Shown here in pieces: positions 1-64,000 of a stretch of 64,000 nucleotides of DNA; position 1 is the first letter of the stretch; every line of letters begins with the position of its first letter. This DNA is from Rheinheimera riviphila (GTDB taxonomy: Bacteria; Pseudomonadota; Gammaproteobacteria; Enterobacterales; Alteromonadaceae): positions 1 through 64,000 of the forward strand of contig NZ_SACS01000021.1 in NCBI RefSeq assembly GCF_004005945.1, read 5' to 3'. The position numbers and the translations under genes are program-made. Under the pieces are notes generated by a model. The model made no database searches. It was not told where the DNA came from and worked only from the letters and a program-made list of their open reading frames with translations.

Positions 1-63
1 GTACTGCCGCTGCCGCGGCGAGTAGCGCCCTACGCAAGTATCTGAATTTAAATGAAAAAGTAG

Positions 64-89
64 GGCGTACTCACCGAAGGTAGTACGCC
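64..89 (-). terminator. Possible terminator facing out of the left edge
   Basis: A hairpin with arms GGCGTACT and AGTACGCC, extended by ACC/GGT across one unpaired C and a GAA loop. On the minus strand it is followed by a short T-rich run (CTACTTTTTC). It could end a minus-strand transcript or simply be a stable structure. Bases 1-258 hold no gene I can support. Confidence 0.35.
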
Positions 90-112
90 ATCGGCGTCAG
101 CTGGTTAGTTTC

Positions 113-127
113 AATGGTCTGACCAAT
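113..127. promoter_or_regulatory. Second PdhR operator, upstream
   Basis: AATGGTCTGACCAAT matches the known PdhR operator pattern ATTGGT-N3-ACCAAT with one mismatch in the left arm. It lies about 145 bp upstream of a perfect box and 254 bp before the pdhR start, so a two-site arrangement is possible. The assignment rests on the known E. coli consensus and the adjacent pdhR gene. Confidence 0.6.
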
Positions 128-256
128 TCTGCATCCTTAGAAACCTGAAACGTATTTAGAGCTTAAACTCTAGTTATTTCACGCCAAACCGCCGTCAGAC
201 TGTCAGGTCGAATTTACTTCAACTACGCTTTCTGTTACCTTATGGCTCGTTGATGT

Positions 257-275
257 AAATTGGTCTTACCAATTT
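257..275. promoter_or_regulatory. PdhR operator
   Basis: AAATTGGTCTTACCAATTT is a perfect inverted repeat with 7-bp arms and contains the full ATTGGT-N3-ACCAAT pattern of PdhR operators. It sits about 105 bp before the pdhR start codon. This fits pyruvate-relieved autorepression of the pdhR-aceEF operon as known in E. coli. Confidence 0.85.
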
Positions 276-380
276 ACAATAAAAACAAAAATACCCAAAG
301 CAAATATAAAAAGACAAACATAATAAAACACCCCGGACTGTCATACGCTCTTAAGCTCGCAGCCACCGGTGGGAACCAGG

Positions 381-1139
381 ATGAATACGCTGAAAATAAA
401 ACCTGCCAAATTGTCAGACCGTATTGTCGAGCAGCTGGAACATATGCTGCTGGAAGGCACTTTTGCGCCTGGGCAGAAATTGCCGACTGAGCGTGAATTA
501 GCCGAACAGTTTGATGTTTCCAGGCCCAGTCTGCGTGAAGCGCTGCAGAAAATGGAAGCCAAAGGTCTGGTCAGCCGCAAACAAGGTGGTGGCACTTATG
601 TCTGTGACAATCTGGTTGGCGGTCTCACTGATCCGCTGTTTGAACTGATCGGCCGCCATCCTGAATCGCAATTTGATTTACTGGAATTCCGCCATGCCTT
701 AGAGGGCATTTGCGCCTATTACGCTGCGCTGCGTGGCACCAGTACCGATTTCGCTCAAATTAAACAACGGTATGACGAAATTTGTACCGCGCAACAACTG
801 AAAGATTTAGAAGCTGAAGCCAAAGCAGTTGGCCAGCTTTATTTAGCGGTGGCTGCAGCATCTCACAATGTGGTGTTGCTCCATCTGGTACGCGGTTTAA
901 CGCCGCTGGTAGAGCAGAATATTCAACTGAACCTGGAAATTCTGCGGCAAAAAGACGGGATCGTGGGCCAGCTGAATGCACATCGGCAGCGTCTCATGGA
1001 AGCAGTGATCAACGGTGAGCCGGAGCAAGCCCGGCAAGCCAGCAACAGCCATCTGGCCTTTATTGAAGAGGCTTTGCTGGAAGCTGATCGGGAACGCTCA
1101 CGCCTTGCACGCTCGCTGCGTCGGTCACAAACCACCTGA
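381..1139 (+). CDS. pdhR: Pyruvate dehydrogenase complex repressor PdhR
   Basis: GntR-family, FadR/VanR-subfamily repressor of pyruvate dehydrogenase genes; pyruvate releases it from DNA in E. coli. The ATG at 381 gives MNTLKIKPAKLSDRI, the normal family start; an in-frame GTG at 369 would add only four residues. An N-terminal winged helix (about residues 10-72, with LPTERELAEQFDVSRPSLREAL) precedes an all-helical FCD effector domain (about 85-235). It is 252 residues, the usual size. It is followed 67 bp later by aceE on the same strand, and two PdhR boxes lie upstream, so autoregulation is likely. Confidence 0.95.
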   Translation: MNTLKIKPAKLSDRIVEQLEHMLLEGTFAPGQKLPTERELAEQFDVSRPSLREALQKMEAKGLVSRKQGGGTYVCDNLVGGLTDPLFELIGRHPESQFDLLEFRHALEGICAYYAALRGTSTDFAQIKQRYDEICTAQQLKDLEAEAKAVGQLYLAVAAASHNVVLLHLVRGLTPLVEQNIQLNLEILRQKDGIVGQLNAHRQRLMEAVINGEPEQARQASNSHLAFIEEALLEADRERSRLARSLRRSQTT

Positions 1140-1206
1140 GCAGCGTACTTACTTTTAATGAAACAGACCCTGCTGCTGGCAGGCTCGGAATATAGGAAAC
1201 TTTGAT

Positions 1207-3873
1207 ATGTCTGAAGTCAGTCAAATTGACATCGACGCGCTCGAAACCAAAGAATGGTTAGAAGCCCTTGAATCTGTGGTGCGTACCGAAGGTGTTGAAC
1301 GCGCGCAGTTTCTGTTAGAGCAGGTACTGGAGCAAGCACGCCTTGAAGGTGTGGCCATGCCAACCGGGATCACCACCAACTATATCAATACTATTCCGCC
1401 ACAGCAGGAACCGGCTTATCCGGGTGATGTGAATCTGGAAAAACGCATCCGTTCGATCATTCGCTGGAATGCCATTATGATCGTGCTGCGCGCTTCGAAA
1501 AAAGAACTGGATTTGGGCGGCCATATGGCGTCTTACCAGTCTTCAGCGGCATTTTATGAAACTTGTTTTAACCATTTCTTCCGCGCACCAAACGAAAAAG
1601 ACGGCGGCGATTTAGTTTATTACCAAGGCCATATTTCTCCGGGTATTTACGCCCGTGCTTTTGTGGAAGGCCGCTTAACTGCTGATCAGCTCGACAACTT
1701 CCGTCAGGAAGTCGGTGGCGAAGGTTTATCTTCATATCCCCATCCAAAACTGATGCCGGAATTCTGGCAATTCCCAACAGTGTCAATGGGTTTAGGCCCG
1801 ATCACTTCTATCTATCAGGCACGTTTCCTGAAGTATTTAGATGGTCGTGGCATGAAAGACACCAGCCAACAGCGCGTGTACGCGTTCTTGGGTGATGGCG
1901 AGATGGATGAGCCGGAAAGCCGTGGTTCGTTATCTTTTGCTGCCCGTGAAAAGCTGGATAACCTGTGTTTCCTGGTCAACTGCAACCTGCAGCGCCTGGA
2001 CGGCCCGGTGATGGGCAACGGCAAAATCATCCAGGAGCTGGAAGGTTTATTCCGTGGCGCTGGCTGGAACGTAATTAAAGTGGTGTGGGGCAGTGGCTGG
2101 GATAAATTACTGGCCAAAGACACCACCGGCAAACTGTTAGAGCTGATGAACGAAACCGTTGACGGTGATTATCAGACTTACAAAGCCAAAGATGGCGCTT
2201 ATGTCCGTCAGCATTTCTTCGGACGTTACCCGGAAACGGCAGCCTTAGTTGCTGATATGACCGACGAAGAGATTTTCGCGTTAAAACGTGGTGGTCACGA
2301 ACCTTCAAAACTGTACGCAGCCTTTAAAGCGGCGCAGGAAACCAAAGGTCGTCCGACTGTTATTCTGGCCAAAACCATCAAAGGTTATGGCATGGGTGAA
2401 GCCGCTGAAGGCAAAAACATCGCTCACCAGGTGAAAAAAATGGACATGACGCACGTGCTGCAAATTCGCAAGCGTCTGAACCTGGAAGATTATTTAAGCG
2501 AAGAAGACGTGCAGTCGCTGCCGTACCTGACGCTGCCGGAAGGTTCGCCAGAGCACAAATATCTACATGACCGCCGTGCAGCATTAAGTGGTTACACGCC
2601 GGTGCGTTTGCCGAATTTCACTAAGCCGCTGACGTTGCCAGAATTACCTGCATTTGAAGGTTTACTGGAAGAGCAGAAACGCGAAATTTCGACCACCATG
2701 GCTTTTGTGCGTGGCTTGAATATCCTGCTGAAAGATGAAAATATCGGCAAGCAAATTGTGCCAATTATTGCCGACGAAGCCCGTACCTTTGGTATGGAAG
2801 GTTTGTTCCGGCAGATTGGTATTTATAACCCGCGTGGTCAGACTTACACGCCGGAAGACCGCGCCATTGTTTCTTATTACAAAGAAGAAACTTCAGGCCA
2901 GGTCTTGCAGGAAGGCATTAACGAACTGGGTGCAATGGCATCCTGGGTGGCGGCGGCAACGTCTTACAGCACCAACGATCTGCCGATGATCCCGTTCTAC
3001 ATTTACTACTCGATGTTCGGTTTCCAGCGTGTTGGCGATATGGCCTGGCTGGCAGGCGATCAACAAGCCCGTGGTTTCCTGCTTGGCGCAACGGCTGGAC
3101 GCACCACCTTAAACGGCGAAGGTTTACAGCACGAAGATGGCCACAGCCATATTCTGGCCGGCACTGTGCCGAACTGTATTTCTTACGATCCAACCTATGC
3201 CTATGAACTGGCCGTGATTATTCAGGACGGTATTCGCCGGATGTACGGCCAGGCGCAGGAAAACGTCTACTACTACATCACCGTGATGAACGAAAACTAT
3301 CATCACCCGGCGATGCCTGTGGGCGCTGAAGAAGGCATTCGTCGTGGTATTTATAAGCTGGAAACCTTGTCTGGCAACAAAGCCAAGGTGCAGCTGTTAG
3401 GCTCTGGCACCATTCTGAATGAAGTTCGCCGCGCCGCGGAAATCCTCAGTGAAGAATATGGTGTGGCGTCCGATGTGTTCTCGGTGACGTCTTTCAACGA
3501 GTTGGCGCGTGATGGTCAGGATTGTGAACGTCACAATATGCTGCACCCGAACGATGCGGAAAAAGTACCGTATATCGCGACCGTACTGGGTAAAGCGCCG
3601 GTTATTGCCGCAACAGACTACATCAAAAACTACGCCGATCAGGTGCGGGCTTTTGTGCCTTCTGTTTCGTACAAAGTATTGGGTACCGATGGTTTTGGCC
3701 GTTCTGACAGCCGCGAGAACCTGCGTCGTCACTTCGAAGTGAACGCTGGTTATATCGTACTGGCATCCTTACGTGAACTGGCCAAACAAGGTGAAATCGA
3801 CAAGCTGCTGGTCAGCGACGCCATCGTGCGTTTTGGCATTGATACCAACAAGCTGAACCCGCTGTTCGCCTAA
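1207..3873 (+). CDS. aceE: Pyruvate dehydrogenase E1 component (homodimeric)
   Basis: Thiamine-diphosphate-dependent decarboxylase that converts pyruvate and acetylates the lipoyl groups of E2. It is 888 residues, the size of E. coli AceE. The TPP/Mg binding motif [10 protein letters not shown] and downstream NCNLQRLDG stretch are clear, as is the family segment [18 protein letters not shown], which carries active-site histidines. An AGGAAA ribosome site precedes the ATG at 1207. aceF follows after 11 bp, so the two are co-transcribed, probably with pdhR, under PdhR control. Nothing is truncated. Confidence 0.97.
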
Positions 3874-3884
3874 GAGGATTTGCA

Positions 3885-5525
3885 ATGAGCATTGAAATTT
3901 TTGTACCAGATATTGGTGCCGATGAAGTCGAAGTGACCGAAGTGCTGGTGAAAGCCGGTGATACAGTCGCGGTTGACCAGTCATTATTAAGTGTCGAAGG
4001 TGACAAAGCCGCGATGGAAGTACCAGCGCCGCAAGCCGGTGTGGTGAAAGAAGTGCGCGTGAAAGCCGGTGATAAAGTCAAAACCGGTTCGCTGATTATG
4101 GTGTTTGAAGGTGCAGCGGCTGTTGCTGCAGCGCCTGTCGCAGCGCCAGTTGCTGCGCCTGCACCTGCACCGGCTGCGGCTCCAGTCGCTCCGGCAGCCG
4201 TTGCCTCAGCAGTGGCCACGCTGCAAGACGTCACAGTGCCGGATATCGGCGGTGACGCTGTTGAAGTTACTGAAATTATGGTGAAAGTGGGTGATGTGGT
4301 CAAAGCCGATCAATCCCTGCTGAACGTCGAAGGCGACAAAGCCGCAATGGAAGTACCAGCACCTTTTGCCGGGACAGTTGCTGAAATTAAAGTCAAAGTT
4401 GGCGATAAAGTGTCGACGGGCTCGTTAGTGTTTGTGTTCTCTACTGGCGCTGCTGCGCCGGTAACAGCCGCACCAGCACCAGCTCAAGCAGCTCCAGTTG
4501 CCGCCGCTGCACCAGCAGCTCCAGCTGTAACAACCGCCGCACCAGCGCCTTCAGCAGCCCCTGCAGCCAGCACCGGTTTTGTTGAAAACCAGGCCTATGC
4601 CCATGCCTCGCCAGTGGTCCGCCGCTTAGCGCGTGAGTTTGGTGTTGATTTATCTAAAGTGACCGGCTCTGCTCGCAAAGGTCGGGTCCAACGCGAAGAC
4701 GTGCAAAATTATGTGAAAAACATTATTGCGCAAGTGGCGTCAGGTAAAGGTCAAGTCACCGGCAGCGGCAATAGCGTTGGTTTTGATTTGATCCCATGGC
4801 CAAAAGTGGATTTCAGTAAATTTGGTGCGGTGGAAGAAAAAGCCCTGTCGCGAATTCAGAAGCTGTCAGGCAACAACCTGCACCGCAACTGGGTCCGTAT
4901 TCCACATGTGACCCAATTTGATGAAGCCGATATCACCGGCCTCGAGGATTTCCGCAAAGAGCAAAACACGCTGGCGGAGAAGAAAAAACTCGGCGTCAAA
5001 TACACCCCGCTGGTGTTTATCATGAAAGCGGTGGCCAAAGCGTTGGAAGAATTCCCAACCTTTAACAGCTCGCTTTCAGAAGATGGCGCTAGCCTCATCC
5101 TGAAGAAATACGTGCACTTAGGCATTGCGGTGGATACACCGAATGGACTGGTGGTGCCGGTGGTTCGCGATGTTAACAAGAAGGGCATCATCGAACTGTC
5201 GCGTGAATTGCAGGATATTTCGGTGAAAGCCCGCGAAGGCAAACTGACGGCTGCAGATATGCAAGGCGGTTGTTTCACCATTTCCAGCTTAGGCGGTATT
5301 GGCGGCACGGCATTCACGCCAATCGTCAACGCGCCGGAAGTGGCAATTTTGGGTGTGTCTAAATCTGACATCAAGCCAAAATGGAATGGTAAAGAGTTTG
5401 AGCCGCGACTGATGGTGCCGTTGTCAGTGTCCTACGATCACCGCGTGATCGATGGCGCTTTAGCGGCGCGCTTTACTGCGACGCTGGCTTCATATTTAGC
5501 GGATATCCGTCAAATCATTATGTGA
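3885..5525 (+). CDS. aceF: Pyruvate dehydrogenase E2, dihydrolipoamide acetyltransferase
   Basis: Core of the pyruvate dehydrogenase complex; transfers acetyl from lipoyl-lysine to CoA. It has two N-terminal lipoyl domains, each with the modification motif [11 protein letters not shown], joined by Ala/Pro-rich linkers, then an E1/E3-binding domain ([22 protein letters not shown]) and a C-terminal acyltransferase domain ending with the catalytic DHRVIDGA. At 546 residues with two lipoyl domains it resembles Pseudomonas/Shewanella enzymes more than the three-lipoyl E. coli protein. The Ala/Pro linkers are repetitive at the DNA level. The gene directly follows aceE. Confidence 0.96.
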
Positions 5526-5682
5526 TTTGACGGTGTTTTATCGCCCTTGGCCTGATCTGATGTTGTGGAGACTGAAAAGTTACGCGACTTCTTTCAGGCA
5601 GGGTGATAAAATTCCGCCACTTTATTTCCAGGCCGCCTGCGCAAACAAGCGGTTATCTCTGAAAAGATAAAAAGGTAAAACG

Positions 5683-7095
5683 ATGAGCAACGAAATCAAA
5701 ACTCAAGTTGTGGTCCTGGGCGCAGGCCCTGGTGGTTATTCTGCAGCCTTCCGCGCCGCTGACTTAGGTCTGGAAGTGACTTTAGTTGAAGCACGCAGCA
5801 CACTTGGTGGTGTTTGTTTAAACGTCGGTTGTATCCCTTCAAAAGCTTTATTACATGTCGCCAAAGTCATCGATGATGCCCGCGACATGGCTTCTCACGG
5901 TGTGACTTTTGGTGCACCACAAATTGATTTAGACAAAATCCGTGCCTGGAAAGACAAAGTTGTTGGTCAGCTGACCAACGGCTTAGCCGGCATGTCAAAA
6001 ATGCGCAAAGTAAAAGTTGTGACTGGTTACGGTAAATTCACTGGCCCAAATACTTTGGTTGCCGGCGACACCACCATCACTTTTGAACACGCCATTATCG
6101 CTGCTGGCTCTGAGCCAGTGGCACTGCCATTTATTCCAAAAGATGACCCACGTGTCATCGATTCAACCGGCGCACTGGAACTCAAAGATATTCCAGGTGA
6201 AATGCTGGTGTTAGGTGGCGGTATTATCGGTCTGGAAATGGGTACTGTGTACCGTGCGCTGGGCTCAAAAGTGTCTGTGGTTGAATTTGCTGATCAGCTG
6301 GTTCCGGCTGCTGACGCTGATTTGGTGAAGGTTTACACCAAATACAACAAAGACAACTTCAACATCATGTTATCTACCAAAGTGACGGCCGTTGAAGCCA
6401 AAGCTGATGGTCTGTACGTGACGTTTGAAGGTAAAAATGCCCCGGCCGCCCCAGTGCGTTTTGACAAAATTTTGGTTGCTGTGGGTCGTCGTCCAAATGG
6501 CGCGCTGTTAGATGCAGTAAAAGCTGGTGTGAACGTCGATGAACGTGGTTTTATCAATGTTGATAAACAACTGCGCACCAACGTTGGCCACATTTACGCC
6601 ATCGGTGACGTGATTGGTCAGCCAATGCTGGCGCACAAAGCGGTGCACGAAGGCCATGTAGCTGCTGAAGTCATTTCTGGCATGAAACACTTCTTCGACC
6701 CACGCTGCATTCCTTCTGTTGCTTATACCGATCCAGAAATGGCTTGGGTAGGGATCACTGAAAAAGAAGCCAAAGAGAAAGGCGTTGCGGTTGAAACTGC
6801 AACTTTCCCATGGGCAGCTTCTGGTCGTGCTATCGCTTCAGCCCGCACTGAAGGCTTCACTAAGCTGATTTTCGACAAAGAAACCCACCGCATTCTAGGT
6901 GGCGCTATTGTTGGTATCAACGCCGGTGAAATGCTGGGCGAAATCTGCTTAGCAGTTGAAATGGGTGCTGACGCTGAAGATATCGCGCTGACCATTCATG
7001 CTCACCCAACGCTGAATGAGTCTATTGGTTTAGCTGCAGAAATGTACGAAGGTTCAATTACGGATCTGCCAAATCCAAAAGCGAAAAAGAAATAA
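5683..7095 (+). CDS. lpd: Dihydrolipoamide dehydrogenase (E3)
   Basis: FAD disulfide oxidoreductase that reoxidises lipoamide of the pyruvate, 2-oxoglutarate and glycine-cleavage complexes with NAD. Visible are the FAD-binding GAGPGGYSAAFRA near the N terminus, the redox-active disulfide in GGVCLNVGCIPSKALLH, the NAD-binding GGGIIGLEMG and the C-terminal catalytic HAHPTLNES. It is 470 residues, a normal length. The 157-bp gap after aceF leaves room for a separate promoter, as E. coli lpd has. A strong terminator follows at 7127. Confidence 0.97.
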   Translation: MSNEIKTQVVVLGAGPGGYSAAFRAADLGLEVTLVEARSTLGGVCLNVGCIPSKALLHVAKVIDDARDMASHGVTFGAPQIDLDKIRAWKDKVVGQLTNGLAGMSKMRKVKVVTGYGKFTGPNTLVAGDTTITFEHAIIAAGSEPVALPFIPKDDPRVIDSTGALELKDIPGEMLVLGGGIIGLEMGTVYRALGSKVSVVEFADQLVPAADADLVKVYTKYNKDNFNIMLSTKVTAVEAKADGLYVTFEGKNAPAAPVRFDKILVAVGRRPNGALLDAVKAGVNVDERGFINVDKQLRTNVGHIYAIGDVIGQPMLAHKAVHEGHVAAEVISGMKHFFDPRCIPSVAYTDPEMAWVGITEKEAKEKGVAVETATFPWAASGRAIASARTEGFTKLIFDKETHRILGGAIVGINAGEMLGEICLAVEMGADAEDIALTIHAHPTLNESIGLAAEMYEGSITDLPNPKAKKK

Positions 7096-7126
7096 GCTTT
7101 TGGTTTAGCTTATTTTTATATCCAGA

Positions 7127-7156
7127 CAAAGGCCGCATTGCGGCCTTTGTTGTTTT
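7127..7156 (+). terminator. Rho-independent terminator after lpd
   Basis: Ten-base-pair stem CAAAGGCCGC/GCGGCCTTTG with an ATT loop, followed by TTGTTTT. It closes the pdhR-aceEF-lpd cluster and the nearly symmetrical stem could work in both directions. Confidence 0.85.
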
Positions 7157-7296
7157 AACTGTTGCTGAAATCAATCCGATAATTCCCGCCCGCTCCTTTG
7201 AAGGTTGTTTTTGCAGTAACCACTGAGCGCTACGGTGCAAATTCCCTCTTTGTCAGCAGAGTGTCATATTTCGTTACATCTTGTGTAAAGTGCCGG

Positions 7297-7326
7297 TTGT
7301 AACCTTGTAGTTGATGCGCGTACTAT
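7297..7326 (+). promoter_or_regulatory. Candidate sigma-70 promoter for the M13 peptidase gene
   Basis: TTGTAA and TACTAT are separated by 18 bp, with the -10 about 50 bp before the start codon at 7377. This is a plausible housekeeping promoter found by inspection only. Confidence 0.5.
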
Positions 7327-7376
7327 AGAACCGGTAAAACTACTTTATTTTTCCCCTCCATTCAGGAATAACTCAA

Positions 7377-9470
7377 ATGAAAAAAATTACCCTGCTGGCG
7401 GCTAGCGTCGCTTTCGCACTTGGTCTGGTGGGCTGTGATAAAGCGCCAACAGCGCCGGAAACAACCAAGCCAGAAACTCAAGCCACCGCAGCTCCAGTCG
7501 CTGCCCCTGTTGCTGCATTGTTGTCAGGCGTCGACAAAGAAAACTTCGACCCGGCAGTCAAGCACAGCGAAAACTTCTTTTATAGCGTCAACGGCACCTG
7601 GTTGAGCAAAACCGAAATCCCAGCGGATAAGTCAAACTACGGCTCATTCACTAAATTAGCCGATGATGCCCAGGTTGCGCTGCGCACCATTATCGAAACT
7701 GCCGCAGCGAAACCAAACAAAACACCAGGCACGGACGAGCAAAAACTCGGTGATTTCTACACCAGTTATATGAACGAAGCGGGCATCGAAGCTTTAGGCA
7801 AAACGCCAATCGAAGCCGATTTAGCAGCCATCGCAGCTATCGCTGATGCGAACCAATTAGCCAGTGCTTTTGCCCAGTTCCAACACATGGGCGCAGCCAT
7901 TCCACTGGGCTGGTACGTCAACAACGACGAGAAAAACTCCACGCAATACGCGGTGTATTTAGGTCAGTCAGGTCTGGGGTTACCGGATCGCGATTATTAC
8001 CTGAAAGATGACGAAAAATTCAAAACCATCCGCGCTTCCTATCTGGCTTATATCAAAGATATGCTGACGCTGTCTGGCGTCGCTGATGCAGAAAAAGCGG
8101 CTGAACGTATTCTGGCGCTGGAAACCAAACTGGCTGGCGCGCAGTGGTCACGTGTTGAAAACCGCGATGCCGACAAAACTTATAACAAGTTCGCTAAAGC
8201 CGATTTAGCCAAAACGCTGGGTGGTTTCCCGTGGGAAACATTCGCTAAAGCTGCCAAGTTGGATGCTGTGAATGACATCATCGTGCAGCAACCAAGCTAT
8301 ATGGAAGCTTTTGGCAAGATTTACGCTGAGACTGACTTACAAAGCTGGAAAGATTACCTGGCGCTGCGGTTAGTTTCTGAATTTTCAGGCAAATTAAGCA
8401 AAGCCTTTGTTGATCGTCAGTTTGATTTTTACGGCAAAGTTTTATCCGGCACTTTAGAGCAACAACCACGCTGGAAAAAAGCCGTCAATGCTTCTGATGA
8501 AGTGTTAGGTGAAGTGGCCGGTAAGCTCTACGTGGCAGAACACTTTAAGCCAGAAGCCAAAGCGCGGATGGAAGTGCTGGTGAAAAACCTGATCCAGGCC
8601 TACCACGACAGTATCGACACGTTGGAATGGATGACGCCGGAAACGAAAAAAGCTGCGCATGAAAAACTGAACAAGTTCACGCCAAAAATCGGTTATCCGG
8701 ATAAATGGAAAGATTACAGCAACCTGAGCATCAAAGCTGATGATTTGGTGGGTAACTACAAAGCAGCGACGGCCTTTGGTTATAGCGAAATGCTAAACAA
8801 ACTGGGCAAGCCAATTGACCGCTCTGAGTGGTTTATGACACCACAAACCGTCAATGCTTATTACAATCCAACCAACAACGAAATCGTGTTCCCGGCTGCC
8901 ATTTTGCAACCACCGTTCTTTAATATGGATGCGGACGATGCGGTGAACTACGGTGGTATTGGTGCGGTGATTGGTCACGAACTGGGCCATGGTTTTGACG
9001 ATCAGGGCGCCAAGTACGACGGTGATGGTAACCTGCGTAACTGGTGGACGGATGCTGACAAAGCTGAGTTCGAAAAACGTGGCAAACAGCTGGTTGCGCA
9101 GTACGCCAAGTACGAACCGCTACCAGGCGCACACGTGAACGGTGAGCTGACGTTAGGCGAAAACATCGGTGACTTAGGTGGCCTGACGGTGGCACTGCGT
9201 GCTTATAAACTGTCGCTAGATGGTAAAGCGGCCGCTGTTATCGACGGTTTCACGGGCGAGCAACGCTTCTTTATCAGCTGGTCACAAGTTTGGCGTCGGA
9301 AATACCGCGAAGAAGAACTGCGTAACCGTCTGATGACCGACTCGCATTCACCAAGCGAATACCGCGCTATTGGTATCGTGTCGAATATTCCGGAATTTTA
9401 CACGGCGTTTGACGTGAAAGAAGGCGATAAAATGTATATTGCGCCGGAAAACCGCGTCAAAATCTGGTAA
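7377..9470 (+). CDS. M13-family zinc metallopeptidase lipoprotein (PepO/neprilysin-like)
   Basis: Predicted periplasm-facing endopeptidase of the neprilysin family that cleaves small peptides. The N terminus is a lipoprotein signal with lipobox LVGC (Cys20), followed by a Pro/Ala/Thr-rich tether. The body has an M13 N-domain start (FYSVNGTWLSKTEIPADKSNYGSF), the zinc motif HELGH (first His near residue 534) and the third-ligand segment ENIGDLGG. It ends with the conserved RVKIW. Length 697 residues is normal. It is monocistronic, with terminators on both sides. The natural substrate cannot be read from the sequence. Confidence 0.93.
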   Translation: MKKITLLAASVAFALGLVGCDKAPTAPETTKPETQATAAPVAAPVAALLSGVDKENFDPAVKHSENFFYSVNGTWLSKTEIPADKSNYGSFTKLADDAQVALRTIIETAAAKPNKTPGTDEQKLGDFYTSYMNEAGIEALGKTPIEADLAAIAAIADANQLASAFAQFQHMGAAIPLGWYVNNDEKNSTQYAVYLGQSGLGLPDRDYYLKDDEKFKTIRASYLAYIKDMLTLSGVADAEKAAERILALETKLAGAQWSRVENRDADKTYNKFAKADLAKTLGGFPWETFAKAAKLDAVNDIIVQQPSYMEAFGKIYAETDLQSWKDYLALRLVSEFSGKLSKAFVDRQFDFYGKVLSGTLEQQPRWKKAVNASDEVLGEVAGKLYVAEHFKPEAKARMEVLVKNLIQAYHDSIDTLEWMTPETKKAAHEKLNKFTPKIGYPDKWKDYSNLSIKADDLVGNYKAATAFGYSEMLNKLGKPIDRSEWFMTPQTVNAYYNPTNNEIVFPAAILQPPFFNMDADDAVNYGGIGAVIGHELGHGFDDQGAKYDGDGNLRNWWTDADKAEFEKRGKQLVAQYAKYEPLPGAHVNGELTLGENIGDLGGLTVALRAYKLSLDGKAAAVIDGFTGEQRFFISWSQVWRRKYREEELRNRLMTDSHSPSEYRAIGIVSNIPEFYTAFDVKEGDKMYIAPENRVKIW

Positions 9471-9493
9471 TTGCTGATCTGATTATTTGATTG

Positions 9494-9518
9494 AAAAAGG
9501 CCGCATTGCGGCCTTTTT
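9494..9518 (+). terminator. Rho-independent terminator after the M13 peptidase gene
   Basis: Eleven-base-pair stem AAAAAGGCCGC/GCGGCCTTTTT with ATT loop. The core GGCCGC-ATT-GCGGCC is the same as in the lpd terminator at 7127. Confidence 0.9.
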
Positions 9519-9737
9519 GACGTCTAAATGCGCCTGAATTTAGCGGTAAGTTGCTTTCCATATCCGAAACTGTGTTTTAAACGCTACCACCATTCAGCAA
9601 ACTTATACCCACTATAAGCCCGTCTGCTTATACTTGCATGTCAATTCAGGCGTTTTTTTCTTATAATCCAGCCTGTTTAGATTCGATTGAAAACCGCTGT
9701 GATACAGGTTGCAGTGGACCAACCAGAGGATACAACT

Positions 9738-12335
9738 GTGCTTCAACAATACCGTGAACATGTGGCCGAACGCGCCGCTCTTGGCATTCCTCCACTGCCA
9801 TTAAACGCTCAGCAAGTAGCGTCATTAACCGAATTATTAAAAAATCCACCAGCTGGCGAAGGCGCATTCCTGGTCGATTTATTAGAAAACCGCATTCCAC
9901 CAGGTGTGGATGAAGCCGCTTATGTCAAAGCTGGTTTTTTAACTGCTGTCGCCAAAGGCGAAGTGCAAAGCCCATTAGTGACGCCAGAGCGCGCCACTGA
10001 ACTGTTAGGCACCATGTTCGGCGGTTACAACATTCAGCCGATGATTGATTTGTTAGACAGCTCGAAATTAGGTGCTTTAGCGGCCAAAGGTTTGTCACAC
10101 ACCTTATTGATGTTTGATTCTTTCCACGATGTGAAAGAAAAAGCTGATGCTGGCAATGCGCATGCTCAAGTAGTGATGCAAAGCTGGGCTGATGCCGAGT
10201 GGTTTACCAGCAAGCCTGCTATCCCAGAAAAAATCACCGTCACGGTATTTAAAGTGACCGGCGAAACCAATACCGACGATTTATCACCAGCACCAGATGC
10301 CTGGTCACGCCCGGATATCCCGCTGCACGCTTTAGCCATGCTGAAAAACGTCCGTGATGGTATCGAGCCGGATGCTCCAGGTTCAAAAGGCCCAGTCAAA
10401 CAAATTGAAGCATTGATCGCCAAAGGTTTCCCACTGGCTTATGTCGGTGATGTGGTTGGTACCGGTTCTTCACGTAAGTCTGCCACCAACTCAGTGCTGT
10501 GGTTTATGGGCGAAGACATGCCATTTGTGCCGAACAAACGCACTGGCGGTGTTTGTTTAGGGAGCAAAATCGCGCCGATTTTCTTCAATACCATGGAAGA
10601 TTCGGGTTCACTGCCAATCGAGCTTGACGTCAACAGCATGGCGATGGGCGATGTGATCGATATTTTCCCGCATCAGGGTGTGGTGAAACGCCATGGCACT
10701 GATGAAGTTATTTCTACTTTTGAACTGCGTTCAAACGTGTTGTTAGACGAAGTGCGTGCTGGTGGCCGGATTCCGCTGATTATCGGTCGTGGTTTAACCG
10801 ATAAAGCCCGTGAAGCCATGGGTCTGCCGCACTCAACCGTGTTTGAACGTCCAGCGGTGACTGTAGTTACCAACAAAGGTTTCACCCTGGCGCAAAAGCT
10901 GGTTGGTACTGCATGTGGCGTGAAAGGTATTCGCCCTGGCCAATACTGTGAACCTAAAATGACCACTGTCGGCTCACAAGACACCACAGGCCCAATGACC
11001 CGTGATGAGCTCAAAGACTTAGCTTGTTTAGGTTTCTCCGCCGATTTAGTGATGCAGTCGTTCTGTCACACGGCTGCTTATCCAAAACCAGTCGACGTCA
11101 ACACGCACCACACGCTGCCAGATTTCATCATGAACCGTGGTGGTATTTCACTGCGTCCGGGTGATGGTGTTATTCACAGCTGGTTGAACCGCATGTTATT
11201 GCCAGATACCGTTGGTACTGGCGGTGACTCGCACACCCGTTTCCCGCTGGGTATTTCGTTCCCGGCTGGCTCTGGTTTAGTCGCTTTCGCTGCTGCTACT
11301 GGCGTCATGCCATTAGATATGCCGGAATCGGTACTGGTGCGCTTTAAAGGTGAAATGCAGCCTGGCATCACGCTGCGTGATTTAGTCCACGCCATTCCAT
11401 ACTATGCAATCCAGCAAGGTTTGCTGACAGTGGAGAAAAAAGGCAAGGTCAACATTTTCTCTGGCCGCGTGCTGGAAATTGAAGGTCTGGAGCAGTTAAC
11501 TGCCGAACAAGCCTTTGAATTGTCTGATGCTTCTGCTGAGCGTTCTGCTGCCGGTTGTACTATCACATTGTCTGAAGCTTCAGTACGTGAGTACCTGGAA
11601 TCGAACATCGTGATGCTGAAGTGGATGATTGCCGAAGGTTATGGCGATCGTCGTACTATTGAGCGTCGGATCAACGCGATGGATGCCTGGCTGGCCAATC
11701 CAAAACTGGAACGTGCCGATGCTGACGCTGAATACGCAGCTGTGATTGAAATCGATCTGGCAGACATCAAAGAGCCAATCCTGTGTGCACCAAATGACCC
11801 GGATGACGCGCGTTTGCTGTCCTCAGTGCAGGGCGACAAGATTGATGAAGTGTTCATCGGTTCTTGTATGACCAACATCGGCCACTTCCGCGCTGCTGGT
11901 AAATTGCTGGACAAGTTCAAAGGTCAGATCCCAACCCGTCTGTGGATCGCTCCACCGACCAAAATGGATAAAGACCAGCTGACTGAAGAAGGTTATTACG
12001 GCATTTTCGGCCGTGTTGGTGCGCGGATTGAGATCCCAGGCTGTTCACTCTGTATGGGTAACCAGGCGCGTGTTGGCGACAATACTACGGTGGTATCGAC
12101 TTCAACCCGTAACTTCCCGAACCGGTTAGGGCAGGGCGCCAATGTCTATCTGGCATCTGCGGAATTAGCGGCGGTGTCTTCAATCATCGGCCGTCTGCCA
12201 ACAGTTGCAGAGTATCTGGATTACGCCAAGCAGATTGAAACCACAGCAGCGGATACCTACCGTTACCTGAATTTCCATCAGATGGCGCAGTACACACAAA
12301 TCGCTTCCAACGTGATTGTGCAGCAAGCTGTTTAA
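9738..12335 (+). CDS. acnB: Bifunctional aconitate hydratase 2 / 2-methylisocitrate dehydratase
   Basis: TCA-cycle [4Fe-4S] aconitase B, also acting on 2-methylaconitate in propionate catabolism. I place the start at GTG 9738, preceded by AGAGGA eight bases upstream. This gives [26 protein letters not shown] after the initiator and 865 residues, exactly the E. coli AcnB length; the upstream TTG at 9687 would add 17 unconserved residues. The HEAT-like domain, swivel domain ([18 protein letters not shown]) and cluster-binding region ([28 protein letters not shown]) are intact. yacL follows, the arrangement also seen in E. coli. Confidence 0.96.
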
Positions 12336-12360
12336 GTCATAACATATTGTTGTTCAAAGA

Positions 12361-12391
12361 AAAGGGCCCGTTCGCGGGCCCTTTGTTATTG
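12361..12391 (+). terminator. Rho-independent terminator after acnB
   Basis: Ten-base-pair stem AAAGGGCCCG/CGGGCCCTTT with TTCG tetraloop, followed by GTTATTGTTT. It lies between acnB and yacL, so yacL may depend on read-through or its own promoter. Confidence 0.85.
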
Positions 12392-12440
12392 TTTCTAAAA
12401 ACTTTTTACAGCTTAAAACTTGACCCAGCGGAGTACCCGG

Positions 12441-12809
12441 ATGGAATTTGATTTTATCTATTTACCAGACAGCCGGATTTATCAGCTGCAGTTGCCGATG
12501 GAGCAACATGCGCTGCAGCGGTTTTTGCTGGACGAATTTGAGCGCAAAGCCTCGTCATATCAGGCGCTGTGTGATGATTTGCAACAACTGGGCCCTTACA
12601 GCGAATATCAATTTGACGGTCGCGAATACATCCTGAAAGTCGAACGTCAGGAAGTGCTGGTGTACCACTACAGCGTCGGTCAGTTTGATGAACGTGATGC
12701 CGATCTCGACCCGGAACTCACCACCGACGATGCCAGCTTGACCGCTGAATGTGGGCTGGAAGATTTGATTCATCTGCTGACCCAGTGGCAGCAATTTTTA
12801 CCCAACTGA
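12441..12809 (+). CDS. yacL: UPF0231/YacL family protein
   Basis: Small acidic protein of 122 residues, similar in length and pattern to E. coli YacL (MDYEFLRD... against MEFDFIYLPD... here). The family has no established function. The ATG at 12441 is preceded by GGAG at 12430 and gives the family N terminus; the frame is open from 12420 but the extra residues are not conserved. No signal peptide or membrane segment is visible. It lies just downstream of acnB, as in enterobacteria, and ends before a terminator that doubles as an NtrC-type site. Confidence 0.85.
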   Translation: MEFDFIYLPDSRIYQLQLPMEQHALQRFLLDEFERKASSYQALCDDLQQLGPYSEYQFDGREYILKVERQEVLVYHYSVGQFDERDADLDPELTTDDASLTAECGLEDLIHLLTQWQQFLPN

Positions 12810-12849
12810 TCCTGCCAACTCGCTTCGAACTGCACCCCAGCTGGGAAAT

Positions 12850-12876
12850 AACGCACCGTCTTGGTGCGTTTTTTTT
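12850..12876 (+). terminator. Rho-independent terminator after yacL
   Basis: Eight-base-pair stem AACGCACC/GGTGCGTT, five-base loop GTCTT, then an unbroken run of T. The stem also contains a match to the NtrC binding pattern, annotated separately. Confidence 0.9.
12853..12867. promoter_or_regulatory. NtrC-type enhancer site inside the yacL terminator
   Basis: GCACCGTCTTGGTGC has the GCACC-N5-GGTGC form of NtrC sites such as those at E. coli glnA. It is centred about 72 bp upstream of the sigma-54-like promoter at 12931, a usable enhancer distance. The hairpin is needed for termination anyway, so the match could be partly coincidental. The glnK-amtB context supports a real site. Confidence 0.55.
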
Positions 12877-12910
12877 GACCAATCGTTGTCTCTATTAGTT
12901 AAGTTATTGA

Positions 12911-13357
<447 letters not shown>

Positions 13358-13366
13358 GAGAAGTTT

Positions 13367-14638
13367 ATGCAAGAACAAATTTTCCATTTACAGTATGCCA
13401 TGGACACCTTCTATTTTTTGGTGTGTGGCGCTTTAGTGATGTGGATGGCTGCTGGTTTCGCCATGCTGGAAGGCGGTCTGGTTCGCTCTAAAAATACCAC
13501 CGAAATTCTGACTAAAAACTTTGCGTTGTACGCCATTGCCTGTCTGATGTATCTGGTCTGTGGATATCAGTTTATGTACGGCGGCGGTTTCTTTTTAACC
13601 GGTATCGAAGCCATTGATGTTGATGCAACCTTAGCCGGTTTTGCTGAACGCGAAAACGGTTTTACCGGTAAAGCGATTTACTCGAAAGCCTCTGATTTCT
13701 TCTTCCAGGTGGTGTTTGTCGCCACGGCGATGTCGATTGTTTCGGGTGCTGTTGCCGAGCGGATGAAACTCTGGGCTTTCTTTGCCTTTGCGGTGGTAAT
13801 GACTGGTTTTATCTATCCGATGGAAGGTTCATGGACCTGGGGCGGCCAGGCGGTGTTTGGTTTGTACACCTTAGCGGATTTTGGCTTCTCTGACTTTGCC
13901 GGCTCAGGCATTGTGCATCTGGCGGGCGGCGCTGCAGCGTTGGCAGGCGTGCTGTTGTTAGGCGCTCGTAAAGGTAAATATGGTAAAGACGGCAAAGCAC
14001 ATGCTTTCCCAGGCGCAAATATGCCAATGGCTACCTTAGGCACCTTGATTCTGTGGTTGGGCTGGTTCGGTTTTAACGGTGGCTCCATGTTAAAGCTAGG
14101 TGATATCGGTAATGCGCATGGCGTGGCGATGGTCTTCGTGAACACCAACATGGCTGCAGTGGGTGGCGCTTTAGCAGCACTTTGCATGTCGATGCTGTTG
14201 TTCCGTAAAGCCGATTTAACCATGGTATTAAACGGTGCATTAGCAGGTCTGGTCGCTATCACGGCTGAACCTTCAACACCAACGCCATTGTTAGCGACTG
14301 TATTTGGTGCTGTGGGTGGTGTGTTGGTGGTGTGTTCAATCATCGGCCTGGATAAACTGAAAATTGACGACCCGGTTGGTGCCATTTCTGTACACGGTGT
14401 GGTGGGTTTGTTTGGCTTAATGATTGTCCCTGTGACTAAAGAATCAGCTTCGTTCACCGGTCAATTAGTGGGTGCGGCAACGATTTTCTTCTGGGTATTT
14501 GCCACCAGTCTGCTGGTTTGGTATGTGCTGAAGTTAGTTGTTGGGATCCGTGTGACGGAGCAGGAAGAATATGATGGTGTAGACCGTTCAGAATGTGGCA
14601 TCGAAGCCTATCCTGAGTTTGTTGCATCGTCGAAGTAA
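13367..14638 (+). CDS. amtB: Ammonium transporter AmtB
   Basis: Inner-membrane ammonium channel of the Amt/Mep/Rh family, 423 residues with about eleven hydrophobic segments. Signature stretches are FAMLEGGLVRSKNT near the N terminus, GSGIVHLAGG and VHGVVGLFG, which carry the twin pore histidines, and GWFGFNGGS. There is no obvious cleaved signal peptide; the protein starts with a short hydrophilic stretch before the first membrane helix. Co-transcribed with glnK, which is expected to gate it. Confidence 0.96.
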   Translation: MQEQIFHLQYAMDTFYFLVCGALVMWMAAGFAMLEGGLVRSKNTTEILTKNFALYAIACLMYLVCGYQFMYGGGFFLTGIEAIDVDATLAGFAERENGFTGKAIYSKASDFFFQVVFVATAMSIVSGAVAERMKLWAFFAFAVVMTGFIYPMEGSWTWGGQAVFGLYTLADFGFSDFAGSGIVHLAGGAAALAGVLLLGARKGKYGKDGKAHAFPGANMPMATLGTLILWLGWFGFNGGSMLKLGDIGNAHGVAMVFVNTNMAAVGGALAALCMSMLLFRKADLTMVLNGALAGLVAITAEPSTPTPLLATVFGAVGGVLVVCSIIGLDKLKIDDPVGAISVHGVVGLFGLMIVPVTKESASFTGQLVGAATIFFWVFATSLLVWYVLKLVVGIRVTEQEEYDGVDRSECGIEAYPEFVASSK

Positions 14639-14675
14639 GCAGTCTGGCAGGTTCGGTGGGGATCTGTCGGGAGCG

Positions 14676-14719
14676 GTTTGCAGAGTTAACAGCTAGCCCT
14701 AGAGGTTAACCCTGCAAAC
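14676..14719. repeat. Long imperfect hairpin downstream of amtB
   Basis: Nested inverted repeats: GTTTGCAG pairs with CTGCAAAC, then GTTAAC with GTTAAC, then CTAG with CTAG across a CC centre, with one single and one double mismatch. There is no T run, so it is not a classic terminator; the real one is at 14772. It could be an mRNA 3' structure or a protein-binding palindrome. Confidence 0.6.
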
Positions 14720-14771
14720 AAACTTGACCCACTAAGTCGTCTATCCTTGTCCTTTGTCTTTTATCAGACAG

Positions 14772-14801
14772 CCCCGTTGGTAAATACTAACGGGGTTTTT
14801 T
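14772..14801 (+). terminator. Rho-independent terminator after amtB
   Basis: Stem CCCCGTTGG/CTAACGGGG (one G-T pair) with a TAAATA loop, followed by TTTTTTATTT. It ends the glnK-amtB transcript. Bases 14802-15000 hold nothing I recognise. Confidence 0.88.
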
Positions 14802-15000
14802 ATTTGGTTCAGCTCGTGTATTGAACTATTGCTCGTTCAAACGCTGCTTCTGCTCATTATTTGGACGCCCCTAATGTAGCAGTACATTTATTCGGCGAAA
14901 AGAGCAAAAATGCATAAGTGAAAATCTTTCATCCGTCTGCCGTCATCTGTCATTCAATTGCAATAGCCTTCTGCTAACGGTTGCGCGCTAAGTTATTTTT

Positions 15001-15083
15001 GGTGAATTGGTGAATTGGTGAATTGGTGAATTGGTGAATTGGTGAATTGGTGAATTGGTGAATTGGTGAATTGGTGAATTGGT
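15001..15083. repeat. 8-bp tandem repeat, ten copies of GAATTGGT
   Basis: Ten perfect GAATTGGT copies run from 15004 to 15083, with a partial unit before them; the pattern breaks down into GGTGAATGG after 15084. It lies between the amtB and csrB-like terminators, in no credible gene. Read as protein on the minus strand it gives the repetitive TNSPIHQF, a by-product of the repeat. Copy number probably varies by strand slippage. Confidence 0.95.
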
Positions 15084-15120
15084 GAGGTGAATGGTGGCTT
15101 GGTGTAAAAGGTGAAGCACC

Positions 15121-15153
15121 ACAAAAAGGAAAGCCGCACTAAAAAGTGCGGCT
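15121..15153 (-). terminator. Rho-independent terminator of the CsrB-like RNA
   Basis: Perfect nine-base-pair stem AGCCGCACT/AGTGCGGCT around a four-base loop (AAAA on the plus strand). On the minus strand it is followed by TTCCTTTTTGT. It matches a minus-strand transcript ending near 15121. Confidence 0.85.
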
Positions 15154-15286
15154 ACCATTAAAACTTTTACAATATCCGTATTGTCACCCTTGCGGGCCTT
15201 TCGTCCCTGCTCCTTGCGGAGTCGATCGCGCTGTGAAGGTTTTAACATCCATGCTACGTAAAACACTGCCACCACAGAGTCAAACG

Positions 15287-15650
15287 AAAGCTCGTCCTGA
15301 GCTGTCCACTGTCCCTATTGAAATCATCCTGATTTCAAAGCTCGTCCTGAGCAGTCCTACATCCTTGCTGAAATCATCCAGATTTCAAAGCTCGTCCTGA
15401 GCTGTCCTACATCCTTGCTGAAATCATCCTGATTTCAAAACTCGTCCTGAGCTGTCCTACGTCCTTGCTGAAATCGTCCTGATTTCAAAGCTCGTCCTGA
15501 GCTGTCTTACATCCTTGCTGAAATCGTCCTGATTTCAAAGCTCGTCCAGAGCTGTCTTACATCCTTGTTGAAATCGTCCTGATTTCAAGCTTATCCTTAA
15601 GCGTCCATTTCCCTACTGATCTCATCCTGAAATCAGAGCTCGTCCTGAAC
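15287..15650. repeat. 50-bp tandem repeat within the CsrB-like RNA
   Basis: CTCGTCCTGA recurs at 15291, 15341, 15391, 15441 and 15491, then in diverged form at 15541, 15591 and 15639, a strict 50-bp period over most of the array. The inner units differ by one to three bases and the edge units are more worn, typical of repeat expansion by slippage or unequal exchange. Confidence 0.95.
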
Positions 15651-15673
15651 TTCCTGAATCTATCTTCGCATCG

Positions 15674-15679
15674 ATTATC
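15674..15679 (-). promoter_or_regulatory. Candidate -10 element of the csrB promoter
   Basis: GATAAT on the minus strand lies just before the first GGA-rich bases and would place the transcript start near 15667. No good -35 sits 17 bp further upstream, which suits an activator-dependent promoter. The position is a guess from context. Confidence 0.4.
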
Positions 15680-15872
15680 TGCAAAACTTATTCTCAATCC
15701 GATGAACATAGTATGCGTTGAATTTACTTAAAAATGCGGCGCCTACCAGTGAACATAGCAGTTGTCATTGAATTGAAATGACGGGGGAAATATTAAATTA
15801 TTTTAATAAACAGTTGGTTATGATGTGTTGTGAAATTTTTTTGTGAGAAAAAACTGCCATGTCTTACTGATA

Positions 15873-15890
15873 TGTGAGATATATCTCACA
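15873..15890. promoter_or_regulatory. UvrY/GacA/VarA-type binding palindrome
   Basis: TGTGAGATATATCTCACA is a perfect 18-bp palindrome of the form TGTRAG-N6-CTYACA, the known recognition pattern of UvrY/GacA upstream of csrB/rsm genes. The spacing between half-sites (TGTGA-N8-TCACA) is two bases too wide for CRP. It lies about 200 bp upstream of the inferred csrB start on the minus strand and 119 bp before the divergent peroxidase gene. Confidence 0.75.
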
Positions 15891-16008
15891 CGCTGATGGC
15901 AGATATGTCCGTTTATCTGCCCCCAGCTGCAAAGGATGGTAATCTTTTAGTGAACCTATTATCCTGTCGGCCGTTCATTTAACACTGAATTCTGGACCTG
16001 AAACCACG

Positions 16009-16935
16009 ATGGCACGCGAACAGTTGGGCATTTGTGCCGAAGCAAACTTACACGGCATGGTATTGCTGATGAATGCAATGGATGGGCATCAAGCCGCCAT
16101 TCGTCTGCAGCTTGCAAGGTTGCCGGCACTGGTGCAAAGACTATCCGACCAATTTTCGGAATCTAACTTATCCGCAGTGGTGGCTATCGGGGTTGGTTTT
16201 TGGGATACATTGTATGTTAATCAAAGGCCTAAAGATTTGCAGCCATGGTTGCCGCTGTCGGTTGACGACCTTGATATGCCAGCGCTGCCCTTTGATTTGC
16301 TGCTGCAAATTCGCGCCGATCGCTACGATGTACTCCATCTTGCTGCACAACAATGTTTTCAACTGCTCAATCAACATGTTGAACTAGCAGAACAAATTCA
16401 TGCGTTCAGGTACATGGATGGTCGGGATTTAACCGGTTTTATTGACCAGCCCGATGCACCCAAAGGACGTCGTAAACGCGAGATCGCACTCATTTCAGAA
16501 CAAAATGATGCGGTATTCGCCGGTGGCAGTTATCTGCATTTTCAGCGGTACCGGTTGGATATGAACCGCTGGCAGCAGCTGACTCAGCAACAACAAGAAG
16601 CCATTATGGGGCGTCGAAAAATCGATGGTCAGCGCCTGGCTTTGGCGCAACTTGATGATAATAGTCACGAAGTAAAAGCGAGTTGTGTATCAGTAGAAGG
16701 GCAGCCTTTGCCCTTGTTATTTCAAAATATGCCTTATGGACAGTTAAAAGTGCAAGGCATGTTGAATCTTGGTTTTTCGGCAGATGCTAAGGCATACCTG
16801 CGGTGGTTAAAGAGCAGAATGGGACAGCCAGGTCGGCAAAATTATGATTTGTTGCTGGATTTTATTCAGGCTGACTGCGGCGCTGCGTTTTTTGCGCCAT
16901 CAGTCAGTTTTATGGAGCAACAAGCTGGGTTATAG
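16009..16935 (+). CDS. Dye-decolorising (DyP-type) peroxidase family protein, atypical active site
   Basis: Cytoplasmic heme peroxidase-like protein of 308 residues that aligns through its length with E. coli YfeX. The DyP motif GXXDG reads GFIDQPDAP here: catalytic Asp146 is kept but the following Gly is Gln. The proximal heme ligand is His220 (NSHEVKAS). The distal Arg before Q-(S/N)-(L/M)-PYG in YfeX is Phe238 here (LLFQNMPYG). Heme binding is therefore likely, normal peroxide chemistry less certain. No Tat signal is seen. The gene stands alone between the csrB region and argR, with no encapsulin neighbour. Confidence 0.8.
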   Translation: MAREQLGICAEANLHGMVLLMNAMDGHQAAIRLQLARLPALVQRLSDQFSESNLSAVVAIGVGFWDTLYVNQRPKDLQPWLPLSVDDLDMPALPFDLLLQIRADRYDVLHLAAQQCFQLLNQHVELAEQIHAFRYMDGRDLTGFIDQPDAPKGRRKREIALISEQNDAVFAGGSYLHFQRYRLDMNRWQQLTQQQQEAIMGRRKIDGQRLALAQLDDNSHEVKASCVSVEGQPLPLLFQNMPYGQLKVQGMLNLGFSADAKAYLRWLKSRMGQPGRQNYDLLLDFIQADCGAAFFAPSVSFMEQQAGL

Positions 16936-16980
16936 CTGGCTGCTTTTTCGCCCGCAGTGTGCTGGCTCTTTAATCGTCAA

Positions 16981-17451
16981 TCAGACCTTTTCGAACAATT
17001 CAGTCACTTTTTTCAGCGTAAAATTAATGTTTTTGACGCTGGTCGGTGCGATAAAAATAGTGTCATCACCGGCGATAGTGCCAAGTACACCTTCCGCTTT
17101 TCCAACAGAATCTAATAATCGTGCAATCAACTGCGCCGCGCCCGGACTGGTTCTGATGATGATCATCACATCATTATGTTCAATATCTAACACCAACTGG
17201 CGCAGCGGGCTCTTGGTCGTTGGAACCCCTAATTCCGGCGGTAAACAATAAACCATTTCCTGGCGGGCATTTCGAGTGCGCACTGCACCGTATTTGCTGA
17301 GCATCCGCGAGACTTTTGACTGACTGACATTGTCGAACCCATCGGCTTTTAATGCTTCGACGATGTCACTTTGCGAGCCAAAACGCTCTTCTTTTAATAA
17401 GGATTTAAAAGCGGAAATCAGTGCTTCTTGTTTTGATTGTTTGGTCATCAT
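16981..17451 (-). CDS. argR: Arginine repressor ArgR
   Basis: Hexameric arginine-responsive repressor of arginine biosynthesis, 156 residues as in E. coli. It has an N-terminal winged helix (residues about 8-75, with [27 protein letters not shown]) and a C-terminal arginine-binding oligomerisation domain with [15 protein letters not shown]. It is divergent from mdh with a 184-bp gap, the same pairing as in E. coli and Vibrio. I could not confirm ARG boxes in the gap by eye. Confidence 0.95.
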
Positions 17452-17635
17452 CTATCGTTCTTATCAAATTAACCGGCCAATTGCAGCAAAGTTAACACAG
17501 CTAGCCGGACATGGCAGTAAAATCGGGTTAAATGCGCTAAAATGCTTAGACTTTAGGCGTAAGTCATTTGTAATTTGCCCGTGATTTCAGTATTGTTGGC
17601 GCGTTTTTTAATGAACCGTAAATTGGGAGAATAGC

Positions 17636-18574
17636 ATGAAAGTTGCCGTATTAGGTGCTGCTGGTGGTATCGGTCAGGCCTTATCTTTATTACTGAAGTT
17701 AAACCTGCCTGCCGGCACGGATTTAGCGTTGTATGACTTAGCTCCGGTAACTCCGGGCGTTGCGGTAGATTTAAGCCATATCCCAACGGCCGTCAAAGTG
17801 ACCGGCCATGGTAAAGAAGATTTAAACACGGCGCTGGCCGGTGCTGATATTGTGATGATCCCAGCGGGTATGCCACGCAAACCTGGCATGGATCGTTCTG
17901 ATCTGTTCAACATCAACGCTGGTGTTGTAAAAACACTGGCAGAAGCCATTGTGCAACAATGTCCAAAAGCGCTGGTTGGCATCATCACCAACCCAGTCAA
18001 TACGACAGTTGCTATCGCGGCTGAAGTATTCAAAAAAGCCGGTACTTATGATGCAAAACGCCTGTTTGGTGTGACGACATTAGACGTGATCCGTGCTGAA
18101 ACTTTTGTTGGTGAATTAAAAGGCAAAAACCCTGCTGAGTTGACGGTTCCGGTGATCGGTGGCCATAGCGGCACCACGATTCTGCCGCTGTTGTCGCAAA
18201 TCGCTGGTGTTAGCTTCACAGCAGAAGAAGTGTCATCCCTGACCTACCGTATCCAGAATGCCGGTACTGAAGTTGTGGAAGCCAAAGCCGGTGGCGGATC
18301 AGCCACATTGTCGATGGGTCAGGCTGCAGCACGTTTTTGTATGTCTTTAGTCAAAGGCTTGCAAGGCGAATCTGTAACTGAATACGCCTACGTTGAAGGA
18401 AACGGCGAGCACGCACGTTTCTTCGCACAACCAATTACCTTAGGCAAAAACGGCGTTGAAGCTTTATTGTCGATCGGTACTTTAAGTGCTTATGAGCAAC
18501 AAGCCATGAACGATATGCTGCCAACTTTAAAAGCAGATATCACTTTAGGCGAAGAGTTCGTTAATAAAGCCTGA
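17636..18574 (+). CDS. mdh: Malate dehydrogenase
   Basis: NAD-dependent malate/oxaloacetate interconversion in the TCA cycle. 312 residues, the enterobacterial length. It opens with the NAD-binding motif [19 protein letters not shown]; the substrate-binding loop [17 protein letters not shown] and active-site [17 protein letters not shown] are intact. GGGAGAATAGC gives a good ribosome site before ATG 17636. A terminator follows. Confidence 0.97.
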
Positions 18575-18586
18575 AGTTATTGAATG

Positions 18587-18614
18587 AAAAAAGCCAGCTG
18601 ATGCTGGCTTTTTT
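18587..18614 (+). terminator. Bidirectional terminator between mdh and ispB
   Basis: Twelve-base-pair stem AAAAAAGCCAGC/GCTGGCTTTTTT with a TGAT loop. A-rich and T-rich flanks allow it to serve both convergent genes. Confidence 0.9.
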
Positions 18615-18669
18615 TATGGGGTTTATATTAAATTGCTAAAAAACAAATAGTTACAGTACTGTTCCAAGT

Positions 18670-19641
18670 TTAATGATTGCGCTCTACCGCCATATCGGCC
18701 AATGCCAGTAAGGCTTGTTTATAAGGCGATTCAGCTAAAAAAGCGATGCAATCACGAGCCTTCTGCGCTTCTTGTTCAGCGATATTGCGGGTGTATTCAA
18801 AAGCTGCTGTTTCTGCAAGAGTTGCCATGATTTCATCAAGTTTGCTCAAACCGTTGCTTTCGATGATGGCTTCACGGATTAAGGCTTGTTGCTGTGGATT
18901 TCCGTGCTTTAACGCATAGATCAGCGGTAAAGTCGGTTTACCTTCAGCGAGATCGTCACCGATATTCTTACCGAGCTCGTCAACATCGGCCTGGTAATCA
19001 AGCACATCATCGATCAGTTGAAAGGCAGTTCCTAAGTGCATGCCGTAATTTTGCATGGCTTTGGTAACGCTTTCGTCCTGATCGGACAGGACCGCGGCAA
19101 GTTGGGTCGCTGCTTCAAACAGTTTTGCCGTTTTGCAGTAAATGACCTGCATGTAACTTTCTTCTGTGGTGTCCGGGTCATTCACGTTCATCAACTGCAA
19201 TACTTCGCCTTCAGCGATAATATTGGTCGCATCTGCCAGAATTTCCATCACCTGCATTCGGCCAAGTGACACCATCAGCTGAAATGAACGGGTATAAAGG
19301 AAGTCACCCACCAACACACTGGCCTGATTGCCAAAGACCGCATTCGCAGTTTCTTTGCCTCTTCGCAGCATCGATTCGTCGACAACGTCGTCATGCAATA
19401 AGGTTGCGGTGTGAATGAATTCGATAATAGTGGCGAGCGTGACATGTTGCTGGCCTTGATAGCCCAATGCACGCGCAGCCAAAACCGCCAATAACGGGCG
19501 AAGTCTTTTGCCACCACTATTGACGATATAAATACCAAGTTGATTGATTAAAGCGACATCTGAACTGAGCTGAGAGAAGATGTGCTGGTTGACTGCTGCC
19601 ATGTCGTCTTGGCTTAACAGCTTGATTTCATCGAGCGTCAT
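18670..19641 (-). CDS. ispB: Octaprenyl diphosphate synthase
   Basis: Trans-isoprenyl diphosphate synthase making the C40 side chain of ubiquinone/menaquinone. Both aspartate-rich motifs are present: DDVVDESMLRRG and DDVLDYQAD. The ATG at 19641 gives MTLDEIKLLSQDDMAAVNQHI, matching the E. coli start; an upstream GTG at 19659 would add six residues. It is 323 residues. It is divergent from rplU-rpmA, the conserved ispB/rplU arrangement. Confidence 0.95.
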   Translation of the reverse strand: MTLDEIKLLSQDDMAAVNQHIFSQLSSDVALINQLGIYIVNSGGKRLRPLLAVLAARALGYQGQQHVTLATIIEFIHTATLLHDDVVDESMLRRGKETANAVFGNQASVLVGDFLYTRSFQLMVSLGRMQVMEILADATNIIAEGEVLQLMNVNDPDTTEESYMQVIYCKTAKLFEAATQLAAVLSDQDESVTKAMQNYGMHLGTAFQLIDDVLDYQADVDELGKNIGDDLAEGKPTLPLIYALKHGNPQQQALIREAIIESNGLSKLDEIMATLAETAAFEYTRNIAEQEAQKARDCIAFLAESPYKQALLALADMAVERNH

Positions 19642-19752
19642 TCTGAATAACTGCACCAACGGTTAAAGTGGCTTGATTCTACACCAAGAGCCAGATCGGC
19701 AAAACTAAAACTACAGCATTTTGTGAAGTGCTGATCTTTTTCAGAATTATGC

Positions 19753-19781
19753 TTGCGAGGGTAGGGGAAATTGCGTACAAT
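19753..19781 (+). promoter_or_regulatory. Promoter of rplU-rpmA
   Basis: TTGCGA and TACAAT with ideal 17-bp spacing, about 65 bp before rplU. A short leader follows. Confidence 0.7.
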
Positions 19782-19846
19782 TCGCGCCCTGTGAATGTAA
19801 TTAACACGCCCCTTATGTGGCTGGCGTGATCTGTACGGAGTTAACT

Positions 19847-20155
19847 ATGTACGCGGTTTTCCAAAGTGGTGGTAAACAGCACCGTGTGACTGAAGGCCAA
19901 ACCCTTCGTCTAGAAAAACTGGACTTAGAAAAGGGCGCAATTGTTGAATTTGCTGCTCTGATGGTTGTAAATGGTGAAGAAGTCAAAATCGGTACTCCTT
20001 TAGTTGAAGGCAGTAAAGTTACTGCGGAAGTGGTCAATCATGACCGTGGCGATAAAGTTAAAATCGTTAAATTCCGTCGTCGTAAGCACTCTCGTAAACA
20101 AGCTGGCCATCGTCAGTGGTTTACTGAAGTGAAAATTACTGGCATCAGCGCTTAA
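19847..20155 (+). CDS. rplU: 50S ribosomal protein L21
   Basis: Binds 23S rRNA in the large subunit. ATG 19847 gives [25 protein letters not shown] and 103 residues, the standard size; GGAG precedes it. The C-terminal [14 protein letters not shown] basic stretch is typical. rpmA follows after 18 bp. Confidence 0.97.
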
Positions 20156-20173
20156 TTTCAGGAGTAACGACTC

Positions 20174-20431
20174 ATGGCAAGTAAAAAAGGTGTAGGTAGT
20201 ACACGTAATGGTCGTGATTCAGAAGCGAAACGCTTAGGTGTTAAGCGCTTCGGTGGCGAATCAGTTTTAGCTGGTAACATCATCGTGCGTCAACGTGGTA
20301 CTAAATTCCACGCTGGCACCAACGTTGGTATCGGTAAAGACCATACCCTGTTTGCTTTAACTGACGGTAAAGTTCAGTTTGAAGTAAAAGGCGAACATAA
20401 CCGTAAATTCGTCAGCATCGTTAGCGAATAA
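20174..20431 (+). CDS. rpmA: 50S ribosomal protein L27
   Basis: 85-residue L27, whose N-terminal tail reaches the peptidyl-transferase centre. The start [28 protein letters not shown] is the mature gammaproteobacterial form without the cleaved Firmicutes extension. Preceded by AGGAG. Co-transcribed with rplU; a strong terminator follows, so obgE needs its own promoter here. Confidence 0.97.
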
Positions 20432-20446
20432 TCGGAAAGCTTTTTG

Positions 20447-20478
20447 AAAAAGCCCCGCCTGAGTGCGGGGCTTTTTTT
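20447..20478 (+). terminator. Rho-independent terminator after rpmA
   Basis: Stem AAAAAGCCCCGC/GCGGGGCTTTTT with CTGAGT loop and a T run. Confidence 0.92.
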
Positions 20479-20519
20479 ATGTACAAGAGATTGATGCTAT
20501 TTAGTACCGTGGGAATGTG

Positions 20520-20678
20520 TATACCCAAAATCATTGAGGATGCGGGTAGGCGACGCGTGAGTGAGACTGGAACGTCAGTCCGACCCGGAGCATAGCTGTT
20601 CTATGTGACTGGGTCGGACTGACGCTTCAGCGAACGAGCGAAGGCAACAACCCCGCATCTTCAAGGATGACGGGTATA
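20520..20678. repeat. 159-bp palindromic element between rpmA and obgE
   Basis: The outer ends are inverted: TATACCC at 20520 against GGGTATA at 20672, extended by GATGCGGG against CCCGCATC further in. A 13-bp perfect inner pair, GTCAGTCCGACCC and GGGTCGGACTGAC, surrounds a small CATAG/CTATG hairpin. There is no coding capacity. It looks like a dispersed palindromic or MITE-like intergenic repeat, but only one copy is visible here. The rest of 20679-20878 holds the obgE leader, with TATAAT at 20843. Confidence 0.75.
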
Positions 20679-20704
20679 AGCCTTTCCGGTAAAATAGCGA
20701 GTAA

Positions 20705-22036
<1,332 letters not shown>

Positions 22037-22045
22037 GGACGTTCG

Positions 22046-22531
22046 ATGAAGATTGCGTTAGTCGCTGCGATGGCCAATCAAAATGTGATTGGCCTGAATA
22101 ATCAAATGCCATGGCATATGCCAGCTGATCTTGCACATTTTAAGCAAGTGACGCTGGGCAAGCCGGTCATTATGGGTCGCAAGACCTATGACTCGATTGG
22201 CCGCTTATTGCCTGGCCGTCGTAATATCATTATTAGCCGACAGCCAGCACCACAACAACTTGCTGCAGACTGGGTTCATTCGATTGACGAAGCGCTTGCG
22301 CTGGTTGCAGATCAAGCGGAAGTGATGATCATTGGCGGTGCAGATTTGTATAAGCAACTGCTGCCGCGAGCTGATCGGCTCTATCTCACCCACATCGATC
22401 TCGACACCGAAGGCGATGCTTATTTTCCAGACTATCAAACTGATGGCAATTGGCAGCAAATAAGTAGCGCCGAATTTGCCGCGGATCACAAAAACCCTCA
22501 TTCATATCGTTTTGTTTTACTTGAAAAGTAA
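22046..22531 (+). CDS. folA: Dihydrofolate reductase
   Basis: NADPH-dependent reduction of dihydrofolate to tetrahydrofolate; trimethoprim target. 161 residues with MPWHMPADLAHFK (active-site Asp and Trp), the NADPH-binding GRKTYDSIGRLLPGRRNIIISR and IIGGADLY. It is 9 bp behind obgE with GGACG before the ATG, so probably co-transcribed, an unusual but not unique neighbour. Confidence 0.96.
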   Translation: MKIALVAAMANQNVIGLNNQMPWHMPADLAHFKQVTLGKPVIMGRKTYDSIGRLLPGRRNIIISRQPAPQQLAADWVHSIDEALALVADQAEVMIIGGADLYKQLLPRADRLYLTHIDLDTEGDAYFPDYQTDGNWQQISSAEFAADHKNPHSYRFVLLEK

Positions 22532-22616
22532 AGCTGTCGTGTTGGTTGATTGCACAGCGTATAACATGTTGCTACTATTAGTTCGGTCTGGATCCTAACT
22601 GTTTGAGAGGTCGTCT

Positions 22617-22994
22617 ATGAAAGTATTACCAGCGATGTTATGCAGTTCGCTGTTAACTGGTCTGTTCGTGGTATCTCCTGTAGCGCATGCTGATCAACAG
22701 TTGGCTGCGTCGATGTGTGACTATGTTAAAGCAGATGATAAAAACCGTTTCCGAAAATTACTCAGTGATAACCGCCTACGTCTGCGTAATATCTATGATG
22801 GCGTGATGTGCGATGGTCATCCTCTCGTGCGTTTTGCAGTTGTCAGCAATGCTGCTGGTGCCGGTGAGTTTATTATTAAGCAGTTACCCGCGGCACAAAT
22901 TAGCTCTTCAGGCGATATCGCGTGGGCAGAAGCGAATCATGCAGGTTCTGCGTTGATTGCAGTGTTAAAAGAACGTGCAGGCGGTGGTGACTAG
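22617..22994 (+). CDS. DUF3718 family secreted protein
   Basis: A 125-residue protein with a signal peptide (cleavage likely after VAHA, about residue 25), so probably periplasmic. The pattern CDYVKADDKNRFRKLLSDNRLRLRNIYDGVMCDGHPLVRFA, with two conserved cysteines, matches DUF3718, an uncharacterised family of Alteromonadales and relatives. GAGAGG precedes the ATG. It appears monocistronic. No function is known to me. Confidence 0.75.
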   Translation: MKVLPAMLCSSLLTGLFVVSPVAHADQQLAASMCDYVKADDKNRFRKLLSDNRLRLRNIYDGVMCDGHPLVRFAVVSNAAGAGEFIIKQLPAAQISSSGDIAWAEANHAGSALIAVLKERAGGGD

Positions 22995-23038
22995 GAAGTT
23001 GCCACGATATCGACAAAAAACCGACCAAGATAAAAAAT

Positions 23039-23062
23039 AACCGCAGCGATGCGGTTTTTTTA
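23039..23062 (+). terminator. Rho-independent terminator after the DUF3718 gene
   Basis: Stem AACCGCA/TGCGGTT with GCGA loop followed by a T run. Confidence 0.85.
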
Positions 23063-23186
23063 CGCCGATTGGCATTAGATCTTCCCTTAGTCGGAGCATC
23101 ACGGCAGCAGCGTTTTTTCGACGATGTCTAGGGAAGGCGGGCATGATGATTTCTGGTTTCTAAAATTCCAGTTTCTTTGAGGCAAA

Positions 23187-23213
23187 AAAAACACCGCATT
23201 GCGGTGTTTTTTA
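23187..23213 (-). terminator. Terminator of the chemoreceptor gene
   Basis: Stem AAAAACACCGC/GCGGTGTTTTT with ATT loop, just beyond the stop of the minus-strand chemoreceptor. It is symmetrical and may work both ways. Confidence 0.88.
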
Positions 23214-23227
23214 TCAAAAAGCTCAGA

Positions 23228-25240
23228 TTAGACCTTAAACTGATCAACCGATTGGCGTAACTCTTCAGCCAAACGAGCGACTTCATGGCTTGAATCCGAA
23301 GTTTGCTCAGCACCAGAAGCGGTTTCTTCAGCGATGTTTACAATCGATTCCAGCAGTTTACTGATCTCATGTGAAACCTGATTTTGCTCACGGGCAGCGT
23401 GAGAAATTTGCTCGCTCATATCGTGTGCTAAGTGCACCGCATGAGTGATGGAATCCAGCGCCTGATCGGCAATTTCAGTTTGCGCCACGCAGTTTTCTGC
23501 CTGACGTTTCCCTTTATTCATTGCTTCTACGGCGGCATGGGCACCAGATTGCAGCACCTGAATCATCGCCTGAATTTCCTGAGTCGATGACTGTGTTTTG
23601 CTGGCTAGTGAACGAACTTCGTCAGCAACGACTGCAAAACCACGACCTTGCTCACCGGCACGAGCCGCTTCAATCGCCGCGTTTAATGCCAATAAGTTAG
23701 TTTGCTCAGCAATACCGCGGATAACATCGAGGATGCTGCCGATAGACGCGCTGTCCTGATGCAGTTTATTGATAACTTTAGAAGCTTGTTCAACTTCCTG
23801 TGACAGCTGCAGAATGGTTTGTTTGTTGGTATTGGAAATACCTTTGACACGTTCTGCTTCGCTGTCAGCATGTTTAATTTCGGCCAGTGCATCGCTTGAA
23901 CTTTGCATCACGCCTTGTGAAGTGCTGCTCATTTCTGTCGTGGCAGTGGCGGCTTGTGTCACTTGTGACTTCTGTTCACGGATCGCCTGCGTCGATTGAA
24001 CGGTAATGGCCGAGGTTTGCTCTGAAGCTGCAGCAAGCTGCGTAGAACGTGAAATAATGCCTTGGATCAACTGACGCAGGTTGCCAATCACCTGGTTACA
24101 GTTGCGCGCCAGTTCACCGAATTCATCGCTGGCGGTGTCGTCTAAGCGTTTGGTTAAATCACCTGAAGCGACAACGCCTAAAATTTCATTCACTTTAGCC
24201 AGTGGGGTGGTGATGCTGCGAACAGTTTGCATCGCAATCCCGATAGCAATGGCGATTGATACCAGGACCACGACAAAAATGGTCACGACCGCTGAACTGA
24301 CGCTAGACTCAGCTTCTTGTTGGATTTCACCGGCTGCTGTACGCACTTTTGCCAGCAACTGTGCTAAGGCGTCAACGGCTGCTGTAGTTTGTTGTTCGGT
24401 GGCAGCAAGTAACTTCGTTGCGGTAGCCTGAGCCGTTAAACGTTGTTGCTTTAAGGTTAAAATACCTTGTGCACCACCAATTAACTCGTTAATTTCATTA
24501 ATTTTGTCATTTAAATCTGTCACCATCTCCACACTATCACCAGTTTCGGCGGCGATGATGGCCATTTTTGCGACTATATCACTTAAACGATTTTTAACTT
24601 CGTTGCTTAAGGTATCCGCTGTTGCCTGCGCGTTGGTCCGTGTTAAGTCAACTACGGTACTCACCAGTGCATTCATACTGGTTTCCATTTCGGTGGCGGC
24701 TTCAGTGGATTTTGGGAAACGGCGGCTAACGTCGCGAACGTCAGAAAAATCGAGGATGAGGGAAGCTGCATCATCTGAGCTGCCTTCTAAATCTGACAAC
24801 TTGCTGTTCATCTGGTCGCGCAGGGTCAGACTTTTTTTCAAGTCGGCAAACAAGGCATTACTACCGGTGCTGAACTCGTCATATTCTGAAGAAAGCTGTT
24901 TAAAGCTTGCCGCGAGGGCTGGCTCGGCAGCGACGACCTCTTGCAGGGCTTTTGCTGCAGTGTCGTACTGGGATTTTTCGTTGTTAAACTCACCTTCGAG
25001 CTTAACCACGTCTTTCACTTCTTCACTGTAGAAAGCCTGCAAACTGACTTTGCTCATTTTGACAAATTCACTTTGCAGCGTGGCGCTATTTTCGAGGGCT
25101 GGAATGGAGATGCTGTTCACCTGATTGGTGGAATCGCTGATCTCGCTCAGACTGTAGTAAGACGTGCCGCCCAAAAACAGTAACAATATTAAAATAGCGC
25201 TAAAACCACCTACAATTCGCATTGCTACAGTTAACTTCAT
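23228..25240 (-). CDS. Methyl-accepting chemotaxis protein with large periplasmic helical sensor
   Basis: Transmembrane chemoreceptor of 670 residues that would signal through CheA/CheW. It has an N-terminal membrane helix (about 8-30), a long all-helical, glycine-poor periplasmic region of about 300 residues, a second membrane helix (about 318-340), HAMP, and a cytoplasmic hairpin with the invariant tip [34 protein letters not shown]. The sensor is larger than a four-helix bundle and could be of the helical bimodular (HBM) type; the ligand is unknown. GGGAG precedes the ATG. No che or flagellar genes are nearby. Confidence 0.9.
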
Positions 25241-25329
25241 GTGGAACTCCCAAAGGGTTTGTAATTAGTCGCTCGATTGTGCGTGCGGTTCGGCCTGACG
25301 ACCAATTATGCAGTCAAAAAACGATCGTA

Positions 25330-26142
25330 TTATAGTTGTTTTTTGTATCCTGTGACACTATAACGCCGTTGCGTTTCAATACAATAGGCTGTTAAAGAAT
25401 TTCCCCAGACGCATCCTGTATCCAGTGCATGGATCCTTTGTACAGTGCATTGACCTTGTAAAGCAGCCCAGTGACCGAAAAAAACTTCCGGATGCTGACG
25501 CTCCCGCCAGAACTCAAACCAGGGTTTTAAATCGGGATTGGCCGAAATTTCACCTTTTTCTTTCAGCTCCAGCCGACCATCAGCATAACAATAGCGCATG
25601 CGGGTGAGGCTGTTAATGCTAAAACGCAGCTTCTCAGCCATGGTTGTGGCGTCAGACCACAAGGTCGGTGTATTGCCATACATCTGGCTAAACACAAATT
25701 CCGGTTGCTGTTGTAGCGCCGCCGCGACTTGTTGACTGGCCGCCAGTGCCGTTGGCAGATCCCATTCCGGGGCAAGTCCAGCGTGGACCAACAGTAAGTT
25801 TTGTGCTGGTTCGAAGTGAAGTAGCGGTTGTTGCAGCAGCCAGTCGGCCAGTTGTTGTTTATCCGGTGCTTGTTGCAAAGACGCCAGTTGGTCAGCGGCA
25901 GAGATTTTGCCAAAACCATACAATGAAGCCAGAAAGTTCAGATCATGATTGCCAAGCACGGTGATGGCATTGTCAGCCAAAGCTTTTACGAAGCGCAGAC
26001 ATTCGAGGGATTTTGGACCCCGGGCAATCAAATCACCGCAGAACCATAGCTGATCGCGGTCGCTGTTAAAGTCGATGGACTGTAACAGCGCCAGCAGTTG
26101 ATCAAAACAGCCCTGAACATCGCCAATCACATACCTGGCCAT
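25330..26142 (-). CDS. apaH: Symmetrical bis(5'-nucleosyl)-tetraphosphatase
   Basis: Hydrolyses Ap4A to two ADP; also acts on Np4-capped RNA in E. coli. Metallophosphatase motifs GDVQGCFDQL, GDLIARGP and GNHD lie in the first 70 residues; HAGLAPEW and HWAALQG are further on. 270 residues. It is the last gene of the lptD-surA-pdxA-rsmA-apaG-apaH operon, directly after apaG. Confidence 0.95.
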   Translation of the reverse strand: MARYVIGDVQGCFDQLLALLQSIDFNSDRDQLWFCGDLIARGPKSLECLRFVKALADNAITVLGNHDLNFLASLYGFGKISAADQLASLQQAPDKQQLADWLLQQPLLHFEPAQNLLLVHAGLAPEWDLPTALAASQQVAAALQQQPEFVFSQMYGNTPTLWSDATTMAEKLRFSINSLTRMRYCYADGRLELKEKGEISANPDLKPWFEFWRERQHPEVFFGHWAALQGQCTVQRIHALDTGCVWGNSLTAYCIETQRRYSVTGYKKQL

Positions 26143-26143
26143 A

Positions 26144-26521
26144 TCAGTTCAGAATATTTGGAATGGCCAGACGAAACACCGGTATTTGCGCATGAAAGCT
26201 CTCGCCACTAGCGGCAGTCATTTCATAATGACCTTGCATGGTGCCGACCGGAGTTTCCAGCACAGCGCCGCTGGTGTAGGTGTAGCTTGTTCCCGGCGGG
26301 AGCTCTGGTTGTTCACCAATGACGCCATCGCCATAGACTTCACTGTGCTTACCATTGGCGTCAGTAATGGACCAATAACGACGCAGTAATTTTACTTTTT
26401 GTTCGCTTTGATTGCGGATAGTAATGGTATAAGCAAACACAAAACGTTCGGCAGCTGCGTCTGACTGATTCTCAACGTAAAAAGTCTCGACCTCTATTGG
26501 AATGGCAAACTGAGCGCTCAT
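26144..26521 (-). CDS. apaG: ApaG protein
   Basis: 125-residue fibronectin-III-like fold protein of unclear function, conserved with apaH. Its ATG overlaps the rsmA stop as ATGA at 26518-26521; the longer open frame to 26551 lies within rsmA. The family segment [27 protein letters not shown] and [25 protein letters not shown] is clear. Confidence 0.93.
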
Positions 26522-27333
26522 AGCTTGCTTTCCGGCTGTTGTGATAACCACTTGGCGATCCGGATAAATTCGCTGACCGGTAGTTGTTCCGGGCGAAGTG
26601 ATGGATCGATCCCAAGGCCTTCAATTTGCTCAGCGGTGGCAAAATTACTAAAACAATTGCGCAAGGTTTTGCGGCGTTGATTAAACGCTTCCAGACACAC
26701 GCGGTTGAGCACTGTGACCGGCACGCCATCACGTTCGCTGTCGGCTTTCGGGATCAGCCGCACCACCGCAGAATGGACCTTTGGCGCCGGCTTAAAGGCG
26801 CCAGGACCCACTTCAACCACCGGCATGGCGTGGCAAAAAAACTGTGTCATCACGCTGAGACGGCCATAAGTTTTAGAGCCATGACCAGCTGTCATGCGTT
26901 CAACCACTTCTTTTTGCAGCATAAAATGCATGTTTTCAATATGTTCAGTAAATTCAAACAGATGAAACAGCAACGGCGTTGAAATGTTGTACGGCAAATT
27001 ACCAAAAATTTTCAGCTTGCCACCAGCGGGTACCAGGGTGCTGAAATCAAATTTCATCGCATCCCCCTGATGGATGGTCAGCTTGTCGGCAAGTGTCGGA
27101 TGCTCGCGCAAGCGCTGCGCCAAATCCCGGTCCAGTTCGACCACGGTTAGATGACCACTGCGCTCCACCACCGGCTCGGTTAAAGCGCCAAGGCCAGGAC
27201 CAATTTCAACCAGATGTTCACCTGGTTTTGGCGCTATGGCTTTAACAATACGTTCAATAACTACCGGGTCGTGCAGGAAGTTCTGGCCAAATCTTTTGCG
27301 GGCGGTATGGCCCATATGTACTTTATCTGTCAT
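26518..27333 (-). CDS. rsmA: 16S rRNA dimethyladenosine methyltransferase
   Basis: KsgA/RsmA dimethylates A1518 and A1519 of 16S rRNA late in 30S assembly. SAM motif I is [11 protein letters not shown], motif IV is NLPYNIS, and the N-terminal [10 protein letters not shown] is typical. 271 residues. It overlaps pdxA at its start (11 bp) and apaG at its end (4 bp), implying translational coupling. Confidence 0.96.
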
Positions 27334-28321
27334 TGCGTGAATTCGATTGAGTCGCTAAAAAAATCGCCTGATCCAAAGCATGCTGAAAGCTGCCGGCATC
27401 GGCGGTGCCGGTGCCTGCTAAATCAATCGCTGTGCCATGGTCGACGGAAGTGCGGATCAGCGGTAAACCCAGGCTGATATTGACCGAACGGCCAAATCCT
27501 TTGTGTTTCAGCACGGGTAATCCCTGATCGTGATACATCGCTAATACTGCATCAGCGTTGTCGAGATATTTGGGTTGGAATAAAGTATCCGCTGGCAACG
27601 GTCCTATTAAATCCATACCTTCTGCGCGCAGGTCGTTTAAAGTCGGGATCATCACATCGATTTCTTCCCGGCCTAAATGACCATCTTCGCCGGCATGTGG
27701 GTTTAACCCACAGACATAAATCCGCGGATTCGGGATGGCAAATTTTTGCTGTAAATCCTGCTGCAAAATCCGCAGCACCTGAGTCAGGCGTTCGCGGGTA
27801 ATGGCTTTGGCCACATAAGCCAGCGGAATATGTGTTGTCGCCAACGCCACGCGCAACCCTTCGGTGGCGAGCATCATCACCACATAAGGTGTATTGGACT
27901 GATGGGCGAAAAATTCAGTATGGCCGCTAAATGGAATACCGGATTTATTAATAATACCCTTGTGTACCGGGCCTGTGACGATGGCAGCAAATTCGCCGGA
28001 GATTGATTTTTCTCCGGCAAAAGTCAGGGTATCGACCACGTAACGGCCATTGTTTTCGTTCAGCACACCCGGGACTACCGGCTGCGCGACTAGAAATGGT
28101 GCTATGGTCAGTGTACCGGCGGCTTGTGGTGTCGCCGGACGCTCCGGTTGATAGGGCAATAACGTCAACGGCAGCTGCAACAAGGCTGCCCGTTGTTGTA
28201 GCACTTCCGGATCGGCGCACACCACCAGTTCAACTGGCCAGCTTTGCTGCGCCAGTTGAATAATGAGGTCCGGACCTATACCTGCCGGTTCACCGGGCGT
28301 GACGCCAATTCGTAGGGTCAT
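27323..28321 (-). CDS. pdxA: 4-hydroxythreonine-4-phosphate dehydrogenase
   Basis: Oxidises 4-phosphohydroxy-L-threonine in pyridoxal phosphate synthesis. 332 residues with the start [37 protein letters not shown] and the metal-binding [12 protein letters not shown] and [20 protein letters not shown]. It overlaps surA by 4 bp (ATGA) and rsmA by 11 bp. Confidence 0.96.
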
Positions 28322-29610
28322 TCAGTCTCAGCCAGAATTTCAATAAAGGCCTGGTCACGTAATTCGCGCAGGAAGTTACTGGATTCTTCATTATAACGGC
28401 GGTTGTAAATCAGTCGGGTGACTTGCTCACGCTTTTTCTCGGCGGTGGCATCTACGGTGCGACGGTCATGCAACTCAATGATATGCCAGCCGAAATCTGA
28501 GCGGAATGGCTCGCTGATTTCGCCTTTTTTCATGTTAGCAAGGGTGTCGCGGAACGCCGGAACATATTTTCCCGGATCAGCCCAGCCCAGTTCACCGCCT
28601 TTTAATTTTGAACCCGGGTCTTCCGAGTGCTCACGGGCGAATGCTGCAAAATCACCTTTGCCGGCTTTGTATTCTTTGACGAAGTTAGCCAGGGTATTTT
28701 TGGCTTTTTCTTCGCTGACGATAATTGAAGGTTTAATCAGCACGTGACGGGCATTTACTTCTTCAAATTCAACAACGTTAGCGCCGCGGATATCAAAAAT
28801 GGTCAGAATGTGAAAACCAGCACCTGAACGCAGCGGCCCAATCATGTCAGTTTTCTTTTTACCGCGGATTTGGTCAGCAAACAAAGTCGGCATTTCGTTG
28901 ATATTGAGCCAACCCATGTCGCCGCCTTCGAGCGCTGTTTCAGCGGAAGACGATGCAATAGCAATTTTTTTGAAGTCGCTGCCACTACGTAACAACTCAA
29001 TGATTTTATTGGCTTTAACTTCAGCGTCTTTCATTTGAGCGGCATCTGGCTGGCTTGGCAATGCCACCAGAATATGGCCGATATTATATTCTTCGTTACT
29101 GGCGCCTTGCTGCTCCATCAGTTTGGTGACGGTGTCGATTTCCTGTGGGCTGACATAAATCCGCCGTTGCACATTGGCACGCAGTACTTCGCCGGTGGTG
29201 ATTTCTTCGCGTAATCTTTCGCGGAAAACTTCGTAACTACCTTCTTCCTGGACCACCTGACTGCGGAATTGCTCCAGCGTCATTTTCTGCTCGCGGGCAA
29301 TATTTTCAATCGTTTCATCAAGTTGCGGGTCGGTAATTTGTAAACCCATCCGCTTTGCCATTTGCATTTGCAGGCTGTTCAAAATCAGTCGCTCCATCGC
29401 CTGAGTGCGCAGTGCGCGATCCGAAGGTAGCGTCTGATTTTGACGGCTGGCATTGGTTTTTACCCGTTGCACCATCTCGTTTACTTCACTTTCAAGCACC
29501 ACGCCGTTGTTGACAACAGCAGCGACCGCATCCACTTTCGTTTCAGCAGCCTGTGAGCCCAGTACGAAGCAGGTCGTTACGGCAACAGCAATCAACTTTT
29601 GTAACTTCAT
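28318..29610 (-). CDS. surA: Periplasmic chaperone / peptidyl-prolyl isomerase SurA
   Basis: Chaperones outer-membrane proteins, including LptD, to the BAM complex. I choose ATG 29610 ([21 protein letters not shown], a clean signal peptide), preceded by TGGA; an ATG at 29622 overlapping the lptD stop would add four residues. It has an N-terminal SurA domain and two parvulin domains ([11 protein letters not shown] and [10 protein letters not shown] mark their starts). About 430 residues. Confidence 0.94.
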
Positions 29611-29621
29611 AAAATTCCACA

Positions 29622-31955
29622 TTAATTATTTAATAAATAAGGGCGGCGGTAGCCAAAAATACCACTGGATAACATATCCGACACATCAAACCCGGCTGAA
29701 TCACCAAAACCTTTTAACACAAATCGCAGCGCAATGCCGCTGTCTAGTTTGACCGGATGTGCGAAATTATCGATCGCCAGGTCAAGATTGGTTTCGATTT
29801 GCCGTCTGGCGACCAGACGAATCGCCCAGCAACAAGATTCATATTGAAAACCGACGTTGGCTTCAATCATCCGATGATTGTTGATATCGCGGTAATAACT
29901 GGCAACAGCTTGCCATTTATCGGCGATGGGCAGGGTACCCAAAGCGCCAAGCTGAGCGATTTCGTTGCTTGAGACATCCCGGCTGTAACGATGGTTCAAT
30001 TGAAATATTTTTTTATCATCGGCCCGGTAATCGAGTGACACGCTGCTTTTAACCATGCGTTTGGTTTCAGAATCATACTGTACACCACCGTTTAGGAACC
30101 AGCGTTGTTGCCAGTGCAGCAGGGTTTCAGCGGCGAAAATCGACTCGGTGGCCGCGATAGCAGGTGCTTGACCGGGCGCAATTTCAAATTCGGTTTTGGC
30201 TTCATCTAAAAATAGGATTTGGCCCATACTGAAGCGAAAACGCTCAGTGTCCCGCTGGTCGTAGACGCGGGTGGTCCAACCAAGTGTCAGCTGGTTAGTA
30301 TCGTTGATCCGATCAAGACCCGAGTAACGATTTTGCCGGAATAAACCGTAATAATCGTCCTGCAACCGGGCGGTATCAAACAAACCAATATTGCGCTGAT
30401 CCCGGTATGGGATATACAAATATTGAATTTGTGGTTCCAGCGTTTGCAGTGAATTGGCGCCAAACCAGCTGGTGTCTCGCTCGAAGTTCAGTTTGCCGTT
30501 CATGCTAAGCTTGGGCATGCTACGTTGTATCGATTTATCCAACACGGCTGAGGGAAGTTGCAGGTCTTGCTGATAATAGGTTTGCAGCAAACTGCCTTCA
30601 AACAACAGCTCCAGTGCCGCAGTGTTGTAAGGCAACCTGAGCGTTGGTTCGAGGTGTAAACGATCGGCGGCTTTTACCAGCTGACTATCGTTGTTGAAGT
30701 GTGCATATTGTCCAGACCACAAAAATTGCAAACCGCCGCCTAACTCAAGCGGCTTGCTGGAGCTTAAATTCAATTGCGGTAAAGCTGCATAAGCTTCTGA
30801 ATAATTACCAAGAATTTCAAACCCTTGCATTTGCAAGTCAGAACGAACGTAATCTCCATAGTAACTCAACGTTGCCTGGCGATAGAGTTGGGTGTCACTT
30901 TGATTGTTGATGTCGGAACCCAGTTCAGTCAGGTAACTGTCATCGCTGATATCGGTAAAGTCGACTGTCGCACGCCAACGGTCGTTAAAGTCGGCGACAT
31001 GGCTGATATGCGACAAATATCTTTTGCCAAAATCTGCCGCTTTGTCTTGATCTTTATTCAGATATTCTAAATACAGGCTGCCCTGGTGCTGGCTGGTTAA
31101 ATAACGGAATTCCGATTTCAGCTGCGTGCCGCGCTGGCTCATGTAACGCGGTGTCAGCGTGGCGTCATAGTTGTCGGCAAGGTTCAGATAATAAGGAACT
31201 TCAACATCGAGCCCCAGTTTTTGCGAGCTACCGATTTTTGGGAATAACACCCCGGTTTTGCGTTTGTCGTTGACCGGGTAGGTCATGTAAGGCAAATACA
31301 ACACCGGAATATCTTTAATTTTAACCACCGAGCCCCAGGCTTCACCCCAGCCATCTTCGGCGTTGATGCTGATTTTGTCAGCGGCCAGTGCCCAGCCGTT
31401 ATCGCCTTCCGGGCAAGTACTGAAAGTCGCCTGATTTAACACCACGCCTTGATCGGACGCTGACATCTCGCTGGCGTACCCACGGCCCGCCTGACTGACA
31501 AAGCGGTATTCGGCGTCGCGCATGGTCACTTTATTTTCAGCAAGGTTGGCGCTGAACGAGCTGCTGCTGACTTTCAGCGCTGAGCTGTAATAACTGATAC
31601 CGCCATCGGCAAACATACTTTGGTCAATTTTGCTGACGCGGGCCATTGGCGCCGTTAGTAAAGTGTCACGATAAGTGAGTTGCAACGGACCCGTAAATTC
31701 AGCGGTTTGGTTGTCGATTAGTTCTGCGTTCTTGGAATCAATGCGCAGCTGGTCGTCGTTTTTATCCAGCGTAGCCATAATGGCGGGAATGTCGGCTTTG
31801 GGATAACACAGCTGCAAAGGTGCAGAGTCTTCAACCCGTAGAGCGTCTTCAACCTGCTGAGTGCTTTCAACCTGCGAGGTGCCGTCAGCCCATATTGCAG
31901 GGGAGGTGCTAGCGAACGCCAACAACAGCCATTGATTTAATAAAGTTCGTTTCAT
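29622..31955 (-). CDS. lptD: LPS-assembly protein LptD
   Basis: Outer-membrane beta-barrel that inserts lipopolysaccharide with LptE. 777 residues: signal peptide, N-terminal OstA/jellyroll domain (about 55-200; LTYRDTLLTAPMARVSK) and a large barrel. PVLYLPYMTYPVNDKRKTGVLFPKIG is a family hallmark. Cys47 near the N terminus and the paired CC near the C terminus (YESCCWAIRL) could form the long-range disulfides of LptD. First gene of the operon; divergent from amgK. Confidence 0.95.
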   Translation of the reverse strand: MKRTLLNQWLLLAFASTSPAIWADGTSQVESTQQVEDALRVEDSAPLQLCYPKADIPAIMATLDKNDDQLRIDSKNAELIDNQTAEFTGPLQLTYRDTLLTAPMARVSKIDQSMFADGGISYYSSALKVSSSSFSANLAENKVTMRDAEYRFVSQAGRGYASEMSASDQGVVLNQATFSTCPEGDNGWALAADKISINAEDGWGEAWGSVVKIKDIPVLYLPYMTYPVNDKRKTGVLFPKIGSSQKLGLDVEVPYYLNLADNYDATLTPRYMSQRGTQLKSEFRYLTSQHQGSLYLEYLNKDQDKAADFGKRYLSHISHVADFNDRWRATVDFTDISDDSYLTELGSDINNQSDTQLYRQATLSYYGDYVRSDLQMQGFEILGNYSEAYAALPQLNLSSSKPLELGGGLQFLWSGQYAHFNNDSQLVKAADRLHLEPTLRLPYNTAALELLFEGSLLQTYYQQDLQLPSAVLDKSIQRSMPKLSMNGKLNFERDTSWFGANSLQTLEPQIQYLYIPYRDQRNIGLFDTARLQDDYYGLFRQNRYSGLDRINDTNQLTLGWTTRVYDQRDTERFRFSMGQILFLDEAKTEFEIAPGQAPAIAATESIFAAETLLHWQQRWFLNGGVQYDSETKRMVKSSVSLDYRADDKKIFQLNHRYSRDVSSNEIAQLGALGTLPIADKWQAVASYYRDINNHRMIEANVGFQYESCCWAIRLVARRQIETNLDLAIDNFAHPVKLDSGIALRFVLKGFGDSAGFDVSDMLSSGIFGYRRPYLLNN

Positions 31956-32084
31956 CCAGCAGTCTCAGAATTGATGCATGTTGCTTAAGCCGACCGCAAA
32001 AACAGCAGGATGCTCATGATAAAGCAATTTTCTGTGCGTTGCTAATCAGATATAGTGCAGCCTTTGACTACACCGGAGCCAAAA

Positions 32085-33098
32085 GTGCCAGATCGGTTGA
32101 CCCTTATTTGTAGTTTTTTATCCACTGTGTGGCCAGAGCATCCTTATCAACTGTCCGCCATCAGTGGTGACGCCAGTTTCCGTCGTTATTTCCGCGTCCA
32201 TTATCAGGGAAAAAACTATGTCCTGATGGACTCGCCACCCATGCTGGAAGATGGCCAGCGTTTTGTGGCGGTGCAGCAGGCATTTCTGGCTAGTGGACTG
32301 CGGGTACCGTTGATCCTGCAGCAGGATTTGGCCGCCGGCTTGTTATTACTCGAAGATCTGGGCGATCAATTGCTGCTGGATTTATTGAGTTCTGAAACTG
32401 CAGACCACTGGTATCCGCAGGCATTGGCTGAACTGGTGAAGATCCGCACTATCACCAGCACCTCTCAAGGGCCGCTGCCGTTGTTTGACCGGGCGTTTTT
32501 ACTGCGGGAAATGCAGTTATTTATCGACTGGTTTGTCAAAGTCCATCTGTCACTTGAGCTATCCAATGACGAATTAGCGATGTTGGCAACGTTGTTTGAT
32601 GTTCTTGCTGACGCTGCGTTGGAACAACCGCAGGCCGGGATGCATCGTGACTATCATGCCCGTAATCTGATGGTACTCGCAAACCAGCAACTGGCGGTCA
32701 TTGATTTCCAGGATATTGTGATCGGCCCAGTCAGCTATGACGCGGTGTCGCTACTTAAAGATTGTTACAAACGCTGGCCAGATGAGTTTGTCGTCCAGCA
32801 ACGCGATGAGTTTTTCCGGCAATTGCAGCAAAGCGCTGTATTGGATGCATCATGGACCCGCGAACGTTTTGCCAAAAGTTTTGACCTGATGGGGTTGCAG
32901 CGCCATATCAAAGTTTGTGGCATTTTCAGCAGGTTGTATCACCGGGACGGCAAAGCCGGTTATCTGGCCGATTTGCCACGGGTATTAGATTATGTCATTG
33001 ATGCGGCGGTGCAATACCCAGAATGTCAGGCGTTTTGCCAGTTATTGCAGCAGAAAATTCAGCCGCGTTTGTTGGAGGTGATCGCATGCGGGCAATGA
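32085..33098 (+). CDS. amgK: N-acetylmuramate/N-acetylglucosamine kinase AmgK (APH fold)
   Basis: Aminoglycoside-phosphotransferase-fold kinase phosphorylating recycled cell-wall amino sugars at C1, as shown for Pseudomonas AmgK. The catalytic loop MHRDYHARNLMVL and metal-binding VIDFQDIVIGP are present. GTG 32085 is favoured because GGAG lies six bases upstream; the frame is open from 32055. 337 residues. It overlaps murU, which supports the specific function over a generic phosphotransferase. Divergent from lptD, as in Pseudomonas. Confidence 0.85.
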   Translation: MPDRLTLICSFLSTVWPEHPYQLSAISGDASFRRYFRVHYQGKNYVLMDSPPMLEDGQRFVAVQQAFLASGLRVPLILQQDLAAGLLLLEDLGDQLLLDLLSSETADHWYPQALAELVKIRTITSTSQGPLPLFDRAFLLREMQLFIDWFVKVHLSLELSNDELAMLATLFDVLADAALEQPQAGMHRDYHARNLMVLANQQLAVIDFQDIVIGPVSYDAVSLLKDCYKRWPDEFVVQQRDEFFRQLQQSAVLDASWTRERFAKSFDLMGLQRHIKVCGIFSRLYHRDGKAGYLADLPRVLDYVIDAAVQYPECQAFCQLLQQKIQPRLLEVIACGQ

Positions 33099-33799
33099 TT
33101 CTAGCCGCAGGCCGCGGTGAGCGGATGCGACCGCTGACCGATCATTTGCCCAAGCCGTTGTTAACTGTTGCCGGTAAGCCGCTGATTGTGCATCACATTG
33201 AAGCGCTGGCCGCTGCTGGTGTGCTGGATATTGTGATAAACCATGCCTGGCTTGGCCATTTGATTGAGCAGCAGCTGGGGGATGGCCGTCAGTTTGGGGT
33301 GCGTCTGCACTACTCAGCTGAAGGCGCGACCGGCTTGGAAACGGCCGGTGGCATCAAAAAGGCGCTCCCCATGCTCGGGACTGAGCCCTTTCTGGTGATA
33401 AACGGCGACGTGTTAAGCACATTGCAACCGGCGGCGTTGATTGCACAAGGTTTACCGCAAAGCGCATTGGCGCATTTGGTGCTGGTGCCTAATCCGTCAC
33501 AACACCCCAAGGGCGATTTCGCTTTTGCGCCGACATCACCCTGGCTTTGTTCGAGCGGTGACGAACAATTCACTTTTAGTGGAATTGCGTTATATCATCC
33601 TGATTTTTTTAAAGATGTTCCCGAAGGGGCGCAAAAATTGGCGCCGTTTTTGCGCCAGGCGATGATGCAGCAACAGGTCAGCGGCGAGCTTTTTAGCGGT
33701 TATTGGGCCGATATCGGTACCCCGGAACGTTTACAACAAGCGGATTCCACGTTTGCAGCACATCAAGAAATGCAGTTAAGGAACCATCATGTGGGGTAA
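33086..33799 (+). CDS. murU: N-acetylmuramate alpha-1-phosphate uridylyltransferase MurU
   Basis: Nucleotidyltransferase giving UDP-MurNAc from MurNAc-1-phosphate, so recycling peptidoglycan without going through fosfomycin-sensitive MurA. The start MRAMILAAGRGERMRPLTDHLPKPLL is the sugar-nucleotide transferase signature; INGDVL carries the metal-binding Asp. ATG 33086 has GGAGG upstream and overlaps amgK by 13 bp. 237 residues. Confidence 0.88.
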   Translation: MRAMILAAGRGERMRPLTDHLPKPLLTVAGKPLIVHHIEALAAAGVLDIVINHAWLGHLIEQQLGDGRQFGVRLHYSAEGATGLETAGGIKKALPMLGTEPFLVINGDVLSTLQPAALIAQGLPQSALAHLVLVPNPSQHPKGDFAFAPTSPWLCSSGDEQFTFSGIALYHPDFFKDVPEGAQKLAPFLRQAMMQQQVSGELFSGYWADIGTPERLQQADSTFAAHQEMQLRNHHVG

Positions 33800-34589
33800 A
33801 ATTCTGGGCGCTTTGTTTGGCATGGCGCTGTTTAAATGGCCCGGTTTTTTTCTGGGGTTGCTGATTGGTCACTGGTTTGACCGCAGTTTGAGGTCGTCGT
33901 TTGAAGGTGCCGGTGGTTTTGGTGCATTAAAACGCGACCAAGACGATGCTGAAGGGCTGTTTATGTACAGCACCTTTGCCGTGATGGGACATTTGGCCAA
34001 AGCCGATGGTGTGGTCACCACAGCACACATCGATAAAGCCACGACGTTTATGCAGCAGTTGGGGCTTGATGCGACGCAGCAACAGGAAGCACAGCGGGCG
34101 TTTCGTGAAGGTAAAGCCGCCGACTTTCCACTGCAACAGCAACTGGCGCAGGTCAAACAGCGTTATCGCTGGCGTCCGGATTTACTGCAGATGTTTCTGG
34201 AAATTCAGATCAGCGTGGCTTATGTTGATGCCAAATTAAGTAGCGTCGAACTGACTTTGCTGCAGCAAGTGGCGGCAGCTTTGTCGATTTCAGCCACCCG
34301 CTTGCAGTATTTGCTGGGTCGATTTGAAGCCGAAGCACGGTTTGCCAACCGGCCACCGCAGCAAAAACCAAAAAGTGCCACGGTGCAGGATGCTTATCAG
34401 TTGCTGGGCGTCAAAGCGGATTGCTCCAAGGCTGAACTGAAAAAAGCTTATAAAAAACAAATGGCACAGCATCATCCGGATAAACTGATGTCACAAGGTT
34501 TACCCAAAGAAATGATGGAACTGGCCAAGCGGAAAACCCAGGATATTCAGGCTGCTTACGAGCTGCTATGCCAGCATCGCCAAGATTAA
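33789..34589 (+). CDS. djlA: Co-chaperone DjlA (membrane-anchored DnaJ-like)
   Basis: Membrane-bound J-protein that stimulates DnaK. An N-terminal glycine-containing membrane segment (about 5-30) is followed by a TerB-like helical domain (about 55-180) and a C-terminal J domain (about 200-266) with the HPD motif (QHHPDKL). 266 residues. Overlaps murU by 11 bp, so the three genes form one operon. In E. coli djlA is likewise next to lptD and rluA-rapA. Confidence 0.93.
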   Translation: MWGKILGALFGMALFKWPGFFLGLLIGHWFDRSLRSSFEGAGGFGALKRDQDDAEGLFMYSTFAVMGHLAKADGVVTTAHIDKATTFMQQLGLDATQQQEAQRAFREGKAADFPLQQQLAQVKQRYRWRPDLLQMFLEIQISVAYVDAKLSSVELTLLQQVAAALSISATRLQYLLGRFEAEARFANRPPQQKPKSATVQDAYQLLGVKADCSKAELKKAYKKQMAQHHPDKLMSQGLPKEMMELAKRKTQDIQAAYELLCQHRQD

Positions 34590-34598
34590 GTCAATCTT

Positions 34599-34955
34599 TT
34601 AGCTTTTGTGATAAAACATAAAATACACCGCGCCCAATAAACACATTCCGGCATAGACGTAATTGAGTTTAAAGGGCTCTTTCATATACAACACCGCAAA
34701 TGGAATAAACACGCTCAGCGTGATCACTTCCTGCAAAATTTTCAGTTGCGCTAATGAAAAGACCGTCGCGCCGATACGATTGGCCGGCACCATCAGCATA
34801 TATTCAAAAAACGCGATGCCCCACGACACCATAATGGCGACGAACACCGCTGAACCTTTTAAATGTTTCAGGTGGCCATACCAGGCGAAAGTCATAAAAA
34901 TATTACTGAGTAATAACAGCAGGATAGTCGTCAGCGTCGGGCTAAGTTGCGGCAT
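34599..34955 (-). CDS. DUF486 family small membrane protein
   Basis: A protein of about 118 residues with four hydrophobic helices, of the DUF486 group related to small DMT transporters. ATG 34955 (MPQLSPTLTTILLLLLSN) has GGAG six bases upstream; ATGs at 34958 and 34967 are also possible. Conserved-looking stretches are FMTFAWYGHLK and VPANRIG. It is convergent with djlA, with 9 bp between stops. Substrate unknown. Confidence 0.75.
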   Translation of the reverse strand: MPQLSPTLTTILLLLLSNIFMTFAWYGHLKHLKGSAVFVAIMVSWGIAFFEYMLMVPANRIGATVFSLAQLKILQEVITLSVFIPFAVLYMKEPFKLNYVYAGMCLLGAVYFMFYHKS

Positions 34956-35159
34956 CATTTTCTCCATCAATGCGAACTCGTATTATTACTGAAAATCGGT
35001 ATTTTTGCGCCGGATATCCCGCAATGTGGGTAGTTAAAAAATTGCCGGGCTATGTCTTGAATTTAGCGACAGCTCAACTAGCTTTAATTTGAAAAGTTTC
35101 CAAGATGGATCCTTTCCGGAACCAAAACATGATGTTTTCACACGAAGGATTGTCATACC

Positions 35160-36725
35160 ATGCGCCAAAACCTGCCTGTTACATCCAGAGAACGGACCTT
35201 TGCCTCTGAGCAACGCTTAATTTCAGCCACAGACGTTCAGGGAAATATTCAATTTTGTAATGATGCTTTTGTCGACGTCAGCGGTTTTACCCGCGAGGAA
35301 CTGATCGGGCAGCCACATAATCTGGTGCGCCATCCGGATATGCCGGAACCAGTGTTTGCCGGGATGTGGGATTACCTGAAAAAAGGTCAATGCTGGATGG
35401 GGATTGTTAAAAATCGCTGCAAAAATGGCGATTATTATTGGGTGAATGCGTACGTCACGCCCATTTTGCAGCACGGGAAAGTGGTGGGGTTTGAGTCGGT
35501 ACGGGTGCGGCCAACCGCCGAGCAAGTCAATCGCGCACAGCAGGTGTATCAACAAATTAAAGACGGCAAAAGTATTGCCGGTGGTGCTTTGGCGCAGTCC
35601 TGGCAAATACCGGCTGGGATGGCGGCAGTATTGGCCATTACTGTCGGTGGCGCTATGCTGTTTGGCCAGTATGGCGCCGGTGTTGCGGCAGCGCTGAGTA
35701 GTTTTGGATTGGTCAGTCTGGAGCGGGCTGGGATGCAAAAAGCGCAACAGAAACTAAAAGCGCAATTAAGTAGCCCGTTTTTATGCCCGGTCGCCAGTCA
35801 GGTATTTACCGGGAACAGTGGCGTGTGGGCACAGCTGGAACTGGCGCTCATCACCGAAGGCGCGCATTTACGTACCGTGTTAACCCGGCTGGAAGATGCT
35901 GCAATGTTGGCCTCCAAAGAATCAGCGCAAGCCCACAACTTAAGTAAAGCAACCTTATCGTCCATTACGTCGCAACAACAGGAAACCGATCAGACGGCGA
36001 CTGCGATGAACCAAATGACGCATACCATTGCCGAAGTTGCACAAAATGTGCAGTTAACTTCGAATCAGGCTGCGAACGCCAACGAACTGACCAGCCAGGG
36101 GCAACAGGTTGCGTTACAAACCAAAGATGCAATTCAAGCGTTGGCGAGAGCGGTGCAGGCGATTTCTGCCGCAGTGACAGAGTTAGCCACCCAAACTTCC
36201 AGCATTACTCAGGCAGCTGATATCATTCAACAAATTGCTGAACAAACCAATTTGCTGGCGCTAAATGCTGCCATTGAAGCGGCCAGGGCAGGCGAGCAAG
36301 GCCGTGGTTTTGCCGTGGTTGCGGATGAAGTGCGGCATCTGGCGCAGCGGACGCAGGAATCAACCAAACAAATTCAGCTGATTATCAAGAATTTGCAGCT
36401 TGGTGCCAGCTCAGCGGTATCTGCGGCCAATGACGGTGTGAAAGCGACTGAACTTGGTGTAGCCAAAGTCATCGAAACTGAGACTATGCTCCACGGCATT
36501 ATGGCTGCGGTCAATATCATTGCCAAAATGGGACACCAGATTGCCGTCGCAGTTGAGGAACAGGCGCACGTATCGGAAGATATTAACCGCCAGGTTAGCC
36601 GGATTGCCGATTTGGCGGGCGACAGTTATCAGCATAGTGAACAGGCTGCGGCAGTGAGCAGCGATCTGGAACAAAATGCCGAGTCCCTGTATCAACTGGT
36701 GGAGCGGTTTAAAAAACAAGGCTAG
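35160..36725 (+). CDS. PAS-containing methyl-accepting chemotaxis protein (Aer-like)
   Basis: 521-residue receptor with a cytoplasmic N-terminal PAS domain (about 10-125; [39 protein letters not shown]), a short hydrophobic hairpin (about 150-185) and a signalling domain with [35 protein letters not shown]. This is the Aer layout, in which the PAS holds FAD and senses redox or oxygen. Whether FAD binds here cannot be judged. Monocistronic. Confidence 0.88.
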
Positions 36726-36748
36726 TGCCGTGCTATAAGGCTGCTGGG

Positions 36749-37540
36749 TTAAAAACCAAGATAACTCAGCCAGCCATACACTTCATTAAACACCCATTGT
36801 TGGTTTTGCGGCTGATCGATAGAACCCGGTAGCAGCCGCTGCCGGTATATTTCTTTGATGTGTTTTCGGACCAGCTGCAGCCGCAACTGGCTGCTGGCCA
36901 TCACAAAAGAATTGTCTTGTTGCTGCTGGATATCCAGCGTCGGGACTTTGTGTTTCGCCAGCGCCACCGATACGGCCTGATTTAATGCTTTGTCCGGCAG
37001 ATAAGCGCTCAGCAGGATCAACCCTTCAGGTGCTTTTAGCTGCCCGCTCTGATACAGCTGATTAATCAAAGCGCCACTACTACCTTGCGCCACCACAATA
37101 ATACTGCCGGTATTGTTTTCAGCACTTTTCATCACTGCTTGTAGCCGTGCCAACAGCTCAGTTTGATAAGTCAGCATGGTTTCGGCATTCGTTTCCGGGA
37201 GCGGATCGGGCACCATCATCGCTATGGTGTTCCAGCCATAATCGACCAGTTGCTGGCGAAGGACATTAATCATTCTCGGGCTTGCTGCATGCTGTGACCA
37301 ATCGGGCACCAGGATCACGGTGCCTTTGGTAAACGCGGTCATCGCAGGTTTTTCCAGCACGGTAAATGTCAGTGCGCCCGCCTGTAATGGTTTGATTTCA
37401 ATGGGGTCAATTTGATTTTGTAGATCAGTGGTGGTGAAATTTTCGATACTGAGTTCAGCATTATTGGCATAACTGGCGGAGGAAAGGAGTAGCAACAACA
37501 GTAAGCCCTGCGTCGCTGAAGCTATCTTAAAAGTGATCAT
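36749..37540 (-). CDS. DUF3530 family secreted alpha/beta-hydrolase-like protein
   Basis: 263 residues with a signal peptide ending near SYA (about 25). The core has alpha/beta-hydrolase features: TVILVPDWSQHAASPRMINVLRQQLVDYGWNTIAMMVPDP and VVAQGSSGALI at the nucleophile-elbow position, where Ser lies in GSSG rather than GXSXG. It resembles DUF3530, an uncharacterised periplasmic family. Enzyme activity is not established. It stands alone between a chemoreceptor and the OmpA gene. Confidence 0.7.
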   Translation of the reverse strand: MITFKIASATQGLLLLLLLSSASYANNAELSIENFTTTDLQNQIDPIEIKPLQAGALTFTVLEKPAMTAFTKGTVILVPDWSQHAASPRMINVLRQQLVDYGWNTIAMMVPDPLPETNAETMLTYQTELLARLQAVMKSAENNTGSIIVVAQGSSGALINQLYQSGQLKAPEGLILLSAYLPDKALNQAVSVALAKHKVPTLDIQQQQDNSFVMASSQLRLQLVRKHIKEIYRQRLLPGSIDQPQNQQWVFNEVYGWLSYLGF

Positions 37541-37617
37541 CAGGAATACTGTTGTAAGGATAGATTAAGCAAAGTATCGGCGGGCAAACTGGAAACTTAA
37601 AGCGATCGGCCGGATAA

Positions 37618-37645
37618 AAAAAGGCTCAACCTGAGTTGAGCCTTT
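37618..37645 (-). terminator. Terminator of the OmpA-like porin gene
   Basis: Stem AAAGGCTCAAC/GTTGAGCCTTT with CTGA loop; the minus strand continues in a T run. It lies just beyond the stop at 37691. Confidence 0.85.
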
Positions 37646-37690
37646 GAGCAATCATGCGATGGCTAAAAATGCCATGCAGAAAGTTTGATC

Positions 37691-38758
37691 TTAGCGGGTA
37701 ACAGCTTCTTTTACAGATGCAGTAACATGGCCTTCGATACGACGGTTAACCGCGTGAGCAGCAGCATTGTTGCCGGCAGCGCGTGGTTTAGTGACACCGT
37801 AACCGACAGCTTTTACGCGTGAACGGTCGATACCATATTGAGTCACTAATACATCAGCAACGGCATCAGAACGACGTTGTGACAGCGCCATGTTGTAGGC
37901 TGGTTTGCCAACATTTGAAGCGTGACCGGCAATTTCAACATCAGTATTTGGGAAACGTTTTAAGAAGTTCGCCAGTTTTTCGATGTCTGCATGATATTCA
38001 GGTTTTACAACAGAAGAGTCGTTGTCAAACTGAGCGTTTAAATCAATCCGCACTGAAGTTTCAGTGAAAATTGAACAACCAACGGTATCAACTTTGTCAG
38101 TGATCGGGGTGTTTGCACACTGATCTTTGTCATCAGTCACACCGTCCTGATCCGCATCACCAATCACTGGTGCTGGCGCAGGTGCTGCTTCTGGCTGTGG
38201 TGCTGGTGTTGGAGCAGCTTGTGGTGCTGAACCAAATACATAGCTTAAACCAACTTTCAGGCCGGTATCAGCAAATGACTGGCTGATACCCTGGTAACGG
38301 TTCGCTTCAGCAAAAATAGCTAAGTTATCTAAAACAAAGAAGTTTGCACCGATACCGACGTTGGCAGCTGATGCTGAACGGCCAGTGGTGAAGTTTTTCA
38401 CACCGCCGACAACGTAAACTGGCAGGCTGTCAATGTGGTACATCAGATCGACGCCAGCACGATTGCCTTTCACGTCATAACCTACAGTAGCTTTGTCCAG
38501 ATCCTGACGAGCGAACTCGGCACGGATTGCCCATTCTTTGTTGATACGGTAGCCGATGTTCAGACCACGGCCATTGCCGTTGTCGACGTTTTGCCATTCG
38601 GCAGAACGTGCTTTGTCACTATCAGGGCTATAAACTTCGTAGAAAACAGAACCAAAAACCCGATCTTGTAAATCTTCTGCAGTTGGGGCAGCAGAAGCAA
38701 CAAACGACATCAGGGGTAAAGCAGCCAAAACGGCCAGTGCGCTAGTATTAAGTTTCAT
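37691..38758 (-). CDS. ompA: OmpA family outer-membrane protein
   Basis: Structural outer-membrane porin with a peptidoglycan tether. ATG 38758 (MKLNTSALAVLAALPLMSFVASA) has AAGGAGAG upstream and gives 355 residues; the longer frame lacks a signal peptide. It has an eight-strand barrel (about 28-190), a Pro/Ala hinge, a thrombospondin-type-3 calcium repeat (DADQDGVTDDKDQC) with a nearby second Cys (VGCS), and a C-terminal OmpA domain (EIAGHASNVGKPAYNMALSQRR). Gene symbol by architecture. Confidence 0.88.
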   Translation of the reverse strand: MKLNTSALAVLAALPLMSFVASAAPTAEDLQDRVFGSVFYEVYSPDSDKARSAEWQNVDNGNGRGLNIGYRINKEWAIRAEFARQDLDKATVGYDVKGNRAGVDLMYHIDSLPVYVVGGVKNFTTGRSASAANVGIGANFFVLDNLAIFAEANRYQGISQSFADTGLKVGLSYVFGSAPQAAPTPAPQPEAAPAPAPVIGDADQDGVTDDKDQCANTPITDKVDTVGCSIFTETSVRIDLNAQFDNDSSVVKPEYHADIEKLANFLKRFPNTDVEIAGHASNVGKPAYNMALSQRRSDAVADVLVTQYGIDRSRVKAVGYGVTKPRAAGNNAAAHAVNRRIEGHVTASVKEAVTR

Positions 38759-38923
38759 CCATCTCTCCTTTAGGGGTTTTTCCAACTCGCTAATTTTATT
38801 TGATTTGCCTGTATTAAACAAACATTGCTTAAATTTAGTTCAGATTTTCTGAATATTTTATAAGCGAGCGGCGCCATCTTAACAGTTATAACTGAATCAA
38901 AGGTTAATTGATTCGCTTTAGCA

Positions 38924-39577
38924 CTAAAATGGACTTGGTGCCGCAAACTCCAACCAACGTGCATCTACCGGATGTCGTAATGCTAAAAATTCAGCATGCA
39001 ATTGCAGGCGATCCGCAGCTGCGAGTCCATGGGTAGACGCATAAAATTTGTCACCAAGGATCGGATGTCCAAGCCATTGCATATGCACCCTGAGCTGATG
39101 CGAACGTCCGGTCACTGGCGTTAATCGCACTCTGCTACTGGTGGCATCCGTTGCCAGCACTTCAAAATGGGTCAAAGCTTTCTTGCCGCGGCTAAAACAC
39201 ACCATTTGTTTGGGTCGATTTGGCCAGTCACAAATCAGCGGTAGCTCAACGCTGCCAAGACGTGCACTGACCACACCTTCCAGCCTGGCAATATAGTGTT
39301 TGGCGGTCTGACGCAGTTCGAATTGCCGGTTGAGTTGCCGCTGGCTGTCGAGGCTAAGCGCCATCACCACTAATCCGGAAGTCGCCATATCCAGCCGGTG
39401 TACGATACGCGCCGTCGGGAACACCCGTTGCACCCGGCGCTCCAGACAATCCTGATGCTCCGGCGCTTTGCCAGGTACGGTTAACAATCCGCTGGGCTTA
39501 TTCAGCACCAGCAGATCGTTGTCCTGATAGACAATCTCCAGATACGGCCACAGCGGCGGCTCATAGTGGATCAACAT
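38924..39577 (-). CDS. rluA: Dual-specificity 23S rRNA/tRNA pseudouridine synthase RluA
   Basis: Makes pseudouridine at 23S U746 and tRNA U32 in E. coli. 217 residues, close to E. coli RluA throughout: VLNKPSGLLTVPG, catalytic HRLDMATSGL, PLICDWPNRPKQ, TGRSHQLRVHMQWLGHPILGD. rapA lies just upstream on the same strand (68 bp), the E. coli gene pair. Confidence 0.94.
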   Translation of the reverse strand: MLIHYEPPLWPYLEIVYQDNDLLVLNKPSGLLTVPGKAPEHQDCLERRVQRVFPTARIVHRLDMATSGLVVMALSLDSQRQLNRQFELRQTAKHYIARLEGVVSARLGSVELPLICDWPNRPKQMVCFSRGKKALTHFEVLATDATSSRVRLTPVTGRSHQLRVHMQWLGHPILGDKFYASTHGLAAADRLQLHAEFLALRHPVDARWLEFAAPSPF

Positions 39578-39644
39578 GGCAATTCCGCAGACCGCAATGG
39601 ACAGCGATGATGCAAGCAGTGATGGCCGTTACTCATCGTTTTTG

Positions 39645-42554
39645 CTACTCATTACTGGCAACTATCACCCGGATCGCATCAAATTTCAGTCGCGCTTTGC
39701 TAATGTAATCCGTCAGTTGTGTTTGCATTGATTGCAAATGGGCAATTTCTTCCGGCCGCACCGACGGGTTAATTTTCGACAAGGCCTGCAAGCGGCTGAT
39801 TTGTGCCGTCAACGCCAGCTGCATTTTCTGCTGGGCGTCCTGCTGAATTTGCACTAACTGTACTGACGCATAAGCTTCGGCTTTCGCAATGAGCGGGTGA
39901 ATGGTGGTTTGCAGCGCACCAACCAGTTTACTTGCCGTCTGACGGCCAACCGGTTTTAGCTGCCGGTTAAAGTTATCAAAGGGCACATTGGGTGCCAGGT
40001 TTTTACCGGTTTTTTCCAGCAATAACCGGATTGGCGTTGGTGGCAAATAACGGCCTAACTGCAACTCAGCCGGTGCGCTGGCCTCGGCGACATAAATAAA
40101 TTCAACAAAAAACGTGCCGACTGGCAGTTGTTTGTTGAACATCACCGCCGCCGAGCTGTTGCCCATGCTGTCGTTAGTCACAATATCCAGCGTGCCTTGC
40201 ACCATCGGGTGATCCCAGCTTAAAAACTGGATGTCTTCCTGTGCCAGCGCGGTTTGACGGTCGAAAGTGACGGTCACGCCGTCTTCGTCCAGACCCGGAT
40301 AATGACCCTGTGTTTGTTCTGATGGCGTCAGAATAATACTGGTGTCGCTACGGTCATCCTGATTAATTCCCAGAATATCCCAGGCTTTAATCATGTACAG
40401 CGGTAGCACGGTGTCGTCATCTTGCACGGCAATTTGCTCAGCAATCGAAGCTGCATGACCGCGGCCAGCGGAGTTAATTTCCAGCAGCTTGTCACGACCT
40501 TGTTCGAGCTTAGTTTTTAACTGCAAATTCAGCGCCTGAGTATCGTGCAGCAGTTTTGCCACCGCATCGGCATCTGGCTGATTCGCCGCAAGTTGCGCCA
40601 GCAGCTGATGTTGCAGTTCTTCAAACACCGCGCGGCCGGTCTGACTGGTGAATTGCAACGCCTGCAAGCCTTCGTGATACCACTGCACCAGAATTTCTTG
40701 TGGGTGATTCTTGAAAAATGGCAGGTAAATTTGAATATCGTGCTGCTGACCAATCCGATCCAGACGGCCGATGCGCTGCTCCAATAAATCCGGATTCAGC
40801 GGTAAATCGAACAATACCAGCTGATGGGCAAACTGGAAATTACGGCCTTCGCTACCAATTTCCGAACAAATCAGCGCCTGAGCGGCGTTGTCGTCCTGAG
40901 CAAAATAAGCGGCGGCTTTGTCGCGCTCGACAATGCTCATGCCTTCGTGGAATACCGCAGCCCGAATGCCTTCTTTCACCCGCAGCGCTTCTTCCAGCGC
41001 AATGGCAGTATCCGCATGGGCGCAAATGATCAGGAACTTTTTGTATTTATTGGCTTTGATCCGGTCAATGATCAGTTCAACCCTTGGATCAAACTGCCAC
41101 CAGCTGCTTTTATTGCCTTCAAATTCCTGGAAAATCCGCTCCGGAAATAACTGTGCCCGGGCTTTTTGCGCGTCAGTTTGGCTGGCATTAAAGGCCTGCT
41201 GCACTTTAATGGCGTTTTGATATTGTTCCGGCATTTCCAGCGGGAGTAAATGCGGCTGCCGTTTTGGAAAACCGGCAATGGCGGCGCGGCTGTTGCGAAA
41301 TAAAATGCGGCCGGTGCCGTGGCGGTCTAATAACTGGCTGAGTACCGATTGCTCGGCAGCCTGACGCTCTGGGCTTGGCTCGCTTTGTTGTAATAAGGTC
41401 AGCTCTGCAGACAAATCCGTTTCTGCGATTTTTTGCTGCAAAGTTGCTGCGGTCGCGGCTGAAATAGCTGGCGCGTCCAACACTTCTTTGGCAAGTTCTG
41501 CGATGGTTTTGTAATGCAGCTCTTCGCCCAGAAAAGTTTGATAATCGTAAAAACGGGCAGGGTCTAATAACCGCAAGCGGGCGAAATGACTTTCGTGGCC
41601 CAGCTGATCTGGCGTTGCTGTTAATAAAATAACGCCTGGGGTGTCCTGAGCCAGTGCTTCAATCCGCTGATATTCGGTACTTGGATTGTCCTGGCTCCAC
41701 TGTAAATGGTGCGCTTCGTCCACCACCAGTAAATCCCAATGCGCTTCGGTGGCCGCTTCGTGCCAGCTTTTTTTGCGGCTGAAAAACTCCAGCGTTGTTA
41801 ACACAAGCTGCTCAGATTCAAATGGATTGCCGCCATCGCCTTTGGCTTCGGTGCAGCGTTCTTCATCAAAAATGGCAAACTTCAGGTTAAACCGACGCAG
41901 CATTTCGACCAGCCATTGGTGCATCAGCGATTCTGGCACCACCACCAGCACGCGCTGCGCTAAACCGGCAATCAATTGTTGGTGAATAATCAGGCCAGCT
42001 TCGATGGTTTTACCTAAACCCACTTCATCCGACAGTAAAACGCGTGGCGCATGCCGTTTAGAGACTTCATCGGCAATATATAGTTGATGCGGAATTAAGC
42101 TAACCCGGCCGCCACCAAGGCCACGCATCGGGTTTTGTTGTTGCTGATGGATATGCTGCCAGCTGTGATAGCGCAGGGTAAACCATTCAAAACGGTCGAT
42201 TTGACCGGCAAACAAGCGGTCTTGTGGCTGATTAAAGCTAATAAAATGGTCAAGGAAAGTTTCGCGCAGACTGACCGCTTCGCCAGTGTCGGTTTTATGG
42301 CCATGGTAAATCAGGGTTTGATTTTTTTCTTCAATGGTATCAACAACCAGACTGAATTCATCAGCACTTTTGATGGTATCGCCCGGATTAAATTGCACTC
42401 GGGTCAGAGGCGCTTCGGCAATGGCATACAGCCTGGTTTCGCCGCTCGCCGGGAACAACAGAGTCAGCATGCGGCCTTCAATTCCAACCACGGTACCCAA
42501 GCCTAAATCAGACTCTGAGTCGCTGATCCAACGTTGCCCTAGTGCAAATTTCAT
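39645..42554 (-). CDS. rapA: RNA polymerase-associated ATPase RapA
   Basis: SWI2/SNF2-family translocase that recycles stalled RNA polymerase. ATG 42554 gives MKFALGQRWISDSESDLGLGTV and 969 residues, matching E. coli RapA (968); the open frame to 42608 is not conserved. N-terminal Tudor-like domains are followed by ATPase motifs LLSDEVGLGKTIEAGLI, VVDEAHHLQW and the C-lobe SEIGSEGRNFQFAHQLVLFDLPLNPDLLEQRIGRLDRIGQ. Confidence 0.95.
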   Translation of the reverse strand: MKFALGQRWISDSESDLGLGTVVGIEGRMLTLLFPASGETRLYAIAEAPLTRVQFNPGDTIKSADEFSLVVDTIEEKNQTLIYHGHKTDTGEAVSLRETFLDHFISFNQPQDRLFAGQIDRFEWFTLRYHSWQHIHQQQQNPMRGLGGGRVSLIPHQLYIADEVSKRHAPRVLLSDEVGLGKTIEAGLIIHQQLIAGLAQRVLVVVPESLMHQWLVEMLRRFNLKFAIFDEERCTEAKGDGGNPFESEQLVLTTLEFFSRKKSWHEAATEAHWDLLVVDEAHHLQWSQDNPSTEYQRIEALAQDTPGVILLTATPDQLGHESHFARLRLLDPARFYDYQTFLGEELHYKTIAELAKEVLDAPAISAATAATLQQKIAETDLSAELTLLQQSEPSPERQAAEQSVLSQLLDRHGTGRILFRNSRAAIAGFPKRQPHLLPLEMPEQYQNAIKVQQAFNASQTDAQKARAQLFPERIFQEFEGNKSSWWQFDPRVELIIDRIKANKYKKFLIICAHADTAIALEEALRVKEGIRAAVFHEGMSIVERDKAAAYFAQDDNAAQALICSEIGSEGRNFQFAHQLVLFDLPLNPDLLEQRIGRLDRIGQQHDIQIYLPFFKNHPQEILVQWYHEGLQALQFTSQTGRAVFEELQHQLLAQLAANQPDADAVAKLLHDTQALNLQLKTKLEQGRDKLLEINSAGRGHAASIAEQIAVQDDDTVLPLYMIKAWDILGINQDDRSDTSIILTPSEQTQGHYPGLDEDGVTVTFDRQTALAQEDIQFLSWDHPMVQGTLDIVTNDSMGNSSAAVMFNKQLPVGTFFVEFIYVAEASAPAELQLGRYLPPTPIRLLLEKTGKNLAPNVPFDNFNRQLKPVGRQTASKLVGALQTTIHPLIAKAEAYASVQLVQIQQDAQQKMQLALTAQISRLQALSKINPSVRPEEIAHLQSMQTQLTDYISKARLKFDAIRVIVASNE

Positions 42555-42753
42555 CATATTTTTTACCACTCCGAAAAAGGGGCTGCATGGTACTAAGAAT
42601 CGCCACAAACTGCATCTGAATGCTGTGGTTTTTTTGCAACAGATGAAAATCTGTCATGCGAATGTCATCCGCAACATCGATTCTTGCTCTACATTAAAAA
42701 GAAAAGCGAATGCATTAGTTCAATTCGGCTTTACCCACGCTAAGGAGCTGCAT

Positions 42754-44145
42754 ATGGCGCGAAGAAAAAGCAAAGAGAAAAAAATCTACGTCCTTGATAC
42801 CAACATTCTGCTGCACGAACCTTTCGCCTTCTTAAACTTCCAGGAACACGACGTGGTCATCCCGATGACCGTGTTAGAAGAATTAGACCATATTAAAGAT
42901 AAACACAAAGATGTTAGTCGTGAAGCGAGGGTGGCTATTCGCGCATTGGAGGATGTGCTTAAAGATGCCACTCCGGATCAGATGCTGGCCGGTGTCGCTT
43001 TGCCGGCGCCCACCGATTTAAAAGAAAGTGGCCATTTATTTATCGTCAACGACCATCATTTATCCGATCAAATTCCAGGTTTGCCTGGTGGCGAGAACGA
43101 CCACCTAATCATCAATACCGCGTTGTTTTTACAACGGGAAAAAGCGCCGGTTAAAGTCATTCTGGTCACTAAAGATATTAATATGCGGCTGAAGGCCAAA
43201 GGTGCCGGGTTGAAACTGGTTGAGGATTACCGCACCGACCAACTGATCGACGATGTGCGCTTTTTATATAAAGGTTATTTTAAATTTCCCGGCGATTTCT
43301 GGAGCCAGATCAAAGATTGTCGCAGCGCGAATGAAGCGCGTGAAACCTATCACTATTTGCCGCGCTCGGTGTTACCCAATGCTTATATCAACGAATATCT
43401 GGTCGACGAGTATGAAACCTTCGCTGGTCGGGTGGTTGCAATCAATGAACATGAAATTAAAGTGCTGGACTTGGGCTTTGAGCGGCTGATGCATAAAAAG
43501 GCCTGGGGGGTGATGCCAAAAAATGTCTATCAGGCAATGGCGCTGAATGCCTTGCTGGACCCGGATATGGATTTGGTGATCCTGACCGGTCCGGCTGGTT
43601 GTGGTAAAACCCTGTTGGCGCTGGCGGCGGCACTGGAAATGGTGATCGAACGTGGTTTGTATGACAAAGTGATTGTCACCCGCAACACGCCGGAAATTGC
43701 CGAGTCGATTGGCTTTTTACCGGGCACCGAAGAAGAGAAAATGGCGCCATGGCTGGCGGCAATTACCGATTCTCTGGAAGTACTGCATAAAACTGACGAG
43801 CACCCGCACGCCAGTGTCAACTACATTATGGATAAAGCCAATATCCAGTTTAAGTCGGTGAATTTTATGCGTGGCCGCAGCATCCAAAACGCCATTGTAA
43901 TTTTGGATGAATGTCAGAACTTAACTGCAGCACAGCTCAAAACCATCATCACCCGCTGCGGTGAAGGCACCAAACTGATTTGTTCTGGCAATTTGTCGCA
44001 AATCGATAGTAACTATTTAACCGCAGTCACGTCCGGTTTGACTTACATTGTCGAGCGCTTTAAAAACTTTGAAGGCAGTACCACCATCAACCTCAATGGC
44101 GTGGTGCGCAGTCGATTGGCGTCTTTTGCCGAGGCCAATTTGTAA
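42754..44145 (+). CDS. PhoH family ATPase with N-terminal PIN domain (YlaK/PhoH2-like)
   Basis: 463-residue fusion of a PIN RNase domain (about 10-140; YVLDTNILLHEP with catalytic Asp, LEELDHIKD) and a PhoH ATPase domain with Walker A LTGPAGCGKTLLALAAALE and Walker B VILDECQN. This PhoH2 architecture has RNA helicase/RNase activity in mycobacteria. ATG 42754 is set by TAAGGAG at 42741. It is not in a toxin-antitoxin pair. Role here unknown, probably RNA turnover. Confidence 0.9.
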   Translation: MARRKSKEKKIYVLDTNILLHEPFAFLNFQEHDVVIPMTVLEELDHIKDKHKDVSREARVAIRALEDVLKDATPDQMLAGVALPAPTDLKESGHLFIVNDHHLSDQIPGLPGGENDHLIINTALFLQREKAPVKVILVTKDINMRLKAKGAGLKLVEDYRTDQLIDDVRFLYKGYFKFPGDFWSQIKDCRSANEARETYHYLPRSVLPNAYINEYLVDEYETFAGRVVAINEHEIKVLDLGFERLMHKKAWGVMPKNVYQAMALNALLDPDMDLVILTGPAGCGKTLLALAAALEMVIERGLYDKVIVTRNTPEIAESIGFLPGTEEEKMAPWLAAITDSLEVLHKTDEHPHASVNYIMDKANIQFKSVNFMRGRSIQNAIVILDECQNLTAAQLKTIITRCGEGTKLICSGNLSQIDSNYLTAVTSGLTYIVERFKNFEGSTTINLNGVVRSRLASFAEANL

Positions 44146-44213
44146 ACAGGTTGACTTGATGGGCTGATAGGTTACGCTATTCAGCCCTGTCGCATCGAGG
44201 AAGTGGAAGCCTG

Positions 44214-46829
44214 GTGAAAGTGTTTTCATGGTCTGGTCTGGTCTTTGTCTTGTCCATCAGCTTTATCTGGAGCTGTGGTTATTGGTTATTGCTGCAAAGT
44301 GGATCCTGGCAGCTGCTGCAACAGAAAAATGAACTCACCCAACAGCTTGATAAAGCGCAAACTTTGCTGCAAAACTGGCAACAGGGTTACCAGCTGCATT
44401 TGGCTTATCTGGAAACTGAACTGTTGGAAGTACAACAGCTGCCGGTGGCAGGTGTTGAATCAGCGCTGGTTGACCCACTACAGCAACTTGATGAGCAAAT
44501 CCGCCGGGTATTATGGCCGGATCCATTGCTGGCGTATGCTGTGTTAGATAGTCAGGGGCGGGTGCAACGCCTGAGCTCCGCCGATGCCAGTACCTACTTT
44601 AGCCAGACCAATTTTCAGTCTGCTACCTCCGCTACTTTTTTACCGCCTTTAGTGCTCAAAGATCAATGGATCCTACCGTTGCAGGTCGACCAGCAGCAAC
44701 AACGACTGGTGCTGTGGTTTGATGCCAGTCAGCTGCAGCAACAATTACAACGGCTGATGGCGATACCAAAACAGGTGACAGAACTGCTATTGCTGTCTAA
44801 AGATGCCGAGTTGTTATCGAGTAGCCGGTTTCAGAAATCGTTATTACCACGATTAGGTCTGGATACTCAGGATCCGCAACAAGCCCTAAAAATTTATGCC
44901 AAAAGACCGCCGGAAAATCTGCTGCGCAGTAAACAGCGTTATCAGGATGCCGGAGCCTGGCCTTTGACCAGTCTGATGATCGAAGTTGCACGCAGCAGCA
45001 GTGGCTTTATCGCCAGTCATTATCTGAATTATCTCGGACGGCAAACTTTAGCCAGTTACCGTCAGCTGCCGGAATGGCAACTTTATCTGGTGGTTGAACG
45101 CGATGCTGCGCCGATGCTGGAAGAACTGGCGACCATCAAAATGCGCTTACTGGCGGCATTAACCGGTTTAAGTTTATTGTTAAGCTTGGCGTTTTATCTG
45201 ATCCACCGCCAGCTGCGGCGCGCTGCCGGTGTCGCGATGGCGGCAGAAATAACCGCCGCAGAATGGATCGACCCCACTGAACATGGCTATGAGCCGCCAG
45301 TGCTTGGTGCGCTTGAGCTCGAATCAACTGCTGAACAAGAAACGCCGTCAACGGCAGGCACCTTCCTCTCGTCAACATCTTTAGCGGACGACGGTGCTGC
45401 AGAAGCGCAAATTGACCCGTTGTTGAGGCCGCCAGAGCTAAGGTCGTCAGATGGTGTCGAAGCAAGTTTGAACCGTTCAAGCAGTGAGCCTGGATCTACA
45501 GCCATGCCAGCCACCGGTTGGCCTGCTGCCACCGCTTTGTTGCAAGCCTGGTTACAACAACCGAATCTGGACCCAAAACTGGCAGATATCAGTCGCAGTT
45601 GGTTACAACAAGTGACGCCGGACACTGCTGAACAGACGTGGTGCATTGACATGATGCAGGATCTGACGCGGTTGTTGGCACAACGTATTCAGGCCGATGC
45701 CAAACGTAATTATTTGCTGGAAGCCAGTATCGATTTTCCCGTAGCGTTATTCATCCAGCAACAACGATTATTGCCGCTCCTGCAAAATCTGCTGACGCAA
45801 ACTGAACTGCGTATCGACACCGGGACTTTGTTGGTCCGGCTGATGCTGGCTGAAACCAATCAGCTGCGGATTGAGTTTGTCGATCAGGCACATAGCCTGA
45901 CGGATGGGCAATGGCTGAGCTTGCTGGATCCTGCTGCAGAAGACCACTCCGAAACTGCCGTCGCTTACCGGCAAATCCAACAGCAATTAGCGGAATTAAA
46001 TGCGCATTTATCGGCACGGGCTGATTTGGCTGCCGGTAATAAGATGGTGTTGATTGTGCCTTGTGAAGTGCCGTTACAGCCGGAATCTGCGACCGTTGAA
46101 GTCTTAACCGGCAGTGCGATGTTATTGTGCCCGCCCGGCGCCGCACAACAATTGTACCGGCGCTTGTTCCGACAGTCCGGCCTGGACTTACTGCCGATGG
46201 ACGACGCCAGTCAATTGCTGCAATGGTGTGAGAGTTCACCGCAAGAACTTAGCAAAATGCTGATTGATGAAGACTTTGTGCAAGCAGATGCAGCATTGGC
46301 CGGCAAAATTGCCGCAGTGGTGCGACGTTATTTTCCTGAGGTGCAAGTGTTGCTGGTGGTTCGTCAGCCGCAACAATGGCTGGCTCTGGCGCAATCGGAA
46401 CAATTGTTTTTAATGGCGAAGCCGCTGACACCGCAGGTATTAACCAGTGCCTTTCAAAGTAGTGCTGCTGGTATTATCAGCGGCAAAAAAGCAAACATCT
46501 GGCTCTGTCAGCCGGATCCGCTACAGTATTGGTGGATTGAACAACAGCTGCATAACTTGCATTATCAGGTGCAGCCCGTAACACCATCGGCAGCATTACC
46601 CGGTGATTTGCAGCGGGATTATTACTGTTTGCCTTGCTCAAGGTATGAAGAACTCAACGCAAATGGAACTCTGCCGCAGTTTGTGTTGTGGTGTCAGGGA
46701 ACTGAACTGGTATCAGCAGGCACCAGCCATCCGTTGTGGGTGATGGCAGAAGGTAGTGCGGCACTCAGCCGCCATTTGTATCACATAACATTACAACATC
46801 AAGGCAGCACGACGGACATGAACCGATGA
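44214..46829 (+). CDS. Membrane protein resembling a degenerate hybrid sensor kinase
   Basis: 871 residues starting at GTG. Membrane helices at about 6-28 and 311-332 enclose a roughly 280-residue periplasmic region with a coiled-coil start. After a low-complexity linker (about 340-435), residues about 480-617 have the length and order of a histidine-kinase ATPase domain (LLPLLQNLLTQTE in the N-box place; LNAHLSARADLAAGNKMVLIVP at its end), but no H-box His and no G-box glycines. Two receiver-like segments follow: about 633-755 with KPLTPQVL, and about 760-870 starting IWLCQPDPLQYWWIEQQL. The layout recalls BarA but looks catalytically dead. Overlaps the next gene (ATGA). Confidence 0.6.
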   Translation: MKVFSWSGLVFVLSISFIWSCGYWLLLQSGSWQLLQQKNELTQQLDKAQTLLQNWQQGYQLHLAYLETELLEVQQLPVAGVESALVDPLQQLDEQIRRVLWPDPLLAYAVLDSQGRVQRLSSADASTYFSQTNFQSATSATFLPPLVLKDQWILPLQVDQQQQRLVLWFDASQLQQQLQRLMAIPKQVTELLLLSKDAELLSSSRFQKSLLPRLGLDTQDPQQALKIYAKRPPENLLRSKQRYQDAGAWPLTSLMIEVARSSSGFIASHYLNYLGRQTLASYRQLPEWQLYLVVERDAAPMLEELATIKMRLLAALTGLSLLLSLAFYLIHRQLRRAAGVAMAAEITAAEWIDPTEHGYEPPVLGALELESTAEQETPSTAGTFLSSTSLADDGAAEAQIDPLLRPPELRSSDGVEASLNRSSSEPGSTAMPATGWPAATALLQAWLQQPNLDPKLADISRSWLQQVTPDTAEQTWCIDMMQDLTRLLAQRIQADAKRNYLLEASIDFPVALFIQQQRLLPLLQNLLTQTELRIDTGTLLVRLMLAETNQLRIEFVDQAHSLTDGQWLSLLDPAAEDHSETAVAYRQIQQQLAELNAHLSARADLAAGNKMVLIVPCEVPLQPESATVEVLTGSAMLLCPPGAAQQLYRRLFRQSGLDLLPMDDASQLLQWCESSPQELSKMLIDEDFVQADAALAGKIAAVVRRYFPEVQVLLVVRQPQQWLALAQSEQLFLMAKPLTPQVLTSAFQSSAAGIISGKKANIWLCQPDPLQYWWIEQQLHNLHYQVQPVTPSAALPGDLQRDYYCLPCSRYEELNANGTLPQFVLWCQGTELVSAGTSHPLWVMAEGSAALSRHLYHITLQHQGSTTDMNR

Positions 46830-47905
46830 ATCCACTCTATAACGAATATAAAAGATCGCAGCTGCGCACTTTCCTCGTGGTGTTGTGTCTGGCATTTGCC
46901 GCTGCAGTGTTCGACTACTTTATTGCTTTAAATCAAAGGATTGCGCAACAACAAAACTTGCTAAATTCCGCAGTGGAAGATTTGGAACATCAGTTCAGTC
47001 CGTTGTTGCACTTAATGACCATTCTCAAAGCCGATGCTGAACTGAGTTTGTTGGCTGAGCAAGCAAGCGATGCCAGTCAGCCGCTGCCCGGAATGTTGTG
47101 GTCGGCGGTGGCTGAACAACCTGATGCGAAACTGAGTGATGCAGAAGTCGCCATGCTGCAGCAATTAACACCAAAACTGCAACATAGCCAGCGCAGCACG
47201 ATCGTGATCCGTCAGTTTAGTTATGTCTCGAACAACGGCGTCTGGTACTCCACAACCGATAACCGCAGCGCTGCTCAGGAATTACAGTCAAAACTGTACT
47301 GGGAACAAAAACAACAACAGCATAAATTGGGGTTGCCGGATATCCGGCTGCATAAAGTCGATGCCGCTGAAACGATTTTTTTACTGGCGATCCCAGTACA
47401 GAAAAAAGAGCAGCATATCGGCGAATTGTTATTGGAGCTTGATTTAGCCACCATGCTGAAACTGGTGGCGAAGGCACAGCAAGGCGCACGGGTTCAGTTG
47501 ATGAATGATGTTGGGCAGGCGTTGTTAACGGTTGAAAAAATGCAGGTAGTACCGGTACAACCACAAGATCTGATCCACCACAGCGACAATTTAAAAACCC
47601 TTGAGCAGCTACATCTGACATTACATCTGGAGCCGGTGCATATCGCTTCGGTGAGTAGTGAGCTGATGAATTTTATGGGGCATTTGCTGCTGTATCTGGC
47701 GACATTAATGTTGTTATCGATTTATCTGCGGCGCCGGTTTAAGACCAAAGTATTGTCCCCGTTTCACCGGTTGTTGGTGCATATCGAGCGGCTGCGGCGG
47801 GGTGACAATCAGGGCGTACGGAATATTCCGGCGGACTGGGTGCAGGTGTTTCATCAGGTGGAGCAAATTCGCAGCGGCACGGATGAGACTCAGAACAAAC
47901 GGTAA
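46826..47905 (+). CDS. Membrane sensor-like protein without output domain
   Basis: 359 residues: short cytoplasmic N terminus, membrane helix (about 14-34), a periplasmic region of about 240 residues with a PAS/Cache-like pattern (SYVSNNGVWYST, AIPVQKKEQHIGELLLELDLATML), a second membrane helix (about 283-303) and a basic tail with a HAMP-like LSPFHRLLVHIERLRRGDNQGVR. No kinase, cyclase or chemotaxis module follows. It overlaps the preceding gene by 4 bp, so the two are translationally coupled and probably act together. Its 3' end overlaps the convergent 47890 gene by 16 bp. Confidence 0.6.
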   Translation: MNPLYNEYKRSQLRTFLVVLCLAFAAAVFDYFIALNQRIAQQQNLLNSAVEDLEHQFSPLLHLMTILKADAELSLLAEQASDASQPLPGMLWSAVAEQPDAKLSDAEVAMLQQLTPKLQHSQRSTIVIRQFSYVSNNGVWYSTTDNRSAAQELQSKLYWEQKQQQHKLGLPDIRLHKVDAAETIFLLAIPVQKKEQHIGELLLELDLATMLKLVAKAQQGARVQLMNDVGQALLTVEKMQVVPVQPQDLIHHSDNLKTLEQLHLTLHLEPVHIASVSSELMNFMGHLLLYLATLMLLSIYLRRRFKTKVLSPFHRLLVHIERLRRGDNQGVRNIPADWVQVFHQVEQIRSGTDETQNKR

Positions 47906-48813
47906 GTAAACTGGCGGTTGGTCAGGTAGGTTTGATATTTTTGCGCCAAGGTGCCTAATTTCGTTGGGGCAGGGCCTGTTGGATCCACCACCAGATAGGT
48001 GATCCCCTGCAAAGTGACGGTCAGTTCATGCTCCAGTGGCGGGATTTGCGCGGCCACGACCGCATGGTCTGGAAAATACACAATGCCGATACTGTTTTTC
48101 GGGAAAATATTCTGCAACACCGCCGCATACAACACGGCTTTACTGTCACAATCGCCGCCATGTTCCACCAACAGTTTCAGTGGCGCTGAATAGCCGCTGC
48201 CGGCGGACGCCTGGCGATTGGATAAATCCTGATAAGGGATTTGCTGCACCCAATCACTGATTTTTCCGGAGATTTGCCGGATATTATTTTTGCCATATAA
48301 ATCAACAAAGGCATTCGAGATGGATTGCAACGCCGGGCGGCTTTGTTGCATCACCCGCACGTGATCCGGGATCACAAATTGCTCGCCGGTTGGGCTTTTC
48401 ATTAGATAATAAAAATCACGTTTCAGGTAGTTGTCGTAAGCTTGCTGTTGCGCTAGTTGCAATTGTTGCTGTACCTGATCAACCTGGCTGGCTTCATTGC
48501 CGCGCACTGTCACCCGAAATGGCAGGTTTTTCGGCGACATCTGCACCCGAATTCCGCGTTGTTGCAATTTCACCGCCGCCAATAGCACCTGATGGCGGAT
48601 ATGTTGATCAGCAAGTTCAGTTGAATAACGCCGGGTGCTACCGGACTGCGCTTTAATCGCGGTGTTGTCGAGTTGAAAGCTTAACTCTGGCTCCGGCGGC
48701 CATTGATAGCGAAATTCAGTCGTCGTTTTGGCGATAGTTTTTTGCACATCAATAGCCGCTGACAGGAGTGATGACCAAAGTAAACTATTCAGCACAAACA
48801 GAATTTTCAGCAC
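47890..48813 (-). CDS. Secreted transglutaminase-like cysteine protease fold protein
   Basis: 307 residues with an N-terminal signal peptide (about 1-19). The C-terminal part carries a plausible transglutaminase-like Cys-His-Asp triad: VEHGGDCDSKAVLYAAVL, FPDHAVVAA, YLVVDPTGP. The N-terminal 150 residues match nothing I recognise. It may cut or crosslink a surface or periplasmic protein. Its start lies inside the end of the upstream GlyGly-CTERM gene (29-bp overlap), so coupling is likely. Confidence 0.65.
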   Translation of the reverse strand: MLKILFVLNSLLWSSLLSAAIDVQKTIAKTTTEFRYQWPPEPELSFQLDNTAIKAQSGSTRRYSTELADQHIRHQVLLAAVKLQQRGIRVQMSPKNLPFRVTVRGNEASQVDQVQQQLQLAQQQAYDNYLKRDFYYLMKSPTGEQFVIPDHVRVMQQSRPALQSISNAFVDLYGKNNIRQISGKISDWVQQIPYQDLSNRQASAGSGYSAPLKLLVEHGGDCDSKAVLYAAVLQNIFPKNSIGIVYFPDHAVVAAQIPPLEHELTVTLQGITYLVVDPTGPAPTKLGTLAQKYQTYLTNRQFTYRLF

Positions 48814-49477
48814 CAGATGATTTCCGTCGTTTCAGATAAACACAGCTTAATGCTAAAAAGCTGAAAACTCCAAGACTGCCGCCGGATTCTTCCCGCACTA
48901 TCACTTCGATGAAATCGTCGCGGCTCTGATCTTCCAGTGGCAGACGATTTAAGGTGTCATTGTCGTAACCGGACACTTCAGCCAGCAGGTAACCGGTGCG
49001 GGCATCGACCAATTCAATCAGCAATTTGTAATAGCCGGTCCGCAGCTGGCTTAAATCAGTTTCGATAGCGAACCAGTCCTGACTGCTTTGGCCATAAAGT
49101 GTGAAGACTGAACTGGTGTGGATGACAGTTTCATACCCTGAACTGTCAATCAGGCTGTAAACAGCATATACCGGTTGTGAGTTGTAGTCGGTGTGGGCGT
49201 CAAAACGGACATAGAGTTGCGAATAAAAGCCATTGTTGTTGCCGTCATAACGCATGGTTAAATCGATGGTGTGGAACCAGGCACTGCTCTGAAACGCTTG
49301 TGTGACTGCCAGTGAACGATTGACAGCAATGTTCGGTAAGGCTTTAGCGCTGCTGGCGACGGTGCTGGCCGGTAAATGTGATTCTTTGGTTGGTTGTAAT
49401 GCGGTTAAAGGTTCAGTTGCGAGCACTGAAGGGGTGGTTAATAATGCGAAAATCAGTGGTAGTACATGGGTTTTCAT
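48785..49477 (-). CDS. Secreted protein with GlyGly-CTERM sorting tail
   Basis: 230 residues with a signal peptide ending near VLA (about 20). The middle is beta-rich (WFHTIDLTMRYDGNNNGFYSQLYVRFDAHTDYN; GYYKLLIELVDARTGYLLAEVSGYD), resembling the 'choice-of-anchor H' type, whose role is unknown. It ends with ESGGSLGVFSFLALSCVYLKRRK: Gly-Gly-Ser, a hydrophobic helix and a basic cluster, the GlyGly-CTERM signal handled by rhombosortase. No rhombosortase gene is in the window. Overlaps the transglutaminase-like gene by 29 bp. Confidence 0.65.
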   Translation of the reverse strand: MKTHVLPLIFALLTTPSVLATEPLTALQPTKESHLPASTVASSAKALPNIAVNRSLAVTQAFQSSAWFHTIDLTMRYDGNNNGFYSQLYVRFDAHTDYNSQPVYAVYSLIDSSGYETVIHTSSVFTLYGQSSQDWFAIETDLSQLRTGYYKLLIELVDARTGYLLAEVSGYDNDTLNRLPLEDQSRDDFIEVIVREESGGSLGVFSFLALSCVYLKRRKSSGAENSVCAE

Positions 49478-49585
49478 GGTCAGTGCTCCTGTAGCTTTGA
49501 TATCATCCTTGCTTGTTGCGGCTGAATAGCTCCTGAATTTTTTTCTTCTTACAAATCCCGGCGAAAACCGGTCACTGGATGAGTC

Positions 49586-50428
49586 ATGCGGATCTCAAAA
49601 ACTATCGTGGTCAGCGAGCAAGCACTTGCGATTGATGTGCTTTGCGTTGCGGTGCCGGAACTGTCAAAAGCGCGGCTGAAAGATGCGATGAACAAAGGTG
49701 CCGTCAGCTGGCAACGTGGCAAACAGCACAAAAGATTACGCCGGGCACAAAGCCCGGTCGCAGCTGGTGAGCAACTGCATTTAAATTATGACAGCGATTT
49801 ACTGCAACGCAGCTGTGATGCACCGGTGCTGGTGGCGGATGAAGGTAATTTCAGTGTCTGGTATAAGCCGGCCGGTATGTTGTCGCAAGGCAACGAATGG
49901 GGTGACCATCTGAGTTTGCTGCGGGTGGTCGAACTTTATCATCAAAGCAAAAGGCCGGTATTTTTACTGCACCGGTTGGATCGGGAAGCCAGTGGTTTAA
50001 TGTTAGTGGCGCATCAGCAGAAAACTGCAGCGGAACTCAGTCTGCTGATCCAACAACATCAAATCAGCAAAAAATATCAGGTACTGGTGCTGGGGAAGCT
50101 AGATGCTACCTTGGTGGCTGCGGGGCAAATTCATGCCGTGCTTGACGGTAAAGCCTGTGAAACCAGGTTCAGCCCGGTCGCAGGCTGGCAGGAACCGACA
50201 ACTACGTTGCTGGATATCACGCTGATTAGTGGTCGAAAACATCAGATCCGCCGTCATTTTGCTGACATTGGCCATCCGGTGATGGGCGATCCTCGTTACG
50301 GCAGCAACAATCAGGATGCGGCAGGTTTAGGGTTACAGGCCGTGGAATTGAGTTTTGCGCTGGGCGGTGGCCGACGTAAATATCATTATCAACTGCCGGC
50401 TGAACTACGTCGTTATGGCGTGAAGTGA
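49586..50428 (+). CDS. RluA-family pseudouridine synthase
   Basis: 280 residues with the RluA signature HRLDREASGL (catalytic Asp), WYKPAGMLSQGN and the C-terminal SGRKHQIRRHFADIGHPVMGDPRYG. An N-terminal S4-like segment (about 10-65) is suggested by LSKARLKDAMNKGAV. It differs clearly from the RluA at 38924; the target RNA is not deducible. Divergent from the GlyGly-CTERM gene. Confidence 0.85.
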   Translation: MRISKTIVVSEQALAIDVLCVAVPELSKARLKDAMNKGAVSWQRGKQHKRLRRAQSPVAAGEQLHLNYDSDLLQRSCDAPVLVADEGNFSVWYKPAGMLSQGNEWGDHLSLLRVVELYHQSKRPVFLLHRLDREASGLMLVAHQQKTAAELSLLIQQHQISKKYQVLVLGKLDATLVAAGQIHAVLDGKACETRFSPVAGWQEPTTTLLDITLISGRKHQIRRHFADIGHPVMGDPRYGSNNQDAAGLGLQAVELSFALGGGRRKYHYQLPAELRRYGVK

Positions 50429-50487
50429 CGGAGTTTCTTTAATTTTGCGTTAATCATCAGGCCACAGAAGTGATTGTGTCCAAATGA

Positions 50488-52494
50488 TTAATGCGGCTTC
50501 GCCAGCGGCAAATCGTTACAGGTTAAACTAATCAGCCCTAGGCGCAGCGCGTTGGTAATGTCGCCGCGGACGTTTTCAGTTTGCCAACTACAAGGATTGC
50601 GCTGTGAACAGTACAACTGCACCCGGTATAACTGCTGTGCTTTTTGTTGTTGAGCCGCTAGTTGCCAGCTGAGCCACACCAGTTCGCGCAGGCCAGCCAA
50701 GTCTGCCGGTTGCCAGTAATCGCCAAGCAACGGCTGTAGTGGTGCGACAAAGCTGTACAGCGTTGGTTTTGTTGGCAGTTGTGCCTGTTGTTGCAACAAT
50801 AAGTAATTCAGTTGTTGTTCGATTTGAGCAAAGCCTGCGGGTGGACAACGCCAGATCAGCCATACCGCGTCGGTGTGCACGGCATAACTGGCCAGATGTT
50901 CAGCGGGCAAGGCGCTGATCAATTGCTGCATGGCACGACGCAGAGTTTGCTCACCACACAGAAACTTAAACTGCTGTGGTTGTGCCAGTTGAATGCACTG
51001 CAGCTGCAGCGGTTGGGATTTGTGATACTCGCGCTGCAGTTTACGGCAAAACTCAGTCCAACTAGCGGCTTGTGGCAGATGGGTCGCCTCAGTCAGATCT
51101 TCTCGGCTCCTGCCCTGTCGTTTCCGTCTGAATAACCAGAACAGACTTGCCACCCAACTGATAGATAATATTAAAATAGCTAGTTGGTACCAGCGCTGCT
51201 GACGTTGCAATCCAGTCAATTGTTGTTGCTGCTGTTGCAGCTGCAAGCTGTTATTCAGCAAATCCAGGGTGTATTTTTGTTGGTTTTTCAGTAAGGTGCT
51301 CTGCAATACGCTGGCCTTTTCGCTGGCCAGAAATGCCGGCTGCCACTGTAAGCGCGCTGCGTTTAACTGCGCCGCCATCTGCCAATACCGTTGTTGCAGA
51401 AAATCCGGTAAGTCGGCCAGTAAAGTCTCCGCTGGCATGGCAGCGCTAGCGGCTTCAACATCCTGCTGTTGCAAGGCAACCTCAACGATCGCCAAACTGA
51501 CTTCCAGTTGCTGGCCTGCATGCTCTAACTGATTAAACAGCTGCAGTGCTTTATTCAGCTGTTGTCTGGCTTGCGGCAATTGTTGTTGCTGCATCGCCCA
51601 CTGCGCTTGTCCGAAGTACACCAGCCCGAGTAAATGGACATCCTGTAATTCAGTGGCAAGCTGTAGGGCTTTAGCCAAAATCGGTTCTGCCGCAACCGGA
51701 TCGGCCAGTTGTAGGTAAGTTTCGGCCTGATTAATCCATACACTCAGCCGTTGCCGGCTGTCCGCTGGTTTCTGGAACAGCTGTTCGGCTTTGGCAAAAT
51801 GCTCCAGTGCCAGGTTTTGCTGCGATAACTTGCGATAGGCCATCCCCAATCGCAAATGAATAGAGCCTAACGACGTGGTGCGGTCCAATTCAATCGCTAA
51901 GGCCAGCGCCCGGCTCAGATGTAATTGGGTCAGCACAAAGTTGTTTTGCTGTAGCGCCAGTCGGCCAGCAGTCAGTCGTGCCTGTAATTCCGGCAGCGGT
52001 AGCTGATGTTCAGTGGCGATGGCGATACTGAGCTCGGCATACCGAATGGCTTCGGTCATGTTGCCGGTTTGATTGTAGGCCTGGGCAAAACTTTCATACA
52101 CGCTGGTTTGTAACTGTGGTTTATTCGCCGAGTTCAGGCTGGTGAGTTTGGTTTCAGCCAGTTGCAGTGCCGCCAATGCTTGTTGATTATCGCGAAATAA
52201 CATGCCGTAAATCAGCGCTTTTTGCTCCAGCGCCTGTACGGTAACGTCGTCAGCTAAGCCCAGCTGCAAAGCCATATTGACACTACTGAGCGCCGCATCT
52301 TTGTTTTGCAGACGCAAATAGGCATGGGCGAGTTTGTACCAGTGGATGGCATCCCGTTGTTCAACCGCGACTTCACTCAGTTCGCTGGCAAATCGCGCCG
52401 GTTCACGCTGAATTTGTTGGATGTCGGTGGCCAACGGATCTGCGTGCAACGGGGCGCTCAGACACCACAAAATGATTAACCAACGACTATTCAA
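50488..52494 (-). CDS. TPR membrane protein with degenerate GGDEF-like domain
   Basis: I favour TTG 52494, with AGGAG eight bases upstream, because it gives a direct signal peptide (LNSRWLIILWCLSAPLHA); the frame is open to 52542. About 668 residues: periplasmic TPR helices (about 40-400), a membrane helix (about 433-454; QLAILILSISWVASLFWLF), then a cytoplasmic domain. Its order of elements follows GGDEF domains, but the active-site loop reads VHTDAVWLIW where GGDEF-(F/L)-x-hydrophobic is expected. So it is probably not a cyclase but may bind a partner or nucleotide. Gln/Leu rich throughout. Confidence 0.6.
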   Translation of the reverse strand: MNSRWLIILWCLSAPLHADPLATDIQQIQREPARFASELSEVAVEQRDAIHWYKLAHAYLRLQNKDAALSSVNMALQLGLADDVTVQALEQKALIYGMLFRDNQQALAALQLAETKLTSLNSANKPQLQTSVYESFAQAYNQTGNMTEAIRYAELSIAIATEHQLPLPELQARLTAGRLALQQNNFVLTQLHLSRALALAIELDRTTSLGSIHLRLGMAYRKLSQQNLALEHFAKAEQLFQKPADSRQRLSVWINQAETYLQLADPVAAEPILAKALQLATELQDVHLLGLVYFGQAQWAMQQQQLPQARQQLNKALQLFNQLEHAGQQLEVSLAIVEVALQQQDVEAASAAMPAETLLADLPDFLQQRYWQMAAQLNAARLQWQPAFLASEKASVLQSTLLKNQQKYTLDLLNNSLQLQQQQQQLTGLQRQQRWYQLAILILSISWVASLFWLFRRKRQGRSREDLTEATHLPQAASWTEFCRKLQREYHKSQPLQLQCIQLAQPQQFKFLCGEQTLRRAMQQLISALPAEHLASYAVHTDAVWLIWRCPPAGFAQIEQQLNYLLLQQQAQLPTKPTLYSFVAPLQPLLGDYWQPADLAGLRELVWLSWQLAAQQQKAQQLYRVQLYCSQRNPCSWQTENVRGDITNALRLGLISLTCNDLPLAKPH

Positions 52495-52625
52495 CTGGGC
52501 TGCTCCTGCAAGAAAAGTAATGTCGGCATGATGTCGCTGCACTACAAACGCCTAGTGTACTCTGGTGGCAGTGGACCAGCCAAACACTATTGACCACAAA
52601 AGCGGAACTTAACTGCCAAACAGCT

Positions 52626-53576
52626 CTAGCAACAACGTTTGGGTGTCCCGGCAAAAAAGCTGCGGATGTTGTCAGCGGTTTGTTCGACCAATGTTTGCAT
52701 CGCTTGCTGACTGGCCCAGCCGACATGGGGTGAAATGAGGATGTTTGGTACGTCTGGTTGCAACAGCGGGTGATCAAGAGGTGGTGGTTCGATGTCTAAT
52801 ACATCAAGTGCGGCGCCGGCCAGCTGGCCGCTTTTCAGCACTTGGGCCAGTGCGGTGGAGTCAATCAGACTGCCACGGGCAGTATTGAGCAGCACCGCCG
52901 AGGGTTTCAGCCAGCTTAAGGTTTCGCGATTTAACAGCTGTTGATTGTCGGCGGTCGCGGGGCAGTGCAGTGACAGGACATCGGCTTGCTGTAACGCCTG
53001 GCGAAAACTCAGTCGTCCTTTGCGAACAACGGCGCTGTCCGGTCGCTCGGCGATCAGAATGTTCATGCCAAATGCGGCCGCCAGTTGCGCGGTCGCCTGT
53101 CCCAATCCGCCGTAACCGACCACAGTAAAATTCAGCCCGGCTAATTGCCGGATCGGGTAACCCAACCAGCAAAACTGCGGGCTTCGGCTCCAGGCGCCTT
53201 GTTGCACCGCCTGCTGATAAGGCACGATTTGATTAAACAATCCCAGCAACAACGCCAGCGCTTGCTGCGGCACTGCGTGCTGGGCGTAGTCACGGGCGTT
53301 GCAGACGGTGATCCCGGCCGCTGCTGCTGCTATCAGATCAACATTATTAACGCCGGTGGCGGCAACACAAATCAGTTTCAAGTTGGGTAATTGCGCCAAG
53401 GTGGTCGCGTTTAGCACCACTTTATTGACGATTGCGACCCTGGCGTCAGCCAACCGAGCCAGTACTTCGTCAGGCGCAGTGTGCGGGTAGCATTTAAACG
53501 GCATTGCTAATTGTTGCAACGGGCTTAAATCAACGTCCGGCAAAGTTGCCTGATCCAAAAATACCAGCTGAGGCAT
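52626..53576 (-). CDS. D-isomer-specific 2-hydroxyacid dehydrogenase
   Basis: 316-residue NAD-dependent dehydrogenase of the glycerate/phosphoglycerate dehydrogenase superfamily. NAD-binding VVGYGGLGQATAQLAAAFGM, NTARGSLID with the substrate Arg, LDIEPPP with the Glu and SPHVGWAS with the catalytic His are all present. Nearest by feel to HprA (hydroxypyruvate reductase), but substrate is not assignable. It precedes the TPR gene on the same strand by about 130 bp. Confidence 0.85.
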   Translation of the reverse strand: MPQLVFLDQATLPDVDLSPLQQLAMPFKCYPHTAPDEVLARLADARVAIVNKVVLNATTLAQLPNLKLICVAATGVNNVDLIAAAAAGITVCNARDYAQHAVPQQALALLLGLFNQIVPYQQAVQQGAWSRSPQFCWLGYPIRQLAGLNFTVVGYGGLGQATAQLAAAFGMNILIAERPDSAVVRKGRLSFRQALQQADVLSLHCPATADNQQLLNRETLSWLKPSAVLLNTARGSLIDSTALAQVLKSGQLAGAALDVLDIEPPPLDHPLLQPDVPNILISPHVGWASQQAMQTLVEQTADNIRSFFAGTPKRCC

Positions 53577-53640
53577 TGGCTGTCCTTATTCGTGTAAAGC
53601 TTGCTTTTAGCAAAAGAAACACCTATTGATAAAGTAGCTT

Positions 53641-54420
53641 ATGATTTTTAATGATCCGACGATGTTTGGCGCTGGATGGCAGTCTATGTTTGTATTGAAG
53701 GTTCATTTTGCCATAACCCGTTACTGCTGCGGCATGTTGTTGCTGTTGTTTTTGCCGGCTGTGATGGCGAAATCGATTACGATCGCGGCTTCTCCGTGGC
53801 AAGGACTGACCCATGCCGACGGCTCTGGTTTATATTTTCAGATTTTCCGCGAAGCGATGGCCAGCCAGGATATCAAACTGAATTTTCGGCTCAGTAACTG
53901 GAAGCGGGCAAAACACATGTTTTATGCCAAGCGGGCTGATGTGTTGTTGGCGGATTATCACCACGAAGATCCCAGTCGGTTTTTTCCACGCTGGCATCTG
54001 GATTATGATCAAAGTGTGCAGTTGTACAGCCTACAGCCGCTGCAAAACTTAGCCCAGTTAAAAGACCGTCCGGTGGGCTGGTTGTTGGGGTATGACTTTG
54101 ATCAGTATTTACCGGTTCCGGTTGAACCCTATGAAGTGGCCACTGAAGAAGAAGGTTTTATGCTGTTGCAACACCAACGGCTGGCGGCATTTATCAGCTA
54201 TCAGAGTCATCAACCAGATCCAATGGTGCTGCCGCTGTATAGTCTGGAGATTTTAGCAGCACAGCCACTTTACCCATTGTTTCAGAACGATTTTGAAGGC
54301 AGACAGCTGGCCAGAGCTTATGATTTGGGTATGGCGCAGCTGTATCGGAGTGGCAGGCTGGCCGAACTCCATCACAGCCGGACCAGCTATCAACATGCTC
54401 GTTATGAACAGGTGAAATAA
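53641..54420 (+). CDS. Periplasmic solute-binding-like protein (SBP family 3)
   Basis: Up to 259 residues. A hydrophobic segment (CCGMLLLLFLPAVMA) just before KSITIAASPWQGLTHADGSGLYFQIFREAM suggests a signal peptide; ATG 53686 may be the real start. The pattern fits family 3 periplasmic binding proteins, many of which lack a transporter in this lineage and work as sensors. No ABC permease or ATPase is adjacent. Ligand unknown. Confidence 0.65.
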   Translation: MIFNDPTMFGAGWQSMFVLKVHFAITRYCCGMLLLLFLPAVMAKSITIAASPWQGLTHADGSGLYFQIFREAMASQDIKLNFRLSNWKRAKHMFYAKRADVLLADYHHEDPSRFFPRWHLDYDQSVQLYSLQPLQNLAQLKDRPVGWLLGYDFDQYLPVPVEPYEVATEEEGFMLLQHQRLAAFISYQSHQPDPMVLPLYSLEILAAQPLYPLFQNDFEGRQLARAYDLGMAQLYRSGRLAELHHSRTSYQHARYEQVK

Positions 54421-54450
54421 TGCTGCCTGTTCGGCTCAGAATAGCCCAGA

Positions 54451-54930
54451 CTAACGATACACCACATCCCCATACATCGGTGCCAACAGGCCCAGCAGCT
54501 GGTTTTGTGCGGCAATGCTAATGTTCTGTTCCGTCATCACTTTCATCAGATGCCGCACCAGATTGTCAAAATCGGCCTGGGTGATTTTAAAACCGGTGTG
54601 ACTTTCCTGCATGCTGACACCGGTGTATTTACACGGGCCACCGCTGAGTTCACAGAGCTGTTCAATCAATAACTTCCGAAATCTGGCAATATCAGTGTCG
54701 CGAAAATGGTGAACGATTTGTGGGTCGTTTTCAATTTCGACCAATAAAGCATCGACGATTTTTTCGATGCCCACTGTGCTGCCAAGCTGTTGATACAGAT
54801 GATCTTTCGAAGCTGTCTGACTACAACCGCTCAGGGCGGTTACCCCAAACACCGCTAAACACAAACTCAGCCATAGGCCGGATAAAGATGATGCTTTCAT
54901 TAGGGATGCTTTGATTAGAGATGCTTTCAT
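54451..54930 (-). CDS. Lipoprotein group I truncated hemoglobin
   Basis: 159 residues: a lipoprotein signal with lipobox LSGC (Cys36) and then a 2-on-2 globin with LYQQLGSTVGIEKIVDALL, LCELSGGPCKYTGVSMQESHTGFKIT (proximal His in QESHTGF) and a normal C terminus. So it appears to be a membrane-tethered globin in the periplasm. The first codons are a 15-bp direct repeat (MKASL-IKASL-MKASS), so the start could be 54930 or 54900. TAATG overlap with the DUF3034 gene. Possible role in O2 or NO chemistry; inferred. Confidence 0.8.
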   Translation of the reverse strand: MKASLIKASLMKASSLSGLWLSLCLAVFGVTALSGCSQTASKDHLYQQLGSTVGIEKIVDALLVEIENDPQIVHHFRDTDIARFRKLLIEQLCELSGGPCKYTGVSMQESHTGFKITQADFDNLVRHLMKVMTEQNISIAAQNQLLGLLAPMYGDVVYR

Positions 54931-55763
54931 TAAAAGGTGGCCTCCAGCGCCAGATAATAGCCTTGTTGTTGGGCGAGGCCAGCGATGCTGCCTAAATCAA
55001 CATAACCACCCACCACACTGAAATTCTGGTTAATAAACCAACCGACAAAAATATCGCGCCAGTGTTCTTCGTCAGCAAAGGCCAGATTGTTTGGTTTTTG
55101 CCGGAATTCAATACCGACCGCCAAATCCGGCCGTAGCAGCACCGCCGCTGAACTTTCAAACATATATTGGTAGTTATTGTGGTTGGCGCCGCCAAAACCG
55201 AGCAAGCCAATTTGGTTGGCTTTAGTGGCGCGAATGGTGGCGTTTAATAACAGGTTGCGACCCGCCACCGCGCCAAAATACACTTTGCTGGCGGCGAGAT
55301 AGACATCGGTACCGGAATCGTTTTGCGCGCCAACGGCCAGGGGTAAACCGGAGTTGCGGTGTTTTTTATACTGTAATCCAACACTGATTTGCGGCAGGCT
55401 GGTGTACAACAATTCACCGGCGATATGGTATTTCAGACCCAAGACGTCCTGCTGTAAATCGCCACCAATAGTATCGAGGTTAAATTTCTGCCGGGTCAGT
55501 GACACTTCCCATTGATTGTTATAACTGGCGCCGATGCCGAAATTTTGTAAGGTAAAGTCATCAACACCGACGCGGCTGGTAAAGCTATTGACCGACCACT
55601 GGCCGCTACTCGCGTAGCCGTTAATCACCGCCCAGGGCACAATGCCACCCCCAGCGGCGCCTTCAATCGAGGTCGAACCGCCGGTGGCAATGACTTTACT
55701 GCCCGCGGCCGCTGGCAATGACAGCATCAATCCAACCAAAGCACAGATCAGTCGTTTCATCAA
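54930..55763 (-). CDS. DUF3034 family outer-membrane-like protein
   Basis: 277 residues with a signal peptide ending near PAAAG (about 20). It starts as DUF3034 proteins do (GGSTSIEGAAGGGIVPWAVINGYA) and continues as alternating amphipathic strands to a terminal Phe (LALEATF), typical of an outer-membrane beta-barrel. Function not known. It overlaps the GGDEF-EAL gene (ATGA) and the globin gene (TAATG), placing all three in one coupled operon. Confidence 0.78.
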   Translation of the reverse strand: MMKRLICALVGLMLSLPAAAGSKVIATGGSTSIEGAAGGGIVPWAVINGYASSGQWSVNSFTSRVGVDDFTLQNFGIGASYNNQWEVSLTRQKFNLDTIGGDLQQDVLGLKYHIAGELLYTSLPQISVGLQYKKHRNSGLPLAVGAQNDSGTDVYLAASKVYFGAVAGRNLLLNATIRATKANQIGLLGFGGANHNNYQYMFESSAAVLLRPDLAVGIEFRQKPNNLAFADEEHWRDIFVGWFINQNFSVVGGYVDLGSIAGLAQQQGYYLALEATF

Positions 55764-58150
55764 AAACTCCCGCTATTATCGCTGCGACCAAACCAACGGT
55801 CGCGACTGGGTTCAAACGTCTGCAGCCATTGCTCAAAGGCTGCTGCCGGCAAGGGTTTGGAGAAAAAATACCCCTGCACTGTATCCACACCATGCTGTTG
55901 TAGTTTGGCAAGGCCGGCGACATTTTCCAAACCTTCCGCTGTCACCTTTAAACCCAGGCCATGTGCCAGTTGAGTGGTGGCTTGCACTATCAGCTCATCA
56001 TTTTGATTATGCTCAATATCTTTAATAAATGCGCGGTCAATTTTCACTTCGTGGACCGGCAATTGTTTCAGATACGCCAATGATGACTGGCCGGTACCAA
56101 AGTCGTCAATCGCCAGTTCGATGCCCATATCCCGCAGCTGGGTTAACACATGAATGACCTGTGCCGGGTCCTGCATCACCGCGCCTTCGGTTACTTCCAA
56201 CGCCAGCGCCGACGGTGACAGCTGAAAATGCTGTAACCGGCTTGCCATCTGCGCTGGCAATTCGGGATTGAGTAAATCGTGCGCCGATAGGTTAATTGCG
56301 ACTTTCATTTTAAGCTGTTGCTGCTGCCAGCGCGTCAGCTGGGCCAGCACCTGGTCAATCATCCAATCCGTCACCAGCGCAATTAAGCCGGAATGTTCGG
56401 CCAACCGGATAAATTCATCCGGCGGAATAAAACCAAGTTCCGGGTGTTGCCAGCGGATCAGCGCCTCAGACGAGTGACAAATTTGCTGGCCAAGGCTGAC
56501 TTTAGGCTGATACACCACAAACATCTGACCACTTTTTAACGACAACGGCAGGTCACGCAGAATGGTTAGTTCGCGCTGATGACTTTCATCCTGACCTGAT
56601 TGATACACCGCCAGATGGTCATGTCGCACCTTGGCGTGCACCATCGCAATATCGGCCCGGCGCAAAGCATCGTCGGCGCTGATCTCGGTCGATTCCAGCA
56701 CATAAAGCGCCAGCGCCAGCGTCAGATTCATGCTGGAACCACCGAGTTTAAATTCCTGACTCAGCGCAAATTGCAGGCTCGCAAGCGGCGTTGTTCGGCT
56801 TTGTTGGGGCGGCTGTTGTGGAAATTGTTGTGGTAGCTGTTGTGGTAAAAGCAGCAAAAATTCATCGCCACCAAGCCGCGCCAGTAATAATGGCGGCTGC
56901 AGGCTTAATAGTGGGCTCGATTTCAGGCGGTTGGCCAGTTGTTGCAGTAACAAATCGCCATTCTGATAACCAAAGGTGTCGTTGATATGTTTAAAGTCTT
57001 TGATGTTGATCAGCAATAATTGCAAGTTCGGCTGGTGCAGCAGCGCTGGTAATTGTTGTTCGACAAAACTGCGGTTGGCGAGGCCGGTCAGTGAATCATG
57101 TTGTGACTGGAACAAGATTTGTTGTTCACGCTGTAAAATATCCTGCTGCATTTTGGTCAGGGTTTGGCTGAGTAAACCCACTTCACCTTTATGAATAAGG
57201 GGCGCTGTTGCTCGGATCCCCTGACCAATTTGCCGTGCAAAATCAGTGAGTTGGCGTAGTGGCTGGGTAATGCTGCGCGCCACCAGATAGGCGAGTAATA
57301 AGGCCAACGATAGGCCAAGACCAAAAATCAACAGCAATTGGCTGCGCGCCTGTAGATAGTTGTCACGCCAGCGGGCAGTGGCTAAATGTAAAAACGCAAA
57401 CAATTGCTGCTGGCTGTCGAGCGCCACGGCGTGGGTTAAATAAGGCGGGATCACATCGTCAAACACCAGATTTTCGCCATCGCCGACACTAGATCCGGTA
57501 TTGTGCGGCAAGGTTGCCGGTAGCTGTTGTTGCAAGGTGGTGGCCAGTAGTAGCTGCTGGCCCGGCGTCACCCGGCTGAAGCTGATGTCCAGATCGGTCA
57601 CACCTTTGATTTGGGTGGCTAAATCCTGATCCAATAAAAACCCCATGCCGACCCAAGCGATCAGCTGCGGGGCTTTCACCGGCATCATTACCAACTGATA
57701 AGCGTCGTCACCGATCAGCACAATATCGGCCAGACTGTCGCGGCCACTTTGCTTCATTTCTTTATATAAAATTGTGATTTGCGTCTGGCTGATTTGTTGC
57801 TGTGTGCTGGCAAGTAATTCGCCGCTGGGGGATAACAACACACTGACATTGGCCTGAATACGGCCACCATGATTCTCCAGCACCGAGGCGATGGTTTCCT
57901 GCTCGGACGTTGCCACGGCGCGGCGAAAACCAAAATCACTGGCAACGATCCGTACTGAAGTACTGAGCTGCTCGGAGCGGTTGGCGAGGGCTTGCTGGAA
58001 CACTTTGCTGGCGACCGACAACGACTGCTGCGCCTGAGAATAACTGTCCCGTTTCATCGCACTGAGCGTGGCAAAACCAATGGCAACCGCCATCAAGCTG
58101 AGCAAGCCTAACAATAATAAGATCAATCGGATGCGTAACGAATCGAACAT
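55760..58150 (-). CDS. Membrane GGDEF-EAL c-di-GMP signalling protein
   Basis: ATG 58150 (GAGG upstream) gives 796 residues. Membrane helix 5-30, a periplasmic sensor (about 32-265), membrane helix 270-291, HAMP 292-345, GGDEF (350-520) with intact GGDEF at 427-431, and EAL (535-796) with EALIRW (562-567), IDDFGTGQSSLAYLK, KIDRAFI and EGLE. Both domains keep key residues, so cyclase, phosphodiesterase or both are possible. A Gln/Pro-rich insert (about 437-451) interrupts the GGDEF domain right after its signature. First gene of the operon with DUF3034 and globin. Confidence 0.88.
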   Translation of the reverse strand: MFDSLRIRLILLLLGLLSLMAVAIGFATLSAMKRDSYSQAQQSLSVASKVFQQALANRSEQLSTSVRIVASDFGFRRAVATSEQETIASVLENHGGRIQANVSVLLSPSGELLASTQQQISQTQITILYKEMKQSGRDSLADIVLIGDDAYQLVMMPVKAPQLIAWVGMGFLLDQDLATQIKGVTDLDISFSRVTPGQQLLLATTLQQQLPATLPHNTGSSVGDGENLVFDDVIPPYLTHAVALDSQQQLFAFLHLATARWRDNYLQARSQLLLIFGLGLSLALLLAYLVARSITQPLRQLTDFARQIGQGIRATAPLIHKGEVGLLSQTLTKMQQDILQREQQILFQSQHDSLTGLANRSFVEQQLPALLHQPNLQLLLINIKDFKHINDTFGYQNGDLLLQQLANRLKSSPLLSLQPPLLLARLGGDEFLLLLPQQLPQQFPQQPPQQSRTTPLASLQFALSQEFKLGGSSMNLTLALALYVLESTEISADDALRRADIAMVHAKVRHDHLAVYQSGQDESHQRELTILRDLPLSLKSGQMFVVYQPKVSLGQQICHSSEALIRWQHPELGFIPPDEFIRLAEHSGLIALVTDWMIDQVLAQLTRWQQQQLKMKVAINLSAHDLLNPELPAQMASRLQHFQLSPSALALEVTEGAVMQDPAQVIHVLTQLRDMGIELAIDDFGTGQSSLAYLKQLPVHEVKIDRAFIKDIEHNQNDELIVQATTQLAHGLGLKVTAEGLENVAGLAKLQQHGVDTVQGYFFSKPLPAAAFEQWLQTFEPSRDRWFGRSDNSGSF

Positions 58151-58512
58151 GAGACCTCGGTGATATTCGGTCCTCAGCAATAACCTGAGCATACCATAAT
58201 CGAAACATAACAAAAGTTACGGATTTGCATATCCATCTGATTTTTAGACAGTTCAACCGGTTTATTTCGGACTTTACTGCTGATTTTGTGGTAGCGGCTG
58301 GTCTTTAGATGAAGTAAAACCAGCATCTAACCTTAAGCTGGGATCGGCAGAACTTCAAATTTCGGCCGCAGGGTGATCAGGATCTTTCAGAATCTTCAGC
58401 TGTGCGAGGGCGCTTTACAGTGTGAAACGAACTGGCTGGCAGTACAATTGCTGACGAACCAATTACTGACGAACAGGGATTATTTGGCCCTGCTATCTGC
58501 TGATTGTGGTGC

Positions 58513-58947
58513 TCAGCATTGCGCTATATGTGACTGGCTCAGCATTCCTTCCTGAATGGTGGCGGCCAGAAAGTCGTAGTATTTGGACCAGGCGTTTTCT
58601 ATGTTGGCGTTGCACTGACCTTTTAATTCATGCTGAATCGCCAAGAGCAGGGCTGATTTGACAATGCCAAAGTGACACGATTCGACACCATAAGCGCGGT
58701 GCCTTTCGCCTAAATTCAGGAGGGTCGTTCGAAGTGATTCCGGATGCGTCACATTGCCGACCGCAGTGCTGAAAATGATGAAAAAATGCTGTTCGATCAG
58801 TTGACGATCACTTTTGAACATTGGTTTAATCATCGGAGCCAATTCAAACAAACAATCATAAAAAAGCTTTGCAAAGCTTTTCTCGGCCTGATCCAGCAAT
58901 AAAAAGGTCGAGGTGATGGTGTGTTTTTCGACCACAGTCAATTCCAT
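58513..58947 (-). CDS. Single-domain globin
   Basis: ATG 58947 is favoured by GGAGAG six bases upstream and gives 144 residues; an ATG at 58962 adds five. Globin pattern with helix-F GERHRAYGVESCHFGIVKSALLLAI (proximal His) and helix-H AWSKYYDFLAATI, resembling flavohemoglobin N-domains and Vgb-like globins without a reductase. About 360 bp upstream of the GGDEF-EAL start codon, same strand. Bases 58151-58512 between them hold no gene or clear terminator. Likely ligands O2 or NO. Confidence 0.72.
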   Translation of the reverse strand: MELTVVEKHTITSTFLLLDQAEKSFAKLFYDCLFELAPMIKPMFKSDRQLIEQHFFIIFSTAVGNVTHPESLRTTLLNLGERHRAYGVESCHFGIVKSALLLAIQHELKGQCNANIENAWSKYYDFLAATIQEGMLSQSHIAQC

Positions 58948-59034
58948 TTGAACTCTCTCCATCGCTTAAATAAGCTGTGGTTAATACTATAGTCCGAAGT
59001 GCTACCCCAATTGTGATTTAATAAAGTCAAAAAA

Positions 59035-59060
59035 AACTGCCCCCGAAGGAGCAGTTCATC
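59035..59060 (-). terminator. Terminator of the cohesin gene
   Basis: On the minus strand the arms AACTGC and GCAGTT, with inner C-G pairs and a TTCG-like loop, are followed by a run of eight T. Confidence 0.8.
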
Positions 59061-59115
59061 GATGCCGTCATCAGCGATCAGAGCATCGCCTTTGACTCGT
59101 CGCTGGACGATTTAC

Positions 59116-59682
59116 TTAACGGCGACGGGCTAACCACAGCAGTGCTGGTACCAACAACAGCAACGTTGCTGGTGCCGGAACTTCTTCCACGCCTTCAATC
59201 ACGCCGCTGGTGTTGCCGATTTGCACTTCGTCAGCCGGGATCTCAACACCCCAGCCATCGCTTAATTCAACTTTGTTGAAGTTCAGGGCAAAAGCACCGG
59301 CTTTTTTGGCGATAAAAGTAATGGTCGCCAGCTGGAAACGGTTGTCTGGCGTGGCTTGTAACTCAGCCAGTTCAAAATCTAATGCGTCAAAGTTCAGTTC
59401 CGAGAAGTTCAGCAAATTGCCGCTGACGGCTGAATATTTGTCGGTGTCAGCAAAAACGGTCAGGTAATTGCCAAAGGTGATGCTGTCAAAGGTCAGAGCC
59501 GTTGATTTAAACCATAAATCGAGATTAAAACCGGCCAGCGCGGTGTTTAAATCGCTCATCCAGATACTGGCGCTGATGGTATCGCCTTTCTGATAGCTGG
59601 TATTGTCCAGTTCAACACTGATTAAAGCAGCCTGTGTTTGCAGGCTGAAGAATAAACCGAGTACCGCAAAGAATTTTTTCAT
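59116..59682 (-). CDS. Cohesin-domain protein with PEP-CTERM anchor
   Basis: 188 residues: signal peptide 1-18, one cohesin-like domain (about 20-150; ISVELDNTSYQKGDTISASIWMSDL, ALAGFNLDLWFKSTALTFDSITFG, LATITFIAKKAGAFALNF) and a C-terminal PEP-CTERM signal VPAPAT (168-173), hydrophobic helix and RRR. Exosortase-type processing would be expected; no exosortase is in the window. The neighbouring upstream gene, same strand, encodes a nuclease ending in a dockerin, so this may be its docking partner. Family knowledge: cohesins bind dockerins through calcium-loaded dockerin helices. Confidence 0.8.
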   Translation of the reverse strand: MKKFFAVLGLFFSLQTQAALISVELDNTSYQKGDTISASIWMSDLNTALAGFNLDLWFKSTALTFDSITFGNYLTVFADTDKYSAVSGNLLNFSELNFDALDFELAELQATPDNRFQLATITFIAKKAGAFALNFNKVELSDGWGVEIPADEVQIGNTSGVIEGVEEVPAPATLLLLVPALLWLARRR

Positions 59683-59729
59683 TGTTCACATCCAAAATTA
59701 ATCATTTAATCAAATTGTTATGCTGTAAA

Positions 59730-59757
59730 GACCGCAGCGCAGTTCAGCACTGCGGTC
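59730..59757 (-). terminator. Possible terminator of the exeM-like gene
   Basis: Eight-base-pair stem GACCGCAG/CTGCGGTC with a 12-base loop between the two genes; the minus-strand tail CTTTACAGC is only weakly T-rich, so read-through into the cohesin gene is possible. Confidence 0.5.
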
Positions 59758-59775
59758 ATGTGCGAAGCAGACTGC

Positions 59776-62298
59776 TTATTTAATCGCGCAGCGGGCATAA
59801 GTACATAACGCCGCCATCGCCCGCGCATCGGTACTGTTCACTTTGCCATCTTTGTTAAAGTCGTAGCTTAAACTCAGCACCGCACCACTGCGCAGTAACT
59901 GGTTAAACAGGTTGATATCGTTGTTATCAACATCACCGTCTTTATCCAAATCAGCAGGTTTTGCCGTGCTCAGTGCCAGTTCTACTACGACCGGATCGTG
60001 GTCAGAAGAGCGGAACGGCGTGTCCTGATACAAGTCGGATTGTTGTTGTGATGTTTTGTCTTCGACGTTGTAGTCAAACACAATCGGCTCGTCGGAGTTG
60101 ATATGCCATTCAGTGGCATAAGACACCTGCGATGACAAGCTGCTGCTGGCCAGAGCGTGGTCCAGATAACCACTTTCACCGCTGAAGCTGTAGCCATAAC
60201 CACGATTACCCTGATGTTTTTCAATCAGGTTAACAAAACCAGCGCTAACGAAGGTATGAATTGGATCTTCTTTGGCGTAAGCGTTTAAGTCACCAATCAC
60301 CAGTACATCTGGATCGGTGCTGCCGGTAGGCGCGGTGTTTAAGAATGCCATCAGCTGTGTTGCAGCCTGCACCCTGGTCGCATTCCAGCAACTTTGGCCA
60401 TCTTTAAAGTCGCGATCCGGACTGGTTGAACCCGGGCAGCTGCCTTTTGATTTAAAGTGGTTGACTGCCACACTGAACACTTCATTGGTTTTCACTTCTT
60501 TGAAGGTTTGGACCAATGGTTGACGGTTACCAAAACCAAACACACCGCTGCTGGTGGTAACTGCATTACCCACCGGCACTACCGAAGCAGCTTTGTAAAT
60601 CAGGCCAACGGAAATTTCATCAGTACCAAGTGCGGTGCTGCCTGGCACGCTGGCGAAGCTATAAGTGCCGGCACCGGCCACCGCATTCAGGCGGCTGACT
60701 AAATCAACGATAGCGCTGGCGGAACCATAACCGTCGTTTTCAATTTCCATCAGACCTACCACATCTGCGTCCATTGCCGCCAAAGCCGCGACAATTTTGT
60801 CAGCCTGACGTTCAAATTCCACAGTGCTGTTGGCGCCGCGTGAGGTTGGGAAACCCGTGCCATCGCCGTTCCCGTTGAAGTAGTTCAGCACGTTAAAGCT
60901 GGCAACGGTCAGACTGTCCTGACGTTTCAGCTCTGGCGCGTCCTGGCGCAGGTTGCTGGCAGTATGGGTTGGCGTGACGGCTGGCAATAACCGCCAGGCG
61001 CTGAAGCTGAAGTCCAGCACACCTTGCAGATTACTGAACGTATCGCCCAGACGGACCGGGTTGTTCATGGTTAAACCTGGCGCTGGGTAGCTGATATTGG
61101 CCGGGTTTTTGCCGTTTTGCAGGTCGTCCAGAATGATTTTATCCAGCTTGTTCTGCGCGGCAAGGGCGATGGCTTCAGCCGTGCCCGGACGGAACTGGTT
61201 GGTTGGGGTGTACAGACGTTTCGACGACAAACCCAATTCACCATAAGTGCCGAGGCTGAAGGTATCAGACACAGTCAGCGACTGACCGATTTGCACTTGC
61301 ATACTTTCCAGCGCTTCCAGGCCGGTCAGATTGCTGAACGGCAGGCTGAGTGCTACCGGAGCAATTGCTTCACCCGGGCCACAATCCAGCAATGCGGCTG
61401 AGCGTTTTAACTGGGTTTTGGTGAAGAATTCTTCAACCACACCGATGATCCGCACTTTGCTGCCCGCTGCCGGGTAGTCCGTCACGCCGTTGTTGTAGAT
61501 AAAGATTGCTTCGGAAGTGGCTGGGTTGTTGTCTGAATCTGCCGCTTCTTCCTGCACATAAAAGCCAGTGGCTGTTTGCAGTTGCTGAGTGACAATACCT
61601 TCAATAATATGAATTTTGCCAACTTCGGCTGATGCAGTGCCGCTGCCCTGAATGGCGCTGATGAAAGTTGCGGTTTCACCGCAGGCGCCGATCAACGGAT
61701 CCGGCGTTGGGTCCGGATCTGGATCCGTGCCGCCACCGCCTTCCATGCTATGAGAACCCAGGTTGCTGAAAGTGTTGACGGCAAAAGAGACCCATTGGGC
61801 TGCCGGGTCAAAAGCATCACTGCCATCGTTGTCGCCCTGAGTGACAGTTGATTGGCGGACCAGGGTTTTATCGATGGTTTTGATATCGCCAGTGCCCCAG
61901 CTACTCGCAGGACGGAAACCAATCTGACCCACGACATCAACCAAAGTAGTGCCGTTGTATAACGCAACGGCGTCATCACCGTTAAAATTGCCTGAGCCGA
62001 GCGTTAAGCTGGCGGACGTTTGTTTGTCTTTTAATTCTTGCACTGCGGCGGTATCAACCAACACCAACACCGATTTGGCGGCAATTTCACCGGATAAATT
62101 CACGGTTTTGCCGGCGGTGACGGCGCCGTTTGAAAATACTTTGATACTGTAACCGGCTAGATTTAACGGGCTGCTTGAAGGGTTGTAAATTTCCAGCGCT
62201 TTATTGTTTGAAGAACCTTCTACATATTCAGAAATAAAAGGTTCAGCCTGAAGTGCGGGCGCCAAAAGCGCTGGCAGCAGGAGCAGTTTAAATTTCAT
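59776..62298 (-). CDS. ExeM/NucH-type extracellular nuclease with C-terminal dockerin
   Basis: 840 residues. Signal peptide 1-18; lamin-tail domain (about 19-135; ALEIYNPSSSPLNLAGYSI); GGGG-(DP)n linker at 187-201; OB-like region (about 220-310); endonuclease/exonuclease/phosphatase domain (about 462-773) with SFNVLNYF, GLMEIEND, VNHFKSKG, GDLNAYAKEDP and SSDHDPVV. ExeM-type nucleases degrade extracellular DNA in Shewanella. Residues 783-824 hold two calcium loops of type I dockerin form (DLDKDGDVDNND and DFNKDGKVNSTD), with CTYARC at the end. A dockerin takes the place of the GlyGly-CTERM tail I would expect, next to a cohesin gene. Confidence 0.88.
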   Translation of the reverse strand: MKFKLLLLPALLAPALQAEPFISEYVEGSSNNKALEIYNPSSSPLNLAGYSIKVFSNGAVTAGKTVNLSGEIAAKSVLVLVDTAAVQELKDKQTSASLTLGSGNFNGDDAVALYNGTTLVDVVGQIGFRPASSWGTGDIKTIDKTLVRQSTVTQGDNDGSDAFDPAAQWVSFAVNTFSNLGSHSMEGGGGTDPDPDPTPDPLIGACGETATFISAIQGSGTASAEVGKIHIIEGIVTQQLQTATGFYVQEEAADSDNNPATSEAIFIYNNGVTDYPAAGSKVRIIGVVEEFFTKTQLKRSAALLDCGPGEAIAPVALSLPFSNLTGLEALESMQVQIGQSLTVSDTFSLGTYGELGLSSKRLYTPTNQFRPGTAEAIALAAQNKLDKIILDDLQNGKNPANISYPAPGLTMNNPVRLGDTFSNLQGVLDFSFSAWRLLPAVTPTHTASNLRQDAPELKRQDSLTVASFNVLNYFNGNGDGTGFPTSRGANSTVEFERQADKIVAALAAMDADVVGLMEIENDGYGSASAIVDLVSRLNAVAGAGTYSFASVPGSTALGTDEISVGLIYKAASVVPVGNAVTTSSGVFGFGNRQPLVQTFKEVKTNEVFSVAVNHFKSKGSCPGSTSPDRDFKDGQSCWNATRVQAATQLMAFLNTAPTGSTDPDVLVIGDLNAYAKEDPIHTFVSAGFVNLIEKHQGNRGYGYSFSGESGYLDHALASSSLSSQVSYATEWHINSDEPIVFDYNVEDKTSQQQSDLYQDTPFRSSDHDPVVVELALSTAKPADLDKDGDVDNNDINLFNQLLRSGAVLSLSYDFNKDGKVNSTDARAMAALCTYARCAIK

Positions 62299-62364
62299 AG
62301 GGTTTCCATGGCTGTTGGTTGATTGTTTGGTTACTTGTGTTCTTAATTTTTTAGTTAATTGTTT

Positions 62365-62403
62365 GATTAATTTGTTTGATTAATTTGTTTGATTAATTTG
62401 TTT
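62365..62403. repeat. 13-bp tandem repeat, three copies
   Basis: Three perfect copies of GATTAATTTGTTT in the leader region upstream of the exeM-like gene. The 488-bp gap 62299-62786 otherwise is AT-rich with promoters probably for both divergent genes, and a hairpin (AAAACCTG/CAGGCGGTTTT near 62722-62746) before glpK. I saw no clear operator. Confidence 0.85.
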
Positions 62404-62786
62404 GTCGATTCTTGTTAGTTCTGCAGTTGATCGCTTTGTTGGAAATTTAACAGTGCCGACTTTGCTATCGGACTCATACACCACAGATCATGACTGTGGT
62501 GTTGATGTTCAGCTTGGCTAAATTAGAGAATAATTATGACAATTTCAATATAGAGTTATTAAGCTTTTCAAAACGTTATCTCATTTATGTAAAGTATCCT
62601 GACACTTTTTTGCTAAGCTTTTGATTTACTGGACGGATCAGTAATTAAGTTTTTTTGAATTAATTTTCAGCATCCTTGGTCACGGCAGTTGGCAGGTAAG
62701 CACTTCGCCGTTAAGCTGGTTAAAACCTGTTTTTTCAGGCGGTTTTGTTAACATTTGACGCCGCCATTATTGCCTGCGGAGCAATC

Positions 62787-64000
62787 ATGCCACAACCAGT
62801 GATCCTGGCCATTGATCAAGGTACTTCGTCTAGCCGCGCCATGTTATTTAGTCGTGACGGAGAGCTACTTGCGCAAGCGCAACAAGAGCTGAATTGCCAC
62901 TTTCCACAATCGGGCTGGGTGGAGCAGGATGCTGAACTGATTTGGTTATCGGTGCTGGCGGTATGCCGGGATGTGCTGGCGCAAGCTGTCGCGTTGGATC
63001 TTGAGGTGACCGGCATCGGCATCAGCAATCAACGTGAAACCACAGTGCTGTGGCATCAACAAAGTGGTGACGTGCTGGCGCCGGCTATCGTCTGGCAAGA
63101 TCGGCGCACGGCGGACTATTGTCAACAACTTCAAATCCATGCGCCGCTGGTGCGGAAAAAAACCGGGCTGGAGTTGGATCCATATTTTTCGGCTTCGAAA
63201 ATCCGCTGGTTGCTGGACCACCAGCCTGAAGTCAAACAAGCGCTAGATGACCAGCAACTGGCCTTTGGCACTATCGATAGCTTTCTACTGTGGCGACTAA
63301 CCGGCGGCAAAGTACACGCCACCGATACCAGCAATGCCAGCCGCACTTTATTGCTGAACCTGCAAAGCCTAAGCTGGGATACGGAGTTACTGCAGCTGTT
63401 TGATATTCCGCTGGAAATGTTGCCACAGGTGAAACAAAGCGCCGATGATTTTGGCCGCTGCGATGCAAAATGGTTTGGCACTGAATTGCCAATTCTGGCG
63501 CTGATTGGCGATCAACAAGCAGCGGCGATTGGTCAGGGTTGTGTCAGTAGCGGTTCGTTAAAAAGTACATATGGCACTGGTTGTTTTGCGCTGTTAAATA
63601 CCGGTTGTCAGCCACTGATTTCCGAACAGCGGCTGTTATGCACTGTCGCCAGTACGGTGCAGGGGCAAACCCAATATGCGCTGGAAGGGGCGATTTTTGT
63701 TGCAGGTGCGGCGGTAAAATGGCTGCGCGATCAGCTGGGTATTATCCAGTGCGCCAGTGAAACTGAAGCCTTGGCAGCCAGTCTGCCGGATAACGGTGGT
63801 GTGTATTTAGTGCCGGCATTTACCGGTTTGGCGGCGCCTTATTGGCGCTCTGATGTCAAAGCCAGTCTCAGTGGCCTTAGCCTGGGTAGCGGCAAAGCGC
63901 ATCTGGCGCGTGCTGTGCTGGAAGCTGTTGTGTATCAAACCAGCGATTTGCTGCAGGCGATGCAAGCGGATGGTGCCAGTATCAGTCAGCTGCAAATTGA
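62787..64000 (+). CDS. glpK: Glycerol kinase, 5' part (runs off the window)
   Basis: Phosphorylates glycerol to glycerol-3-phosphate. The first 404 residues are present: ATP-binding start AIDQGTSSSRAMLFSRDG, GISNQRETTVLWH, the glycerol-binding WQDRRTA, IDSFLLWRLTGG, YGTGCFALLNTG and FTGLAAPYWRSDVKASLSGL. ATG 62787 has GCGGAGC upstream. The frame is open to the right edge, so the end is missing. No glpF or glpD is visible. Confidence 0.93.
   Translation, partial: MPQPVILAIDQGTSSSRAMLFSRDGELLAQAQQELNCHFPQSGWVEQDAELIWLSVLAVCRDVLAQAVALDLEVTGIGISNQRETTVLWHQQSGDVLAPAIVWQDRRTADYCQQLQIHAPLVRKKTGLELDPYFSASKIRWLLDHQPEVKQALDDQQLAFGTIDSFLLWRLTGGKVHATDTSNASRTLLLNLQSLSWDTELLQLFDIPLEMLPQVKQSADDFGRCDAKWFGTELPILALIGDQQAAAIGQGCVSSGSLKSTYGTGCFALLNTGCQPLISEQRLLCTVASTVQGQTQYALEGAIFVAGAAVKWLRDQLGIIQCASETEALAASLPDNGGVYLVPAFTGLAAPYWRSDVKASLSGLSLGSGKAHLARAVLEAVVYQTSDLLQAMQADGASISQLQI

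Follow-up and report, generated by a model that had tools for sequence, protein, structure and literature searches.

A dockerin-ended extracellular nuclease encoded beside an exosortase-tailed cohesin in Rheinheimera: a candidate enzyme tether

Why should an extracellular nuclease end in a dockerin, and might the cohesin encoded beside it hold the enzyme in place? This question is raised by two neighboring genes of Rheinheimera riviphila. They lie in the window, by which we mean the whole 64,000-nucleotide stretch of DNA that was analyzed, and which belongs to contig C28, one of 114 in a genome of 4.75 Mb. The first-pass annotation had read the pair as a two-part tether, in which an anchored cohesin holds a secreted DNase at the cell surface. 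Both genes were found where that annotation had placed them, on the minus strand and 93 nt apart. The features of the locus are as follows.

59776..62298, minus strand: ExeM/NucH-family extracellular nuclease, 840 aa, with a dockerin at its C-terminus (NF033681 and Pfam domains)
62245..62298, minus strand: probable signal peptide of the nuclease, residues 1-18 (translation judged by eye)
61921..62244, minus strand: Lamin tail domain (LTD), residues 19-126 (PF00932, 56.4 bits, cut-off 34.3)
59971..61605, minus strand: ExeM/NucH catalytic region, residues 232-776 (best stretch of NF033681)
59779..59955, minus strand: type I dockerin, residues 782-840, comprising two calcium-loop repeats and a terminal C-x4-C (PF00404)
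59683..59775, minus strand: 93-nt intergenic spacer that includes a strong hairpin near 59730-59757 (ViennaRNA, -28.8 kcal/mol for the spacer)
59116..59682, minus strand: single-cohesin protein, 188 aa, with an exosortase-type sorting tail (PF00963; predicted fold)
59629..59682, minus strand: probable signal peptide of the cohesin protein, residues 1-18 (translation judged by eye)
59287..59619, minus strand: cohesin domain, residues 22-132 by Pfam (19-166 in the predicted fold)
59119..59181, minus strand: PEP-CTERM-like sorting tail, residues 168-188, consisting of VPAPAT, a hydrophobic stretch and arginines (TIGR02595, under its cut-off)
59034..59057, minus strand: terminator-like hairpin and T run 3' of the cohesin gene (weak)

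The last feature is graded weak because such sites are no commoner than in shuffled sequence, with six found in the region and 6.0 expected.

The nuclease passes the ExeM_NucH_DNase profile NF033681 (647 bits, cut-off 300) and fails exonuc_ExeM-GG (NF033680), the GlyGly-CTERM form, at 413.9 bits versus a cut-off of 1300. These scores agree with its earlier description as an ExeM-type nuclease that is not of the GlyGly-CTERM form. Exo_endo_phos (PF03372) matches residues 467-767 with 38.4 bits. The two-loop type I dockerin that had been read at the end of the protein is also borne out. Dockerin_1 (PF00404) scores 24.7 bits, above its curated cut-off of 22.9, and a profile of the genus dockerins described below scores 113.1 bits. 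Two duplicated loops, predicted to bind calcium, are legible in the dockerin alignment. The predicted model of the dockerin has a pLDDT of 87.8, and its six top PDB matches are dockerin-containing entries (probability 0.85-0.95) with weak E-values, none at E <= 0.001.

The neighboring protein had been described as a same-strand cohesin with a PEP-CTERM anchor. In the profile search that had been proposed as a check, PF00963 scores 24.1 bits, exactly its curated cut-off. The gene is absent from the matches of a whole-genome PF00963 scan, and comparison with PDB chains by sequence gave no convincing match (best E 0.074, to a non-cohesin). The AlphaFold model has a pLDDT of 95.0. It gave 102 PDB matches at E <= 0.001, and the 50 of these that were listed are without exception chains from cohesin, cohesin-dockerin or scaffoldin entries (E 2e-9 to 2e-7). 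Despite the borderline Pfam score and the failure of the sequence search, these listed fold matches settle the identity, and the predicted structure clearly supports a cohesin domain in the 188-aa protein. The cohesin and its strand thus stand as described; the anchor is less clear-cut, as TIGR02595 (PEP-CTERM) gives 8.3 and 14.5 bits in two runs, under its cut-off of 16. The C-terminus does have the PEP-CTERM architecture, with the motif, the hydrophobic stretch and the basic end, together with an exosortase in the genome. The VPAPAT motif recurs in L301, another PEP-CTERM protein of this genome. The genome as a whole has 11 PEP-CTERM matches above cut-off, and it encodes an exosortase A (316 bits versus a cut-off of 208) beside an XrtA-system glycosyltransferase.

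The locus has a counterpart in the same genome. The count of other dockerin proteins that had been suggested yields one more, on contig C18, where the gene of an M9 collagenase (305.9 bits) with a related dockerin end precedes one for a cohesin of its own, likewise bearing a sorting-type tail. This second dockerin scores 17.9 bits with PF00404, below the cut-off of 22.9, and is unlisted at E <= 0.01 in a separate Pfam run; the tail of the C18 cohesin gave no PEP-CTERM match at E <= 1 in the own-genome search. The profile of genus dockerins finds two dockerins in this genome, and the cohesin profile finds two full matches, both single-cohesin proteins, plus three matches that cover the sorting tail only. 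A cellulosome is rejected for this genome, in which these two single-cohesin proteins but no multi-cohesin scaffoldin were found. Two other candidates were rejected by eye: a PF00963 match on C20 (19.7 bits, under the cut-off) looks like an Rhs-type protein, and a third PF00404 match, on C59, like an EF-hand protein. A second ExeM-type nuclease, on C26, stops at the catalytic domain and has no dockerin.

The pairing was then followed across 22 Rheinheimera genomes, this one included. Cohesins are present in 10 of the 22, in 21 copies. The dockerins detected by profile also number 21 and come from exactly those 10 genomes, with per-genome numbers equal to those of the cohesins. Co-occurrence across relatives, on which the tether had been made to depend, therefore holds throughout the genus sample. 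Each of the 21 cohesins adjoins a dockerin-ended protein, lying downstream of it on the same strand, with anything between a slight overlap and a gap of 128 nt. The partners are 10 nucleases, nine M9 collagenases and two members of a third, phosphoesterase-like cluster; Pfam domains were verified for L074, L071 and the nuclease of the window. A single genome can have as many as three pairs, all of one related family; among the 22, the genome closest to that of the window by cohesin identity is G006, at 98%. The presence of exosortase tracks that of the cohesin, exosortase being found in eight of the 10 cohesin genomes versus none of the 12 others. It was not found in cohesin genomes G009 (about 140 contigs, estimated 99% complete) and G012 (about 680 contigs, estimated 100%). 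An ExeM relative occurs in all 22 genomes. Nine of the 12 cohesin-less genomes have one with a different long tail (45-47% identity), and the other three (G002, G011, G014) have ExeM only as a shorter form that ends at the catalytic domain. The expectation that ExeM would otherwise bear another kind of anchor accords with these tails.

The arrangement extends beyond the genus. In a scan of 395 genomes of the family, 148 had a match at E <= 0.001, with tail-only matches counted. Of the 80 top-ranking places from other genera, 70 have an adjoining dockerin protein by profile (64 upstream, six downstream). Five more loci bring this number to 75 of 80: L265 and L270 were added by a broader profile, L268 and L271 by eye, and the fifth is L273. 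No dockerin was found in the stretch fetched at four loci (L261, L266, L269, L280), and at L235 the neighbor is masked. Counted by eye from the genus labels, 17 genera besides Rheinheimera have such pairs. A sample of 369 genomes from across the class gave eight outside the family with a match at E <= 1e-8, and seven of these have an adjoining dockerin protein, one of them weak (L326, E 1e-4). Among 102 aligned cohesin proteins, PF07589 (PEP-CTERM) is matched in 37 and PF00963 in 36 at E <= 0.01; the remaining 66 have no PF00963 match at that threshold.

The cargo is broader than nuclease. The 91 pairs analyzed (21 from the genus and 70 others) comprise 47 nucleases, 22 collagenases and seven members of an unnamed family of about 600 aa, followed by groups of four, two and two and seven singles; these counts are biased toward nuclease and collagenase because the search profile was derived from such pairs. 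Pfam domains in the remaining cargo include PKD, Ig repeats, carbohydrate-binding modules, BNR and PASTA. Cargo outside the 91 also includes L273, a metallophosphoesterase, and L265, an IgGFc-binding-like protein, and at some loci the dockerin is N-terminal and the cohesin gene comes first. The proposed two-part tether is thus well supported by co-occurrence and adjacency, but it is not specific to nucleases, as collagenases and other proteins share it.

Several pairs of one related family in a genome could also mean that the pairs are not dedicated, and that any cohesin takes any dockerin while the enzymes are still tethered. A test of cohesin-dockerin coevolution beyond shared descent was null (46 of the 47 nuclease pairs; partial correlation 0.233; dockerin ranked 21 of 78 segments) and so gave no sign of pair-specific matching, in keeping with such sharing. 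However, every pair in the genus is adjacent, and the numbers are equal. Moreover, positions 10-11 of the dockerin loops, which we take to be the recognition positions of type I dockerins, vary with cargo class; position 11 is often N in nucleases and R in collagenases. We regard shared sockets as improbable. The data are more consistent with a dedicated one-to-one tether, and we consider it likely that the nuclease and cohesin genes encode one, with the enzyme held at the cell surface or in exopolysaccharide.

Such a tether would work as follows. Both proteins would be exported, each having a signal peptide as judged by eye. Processing of the cohesin tail by exosortase A would deliver the cohesin to the cell surface or the exopolysaccharide. 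The dockerin of the nuclease, presumably with calcium bound, would plug into the cohesin of the adjacent gene, so that each cohesin captures its own enzyme. The captured nuclease would be kept near the cell, and its probable benefit would be that DNA is cut close by; the eDNA feeding or biofilm remodeling proposed in the first-pass annotation would be putative uses. Nuclease would be one cargo among several, since the plug-and-socket unit would also serve M9 collagenases and further extracellular proteins. The available portions of two reports (PMC12188702, on a cyanobacterium, and PMC9850573) describe PEP-CTERM proteins as possibly anchored to the outer membrane, bound to polysaccharide or released. 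The site could therefore be either the cell surface or the matrix.

The cohesin could instead be a secretion escort, binding the dockerin only during transit through the periplasm or outer membrane and then freeing the enzyme, with no lasting tether. Strict one-to-one gene pairing would suit a dedicated chaperone equally, and mature PEP-CTERM proteins may be released or remain periplasmic, according to the part of PMC12188702 available. The sorting tail and the co-occurrence with exosortase, however, fit a protein sent to a fixed site better than one that acts in passage. Dockerins generally bind cohesins very tightly, which also argues against subsequent release. We find an escort unlikely, and a lasting tether remains our reading.

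Named ExeM loci provide a further comparison. The best 80 of 215 loci fetched with the nuclease were used, from genomes partly the same as those of the genus scan. Broad dockerin and cohesin profiles were built from the 91-pair set, whose genomes overlap in part with these 80 loci. All source tails of the dockerin profile carry C-x4-C (85/85), and the cohesin profile spans the signal peptide and sorting tail as well. A dockerin with terminal C-x4-C ends 30 of the 80 nucleases, and a cohesin is the next gene in 30/30. A dockerin-like tail without the cysteines is present in eight, with a cohesin next in 0/8, and the 42 nucleases with no dockerin have a cohesin next in 0/42; three of these 50 cohesin-less loci (L175, L179, L185) are uninformative, their downstream sequence being shorter than 200 nt. 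A narrower, core-only cohesin profile recovers 23 of the 30 cohesins, missing six Alteromonas-type loci and Thalassotalea loyana. The C-x4-C carriers include Rheinheimera texasensis, R. baltica, Pseudocolwellia, Cognaticolwellia, Thalassotalea, Aliiglaciecola, Lacimicrobium, Bowmanella and Alteromonas; the group with cysteine-less tails includes Marinobacter, Hahella and Aliikangiella. The eight dockerin-like tails without a neighboring cohesin might suggest that the dockerin does no more than aid stability or folding in a calcium-dependent way and does not bind its neighbor, but those eight lack the C-x4-C that goes with a cohesin in all 30 of the other loci, and adjacency persists over many genera and several cargo families, which makes this reading very improbable. 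Chance adjacency of the cohesin and dockerin genes is rejected by the 21/21 pairs in the genus and by 30/30 versus 0/50 among the named loci.

The individual parts of this system are known from elsewhere. As in clostridial cellulosomes, including the surface-anchored OlpA and OlpC, a type I dockerin is borne by the enzyme and the cohesin has the same fold; the OlpA and OlpC cohesin entries (3ul4, 4dh2) are among the listed fold matches of the window cohesin. The clostridial systems have a Gram-positive anchor, whereas here the tail is of exosortase type, the cargo is nuclease or collagenase, and no multi-cohesin scaffoldin was found. Archaeoglobus fulgidus and the ANME archaea also have non-cellulosomal modules, and A. 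fulgidus 2xdh is another listed fold match. ANME genomes have many cohesins and dockerins plus exosortase-type genes, and the available portions of these accounts describe neither a fixed enzyme-cohesin gene pair nor an exosortase-tailed cohesin (PMC5244752, PMC9012536). Shewanella ExeM and Vibrio Xds belong to the same nuclease family as the window nuclease (NF033681). Shewanella ExeM is reported, in the accessible part of its paper, to be anchored in the membrane by its C-terminus, which carries a GlyGly-CTERM motif (PMC6085458); the word dockerin is absent from that text, and the window nuclease instead ends in a dockerin. Exosortase A, the XrtA-system glycosyltransferase and PEP-CTERM proteins of the PEP-CTERM/exosortase A (XrtA) system are all present in this genome, where the sorted protein would be a cohesin that acts as receptor for a second secreted protein. 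A term search of the available text of Haft et al. 2006 found neither cohesin nor dockerin.

The open literature searched gave no account of a cohesin with PEP-CTERM, nor of cohesin, dockerin, nuclease and PEP-CTERM in combination. Cohesin, dockerin and exosortase appeared together only in a review of methanotrophic archaea. Matches for dockerin, collagenase and cohesin were off topic by their listings. For dockerin with Colwellia, the accessible part of the match examined has Colwellia as part of a domain name, and the matches listed for dockerin with Alteromonas all seemed off topic. The parts are known; no description of their combination turned up in the open literature searched. Peer et al. 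2009, reportedly a survey of non-cellulosomal cohesin and dockerin modules, may list some of these proteins.

We lean slightly toward a more general statement, that exosortase-sorted single cohesins are dedicated sockets for Gram-negative display, each encoded beside one dockerin-tailed protein and replacing the enzyme's own C-terminal tail in exosortase lineages. If this is true, cohesin-dockerin docking would be a regular enzyme-display device of Gammaproteobacteria, working without a cellulosome and carrying DNA- and protein-degrading cargo. Some exosortase substrates would gain a concrete, measurable job, and both partners and location could be predicted for short PEP-CTERM proteins that lack a clear annotation. 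The pairs would also offer new plug-and-socket combinations for Gram-negative surface display.

RNA folding places a strong hairpin within the spacer that separates the enzyme and cohesin genes (window 59683-59775, minus strand). The spacers of the Rheinheimera pairs L055, L056, L068, L073, and L074 hold one too. In three genomes (G000, G006, and G012), the hairpin is strong in the nuclease pair and the collagenase pair alike, and the spacers that bear it are 93-127 nt long and differ in sequence. Short spacers of 24-45 nt from other genomes lack a hairpin in all three cases folded. In the pair at L058 (genome G009), stop codons break the nuclease reading frame, and the cohesin gene and the nuclease's dockerin end are both intact.

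Among ExeM loci, those of Marinobacter, Hahella, and Kangiellaceae-type bacteria include C-termini that form a dockerin-like double loop without the terminal C-x4-C cysteines (L150, L151, L153, L156, L160, L164, L172, and L179). A cohesin is the next gene in none of these eight loci, of which L179, with less than 200 nt of downstream sequence, is uninformative. In other genera, the dockerin is N-terminal in large proteins, often with PKD or Ig repeats, and the gene order is reversed, with the cohesin gene ahead of the dockerin gene (L255, L275, L282, L284, L319, and L323).

Two genes follow the nuclease-cohesin pair in the window, in this order:

58513-58962, minus strand, globin gene (Pfam)
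55760-58213, minus strand, GGDEF/EAL-like gene (recognized by eye)

At L059, the gene that closely follows the pair encodes a GGDEF/EAL protein that also carries a sensor domain, as assigned by Pfam, and a similar-sized open reading frame lies close behind the pair in most of the genus loci L057-L063. The nuclease-cohesin pair may be connected to c-di-GMP control.
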